A stretch of 20,078 bases of DNA from JADFSZ01 sp022560555 [NCBI: PVC group bacterium] (lineage in GTDB: Bacteria > GCA-001730085 > JADFSZ01): positions 1-20,078 of the forward strand of contig JADFSZ010000005.1 in the NCBI GenBank assembly GCA_022560555.1, given 5' to 3'. How positions within the stretch are numbered: the first letter of the stretch is position 1; each line of letters starts with the position of its first letter. The position numbers and the translations under genes were made by a program. The notes beneath the pieces were generated by a model, which worked only from the letters and a program-made list of their open reading frames with translations, ran no database searches and was not told the origin of the DNA. Shown one piece after another: positions 1 through 20,078 of the stretch.

Positions 1-102
1 GGCAAATGGCAGTGATTCCTGAGCCAGACATTTATCTAAATTATTATTTATGAGTTAGTTGTGATGAATAGAGTTTTTTGGCCTCTAATTTGCGTTTTAA
101 CG

Positions 103-163
103 AAGGAACCTTTGAGTCTATTTTGCCATATATAAGTCTATTTTGCCATACTAAGGAACCTTT
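103..163. repeat. Nested short direct repeats upstream of the secretion ATPase
   Basis: Two kinds of exact direct repeat are nested here. AAGGAACCTTT occurs at 103-113 and 153-163, and AGTCTATTTTGCCATA occurs at 115-130 and again at 135-150, giving a 20-bp period. They lie in the noncoding leader just before the start at 179. They could be regulator binding sites or a slipped-strand duplication; the sequence alone does not decide. Otherwise bases 1-178 show no gene. Confidence 0.75.
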
Positions 164-178
164 ACACTAGCCCTATAT

Positions 179-772
179 ATGTCAATATTTCTGAGAAACC
201 TTCATAAGCGGAAAATCCTGACGGATGAGCAGGTATCGCACATTCGTGAGCATCTGGCCACTAAGGAAAAATCCGTGTATGAGCTGGTTCTTGAAAAGAA
301 CTATCTCAAGATTTGTGATCTCAAAAAAATTCTTCGTGATACTTTTGATATCCCTCATTCGAATTTGGAAGAGAAGGACATAGATCCCAATGCCGTGGGG
401 TATCTTTCGTATGAGTTCGCCGTTAAGTACGGAGTTTTTCCTCTAAAGGTAGAAGATAATGATTTAATCCTCGCTATGTGTGACCCAACCGACATTATGG
501 TCCGGGATAATATCCAAGCCATGACTTCAAAAAACCTGAGACCATTTTTTGCCGAAAAATCCCGCATCCATAACTGCATTCAAAAATATTATAAACTCGA
601 AGGCATTGTGGGCGATATGTGTGATGATTTGTCCCTGTTTGAGATTTTGGATTCCTCTCAACATAAAGAAGTCAATCTTGATCATTTTGATACGAAAGGT
701 TCTAATGACGCGCCTGTGGTGAGGCTCGTAAATCAAATCATAAGGGATTCCTGTTCGCTGTCGGGCGAGTGA
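179..772 (+). CDS. GspE/PilB-family ATPase, N-terminal fragment (frameshifted)
   Basis: This 197-residue piece is the N-terminal part of a type II secretion/type IV pilus assembly ATPase. Residues 1-150 look like the GspE/MshE N-terminal domain, with the typical opening about lower numbered helices and the later 'GVFPLKVEDNDLILAMCDPTD' strand-helix pattern. It ends with 'APVVRLVNQIIRDSCSL', the linker that in intact relatives runs directly into 'ASDIHIEP' of the ATPase core. That continuation is present in the next frame (768 onward), so the stop at 770-772 comes from a one-base frameshift close to 761, not from a natural end. The start at 179 has no good ribosome binding site close by. No gspF, gspG or pilin genes are visible in the window, so the exact machine (secretion, pilus or competence) is undecided. 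Confidence 0.8.
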   Translation: MSIFLRNLHKRKILTDEQVSHIREHLATKEKSVYELVLEKNYLKICDLKKILRDTFDIPHSNLEEKDIDPNAVGYLSYEFAVKYGVFPLKVEDNDLILAMCDPTDIMVRDNIQAMTSKNLRPFFAEKSRIHNCIQKYYKLEGIVGDMCDDLSLFEILDSSQHKEVNLDHFDTKGSNDAPVVRLVNQIIRDSCSLSGE

Positions 773-800
773 CATACATATTGAACCTCAGGACGCGGGA

Positions 801-1952
801 GTGCAGGTGCGGTATCGGGTTGACGGGGACTTGAAAAATATTGCCAAGCTGCCAAGGAAGCTTAAAAATTCACTTGTGGCCCGTATCAAAGTCATGAGTG
901 GCTTGGACATCGCGGAGAAGCGTAAACCTCAGGACGGGGGAATTAAACTTAATATGGGAGATCGAAAAGTTGATCTAAGGGTTTCCATTATTCCGATTTT
1001 CTTTGGCGAAAAAATTGTGATCCGGATTCTGGATCCTAAAGGAACGAAAACACAGCTGGAAAGTTTGGGGTTTAGTGACAAAGATTTGAGAATTATTAAG
1101 GGCGTCATCCAGAAACCCCAAGGCATGGTTCTCGTGACGGGCCCGACGGGTTCCGGAAAAACATCAAGCATTTACGCGGCATTGAATTATGTAAAATGCG
1201 AAGAAAAAAACATTATTACAATCGAAGATCCTGTCGAATATCTTATGAACGGAATCAATCAGATCCAAGTGAACATAAAGGCGGGTGTCACATTCGCCAA
1301 AGGTCTTAGAAGCATACTTCGGCAAGACCCGAATGTGATCCTTGTCGGGGAAATTCGTGACGATGAGACCGCGGAAATCGCTCTTCGCGCATCGATGACG
1401 GGCCATTTGGTTTTTTCTACACTTCATACGAACAGCGCGATCGCAACATTCGCGCGACTGTATGATATCGGCATGAAGCCTTATTTGGTGGCTTCTTGTT
1501 TATCCCTTGTCATCGCTCAGCGATTGGTCCGAATCAATTGTCCCAGATGTTCCGAGCCTTATTTACCTTCCTCGCAACTTCTTGATCGGTTTCAAAATTA
1601 CTTTAAAAAAAGACCTGTGGATGTTTTTAGCAAAGGGCAGGGATGTGATCATTGTCTTGGATCCGGATATTTGGGGCGTACGGCTGTGTATGAGTTTATT
1701 CTCGTGACAGACCGCATTCGCGAATTGATTGTTCAGAAAGTTGCCGAGGGAGAGATTCTAAAAGAACTGAAAAGAACAGGTTTTAAAACCATTATTGAAA
1801 ACGGATTAGAAAAAGTGGCTGAAGGGATTACAAGCCTGGAAGAAATATCTAACATCATTGAGTTCTCAGATGATATCCATCGCTCGGTGGAAAACGTTTT
1901 AAAAACACATCCGATCTTGCTGTATGCCAACACGAAAAAAAGCCCCCGATGA
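801..1952 (+). CDS. GspE/PilB-family ATPase, catalytic fragment (frameshifted)
   Basis: This 383-residue piece is the catalytic part of the same hexameric cytoplasmic ATPase that drives pseudopilin or pilin assembly. Counting from the GTG at 801: Walker A GPTGSGKT at 114-121, Asp box ITIEDPVEY near 139-147, Walker B-like VILVGEIRDDE at 179-189, His box TGHLVFSTLHTNSA at 200-213, and the zinc-type tetracysteine motif C247, C250, C282, C285. All catalytic motifs are intact. The reading frame is open upstream to 744 and encodes RASDIHIEPQD before residue 1, so this is the rest of the protein begun at 179. Together the pieces give about 590 residues, close to the family norm. Whether the fragment is translated alone is unknown; without its N-terminal domain it would probably not dock to the inner-membrane platform. 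Confidence 0.85.
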   Translation: MQVRYRVDGDLKNIAKLPRKLKNSLVARIKVMSGLDIAEKRKPQDGGIKLNMGDRKVDLRVSIIPIFFGEKIVIRILDPKGTKTQLESLGFSDKDLRIIKGVIQKPQGMVLVTGPTGSGKTSSIYAALNYVKCEEKNIITIEDPVEYLMNGINQIQVNIKAGVTFAKGLRSILRQDPNVILVGEIRDDETAEIALRASMTGHLVFSTLHTNSAIATFARLYDIGMKPYLVASCLSLVIAQRLVRINCPRCSEPYLPSSQLLDRFQNYFKKRPVDVFSKGQGCDHCLGSGYLGRTAVYEFILVTDRIRELIVQKVAEGEILKELKRTGFKTIIENGLEKVAEGITSLEEISNIIEFSDDIHRSVENVLKTHPILLYANTKKSPR

Positions 1953-2041
1953 CAAAGCTCTCCAAAAGATCGAGAATCGAAGATCTTCACCCGCAACCAC
2001 GTCGGTTTACTCAGGGAAATCTCGAGCGAGAAATAGTCTAA
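1949..2041 (+). CDS. Possible 30-codon ORF overlapping the ATPase stop
   Basis: An ATG at 1949 overlaps the ATPase stop in an ATGA arrangement and opens a 30-codon frame ending at TAA 2039-2041. The product is basic and polar and matches no family I recognise. The ATGA overlap is typical of translational coupling. Such a short frame is common by chance, however, and it could equally be the eroded start of a lost downstream gene. Confidence 0.2.
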   Translation: MTKLSKRSRIEDLHPQPRRFTQGNLEREIV

Positions 2042-2056
2042 GCTTAATTAAATAAA

Positions 2057-2093
2057 GTTGTTATACGTAACAACAATATTACAAATATATTGT
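2057..2093. promoter_or_regulatory. Two adjacent palindromes, candidate operators
   Basis: GTTGTTA and TAACAAC are perfect 7-bp arms (2057-2063 and 2068-2074) around a 4-base centre. ACAATAT and ATATTGT are perfect 7-bp arms (2073-2079 and 2087-2093) around a 7-base centre. They sit 36-72 bp upstream of the -35 box at 2129. This fits regulator binding, but AT-rich DNA produces such dyads by chance, and I recognise no specific regulator consensus. Confidence 0.35.
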
Positions 2094-2128
2094 GAAAATT
2101 AAAATAAGACTTTTTTTTACTTATTTTA

Positions 2129-2157
2129 TTGACAATTTTCGTGGTTTTTGTTATATT
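2129..2157 (+). promoter_or_regulatory. Strong sigma70-type promoter
   Basis: TTGACA at 2129-2134 and TATATT at 2152-2157 are separated by exactly 17 bp. Transcription would start near 2164, well before the Rrf2 gene. It would run first into the hairpin at 2221-2247 and then into the second promoter. Confidence 0.7.
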
Positions 2158-2163
2158 CTATAA

Positions 2164-2256
2164 CAAGAACAATGTCTCAGGATTTGTGAAAGGTGCTGAT
2201 AAATGGGTGTTTACAGCTAGCTCCTTCCAGCGCAGATTTGGAAGGGGATCTTTTTT
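2164..2256 (+). ncRNA. Candidate small RNA or attenuated leader
   Basis: A transcript from the promoter at 2129-2157 would begin near 2164 and could end at a hairpin with arms CTCCTTCCA (2221-2229) and TGGAAGGGG (2239-2247, one G-U pair), followed after three bases by six T at 2251-2256. That would give an RNA of about 90 nt with no convincing reading frame. It matches no RNA family I know. It may be a free small RNA, or a conditional terminator in the leader of the suf operon. Confidence 0.35.
2221..2256 (+). terminator. Putative intrinsic terminator upstream of rrf2
   Basis: A nine-base-pair stem (CTCCTTCCA with TGGAAGGGG, one G-U pair) with a nine-base loop is followed by a T6 tract three bases later. 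The gap between stem and T tract makes it less than ideal, so termination may be partial or regulated. Confidence 0.4.
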
Positions 2257-2290
2257 GAAGAAAAATAAGTTAAAAAATAACTTAATTATC

Positions 2291-2318
2291 TTGACACAAA
2301 TCCAAGGGGCCCTAATAA
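2291..2318 (+). promoter_or_regulatory. Proximal promoter of the rrf2-suf operon
   Basis: TTGACA at 2291-2296 is followed after 16 bp by TAATAA at 2313-2318. Transcription would start near 2325, giving a leader of about 25 nt before the ATG at 2350. This is the most direct promoter for the Rrf2 gene and the suf genes behind it. In this family the regulator commonly controls its own operon. Confidence 0.6.
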
Positions 2319-2349
2319 TGTCAACCCTTAACCGAATAAAGGGCATTCT

Positions 2350-2832
2350 ATGCTATTAATTCACAAAAAACTTGAATATGCCATTATTGTTTTAAAATTC
2401 CTGCATAAGCTGTATCCGGGAGAGCGTGCGACAGCTAAAGAGATCAGTGAACACTACAAAATGCCTTTTGATTCCACGAGCCGTGTGATGCAGCTTATGA
2501 AGGACTGGCATCTGCTCAAAAGCGAACAAGGCATGAAAGGCGGATACTCGATCACGGCGGATCTGAATCATGTGTCTCTGCTGGGCTTGATGGAATGTGT
2601 CTTAGGGCCGGTAGAAATCACAAATTGCCTCAATAAGGAATACGGAAATTGCGAATTAACGTGTCAGTGCAGTATTATTCCATCGATGATTTATTTAAAT
2701 GAAAAAATACTCTCGCTGTATAAAACAATCACACTTTATGAATTGATGACGATTGAAAACAAACAGGAATCCCAAAAGATCAAATCAGAATATTTAAAAA
2801 GAAACACGGAAAAAATTCACGGATTGGTATAA
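2350..2832 (+). CDS. Rrf2-family transcriptional regulator, probable SUF regulator
   Basis: This 160-residue protein belongs to the Rrf2 family (IscR, SufR-like and relatives), dimeric winged-helix regulators that often sense Fe-S cluster status. Residues 1-65 hold the helix-turn-helix ('[14 protein letters not shown]', 'STSRVMQLM'), followed by the family's wing signature GMKGGYSI at 61-68. Cysteines C93, C101, C105 and C107 lie in the segment where IscR and its relatives carry their cluster ligands, so cluster binding is plausible. The spacing (C-x7-C-x3-C-x-C) differs from IscR. The start is set by AAAGGG six bases before ATG 2350. It is the first gene of the suf operon, 34 bp before sufB, and very likely controls it. 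The last 30 or so residues are lysine- and glutamate-rich. Confidence 0.88.
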
Positions 2833-2866
2833 TTGTCGTTCTAAATTCAAAATAAAGGTGCTTTTT

Positions 2867-4336
2867 ATGGAACATCCTTCAAAAAAAACACAAACGGAAG
2901 TAACGATTTCAGAAAATCAACTTGCCGGTGATTATAAATTTGGTTTTACGACGGATGTTGAAACGGAAGATTTTCCCAAAGGTATCAACGAAGGCATCAT
3001 CCGGCTTATTTCTGAGAAAAGAAATGAACCGGAATTTATGTTGGAATTCCGCCTGAAAGCCTTTCGTCACTGGGAGACGCTCGAAGAGCCCCATTGGGCG
3101 CACCTGTATTATCCAAAGATTGATTATCAAGCCATCCGGTATTATTCGGCTGTGAAAAAGAAGGAGGATGGGCCGAAAAGTCTGGATGAAGTTGATCCTG
3201 AGGTTGTGAAAACATTTGAGCGCTTGGGAATCCCGGTGCAGGAACAAAAACGCTTGAGTGGTGTTGCCGTGGACGCTGTGTTTGACAGTATCTCAATGGG
3301 AACGACCCATCAGGATGTTCTCGCGAAAGCGGGTGTGATTTTTTGCTCATTTTCCGAAGCCATTCAGAAGCATCCCGAGCTCATACAAAAATATCTTGGC
3401 AGTGTTGTGCCGTACACGGACAATTTTTTCGCGGCCCTTAACGCTGCCGTGTTTAGCGATGGCTCCTTTTGCTATATTCCCAAAGGAGTGCGAAGTCCTT
3501 TAGAATTATCAACATATTTTCGTATCAATGCGATGGATACGGGGCAATTTGAAAGAACACTGATCGTGGCTGAAGAAGCGAGTTATGTCAGCTATCTCGA
3601 AGGCTGCACGGCCCCCAGCCGGGATGAAAATCAGCTTCACGCGGCTGTTGTGGAATTGATTACCATGAAGCATGCGGAAATCAAATATTCGACCGTGCAG
3701 AATTGGTATTCGGGTGATAAAGACGGGAAAGGCGGAATATTCAACTTTGTGACGAAACGGGGAAAATGTGTCGGAGCGCATTCTAAAATATCCTGGACGC
3801 AGGTGGAAGCCGGCGCGGCGATCACATGGAAATATCCAAGCGTGATCCTCCAGGGAGATTATTCTATCGGAGAATTTTATTCGGTCGCCTTAACCAACAA
3901 TAAGATGCAGGCGGATACGGGAACGAAAATGATTCATGTTGGTAAAAACACCCGGAGCAAAATCATCTCGAAAGGAATCTCCTGTGATCAGTCTGTGAAC
4001 AGTTATCGGGGGCTGGTTAAGATATTGTCCGGGGCTGAAAATGCCCGCAATTATTCGAATTGTGACTCCATGCTCGTGGGAGATCAATGTTCGGCGAACA
4101 CTTTTCCATATTTGGAGATTAATAATAACACAGCGACAGTTGAACACGAAGCCACAACATCCAAAATTAATGCCGAGCAGATTTTTTACCTGAAAAGCCG
4201 CGGCCTGGATGACGAAGAAGCTATTTCCCTTTTGATCAACGGGTACTGCAAAGATGTCTTTCGTGAACTCCCCCTGGAATTCTCCGTAGAAGCCATAAAA
4301 CTCCTCGAAATGAAATTGGAAGGAAGCGTAGGATAA
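2867..4336 (+). CDS. sufB: Fe-S cluster assembly scaffold protein SufB
   Basis: SufB is the scaffold core of the SUF machine; with SufD and the ATPase SufC it forms the SufBCD complex on which new Fe-S clusters are built in the cytoplasm. From the ATG at 2867 it has 489 residues, the usual length. The right-handed beta-helix core is clear. Residues matching functionally important E. coli positions are kept: C399 in CDSMLVGD (E. coli C405), H427-E428 in VEHEATTS (E. coli H433-E434), and C247 in YLEGCTAP (E. coli C254). ATG 2867 is preferred over an in-frame GTG at 2858 because the AAAGG site (2854-2858) overlaps the GTG and stands eight bases before the ATG. The gene lies between the Rrf2 regulator and sufC. 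Confidence 0.96.
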
Positions 4337-4342
4337 AAAAGA

Positions 4343-4405
4343 CATGAGTCATGTGTCATGAACTCAAAAACAAAAGTCATGACTCACTGCGCATGACCAA
4401 TGACG
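4343..4405. repeat. Degenerate heptanucleotide tandem tract between sufB and sufC
   Basis: Nine consecutive 7-bp units fit one register: CATGAGT, CATGTGT, CATGAAC, TCAAAAA, CAAAAGT, CATGACT, CACTGCG, CATGACC, AATGACG. Five of the nine begin CATG and a sixth differs there by one base. The tract starts seven bases after the sufB stop and fills much of the 144-bp spacer. Parts can also pair as inverted repeats (for example CATGAGT with a later ACTCA-like stretch). It resembles, in design only, the heptamer STRR repeats of cyanobacteria. Confidence 0.7.
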
Positions 4406-4480
4406 ATTCAATGCAGGTGATCAATCGAGGATATCAGCTAGTTACGTCATCATAATTCAAACACAGCAAAGGGAATAAAA

Positions 4481-5236
4481 ATGTTAGAAATTAAAGATTT
4501 ACACGTAAGCGTTGAAGAAACGCCGATCTTGAAGGGAGTCAACCTCAAGGTAAACGCGGGCGAAGTGCATGCGATTATGGGGCCCAACGGGTCCGGAAAA
4601 AGCACACTTGCCAAAGTGATCGCGGGGCATCCGGCGTATGAAGTGACACAAGGGAGCATCACATATGAAGTCAACTTTAAGGAGATAGATTTAATGGAGC
4701 TAGAGCCTCATGAACGGGCCAGAAAGGGTGTTTTTATGGCCTTTCAATATCCTGTCGAGGTTCCCGGTGTGACAAACACATCTTTTCTTCAGGCCGCGTT
4801 TAACGCAATCTGCCGCGACCAAGGTGCCGAAGAAATGGATGCGATTGATTTTGATGTCTATCTGCATGAAAAAATAAAATTGCTCAGTATGGATGAGAAA
4901 TATCTCAACCGCCCGCTGAATGTGGATTTTTCCGGCGGAGAGAAAAAGCGGAACGAAATCCTTCAAATGGCCGTGCTGACTCCGCGGATATCATTTTTGG
5001 ATGAAACAGATTCAGGCCTTGATATTGATGCCTTGAGGATCGTAGCGGCCGGAGTCAATAAACTTAAATCTAAAGATAACGCGATTGTTCTGATTACGCA
5101 CTACCAAAGACTCCTTAACTATATTGTTCCGGATTTTGTTCATATCATGATTGACGGGAAGATCGCTGAGACTGGCCATAAAGAGCTGGCCTTAACGGTT
5201 GAAGACCGTGGGTATGATTGGCTGAACAAAAAATAA
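4481..5236 (+). CDS. sufC: Fe-S cluster assembly ATPase SufC
   Basis: SufC is the soluble ABC-type ATPase that powers conformational change of SufB-SufD during cluster assembly. The 251 residues match the family length. Visible motifs: Walker [10 protein letters not shown] at 34-42, Q-loop in MAFQYP near 87-91, ABC signature SGGEK at 151-155, Walker B ISFLDE at 170-175 continuing TDSGLD (the SufC-typical D-loop region), and the switch histidine H207 in LITHYQ. An AAAGGGA site stands about six bases before ATG 4481. There is no membrane partner, as expected for SufC. The spacer before it (4337-4480) is unusually long for a suf operon and carries a repeat tract. Confidence 0.97.
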
Positions 5237-5278
5237 GTGTATTTCTAAAAAAACATTTTTAATAAATAAAGGAAATTT

Positions 5279-6631
5279 ATGGAAATTGATCGATCAATCA
5301 AAGATCCGTTTTTAGATAACTTGCAGCGCCTGAAGACATCAACGGAGAACGGACACCTGTCAAAAGGCGTGCGGGAAATCCAAGACAAGTTCTGGAATGA
5401 CCTTCTCGAAATGGGATTTCCGACTAGAAAAACTGAGGATTGGAAATATACAGATCTTCGTCCCATCACGTCTTCGGAATATCGATGGGCAAACTCGACG
5501 GAATTTATGCATGAGGATGATCTTAAAAGCTTTTGCGATGGTAGCGATGGGGTTTCTGTTGTCTTTATAAATGGATTATTGTCTGAAAAATACTCTCATT
5601 TGGATCAGTTGCCCGAAGGCATTACGATTCACTTTTTAGATGACATTTTGACTTCAACGGATGACGCAACAAGCCGGCTGCGCGATGTTATATATAAGAA
5701 CAATTTTGACGAGGCTAAAAAAATAAAATTAGAAGATCCTTTTTACCTCCTTAATCAAAGTGTCTCCAAAAATGGGTGTGTGATTGAAGTTAAAAAAAAT
5801 GCTGTGATCCAAGAGATGATTCATCTCGTCTATGTCACGGACGAAAACGCAAGCGGATGTATGATGAATCCGACGAATGTGATACTTGCGGGAGCGTCTT
5901 GTGAGGCCTCAGTTTTAGAAAGTTACGTGAGCTTTGATCAATCAAAGTTTTTTATGAATCCGATCTCGAAAGTGTATCTCGAAGAAAACGCAAAGCTTGA
6001 ATATGTGATTCTTCAAGCCGAGAGTTATGAGTCGTTTCATGTTAAGAATACGCAAATTGTTCAGAAAAAGGACAGTCAGCTGATGAACTATACTATATCT
6101 ATAGGAAGTGCATTGCTGAGGAATAGTTTGTGGATCAAGCTCGATGATGAGGGTTGTTACTCTAGTCTTGACGGGCTTTATATGCCTACGGGGAAGCAGC
6201 ATATGGACAACCACACATTTGTGGAGCACGCCAAGCCGAATTGTTCGAGCAATCAGCTTTATAAGGGGATCCTTACAGATGCCGCGCGCGCAGTTTTTAA
6301 CGGAAAGATTCTTGTTCGTCCCGGCGCCCAAAAAACGAATGCGTACCAGCTCAATAAAAATATTCTCTTGAGCCGGCAGAGCCATATAGACACAAAGCCG
6401 GAGCTGGAAATATATGCCGATGATGTCCGCTGTACGCACGGAGCCACCATCGGCCAATTAAATGAAGACGAAATATTTTATTTCGAAAGCCGGGGAGTAT
6501 CCAGAGAAAATGCCGTGCAGATGCTGTGCCATGCGTTCGCGAACAATGTTTTAGAACGCATAACACATAAAACGATAGCCGGAATTGTTATTCATCTTTT
6601 AGAAAAAAAATTCTCGTGGATGAGCAAATAA
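5279..6631 (+). CDS. sufD: Fe-S cluster assembly protein SufD
   Basis: SufD is the paralogue and partner of SufB in the SufBC2D scaffold, also linked to iron entry. The protein has 450 residues, within the family range. The N-terminal helical part includes 'FPTRKTEDWKYTDL' (47-60), a SufD hallmark. The C-terminal half is the shared SufB/SufD core with 'ELEIYADDVRCTHGAT' at 375-390. H387 there matches the E. coli SufD histidine (H360) implicated in cluster assembly at the SufB-SufD interface. The tail 'ESRGVSRENAVQMLCHAFANNVLERI' type helix is also typical. ATG 5279 has AAAGGA just upstream. It follows sufC by 42 bp and precedes sufS by 118 bp. Confidence 0.95.
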   Translation: MEIDRSIKDPFLDNLQRLKTSTENGHLSKGVREIQDKFWNDLLEMGFPTRKTEDWKYTDLRPITSSEYRWANSTEFMHEDDLKSFCDGSDGVSVVFINGLLSEKYSHLDQLPEGITIHFLDDILTSTDDATSRLRDVIYKNNFDEAKKIKLEDPFYLLNQSVSKNGCVIEVKKNAVIQEMIHLVYVTDENASGCMMNPTNVILAGASCEASVLESYVSFDQSKFFMNPISKVYLEENAKLEYVILQAESYESFHVKNTQIVQKKDSQLMNYTISIGSALLRNSLWIKLDDEGCYSSLDGLYMPTGKQHMDNHTFVEHAKPNCSSNQLYKGILTDAARAVFNGKILVRPGAQKTNAYQLNKNILLSRQSHIDTKPELEIYADDVRCTHGATIGQLNEDEIFYFESRGVSRENAVQMLCHAFANNVLERITHKTIAGIVIHLLEKKFSWMSK

Positions 6632-6634
6632 AGA

Positions 6635-6736
6635 AATCACAAAGACTTAAGGAGAAAGAGCTAAAATCAGAATCTCTGTGAACTTGCCGGCCGACAGGCT
6701 CTGTGTCCTTTATGGTGAATAAAAGAGGGCTTTAAC
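6635..6736. repeat. Intergenic repeat element, copy A (sufD-sufS)
   Basis: This spacer shares a long, nearly identical segment with the sufU-nfu spacer. The parts GCTAAAATCAGAAT, TCTGTGAAC and TGCC (6660-6688), then GCTCTGTGTCCTTT and TGGTGAA (6698-6718), then GCTTTAAC, occur in the same order and orientation at 8499-8568. The ends are imperfect inverted repeats (TCACAAAGAC near 6637 against GTCCTTTATGGTGA near 6705). Confidence 0.8.
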
Positions 6737-6749
6737 GAAATTAAAGATT

Positions 6750-7979
6750 ATGTTAACCATGGAAACGAATATATCTAAGATACGTCAAGATTTTCCTGCC
6801 TTAAAGCGCTTGGTGAGGGGTCGTGATCTCGTGTACTTGGATAATGCCGCGACCACGTTAAAACCTCAATCTGTTATTGACGCTATTACGCATTATTACA
6901 CGGATTTATCAAGCAATGTTCATCGAGGTGTGCATTTTTTATCCGAAGAAAGCACAGCCCGGTTTGAAGAGGCCCGGGAAAAAGTGTCTCAGTTTATCTC
7001 GGCCAGGCAAAGTGCCGAAATTGTATTTACGCGTGGAACAACGGATGCCATCAACCTTGTCTCTCAAAGCTACGGAAAAACTTTTATCAAGTCCGGGGAC
7101 GAAATTCTAATCACAGAGATGGAGCATCACTCGAATATTGTGTCCTGGCAAATTTTATGCAAAGAAAAAGGATGTGTTCTCAAGGTGGCCCCCATTACGG
7201 ATGAAGGGGAACTAGTCATGGATGAGTTTGAAAAACTCATCGGTCCTAAAACGAAGATGATTGCTCTTGTGTATGTTTCAAATGTTTTAGGAACCATCAA
7301 TCCGGTTAAGGATATTATCCGTCTGGCTCATGAAAGGAATATTCCTGTTTTGATTGATGGGGCGCAGGCCGTGGGGCAGTTTCCCGTGGATGTTGTGGAT
7401 CTGGATTGCGACTTTTTTGCGTTTTCGGCACATAAAATGTTCGGCCCGACCGGAGTTGGGGTTTTATACGCCAAAGCCGAATATTTGAATCTCATGCCTC
7501 CGATTCAAGGCGGTGGTGACATGATCCTGTCTGTCAGTTTTGACAAGACAACCTATAACACAATTCCTTATAAATTTGAAGCCGGCACACCGAACATTGC
7601 GGGTGTCATAGGTTTGGGGGCGGCCGTCGAATATATCAATCAGCTTGGATTTGAATCTATTGTGCAACATGAAAAAGATATTTCAGCTTATCTGACACAA
7701 TCTTTAGGAGAAGTTGAAGGCCTAAAAATTATTGGTAGGGCCAAGAATAAGGTTCCCATTGCTTCTTTTGTTTTGGATCATGTTCATCCGCATGATATCG
7801 GAACTATTATTGATGAAGAGGGAGTGGCCGTCCGTACAGGTCACCACTGCGCTCAACCGCTTATGTCTCGATATGGCTTGCCGGCAACCGCTCGTGCCTC
7901 TTTTTCGCTTTATAACACAAAAGAAGAAGTTGATATATTGATTAAAGCGATCGAAAAAGTGAAAGCGGTGTTTAAATAA
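6750..7979 (+). CDS. sufS: SufS-type cysteine desulfurase
   Basis: SufS is a pyridoxal-phosphate enzyme that takes sulfur from L-cysteine, leaving alanine, and passes the persulfide to the SUF scaffold. The 409 residues fit group II (SufS/CsdA) desulfurases. Visible: 'LDNAATTLKPQSV' near 30-42, 'EMEHHSNIVSW' near 123-133, the cofactor aspartate in LIDGAQAVGQ (201-210), the Schiff-base lysine K229 in FSAHKMFGPTG, and the persulfide cysteine C367 in RTGHHCAQPL, in the short-loop context of SufS enzymes. ATG 6750 and an in-frame ATG at 6759 are both possible starts; neither has a strong ribosome binding site. It is followed after one base by sufU, its expected sulfur acceptor. Confidence 0.95.
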   Translation: MLTMETNISKIRQDFPALKRLVRGRDLVYLDNAATTLKPQSVIDAITHYYTDLSSNVHRGVHFLSEESTARFEEAREKVSQFISARQSAEIVFTRGTTDAINLVSQSYGKTFIKSGDEILITEMEHHSNIVSWQILCKEKGCVLKVAPITDEGELVMDEFEKLIGPKTKMIALVYVSNVLGTINPVKDIIRLAHERNIPVLIDGAQAVGQFPVDVVDLDCDFFAFSAHKMFGPTGVGVLYAKAEYLNLMPPIQGGGDMILSVSFDKTTYNTIPYKFEAGTPNIAGVIGLGAAVEYINQLGFESIVQHEKDISAYLTQSLGEVEGLKIIGRAKNKVPIASFVLDHVHPHDIGTIIDEEGVAVRTGHHCAQPLMSRYGLPATARASFSLYNTKEEVDILIKAIEKVKAVFK

Positions 7980-7980
7980 C

Positions 7981-8436
7981 ATGACGGACAACAGAGAACT
8001 GTATCAGCAGGTCATACTGGAGCATAACCGTAAGCCCAGAAATTTTGGGAAAATCGAGACATATACCCATCGGGCCCATGGGGACAATCCTCTCTGTGGG
8101 GACGCCTATGATGTTTATCTATCCATTAACACCGATGGCTTGATTGAAGAGATCAATTTTGACGGCCATGGATGCGCTATCTCAAAAGCATCGGCATCCA
8201 TGATGACAGCCAGCCTCAAGGGGAAGACGGTTGAGGAAGCCGAAGGCTTGTTTGAAGAGTTTCATCAACTGATCATGAAAAAAATGGACCCGAACAAGGA
8301 TACGCATAAACTCGGGAAATTAACTGTTTTCTCGGGGATCTGGCAATATCCTGCTCGAGTCAAATGCGCGACATTGAGTTGGCATACGATGAAGGGTGCG
8401 CTCAATCATACGAGCGAGATCACAACAGAAGTATAA
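7981..8436 (+). CDS. sufU: SufU-type sulfur transfer protein
   Basis: SufU is a zinc protein of the IscU fold. In organisms like Bacillus it works as the sulfurtransferase that accepts persulfide from SufS, rather than as a cluster scaffold. The 151 residues keep the metal and active-site set: C39 and D41 in NPLCGD, C65 in GHGCAIS, and C129 in RVKCATLSWHT. The insertion between the second and third cysteine (about residues 95-118), which separates SufU from IscU, is present. The start lies one base after the sufS stop, implying tight coupling and a SufS-SufU pair. No sufE or sufA is seen, so this system resembles the SufBCDSU type familiar from Gram-positive bacteria, here with Gram-negative envelope genes nearby. 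Confidence 0.93.
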   Translation: MTDNRELYQQVILEHNRKPRNFGKIETYTHRAHGDNPLCGDAYDVYLSINTDGLIEEINFDGHGCAISKASASMMTASLKGKTVEEAEGLFEEFHQLIMKKMDPNKDTHKLGKLTVFSGIWQYPARVKCATLSWHTMKGALNHTSEITTEV

Positions 8437-8450
8437 AATCAAAAAGGAAT

Positions 8451-8568
8451 CACCGCAGAGATCACAAAGACCACAGAGAAAAGATTTAAAACATAAATGC
8501 TAAAATCAGAATTTCTGTGAACCTGCCTGCCTGCTCTGTGTCCTTTGTGGTGAAAAAAAGCTTTAACA
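8451..8568. repeat. Intergenic repeat element, copy B (sufU-nfu)
   Basis: This is the second copy of the element found between sufD and sufS. Its ends form an imperfect inverted repeat: TCACAAAGACCACAGAG (8462-8478) pairs with CTCTGTGTCCTTTGTGG (8534-8550), 14 of 17 positions. Between the arms lies the conserved core with GCTAAAATCAGAAT at 8499-8512 and a CCTG triplication at 8522-8533. It carries no gene and could fold into a long imperfect hairpin in the mRNA. Confidence 0.8.
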
Positions 8569-8589
8569 CATTACTAAAAGGAGGTATTT

Positions 8590-9153
8590 ATGCAAATCAT
8601 CATTAATGTGCAGAACACACCGAATCCAAATGCGTTAAAATTTATTGTGAACAGGGATGTAATTAAAAGCGGTGAAAAAGCATCTTTCGGCGGTCCTGAC
8701 GAAGCAGAAGGGATTGTAATTATTCAGAAGCTTTTTGAGATCCCGAATGTGACACAAGTTCATTTTTTTGAAAATGTGATTAGTGTGACTCAAGATGGTC
8801 AACAAGATTGGGATGTTGTTAGTGAAGAGATCAAGAAAGTGATACTGGAACATATTGTAGCGCATGATCCGAATTTTATAGAAAAACTGAGTACATTTGT
8901 ACCCAAAGTCGATCGTGAGCCCAAAAGCCCGGAATTCGCTAAAATTGACGAAATTCTTGATCGAACGGTAAGGCCTTATCTGCAAGGGGATGGGGGCGAT
9001 CTCGAGCTGATAAGTTATGAAAATCATATTTTGAAAGTGCTTTATCAAGGGGCATGCGGTTCGTGCCCAAGTTCAACGGCCGGAACGCTTCAAGCTATTC
9101 AGGGGATTTTACGTGATGAATTTGACTCGGAAATCGAAGTGATCACGACCTAA
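8590..9153 (+). CDS. Two-domain Nfu-type Fe-S scaffold/carrier protein
   Basis: The 187 residues combine two domains. Residues 1-90 match the Nfu N-terminal domain ('QNTPNPNALKFIV' near 8-20 is its signature). Residues 115-187 match the NifU C-terminal (Nfu) domain with the cluster-binding CGSC (C156, C159) in GACGSCPSS. The architecture is that of mitochondrial NFU1 and many bacterial Nfu proteins, which bind a cluster between subunits and hand it to client enzymes. A strong AAAGGAGG stands before ATG 8590. Its place after sufU suggests delivery of SUF-made clusters. It is not IscU- or SufA-like. The name nfu would suit it, but no single standard symbol applies. Confidence 0.92.
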   Translation: MQIIINVQNTPNPNALKFIVNRDVIKSGEKASFGGPDEAEGIVIIQKLFEIPNVTQVHFFENVISVTQDGQQDWDVVSEEIKKVILEHIVAHDPNFIEKLSTFVPKVDREPKSPEFAKIDEILDRTVRPYLQGDGGDLELISYENHILKVLYQGACGSCPSSTAGTLQAIQGILRDEFDSEIEVITT

Positions 9154-9178
9154 AAGTTTGCTTGCGCCTTTAGGTTTT
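9148..9178 (+). terminator. Weak hairpin at the nfu stop
   Basis: ACCTAAA (9148-9154) pairs with TTTAGGT (9169-9175) across a 14-base loop, followed by only a few T. It overlaps the nfu stop codon. It may attenuate transcription before the dismutase gene, but the stem is AT-rich and the T tract short. Confidence 0.25.
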
Positions 9179-9234
9179 ATGAACTAAACTGCCGAATATA
9201 TCACGCTAACCTAGTTTATTGAAGGAGGTTTCTC

Positions 9235-9867
9235 ATGGCTTATGAATTGCCGAAATTGCCGTATGAATTTAACGCGCTCGAACCTCATATTGACGCGAAG
9301 ACGATGGAAATTCATCACACCAAGCATCATCAAGCGTATATCACGAAAGTGAATGATGCTCTCCAAGGAACGGAATTTGAAAATCAAGCCATTGAAGATG
9401 TTATTGCCAACATCAATCAATTGCCGAAAGACAAACAGGGTGCCGTAAGAAACAACGGGGGCGGACATGCCAATCATTCGTTGTTTTGGCAGATTTTATC
9501 ATCTGAATCCGGAGCTCCCGGTGGGGAATTGGCCGAAGATATTCAGTCAACATTCGGAAGCTTTGAAAAGTTTCAAGTTGCTTTTGCCAATGCAGGAATG
9601 ACGCGGTTTGGTTCAGGCTGGGCTTGGCTCACGATTGATGAGGGCGGAAAACTGTGTGTATGTTCAACCCCCAATCAAGATAGCCCTCTGATGAAGGGAA
9701 TCGCGGAATGTCCGGGAAAGCCTATTTTGGGTTTAGACGTATGGGAACACGCGTATTATTTGAATTATCAAAACCGCCGGCCGGATTACATTAAAGCATT
9801 TTGGAATGTGGTCAATTGGAAAAAAGTCGGTGAGTTGTACACGGCGGCAAAAATGGCTAAAGCGTAA
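9235..9867 (+). CDS. sodA: Superoxide dismutase, Mn type
   Basis: This enzyme converts superoxide to oxygen and hydrogen peroxide. The 210 residues match the Fe/Mn dismutase family throughout. Metal ligands are H27 (MEIHHTKHH), H81 ([10 protein letters not shown]), D168 and H172 ([10 protein letters not shown]). The [10 protein letters not shown] context and '[10 protein letters not shown]' (144-153), with the glutamine at the Mn-enzyme position, favour a manganese or cambialistic enzyme over a strict Fe-SOD. There is no signal peptide, so it is cytoplasmic. GAAGGAGG stands eight bases before ATG 9235. It lies 81 bp after nfu at the end of the suf cluster and is followed by a strong terminator. 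Location suggests a role in protecting Fe-S clusters under iron limitation or oxidative stress. Confidence 0.96.
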
Positions 9868-9871
9868 AAGC

Positions 9872-9906
9872 CGTATTTCGGATATCGTATATCGTATTTC
9901 GTGAAA
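9872..9906. repeat. Heptanucleotide tandem tract after sodA
   Basis: Successive 7-bp units CGTATTT, CGGATAT, CGTATAT, CGTATTT and CGTGAAA run from five bases after the sodA stop into the terminator stem. The period matches the tract between sufB and sufC, but the unit sequence differs. Confidence 0.65.
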
Positions 9907-9935
9907 AACCCTGAAGAAAGTTCTTCAGGGTTTTT
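9904..9935. terminator. Bidirectional intrinsic terminator
   Basis: The stem CCCTGAAG (9909-9916) with CTTCAGGG (9923-9930) has a six-base loop and is flanked by A5 on the left and T6 on the right. It can therefore end transcription of sodA on the + strand and of the ferredoxin reductase gene (ending at 9949) on the - strand. This is the clearest terminator in the window. Confidence 0.9.
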
Positions 9936-9948
9936 TGTTTTAAAAACT

Positions 9949-11343
9949 TTAAGAAACAGGAGAGCCATCAAGAACCGCGATCATCTCCGCGATCGAGGTA
10001 AATTTTTCTCTGGGTTTTCCCTTGGCTTGTCCGTTTTCAATCTCTGCTTGATCGATTTTTTTCCAATCCGGAAAACTGACCACGCGGACATCACGGCTCT
10101 TTAAGAGATCTAGGACAGAATCCGTAGACGGATTTTTGCATGGGGCCAAGGTCGGGGCATCAGCCAGTATTAACTGGACCGTAGCGATGCTATCCGGCTT
10201 ATTAGTTCCGATCACGCCGCTGGGGCCGCGCTTGATCCATCCTGCGGCGTAGAGACCAGGGACGGTTTGATTGTTGTCGGTGATTCTCCCGTCTCGGTTG
10301 GGAAAGATCCCCCGTTTATCATCAAACGGAACGCCGGGAATAGCAATCCCCCTGTATCCTACGCTTCGAAACAGGAGCCCGCAGGAGAGCTCCTGAGTTT
10401 CGCCGGTGCCCTTGGCTTTTTGACTAAAAGCCTCACCCGTGAGTTCATTTTTTTCCAATAGTATTTTTTCGAGTTTGTTGTTCCCGATAAGTTCAATAGG
10501 GCTTTGAAAAAAATGGATAATGAATTTCTTTGATTTTTGACTTGCAGGGGATCTTGTCAAAAATTCTTGAAAAACTTTCCAGTTTCTCTGACTCAGCGTG
10601 TTTTTAGCATCGTCAAGTTCGACTTGGCTTGCGGTATTCAGCGTTAAATCTTCCGGATTATTGAAGACAGGATCACAGTCGGTAAGTTCTCCAAATTCAG
10701 CAATTTCAACTTTTGTGAATTTTGCCTGAATCGGGCCTCGTCGTCCGATGAGATGAATTTCTTTGATTTTGCTTTCGGCCAAAGCGTCAAGCGCGTGCTG
10801 AGCCATATCGGTGGTTCTGAGTTCATCCACGGTTTTAGAAAGGATTCGTGAAACATCCATGGCCACATTTCCTTGTCCGATAATGATAGCGACTTCATGG
10901 GACAGATCAAATGTGCGGTCCTGATAATCGGGATGTCCGTTGTACCAGCCGACAAATTCGGTCGCGGTATAACTGCCCGTGAGATCTTCGCCGGGAATGC
11001 CTAAACGACGGTCTGTCTCGGCTCCACAGCTGAACAATATAGCGTCATAATGTGTTCTTAGTTCATCCACCGAGAGGTTCTTTCCAATATTGACGTTTCC
11101 TAAAAAATGAAAGCGTTCATGAGCTGCCGTTTTTTCGTAAAGCTTAATAACACTTTTGATTTTTGGATGATCAGGTGCCACGCCGCCGCGGACCAGGCCG
11201 AAGGGGATGGGAAGCCGGTCATACATATCGACATCGACGACACGATCAGATTTTAACAAAGCTTCGGCTGCGTAAAATCCGCTGGGGCCGCTTCCGATAA
11301 TAGCGACGCGTAGGGGCCTTGATTCTTCTCCAAGGGTGCTCAT
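9949..11343 (-). CDS. Ferredoxin-NADP reductase, adrenodoxin-reductase/FprA type
   Basis: A soluble FAD enzyme that moves electrons between NADPH and ferredoxin. The 464 residues match the FprA/adrenodoxin reductase family (about 450-460). Seen in order: FAD-binding GSGPSG at 17-22, '[17 protein letters not shown]' near 45-61 (a family signature), NADP-binding GQGNVA at 156-161, the 'GRRGP' arginine pair at 200-204 that fits the NADP phosphate, and the C-terminal FAD element '[15 protein letters not shown]'. On the - strand a GAGGAG site stands about eight bases before the ATG at 11341-11343. It is the second gene behind the DtxR-like regulator, 37 bp away, so iron or manganese control is likely. 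It could supply electrons for Fe-S assembly at SUF, but that is inference. It shares its terminator with sodA. Confidence 0.92.
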
Positions 11344-11380
11344 AGGGGATGCTCCTCAGTTAGCGTTGGGTGACTTTGGT

Positions 11381-11911
11381 CTATAGGTTTTTTAAGCGAG
11401 CTTTTGGTTTTTTGGATTGAGATCGGTGCTTAGGTTTTTTAGTGCCCTGTTTTAAGACAACTCTTTGAATTCTTTTGGAAATGTCTTTATCTCGCATGAT
11501 ATAGCGCATAAATCGAAGCATCCTTTGACCCGTTTCGAGACTCATTAGATGTTCCATCTTACAGGCATCGGAGAGAGCCACTTCGGTTGGGACGCGTAAG
11601 ACATCCTGAAAAAATTGAGATAGGATAACAAAGTTTTGCTCTACGGATTCTGCCATTTGTTTTCCTATATCGGAAAGAACGAGAAAGCGATTGGCATCTT
11701 CCGTGACCCAGCCGCGCTTTTTAAGTTGTGTGAGCGCCATGGAGGCGGCCCCGCGTGAAATTTCAAGCACATTGGCTACATTTGTGACGCGGGCGTACCC
11801 AAACTCATCGTGCAGGTGATTGATGGCCATCAAATAATGAGCGGCCGAATGCGTAATCTCGTTTTTCTCGAATTCACGCCAGTGGCTCGCGTCGTTCAGA
11901 TCCATGACCAT
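11381..11911 (-). CDS. DtxR/MntR-like metal-dependent regulator
   Basis: This 176-residue protein has the winged-helix and dimerisation domains of the DtxR/MntR/IdeR family, repressors that bind DNA when loaded with Fe(II) or Mn(II). The N-terminal part has 'GYARVTNVANVLEISRGAASMALTQL' with strong MntR flavour (38-63). The dimerisation part has 'DACKMEHLMS' (115-124), matching DtxR DACRWEHVMS, so primary-site ligands C117, E120 and H121 are present. By eye alignment, position DtxR M10 is H25, and the ancillary-site residues H79, E83 and H98 are missing. There is no SH3 domain; instead the protein ends in a lysine/arginine-rich tail (about 150-176). A GAGGAG site stands eight bases before its ATG. 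It heads an operon with the ferredoxin reductase, is divergent from phnD, and has a consensus promoter overlapping a dyad. Confidence 0.85.
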   Translation of the reverse strand: MVMDLNDASHWREFEKNEITHSAAHYLMAINHLHDEFGYARVTNVANVLEISRGAASMALTQLKKRGWVTEDANRFLVLSDIGKQMAESVEQNFVILSQFFQDVLRVPTEVALSDACKMEHLMSLETGQRMLRFMRYIMRDKDISKRIQRVVLKQGTKKPKHRSQSKKPKARLKNL

Positions 11912-11977
11912 TTTTCAAACTCCTCGAGACGGTTCGTTCAATAAGACTGTGATATAAATGAGTTTAAAAGGAAAACG

Positions 11978-12005
11978 ATTATAACGTGTCAGAAGATCTT
12001 GTCAA
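11978..12005 (-). promoter_or_regulatory. Consensus promoter of the DtxR-like gene
   Basis: Read on the - strand, TTGACA (12005-12000) and TATAAT (11983-11978) are both perfect consensus boxes with a 16-bp spacer. Transcription would begin near 11971, leaving a leader of about 60 nt. A promoter this strong fits a gene held down by a repressor. Confidence 0.75.
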
Positions 12006-12013
12006 GGACACGT
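11984..12013. promoter_or_regulatory. Candidate operator over the regulator promoter
   Basis: Perfect 7-bp arms ACGTGTC (11984-11990) and GACACGT (12007-12013) enclose the 8-bp palindrome AAGATCTT (11993-12000). The dyad covers the spacer and -35 box of the - strand promoter, where a bound repressor would block RNA polymerase. Self-control by the DtxR-like protein is the simplest reading, but I know of no consensus for this protein to compare. Confidence 0.5.
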
Positions 12014-12105
12014 CAGAGGGCTTCAAACTATATTCTTTCTAACTCATTCATTGTCAATAAATTAAGACGTACTTGGGCGCGGTGTCCCGGGACGAAAAAT
12101 AGTTA

Positions 12106-12134
12106 TTGACACTTGTCAGATGTTCATGTAAATT
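12106..12134 (+). promoter_or_regulatory. Promoter of the phnDCE-type operon
   Basis: TTGACA at 12106-12111 and TAAATT at 12129-12134 are 17 bp apart. Transcription would begin near 12141, inside a second dyad with TGTTAA (12141-12146) and TTAACA (12153-12158) arms. TTGTCA recurs at 11999, 12051 and 12113, partly because its complement resembles a -35 box. Confidence 0.65.
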
Positions 12135-12140
12135 AACGGA

Positions 12141-12158
12141 TGTTAAGCATAGTTAACA
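12141..12158. promoter_or_regulatory. Candidate operator at the phnD transcription start
   Basis: TGTTAA and TTAACA form perfect 6-bp arms around six bases, lying just downstream of the -10 box. The position suits a repressor site. The short AT-rich arms could also arise by chance. Confidence 0.35.
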
Positions 12159-12204
12159 AAAGTTTTTTGAACCGCCTGAGCACAAGAGATAAGGAGCTGC
12201 GAGC

Positions 12205-13128
12205 GTGAACAGAATTGTTAAAAATATTTGGATATCGGTTGTATGTTTTTGTTTGTTGACTATGAATGTGTTTGCCGACGAGGAGGTGTCTTTCACGCTT
12301 GGTTTTATTCCAACAGAAAAGGCGAGTGAACTAACCCCGAAAGCGGAGGCTTTAGCGGAATTTTTATCCAATGCGATGAGAATGCCCGTGAATGTTGTTG
12401 TTCCGACGGCGTATGAATCGTTGATCGAGGGCCTCCGTTTCGGACACATTAACGCGGCCTTTATGGATTCCGGACCGGCCTGGATTGCCTGCCAAAAAGC
12501 GGATGCCGAGGTTGTTCTGGCCGAATTGAAAAGCGGATCCCCCTACTATTGGTGTGAGGTGTATGTTAGAAGCGATAGTGATATTAAAAGTCTAAAGGAT
12601 ATATTAAACAAAAGAATCGCGTTTACTAGCTGGACGGGTTCAAGCGGATTTATTTTTCCTATCGGTACGATGGTTCAAAGAGGGCTGATTGAGGTTGAGG
12701 GACAGGACTTTATCTCCCTTGAAAAGAGCCTAGGTCAATCTTTTAGTCAGTATGTTATTTCAGGTGGATATAAACAATCATTGAAATTGCTGATCGAAGG
12801 CAAAGTGGATGCGGCCGCGCTCGCGCATGACGCGCCCCAAAAGTATCTTAAAGCCGGGGATCGGGAAAAAATAAAATCCATTGAACGGCTGGGAAAAGTT
12901 CCGTCGCATCCGATTGTGGTTAAGTCTGATATGCCGCAAGAATTAAAAGAACGTTTTATTAGTGCCATGCTTTTATTGAATCAACCCGAACATCAAGGTC
13001 TTTTGGAAAGACTCTACGGAGTGACCGGACTCACCGCGACAAATACTGAAGAACATTTAGGGGATTTTGGCCCCGCGTTCGAGCGGCTAACGGGTGTTCA
13101 TAAAAAAGTGTTTGCAAAACATAAATAA
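12205..13128 (+). CDS. phnD: PhnD-family ABC transporter substrate-binding protein
   Basis: A periplasmic binding protein of the phosphate/phosphite/phosphonate (PhnD) family, 307 residues. Residues 1-25 form a signal peptide with a hydrophobic core and a likely cut after VFA; the cysteines in it do not make a clear lipobox. The mature part has 'LGFIPTEKASELTPKAEALAEFL' (32-54), the typical PhnD opening, 'AAFMDSGPAW' near 84-93, and 'SWTGSSGFIFP' near 141-151, which corresponds to the ligand-contacting S-T-S-G loop of PhnD/PtxB proteins. The GTG start at 12205 is set by AAGGAG eight bases upstream. First gene of the importer operon, opposite the DtxR-like regulator. The family also takes unrelated anions and other ligands, and no C-P lyase or phosphonatase gene is near, so the substrate is open. 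Confidence 0.88.
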   Translation: MNRIVKNIWISVVCFCLLTMNVFADEEVSFTLGFIPTEKASELTPKAEALAEFLSNAMRMPVNVVVPTAYESLIEGLRFGHINAAFMDSGPAWIACQKADAEVVLAELKSGSPYYWCEVYVRSDSDIKSLKDILNKRIAFTSWTGSSGFIFPIGTMVQRGLIEVEGQDFISLEKSLGQSFSQYVISGGYKQSLKLLIEGKVDAAALAHDAPQKYLKAGDREKIKSIERLGKVPSHPIVVKSDMPQELKERFISAMLLLNQPEHQGLLERLYGVTGLTATNTEEHLGDFGPAFERLTGVHKKVFAKHK

Positions 13129-13138
13129 GGGTTTTCTT

Positions 13139-13924
13139 GTGACTTCTTCTCAAACACAAACGGATCAACAATTATCTACTCCAACCCGTCCAACACTTGT
13201 AGAGCTTAAGAATGTGTCCGTCTCTTTTGGACGTATATCCGTTCTCAAAAATGTTTCCCTCCGGGTTTCTCAAGGTGTTGTTCATGGGATCATCGGCCCG
13301 AGCGGAACGGGGAAAACGACTCTGATTAAAATAATTAACGGACTTGTTCGTCCCGATGAGGGGTATGTGAATGTTTTGGGTTGCCGGATTAACGGACAAA
13401 AACACGCCGATCTTATATCCTTGAGACATCAGATCGGGTATATTCCGCAAAACTTGGGTCTCGTGAAAATTCTCACAGCCCGCGAAAATGTTTTGATGGG
13501 AAGTTTGGCCCGGATTGGCTCCCTGCGAACATGCCTGAAAATTTTCCCGAAAATCGAGCTTGAGAGATCGGATATACTTCTCGAGAAATTAGGGCTTTTG
13601 CCTAAAGCAGATATTCGCGTACATAAATTATCCGGCGGCGAACAAAAACGAGTTGCCATCGCCAGGGCCCTCATGCAAAATCCTAAGATTCTTTTAGCTG
13701 ATGAATTTCTTTCGGATCTGGATTATAACAACGCGGAGAGGATCATGAAAGAAATCATCAAGTTAAAAATCAATCTGGATCTCACCGTGATTATGGTTGA
13801 GCATAATTTGGCATTGGCGCGGGAGTTTTGTAATACCGTGTCGGCTATTACGCCGGAAGGGTCTCTTGAGGTATCCGACTTCAAAGCCTGGGAGCCTAAA
13901 TTTTCTGACATTTGGACGTTTTAG
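13139..13924 (+). CDS. phnC: PhnC-type ABC transporter ATP-binding protein
   Basis: The ATPase of the importer. From the GTG at 13139 it has 261 residues, the usual PhnC size. Walker A GPSGTGKT at 53-60, Q-loop in GYIPQNLGL, signature LSGGEQKR, Walker B KILLADE followed by FLSDLD (most relatives have a proline where F stands), and the switch histidine in VIMVEHNLA are all present. An upstream ATG at 13094 would overlap phnD by 35 bases and add residues outside the family. The GTG has AAGGG about seven bases upstream, right after the phnD stop, and is preferred. The unconserved, Gln/Thr-rich first 18 residues are unusual. The permease gene follows after 12 bp. Confidence 0.9.
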   Translation: MTSSQTQTDQQLSTPTRPTLVELKNVSVSFGRISVLKNVSLRVSQGVVHGIIGPSGTGKTTLIKIINGLVRPDEGYVNVLGCRINGQKHADLISLRHQIGYIPQNLGLVKILTARENVLMGSLARIGSLRTCLKIFPKIELERSDILLEKLGLLPKADIRVHKLSGGEQKRVAIARALMQNPKILLADEFLSDLDYNNAERIMKEIIKLKINLDLTVIMVEHNLALAREFCNTVSAITPEGSLEVSDFKAWEPKFSDIWTF

Positions 13925-13936
13925 AAACATGCCGAT

Positions 13937-14737
13937 ATGATTCCCTTCTCCTCGATAAATTTCCACTCGTATTCGTATCGCATTTATTTTAAATGTGTCA
14001 TAGCCGCACTTCTGTTCGGATTGCTCTTTTTGTGCGGCTGGCATTTGGATATTCGACCGTTTAAAATTGTTCCCGGTATGAAAAACCTTTTTACACTTCT
14101 CAATGACGCGTTTCCTCCGGATATGAGTCTTTTTTCCGTGTCTCTAAAAGCTGTTGCAGAAACGCTTCAAATTGCCTATATGGGAACTTTGCTTGGCCTG
14201 GCGTTATCGTTGCCGTTCGGAATCTTAGGGGCACGAAATCTCTTTTCTAAGCGTGTCACCATTCCCGTACGTGTTTTTTTAGGAGCCATCCGTACTATGC
14301 CTTCGCTCTTATGGGCCGTTGTTTTTGTGATCATGATCGGGCTTGGGCCCTTTGCCGGAGTTTTGGCCACGGTGATGTACACAACAGGTTATCTTGGGAA
14401 ACTCCAGTATGAAGCAATTGAAGGGATCAATCCTGAGCCTCTAGAAGCAATGTCCGGAATGGGGGCAAGTAAATTCCAGCTCATCCGCTTTGTAGTGATT
14501 CCCGAGAGCGCGAACCATCTGATCAGCCAAGCTCTCTTTATGTTTGAATACAATGTGAGAGCGTCAACGATATTGGGATTTGTCGGGGCGGGGGGAATTG
14601 GGTTTTATATTAGCGCCTATTTAAGATATTTGGAATATGACAAAGTCTTTATGTTGATTCTCATTGTTTTTGTCACGGTTCTCGTTATTGATTATATCAG
14701 TCTCAAGATTCGCGATCGGTATCTCATGATTAAATAA
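13937..14737 (+). CDS. phnE: PhnE-type ABC transporter permease
   Basis: The inner-membrane channel of the importer, 266 residues. Hydrophobic segments lie near 18-37, 78-98, 122-150, 195-225 and 230-256, consistent with five or six helices. The cytoplasmic EAA loop that docks on the ATPase is 'EAMSGMGASKFQL' at 170-182, and the family motifs 'RTMPSLLWA' (119-127) and 'ASTILGFVGAGGIGF' near the C-terminus are clear. The start has only a weak ribosome binding site, which suggests coupling to phnC 12 bp upstream. It is a single permease, so it probably acts as a homodimer. No terminator is visible after it, and the DUF2490 gene begins 44 bp later. Confidence 0.9.
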   Translation: MIPFSSINFHSYSYRIYFKCVIAALLFGLLFLCGWHLDIRPFKIVPGMKNLFTLLNDAFPPDMSLFSVSLKAVAETLQIAYMGTLLGLALSLPFGILGARNLFSKRVTIPVRVFLGAIRTMPSLLWAVVFVIMIGLGPFAGVLATVMYTTGYLGKLQYEAIEGINPEPLEAMSGMGASKFQLIRFVVIPESANHLISQALFMFEYNVRASTILGFVGAGGIGFYISAYLRYLEYDKVFMLILIVFVTVLVIDYISLKIRDRYLMIK

Positions 14738-14771
14738 TTTTTTCCAATCCATTAATGAACAGGTATAAGAA

Positions 14772-14806
14772 AGGGTAAAGGGTGACACTTAAGATAAAGG
14801 GTAAAA
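14772..14806. repeat. GGGTAAA-type short repeat at a gene start
   Basis: GGGTAAA occurs at 14773-14779 and 14799-14805, with GGGTGAC at 14780-14786 between them. The wider direct repeat reads TAAGA, then AAGGGTAAA, with a 2-bp indel between copies. The tract spans the proposed GTG start and first codons of the DUF2490 gene, giving the lysine-rich signal-peptide N-terminus. Confidence 0.4.
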
Positions 14807-15462
14807 TTGGTATTTTATGGCTTACTGTATTGATGATGGGGATTCTAAGTTGTGATGTATCGTATGCGTCGGATGATTGGGGTTTTTGGCAAGATGCCAA
14901 TGTTAGTGTGCCGATCACAGACGACTTAAAGATTAAACTGAATCAAGAAGCAAAGTTTCGCGATAATTTTTCGGAATATTTTTATATTCATGGTGACGTT
15001 AAAATTATGTATCGCTTGTTTCCCTGGATGGATGTGGGGGCGTCTTTTAGACACATCGAAGAAAAGGGCACAAGCGGAGATTGGGAGAACGAAGAGCGAC
15101 CCTATGTAGAGATGGCCCTAAAAACCGAACTTTCCGGATTTAAAATCTCAACCCGGGCACGATTAGAACGTCGAATTAGAACAAACAAATCCGATCGTTG
15201 GCGCTTTCGTAATAAATTGACAGTGACCCCTCCTGTGAAATGGACCCCATTTGAAATTCAGCCTTATATTGCCGATGAAATTTTCTTTACCATCGAAGAT
15301 AACCGCTTTGATCAAAACCGCATCTACGCGGGCATAAAATCAAAACTGACAGAAACGTTGAGCGCAAAATTTTATTATATGTGGAAGCTCAATTACCAAT
15401 CATCGACAAGCATCTGGCGCGCGTCAAACGTGCTTGGAGGGGCTGTTTCTATGAAGTTTTGA
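14782..15462 (+). CDS. DUF2490-type outer-membrane beta-barrel protein
   Basis: The 226 residues begin with a signal peptide (lysines, then a hydrophobic core 9-24, likely cut after SYA at 28-30), followed by 'DDWGFWQDANVSVPI' and alternating strand patterns such as 'KISTRARLERRIR' and 'RWRFRNKLTV'. The last residue is phenylalanine, as in outer-membrane barrels. The pattern matches DUF2490, whose function is not established. An ILSC sequence in the signal peptide is a poor lipobox, so a lipoprotein is less likely. The GTG start is the only one that leaves a full signal peptide. It follows the importer genes by 44 bp without a terminator, so it may be the outer-membrane part of the same uptake system. 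That is inference. Confidence 0.8.
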   Translation: MTLKIKGKIGILWLTVLMMGILSCDVSYASDDWGFWQDANVSVPITDDLKIKLNQEAKFRDNFSEYFYIHGDVKIMYRLFPWMDVGASFRHIEEKGTSGDWENEERPYVEMALKTELSGFKISTRARLERRIRTNKSDRWRFRNKLTVTPPVKWTPFEIQPYIADEIFFTIEDNRFDQNRIYAGIKSKLTETLSAKFYYMWKLNYQSSTSIWRASNVLGGAVSMKF

Positions 15463-15465
15463 TTC

Positions 15466-15494
15466 TTGACAGACCAAGTTGTTTTTGCTAAGGT
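15466..15494 (+). promoter_or_regulatory. Promoter of the pnt operon
   Basis: TTGACA at 15466-15471 and TAAGGT at 15489-15494 are 17 bp apart. The -35 box begins three bases after the DUF2490 stop. Transcription would begin near 15501, about 65 nt before pntAA. Confidence 0.6.
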
Positions 15495-15565
15495 CTTAGC
15501 GATTTATCCAAACCTATATAGATAAACTCTTTTCCTCTAAACAGCCTGATCGAAGGATGAACTTG

Positions 15566-16705
15566 ATGAGGATCTGTGTTCCAAAAGAAACTCATGTTGG
15601 TGAGCGCCGTGTCAGTCTTCTGCCCGCATCCGCTGACAAACTGATCAAACTCGGCGCGGAGATTACCGTTGAAGCCGGCTTAGGATCATCGATCAAAATA
15701 TCGGACCAAGAATATCAGGATGTCGGCGTCCAAATTGAGCCGGAGAGAACGAAACTTCTAAGTTCAGCTGATATTTGTGTGCGCTTACGAAAACCCTCCG
15801 CCGAAGATGTTCAAATTCTGAAACCCGGCTGTGTGCATGTCAGTTATCTCGATCCGTTTAACGAAAAAGACCTTGTAAAAACTCTGGCTGACGCCAAGGT
15901 GAGTGCGGTCAGTTTAGAAATGATTCCGCGAACGACATTAGCGCAAAAAATGGATGTTTTATCGTCGCAGGCCAATCTTGCGGGATACGTGGCCGTGATT
16001 CTTGCTGCTGAGAGGCTGGACAAGATTTTCCCCATGATGATGACACCCGCCGGAACCATCTCTCCGTCGCGTGTTTTTATCATCGGCGTGGGGGTGGCGG
16101 GACTTCAGGCCATCGCAACGGCGAAAAGACTTGGAGCGCGTGTTGAGGCGTTTGATACGCGCCCGGTTGTCGAAGAGCAAGTGAAGAGCCTGGGCGCAAA
16201 ATTTGTTAAAATTGATCTGGGCGAAATGGGACAAACAAAAGATGGATATGCCAAGGCATTAACAGACGAACAAATGGCTAAACAGCAAGAGGGTATGGCA
16301 AAACATTGTGCGTTGGCAGATATTGTGATCACAACGGCACAGCTCTTTGGGCGAAAGGCTCCTTTGATTATCAAAGAAGATATGGTCAAACAAATGAAAC
16401 CGGGAAGCATTATAGTGGATTTGGCTGCGGAATCGGGAGGAAATGTGGCCGGAACTAAAGTAGACGAGGAAGTGGATGTGAACGGTGTCAGAATTATCGG
16501 GCTCGGCAATCTTCCGGGGCATGTGGCTAAAAACGCGTCTGAGATGTATTCGGCGAATGTCACGAGTTTTCTCACACACTTTTGGGACAAAGATCAAAAG
16601 AAGTTTAATCTCAATCGTGAAGATGAAATCATTCAAGGCTGTCTTGTGACCCATGAGGGTGAAATTGTGAACGAAAAACTACTGTCCGTATACCAAAGCA
16701 ATTAG
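15566..16705 (+). CDS. pntA: NAD(P) transhydrogenase subunit alpha part 1 (PntAA)
   Basis: This subunit carries the NAD(H)-binding domain I of the proton-translocating transhydrogenase, which makes NADPH from NADH using the proton gradient. From ATG 15566 it has 379 residues, the size of split alpha1 subunits. 'RICVPKETHVGERRVSLLP' at the start, 'AQKMDVLSSQANLAGY' (126-141) and the NAD-binding fold 'GVGVAGLQAIATAKRLGA' followed by 'EAFDTR' are family hallmarks. The ATG at 15557 was rejected because it overlaps the GAAGGA site (15552-15557), which stands eight bases before ATG 15566. It is the first gene of pntAA-pntAB-pntB, with nine bases to the next gene. Confidence 0.95.
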   Translation: MRICVPKETHVGERRVSLLPASADKLIKLGAEITVEAGLGSSIKISDQEYQDVGVQIEPERTKLLSSADICVRLRKPSAEDVQILKPGCVHVSYLDPFNEKDLVKTLADAKVSAVSLEMIPRTTLAQKMDVLSSQANLAGYVAVILAAERLDKIFPMMMTPAGTISPSRVFIIGVGVAGLQAIATAKRLGARVEAFDTRPVVEEQVKSLGAKFVKIDLGEMGQTKDGYAKALTDEQMAKQQEGMAKHCALADIVITTAQLFGRKAPLIIKEDMVKQMKPGSIIVDLAAESGGNVAGTKVDEEVDVNGVRIIGLGNLPGHVAKNASEMYSANVTSFLTHFWDKDQKKFNLNREDEIIQGCLVTHEGEIVNEKLLSVYQSN

Positions 16706-16714
16706 GAGATATAA

Positions 16715-17017
16715 ATGGACGAGACAATGGTCGGAATATATTTAGGCTTTATTCTGCTTTTATCGATCTTCCTTGGGTTTGAGCTTATCTCAAAAGTTCC
16801 ATCAACCTTGCATACGCCTCTGATGTCCGGGTCCAACGCGATTTCGGGTATTACCCTTGTCGGAGCCCTTCTATCCGCGGGAACAGAACTGGATCAAAGA
16901 GTCACCGTGATTTTAGGGTCGCTGGCTGTTGTTTTTGCAACGATCAATGTGGTTGGTGGATATTTTGTGACGGATCGTATGCTCGCGATGTTCAAAAAGA
17001 AAGAAGGGCATAAATGA
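16715..17017 (+). CDS. NAD(P) transhydrogenase subunit alpha part 2 (PntAB)
   Basis: The small membrane half of the split alpha subunit, 100 residues with three hydrophobic helices (about 4-25, 36-57 and 63-86). 'TPLMSGSNAISGITLVGAL' (34-52) is the conserved domain II segment. Together with the membrane part of PntB it forms the proton channel. AGGAG stands about six bases before ATG 16715. Its stop overlaps the pntB start (ATGA at 17014-17017), so the two are translationally coupled. Confidence 0.94.
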   Translation: MDETMVGIYLGFILLLSIFLGFELISKVPSTLHTPLMSGSNAISGITLVGALLSAGTELDQRVTVILGSLAVVFATINVVGGYFVTDRMLAMFKKKEGHK

Positions 17018-18402
17018 ATCCCGTTGTTTGGACCAATATCGCGTATCTTGGCGCATCCGTATGCTTTATTATCGGTCTGAGGATGCTTTCGTCTCCGGCC
17101 ACAGCCCGAAAAGGAAATTTGCTTTCAGCCACGGGGATGTTGATTGCCATCGTTCTGACTCTTATATCCAAAGACATTGTTACGTACAAGTGGATCGCGA
17201 TCGCGATTTTGATCGGAACCGTGATCGGTTTTTTTACCGCGCGTCTTGTGGCTATGACACGGATGCCGGAAATGGTCGCGATTTTTAACGGTTTTGGCGG
17301 TATCTCGAGTCTTCTTGTGGGATGGTCCGTGTATCATATGATGAGGGATCAGGGAGCTTTTACCGCATTTACGATTTATTTATCCGTTCTCATCGGAGGT
17401 TTGACGTTTACGGGTAGTATGGTTGCCTTTATTAAGCTGTCCGATACATGGAAAGCCATCTCCAAGGCGGTTCTATATAAAGGGCAACAAATTGTCAACG
17501 GGGCGCTTTTAGTAGCCACCGTTTGGATTTGCGTTTTGTATACGATGAATTCCGCCGCGCATTATCCCTTGTTTCTCGTCGCGGTTGTGCTTTCTTTGGT
17601 TCTGGGTGTGCTGGTGGTGATTCCGATCGGAGGGGCGGATATGCCGGTTGTCATTTCTCTTCTCAATAGTTATTCTGGATTGGCCGCGTGCGCGGCAGGC
17701 TTTGTGATAAAAAACAATATTCTTATTGTTGCCGGTGCCCTTGTAGGGGCGAGCGGAATGGTTTTGACGAACATTATGTGTAAAGCCATGAACCGGTCCC
17801 TGGCCAATGTTCTCTTCAGTGGATTCGGATCCGTCACAACTTCGAAAAAAGGCGGTGGGGGGATTCAAGGAGAAGTGAGCCCGATCAATGTGGCGGATGC
17901 TTATTTGATTTTAGAAGCTGCGCGTTCGGTTCTCATTGTTCCCGGCTATGGGCTCGCTGTCGCGCAGGCTCAACATGTGGTACGTGAGTTGGGAGAACTT
18001 CTTGAAGAAAATGGATGTGAAGTCAAATACGGGATTCATCCCGTGGCGGGGCGAATGCCCGGTCATATGAATGTTTTACTGGCAGAAGCCAACGTCCCGT
18101 ATGACGAACTCGTGGAGCCTGACGAAATTAATCCGACGATGGAAACGGTTGATGTGTGCATAGTTGTCGGTGCTAATGATGTGGTAAATCCCGCGGCCCG
18201 CGATGATGAATCAAGTCCGATTTACGGGATGCCGATTGTTGAAGTGGATCGCGCGAGAACCGTTTTTGTCTTAAAACGTTCGATGGCATCCGGATTTGCC
18301 GGGATTGATAATCCTTTGTTTTTTAAGGATAATACACGGATGCTCTTTGGGGATGCCAAGTCGAGTATCTCGGGGCTTGTGGCTGAATTTAAAGGGGGAT
18401 AA
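17014..18402 (+). CDS. pntB: NAD(P) transhydrogenase subunit beta (PntB)
   Basis: PntB holds the rest of the membrane domain (about eight or nine helices in residues 1-265) and the NADP(H)-binding domain III. At 462 residues it has the E. coli length. Domain III shows 'GYGLAVAQAQ' at 311-320, 'VAGRMPGHMNVLLAEANVPY' near 344-363 and 'GANDVVNPAA' at 386-395, the NADP-binding elements. At the place of E. coli betaHis91, which is important for proton movement, there is an asparagine (N92 in MVAIFNGFGG). I believe this is normal for the split-type enzymes. The start overlaps pntAB by four bases. Confidence 0.96.
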   Translation: MNPVVWTNIAYLGASVCFIIGLRMLSSPATARKGNLLSATGMLIAIVLTLISKDIVTYKWIAIAILIGTVIGFFTARLVAMTRMPEMVAIFNGFGGISSLLVGWSVYHMMRDQGAFTAFTIYLSVLIGGLTFTGSMVAFIKLSDTWKAISKAVLYKGQQIVNGALLVATVWICVLYTMNSAAHYPLFLVAVVLSLVLGVLVVIPIGGADMPVVISLLNSYSGLAACAAGFVIKNNILIVAGALVGASGMVLTNIMCKAMNRSLANVLFSGFGSVTTSKKGGGGIQGEVSPINVADAYLILEAARSVLIVPGYGLAVAQAQHVVRELGELLEENGCEVKYGIHPVAGRMPGHMNVLLAEANVPYDELVEPDEINPTMETVDVCIVVGANDVVNPAARDDESSPIYGMPIVEVDRARTVFVLKRSMASGFAGIDNPLFFKDNTRMLFGDAKSSISGLVAEFKGG

Positions 18403-18406
18403 TCAA

Positions 18407-18427
18407 AAATGGTAAATCGTAAATGGT
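18407..18427. repeat. Three-unit heptanucleotide repeat after pntB
   Basis: AAATGGT, AAATCGT and AAATGGT stand in tandem four bases after the pntB stop, with one mismatch in 21 bases. The 7-bp period is the same as in the tracts after sufB and sodA. Confidence 0.6.
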
Positions 18428-18498
18428 AAGATAAAAACCGTTAAGCAGGAATACGGAAATTCTTCAAACTTATAACTCCGAACTGACTAAGGAGAAAC

Positions 18499-19266
18499 AT
18501 GCTTTTAAATAACAAATGTGGTGTCATCGTCGGTGTCGCGAATAAAAGAAGCATTGCCTGGGCCATTGCGGAATCTTTATCCCGCGAGGGCGCCAAACTG
18601 GGTTTTACATATCAAACGGAACGTTTGCTGGAAAAGGTCAAGTCGCTTGTCGAAGGCACCATGCCCGGCTCTCCACTATGCGAATGTGATGTGAGCAACG
18701 ATGACCACGTCAAAAAAGCTATTGATGAACTGGGACAAGCTCTCGGGAAAATCGATTTTCTCGTTCACTCGGTTGCTTTTGCCAATAAAGATGATCTCAG
18801 TAACGGTTTTGTTAATACGTCACGCGACGGGTTTAAACTTTCCATGGATGTGAGCGCGTATTCGCTCATTTCTTTAGCCCGAGCGGCAGCCCCTTATATG
18901 ACCGAGGGCGGATCGATCATCGCTATGACATACTTGGGGTCCACACGCGTGGTCCCGGGATACAATGTTATGGGCGTCGCGAAAGCCGCGCTCGAATCAT
19001 CTCTTAGATATTTGGCCAACGAACTCGGGGCGAAAAATATTCGCGTGAACGGTATTTCCGCGGGGCCGATCAATACGCTGGCCGCGCGGGGACTCTCTCA
19101 TTTTACCGCTTTGCTAAAATACGCGGCTGAAAGATCGCCATTCAAGCGAAATACAGATCCATCCGAAGTCGGGGATACAGCTCTCTTTTTAGCTTCCAAC
19201 CTCAGCCGTGGCATTACGGGTGAGATAATTCATGTTGATACCGGACTGCATATGCTGGCACAATAG
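18499..19266 (+). CDS. fabI: Enoyl-[acyl-carrier-protein] reductase (FabI)
   Basis: FabI performs the last reduction of each fatty-acid elongation round, turning enoyl-ACP to acyl-ACP with NADH or NADPH. The 255 residues match the short-chain dehydrogenase FabI family. The cofactor site is 'GVANKRSIAWAIAESL' (12-27). The catalytic set is Y145, Y155 and K162 (E. coli Y146, Y156, K163), with Y-x6-K spacing. 'HSVAFA' (90-95) is typical, and the 'RGITGEIIHVDTG' ending is the family C-terminus. AAGGAG stands before ATG 18499. It follows pntB by 96 bp with no terminator, and a transhydrogenase neighbour would suit its demand for reduced cofactor. By its motifs it is the triclosan-target type of reductase, not FabK or FabL. 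Confidence 0.95.
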   Translation: MLLNNKCGVIVGVANKRSIAWAIAESLSREGAKLGFTYQTERLLEKVKSLVEGTMPGSPLCECDVSNDDHVKKAIDELGQALGKIDFLVHSVAFANKDDLSNGFVNTSRDGFKLSMDVSAYSLISLARAAAPYMTEGGSIIAMTYLGSTRVVPGYNVMGVAKAALESSLRYLANELGAKNIRVNGISAGPINTLAARGLSHFTALLKYAAERSPFKRNTDPSEVGDTALFLASNLSRGITGEIIHVDTGLHMLAQ

Positions 19267-19308
19267 TGTCATACATCATACGCAAAGAACGAAGGGAGCG
19301 CATGCTCT

Positions 19309-19545
19309 ATGGACAAACCGCAAATCGCCGAAAAATCACCCGCAGTGATGGATCTCGAAGCAGGAACCTATTGGTGGTGTGCTTGCGGATTGTCAAAAAA
19401 ACAACCCTTTTGTGACGGATCCCACAAAGGGACGGACTTTTCACCTGTGGAGCTGGTTTTTGAGGAAAAAAAGCGCGTCGCTCTCTGCCAGTGTAAACAA
19501 TCCAAAAAAATCGCGTTTTGCGACGGATCGCATAAAAATTTATAA
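19309..19545 (+). CDS. Double CDGSH-type iron-sulfur protein
   Basis: The 78 residues carry two CDGSH (mitoNEET-like) motifs: C24, C26, C35 and H39, then C60, C62, C71 and H75. Each motif has the three-cysteine one-histidine pattern that binds a redox-active [2Fe-2S] cluster. The first has the usual proline before the last cysteine (KQPFCDGSH); the second has IAF instead. There is no signal or membrane segment, so it is a soluble small Fe-S protein, perhaps an electron or cluster carrier. AAGGGAG stands ten bases before ATG 19309. It lies 42 bp after fabI. Its cluster would depend on SUF, the only Fe-S assembly system seen here. Confidence 0.93.
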   Translation: MDKPQIAEKSPAVMDLEAGTYWWCACGLSKKQPFCDGSHKGTDFSPVELVFEEKKRVALCQCKQSKKIAFCDGSHKNL

Positions 19546-19576
19546 TTGTTTCTTTGCTCCCGTTTTACAGCCTTCC

Positions 19577-19605
19577 TTGACAAATATTTCTAAAGCCCCT
19601 ATCAT
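19577..19605 (+). promoter_or_regulatory. Promoter of the succinate dehydrogenase operon
   Basis: TTGACA at 19577-19582 and TATCAT at 19600-19605 are 17 bp apart, giving a start near 19612 and a leader of about 40 nt. Confidence 0.6.
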
Positions 19606-19649
19606 CTCTTAACACATATCTACCTTAAAACAGGGAAAAACAGGATTTT

Positions 19650-20078
19650 ATGAAGAACGGCCTTTTTTCTTCCACGCTTGTCCGTAAATTTGTTATGGCA
19701 ATCACCGGCCTTTTTTTATGTCTGTTTCTTATCGTCCATTTAATCGGGAATTCTTTACTCTATTTCGGCCCCGGCCTCTTTAACAGTTATGCCGAAAAGA
19801 TGTCTTCTAATATTTTTATTCGTGCCCTCGAGATTATTCTCGCACTTGGGTTTCTTCTTCATATAGGTGATGCTTTCATTTTGATGGCTCAGGCAAGAAA
19901 AGCACGCTCAGTTGGTTATCTTGTAAACAAAAGCCGGGAAAACTCTTCATTGGCAGCGCGCATCCTCAATATTTCAGCCATATTTGTTTTGATTTTTCTT
20001 GTCATTCACATCAGAACGTTTTGGGTATCCACTCATTTTGGAAACACGACCTTGTCTATGTATGACCTTGTGTTGGAG
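19650..20078 (+). CDS. sdhC: Succinate dehydrogenase/fumarate reductase cytochrome b subunit (partial)
   Basis: This frame begins at ATG 19650 with ACAGGA upstream and runs open to the window edge (143 codons). It reads as the membrane cytochrome b subunit of the single-subunit (diheme) type, as in Bacteroidetes and Wolinella-like enzymes. 'SSTLVRKFVMAITGLFLCLF' at 7-26 is the conserved first helix. H30 (IVHLIGN), H71 (LLHIGD) and H120 (VIHIRTFW) are likely heme-axial candidates, and three hydrophobic helices lie near 14-38, 57-81 and 104-125. The protein anchors the flavoprotein and iron-sulfur subunits and exchanges electrons with quinone. The flavoprotein and iron-sulfur genes would be expected beyond the window. 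Direction (succinate oxidation or fumarate reduction) cannot be told. Confidence 0.9.
   Translation, partial: MKNGLFSSTLVRKFVMAITGLFLCLFLIVHLIGNSLLYFGPGLFNSYAEKMSSNIFIRALEIILALGFLLHIGDAFILMAQARKARSVGYLVNKSRENSSLAARILNISAIFVLIFLVIHIRTFWVSTHFGNTTLSMYDLVLE

Follow-up and report, generated by a model that had tools for sequence, protein, structure and literature searches.

Tandem repeats built from seven-base units have been described in several bacterial lineages. The short tandemly repeated repetitive sequences of cyanobacteria (STRRs; Mazel et al. 1990, as cited in PMC2670836) usually have 7-bp units and lie near or between genes of one operon, where an action in transcript stability or translational coupling is considered possible; a hairpin-capable STRR has been reported in Nostoc (PMC2670836). 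Rehm et al. describe GGGAATC and GGGGA(C/T)T repeats of Xanthomonas and Nostoc that sit between aligned open reading frames, near the stop codon on the coding strand, with a depletion between divergently oriented genes (PMC4692102). The Nostoc heptamers prefer the non-coding strand and form few inverted pairs, inverted pairs being found in Xanthomonas; the units, with three or four G in a row, form G-quadruplexes (PMC4692102). TAACTGA repeats occur in marine Beggiatoaceae, cyanobacteria and Bacteroidetes, and are mixed with other heptamers in Microcystis (PMC4679880), while in Geobacter metallireducens dispersed elements of four and five heptanucleotide units, with more than one word, have been proposed as regulatory sites (PMC2700814). 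According to Mrazek et al. 2007, as cited, heptamers are the commonest long unit in most genomes (PMC4679880), with polymerase slippage in 7-nt steps as the proposed origin (PMC4679880, PMC4692102). Heptamer repeats with a placement similar to that found here are already published, and the kind is therefore known.

The stretch of DNA analysed here in full, 20,078 nt long and referred to as the window, contains such a tract between two suf genes. The features of this region are as follows.

2867–4336, + strand: sufB, the upstream gene (NCBIfam NF008773, 858.8 bits; gene call, with an ORF-based start at 2858; stop codon at 4334–4336).
4337–4480, + strand: sufB–sufC spacer, 144 nt (window sequence).
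4343–4405, + strand: degenerate tandem-heptamer tract, core CATGANN, nine units, 6 nt past the sufB stop (period-7 concordance; TRF array at 4343–4361).
4345–4353, + strand: left arm of a perfect 9-nt inverted repeat, TGAGTCATG (repeat search).
4378–4386, + strand: right arm of the perfect 9-nt inverted repeat, CATGACTCA (repeat search).
4481–5236, + strand: sufC, the downstream gene (NCBIfam TIGR01978, 350.8 bits).

The tract consists of nine 7-mers in one register: CATGAGT, CATGTGT, CATGAAC, TCAAAAA, CAAAAGT, CATGACT, CACTGCG, CATGACC and AATGACG. An earlier note on this DNA had described nine 7-bp units in a single register, most of them beginning with CATG. The register stands, as none of 1000 dinucleotide shuffles of the spacer matched the period-7 concordance of the tract; "most" was too generous for five units out of nine, although all five CATG of the spacer do share one phase. 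In-phase concordance is 0.476 at period 7, against 0.20–0.29 at periods 3–6 and 8–13, and returns to 0.44 at the harmonic periods 14 and 21. When any period from 5 to 12 was permitted, one of 200 shuffles attained the same concordance. A broader, imperfect inverted pair (4343–4361 with 4377–4395) is 74% complementary, and the inverted partner of this tract, taken alone, is not significant (p 0.06). The same spacer measures 7 nt in G001 (locus L062), the one other genome of the phylum compared. By its local lag-7 score of 9.0, the lowest of three tracts in the window and below the cut-off of 10 used elsewhere, the tract on its own is weak, a point in favour of chance periodicity or a low-complexity artefact of AT-rich spacers.

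The earlier note had also placed tracts of the same 7-bp period behind sodA and pntB, and both TRF and a lag scan recover them.

9872–9902, + strand: second tract, CGTATTT CGGATAT CGTATAT CGTATTT CGT, 4 nt past the SOD stop (TRF, lag scan).
9904–9935, + strand: perfect hairpin with 15-nt arms and a T-run, an intrinsic terminator, after the SOD heptamer tract and outside it (repeat search, folding).
18407–18429, + strand: third tract, AAATGGT AAATCGT AAATGGT AA, a member of the GTAAATS family, 4 nt past the pntB stop (TRF, lag scan; pattern matches at 18405 and 18412).

Three of the nine TRF rows for the window are period-7 arrays (4343–4361, 9872–9902 and 18407–18429). In the lag scan the SOD tract scores 14 and the pntB tract 11, and 60 order-1 resampled windows gave a mean of 0.08 segments like these two. 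NCBIfam supports the names sufB, sufC, superoxide dismutase and pntB, with the SOD and PntB matches falling below the equivalog curated cut-offs. The terminator at 9904–9935 is missing from the output of a simple terminator scan (4200–10100). Since the SOD tract precedes this separate, perfect terminator, it probably lies within the transcript. None of the heptamer tracts of the window itself has the G+C-rich stem and T-run of an intrinsic terminator, and the window has no Rfam match at gathering scores.

Other phased sequences are present in the window. The sufU–nifU spacer contains an inverted element phased at 9 bp.

8451–8552, + strand: 9-bp-phased inverted element, CACCGCAGAG ... CTTTGTGGTG, in the sufU–nifU spacer (best period-9 window at 8441, concordance 0.460, a value taken without shuffle comparison).

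Its design is that of the 7-bp tracts with another period, and two similar minus-strand matches lie near positions 16–86 of locus L091. The highest period-10 concordance among the window spacers, 0.536 and likewise without shuffle comparison, belongs to 12102–12164. At 103–163, AGTCTATTTTGCCATA recurs at 20-bp spacing, with a copy of AAGGAACCTTT on either side, upstream of a putative secretion-type ATPase gene; by eye, the secretion-ATPase-like region (179–1952) extends over two overlapping ORFs, 179–772 and 744–1952, perhaps through a frameshift.

The source genome (G000) is a 1.66-Mb draft of 222 contigs, 80 of which were analysed: a first set of 20, 17 of them with matches to the main word described below, followed by 60 chosen by contig number, among which six have main-word matches (27 of 222 genome-wide). 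The spacers of these 60 contigs (407 kb in total) yielded 18 lag-7 segments with a score of at least 10, where other lags below 14 gave 0–2. Lags 14 and 21 gave 11 and 5 segments, and up to lag 15 no lag other than 7 and 14 is prominent. When the spacers were resampled at order 2, lag 7 averaged 2.45 segments over 20 runs and never exceeded 8. The segments are concentrated outside genes (18 in 43 kb of spacer versus 4 in 364 kb of coding DNA), and a subset of 20 contigs lacking any main-word match still gave nine segments at this score, with 0–3 at other lags up to 13. The excess of lag-7 identity over shuffled spacer DNA on which the earlier note had staked its case is thus present for tracts, and in spacers only. 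The bulk lag-7 match fraction of the spacers is not elevated (0.268, versus 0.256–0.277 at the other lags examined), so that the signal sits in discrete tracts. Extrapolated very roughly from the 407-kb sample, the genome would hold some 50–100 degenerate tandem-heptamer repeats. In 235 kb of G001, whose SufB is 70% identical, four lag-7 segments were found against a null of 4.05, which is no excess.

These counts refute chance periodicity or an AT-rich artefact, which we regard as barely conceivable despite the low score of the sufB tract. The tracts are a genuine genome-wide feature and belong to the class of heptameric repeats. As in STRRs, the units are tandem and 7 bp long, and the loci are numerous and mainly intergenic within one genome; the kinship with cyanobacterial STRRs suggested in the earlier note is borne out. 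Location near or between genes and, in some cases, hairpin potential are also shared with the cyanobacterial sequences, whereas the units here are strongly degenerate, the tracts are tied to stop codons and the host belongs to another phylum. A separate AT-rich family accounts for segments at spacer lags 16 and 17 (5 and 7, respectively), with 16/17-bp phased arrays resembling TTTTTCATTAAAAATA at L056 12251–12346, L073 261–331 and 8692–8759, L098 12611–12687 and L100 9863–9911.

Placement was analysed in the 80 contigs plus the window, a set comprising 289 clean spacers of at least 25 nt, of which 33 carry a tract; the results on tract words, placement, orientation, paired ends, inverted partners and units all use a set that includes the 17 contigs chosen for GTAAAT matches. 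The association with stop codons noted earlier for each tract of the window (gaps of 6, 4 and 4 nt for sufB, SOD and pntB) extends across the genome, with 18 of 36 stop-side distances at or below 8 nt. Random placement in the same spacers predicts 8.8 (equalled in 0 of 4000 trials), and because the comparison is made within those spacers, the excess is not a by-product of their being short. Start codons do not anchor the tracts (5 of 30 start-side distances at or below 8 nt, 7.2 expected). By spacer type, tracts occupy 28 of the 251 codirectional spacers, 4 of the 10 convergent ones and 1 of the 28 divergent ones, the last class being small. Nearness to the stop between codirectional genes, as in Rehm et al. 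2015, is thus also seen here. The tracts share with the TAACTGA repeats the character of genome-wide, intergenic, direct heptamer repeats with a patchy distribution across phyla, but the BOGUAY copies lie mostly just before start codons (PMC4679880), and those described here just after stops.

Of the 55 tracts in the sampled contigs with a lag-7 score of at least 10.5, 25 belong to a single word family, GTAA(A/T)TN. The pntB word AAATSGT is part of this family, and the sufB word CATGANN falls outside it; CGTATNT and AGTTCGG are further words of the genome. The earlier proposal that each locus has its own word consequently holds for the three tracts of the window and fails genome-wide, and the idea drawn from it, of a mechanism that keeps period rather than sequence, is left unsupported by the shared family. 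The pattern GTAAATNGTAAATNGTAAAT has 85 matches in the genome with up to two mismatches, versus 28 for the reversed pattern, a control that has letters in common with one of the word's rotations. In Geobacter metallireducens, too, the elements are dispersed, multi-copy tandem heptamers of several words, although the words differ from those found here (PMC2700814).

Behind stop codons the family lies in sense orientation. The sampled contigs contain 70 copies of CCGTAA(A/T)T, of which 24 are outside genes. Between −6 and +8 of a stop codon, CCGTAAWT is present in 16 sense copies and no antisense copy, where seven scrambles give 0–2 each; in 5 of the 16 the stop codon is formed by the word's own TAA. 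The sense strand has more G than C in 19 of 20 stop-proximal tracts, with one tie, a rule that has few independent instances as these tracts are mostly of one word family. In tract-free spacers the counts at the matching position are 1168 for G and 1002 for C. Start-proximal tracts, 15 in number, are unbiased (7 against 8).

These observations bear on an origin by local slippage alone, whereby 7-nt steps of the polymerase would create tracts independently in unselected spacers, where they then decay, leaving a common period and no common word. The prevalence of heptamers among long units across most genomes (PMC4679880, citing Mrazek et al.) fits such an origin, as do the many other heptamer words used by unrelated genomes, a whole-unit difference in one of four homologous viral arrays compared below, and a 15-unit TCTGTNN array (L029 17262–17371) which, by eye, contains a 42-bp (six-unit) higher-order repeat and adjoins a GTAAAT array. 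One family in 25 of 55 tracts, with a single orientation behind stops, is not what it predicts, and neither is the similarity of the units. GTAAWT units of one tract resemble each other no more than they resemble units of other tracts (p 0.39 for 20 tracts; p 0.32 for 25 tracts with 117 units), and the seventh base alone gives p 0.17. The result favours a stock of units that is old or dispersed over fresh copying from neighbours, but exchangeable units are also expected of very old slippage arrays. We consider slippage alone unlikely, while giving it more weight than the further alternatives discussed below.

One of these is that the tracts are selected arrays of binding sites, each with a core of 5–6 nt and a free base, for a protein that would touch successive units at 7-nt intervals on transcript or DNA. 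Such an array would act on mRNA 3' ends or on the coupling of adjacent genes. In the 117 units of the GTAAAT family, positions 1–6 are conserved at 77–96% and position 7 is nearly free (G53 C29 A20 T15), but membership is itself set by positions 1–6, so that their conservation is favoured. The preferred side of the stop codon would suit a binding site, as would a pair of viral arrays (L241/L262) that differ at the seventh base only. A word-free test found no concentration of variation (p 0.40 for G000, 31 tracts; p 0.42 for G336, 7 tracts), and position-specific variation was rejected as a sign of selection; a p of 0.003 from cross-genome loci was discounted, most of these having been fetched by patterns that leave the variable base free. 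With words that vary between loci and no candidate protein, selected binding, including the proposed action on mRNA ends or coupling, seems distinctly unlikely to us, more so than slippage.

Some tracts have inverted partners. Ends of the form CCGTAAWT...AWTTACGG with heptamer arms, 135–162 nt apart, occur at four loci (L026, L034, L039 and L040). A relaxed two-end search returned 13 pairs, five rows of which derive from these four loci; the remaining pairs are without a second arm, lie partly inside called genes or, for L043, match strictly without heptamers. Miniature inverted-repeat and foldback elements form a class marked by terminal inverted repeats. Here, a few copies have inverted ends together with direct-repeat arms, and most have one arm only.

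Phased words could alternatively represent the arms of stem-loops that serve as terminators or stabilise mRNA ends, a possibility for which the hairpin-capable STRR of Nostoc (PMC2670836) provides a precedent. A significant inverted partner was found for 6 of 21 stop-proximal tracts, and a folding z below −2 for 7 of 19 tract spacers versus 7 of 60 tract-free spacers, a difference that is not significant (p 0.17); the reversed hexamer TWAATG was dropped as a control for this comparison because it overlaps the real word TAAATG. Hairpins were rejected as a general explanation on this result. Moreover, the sufB tract lies between two in-line suf genes in a spacer with a z of −0.51, the pntB spacer has a z of −0.25, and the SOD tract is followed by a separate, perfect terminator. 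Hairpins and terminators fail to account for most tracts, and we judge a stem-loop origin improbable. A link to RAYT-REP systems was also rejected, since the 1.9–3.2 kb loci surrounding the three Y1-transposase genes of the genome contain no lag-7 tract with a score of at least 8; the search, which covered Y1 transposases, thus gave no mobilising enzyme for the tracts.

Beyond the source genome, four exact copies of GTAAWTN occur in 17 of 386 genomes, the source included, from 16 genera. The scramble GATAWTN was found in five of the 386 genomes (9 matches) and the reversed word in six (8 matches), some of the latter owing to letters in common with one of its rotations. Three other words, taken from degenerate tracts of the source genome, were searched in the 17 GTAAWTN-positive and 38 further genomes, including G001. 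Among these genomes, ACTCCGA x3 was found only in G094, G241 and G336, ACAGARN x3.7 in G114, G251, G336 and once in G130, and AACYRGA x3 in the source genome only; neither ACTCCGA x3 nor ACAGARN x3.7 has an exact match in the source genome, where both words are degenerate. Reversed controls matched for AACYRGA in G114 and for ACAGARN in G114 and G010. A general shared vocabulary was rejected on comparison of de novo words with those of G000 (p 0.07–0.09 for G336, 1.0 for G251, 1.0 for G114 and 0.13–0.94 for G094), so that sharing is apparent only for particular words picked from the source genome.

The unrelated genome G336 was sampled over 313 kb in 20 stretches, three of which contain known matches. 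It has 13 lag-7 segments with a score of at least 14, other lags giving 0–5 save for the multiples 14, 21 and 28 (11, 9 and 8); at a score of 10, lag 12 rivals lag 7 (18 versus 17 segments). Stop-side distances of at most 8 nt again exceed expectation (8 of 12 versus 4.8, p 0.003), and start-side distances do not (2 of 10 versus 2.8). The sense-strand rule of the source genome does not hold in G336. The GTAATT family has the opposite orientation to that in the source genome, and GTTCGGA has the same orientation as the AGTTCGG of the source.

Among viral contigs, GTAAWTN x4 was found in 67 stretches, its scramble in 40 and the window word TCATGAN (nearly three copies) in five; as this difference is mild only, carriage by phages was rejected as the vehicle. 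In two related viral contigs (L206, L227 and L241; L209, L226 and L262), the first with phage tail domains, GTAATTY arrays lie mostly 1–11 nt upstream of start codons. The pair also carries AAGAAWT, TAATTGA and TCTTAAT arrays. Of four selected homologous arrays, two show no difference, a third departs by a whole unit plus one other base, and the pair L241/L262 differs as given above. Locus L213, on a viral contig, carries AATTACG and TAATTCG arrays in two inverted pairs next to stops.

It is conceivable that unrelated bacteria and some phage-like contigs share a small heptamer vocabulary (GTAAWTN, AGTTCGG, ACAGARN) in a fixed register, which in at least two genomes lies directly behind stop codons, through a common trans-acting factor that would write or read DNA or RNA there in 7-nt steps. 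We think such a factor improbable.

The reading we tentatively prefer, at slightly less than an even chance, is that the tracts are dispersed, stop-adjacent repeats, some of them foldback-like, in which the 7-nt register persists, as opposed to slippage products private to each locus. The tracts occupy spacers that are intercistronic or 3' of a gene, and half begin no more than 8 nt from a stop codon. The main family often opens in the sense direction after the stop with (A-rich) CCGTAA(A/T)T(G/C)G, followed by at least three GTAA(A/T)TN units. In a few copies the far end is inverted, as A(A/T)TTACGG, and the whole is a foldback-like unit of 135–162 bp. Once seeded, units would change by substitution and probably also as whole 7-nt units are gained or lost, which would allow the register to persist. 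Placement behind stops would most simply mean that the tracts do no harm at that position within operons; by analogy with STRRs, they may also serve in mRNA stability or translational coupling. In favour of dispersal are the confinement of the lag-7 excess to spacers, the anchoring to stops here and in G336, the sense orientation, the many loci that share a word with exchangeable units, the four loci with both ends, and the contrast between the 144-nt sufB–sufC spacer and its 7-nt counterpart in G001. Against it are the small share of stop-proximal tracts with a significant inverted partner, the Y1 loci that lack tracts and the strand rule that does not extend to G336. As CATGANN falls outside the main family, the evidence does not extend to dispersal of the word of the sufB tract.

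PMC4692102, PMC4679880, PMC2670836 and PMC2700814 leave the prevalence of tandem units of exactly seven bases in bacteria unexplained. The tracts described here share the placement near stops of the Xanthomonas and Nostoc repeats, and differ in that their units lack the three- or four-G runs associated with G-quadruplexes; the longest G or C run in the examined tracts (33 spacers) is 3, and weak two-tetrad structures would still be compatible with them. Closeness to stops accompanies words without three-G runs, and is repeated in an unrelated genome with other words, which makes the G-quadruplex unlikely as a general reason. Dispersal, harmless placement and a role at mRNA ends are the options that remain. 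Of most use are the tight tie to stop codons, seen in two genomes that are not related, the words without three-G runs and the seemingly exchangeable units.
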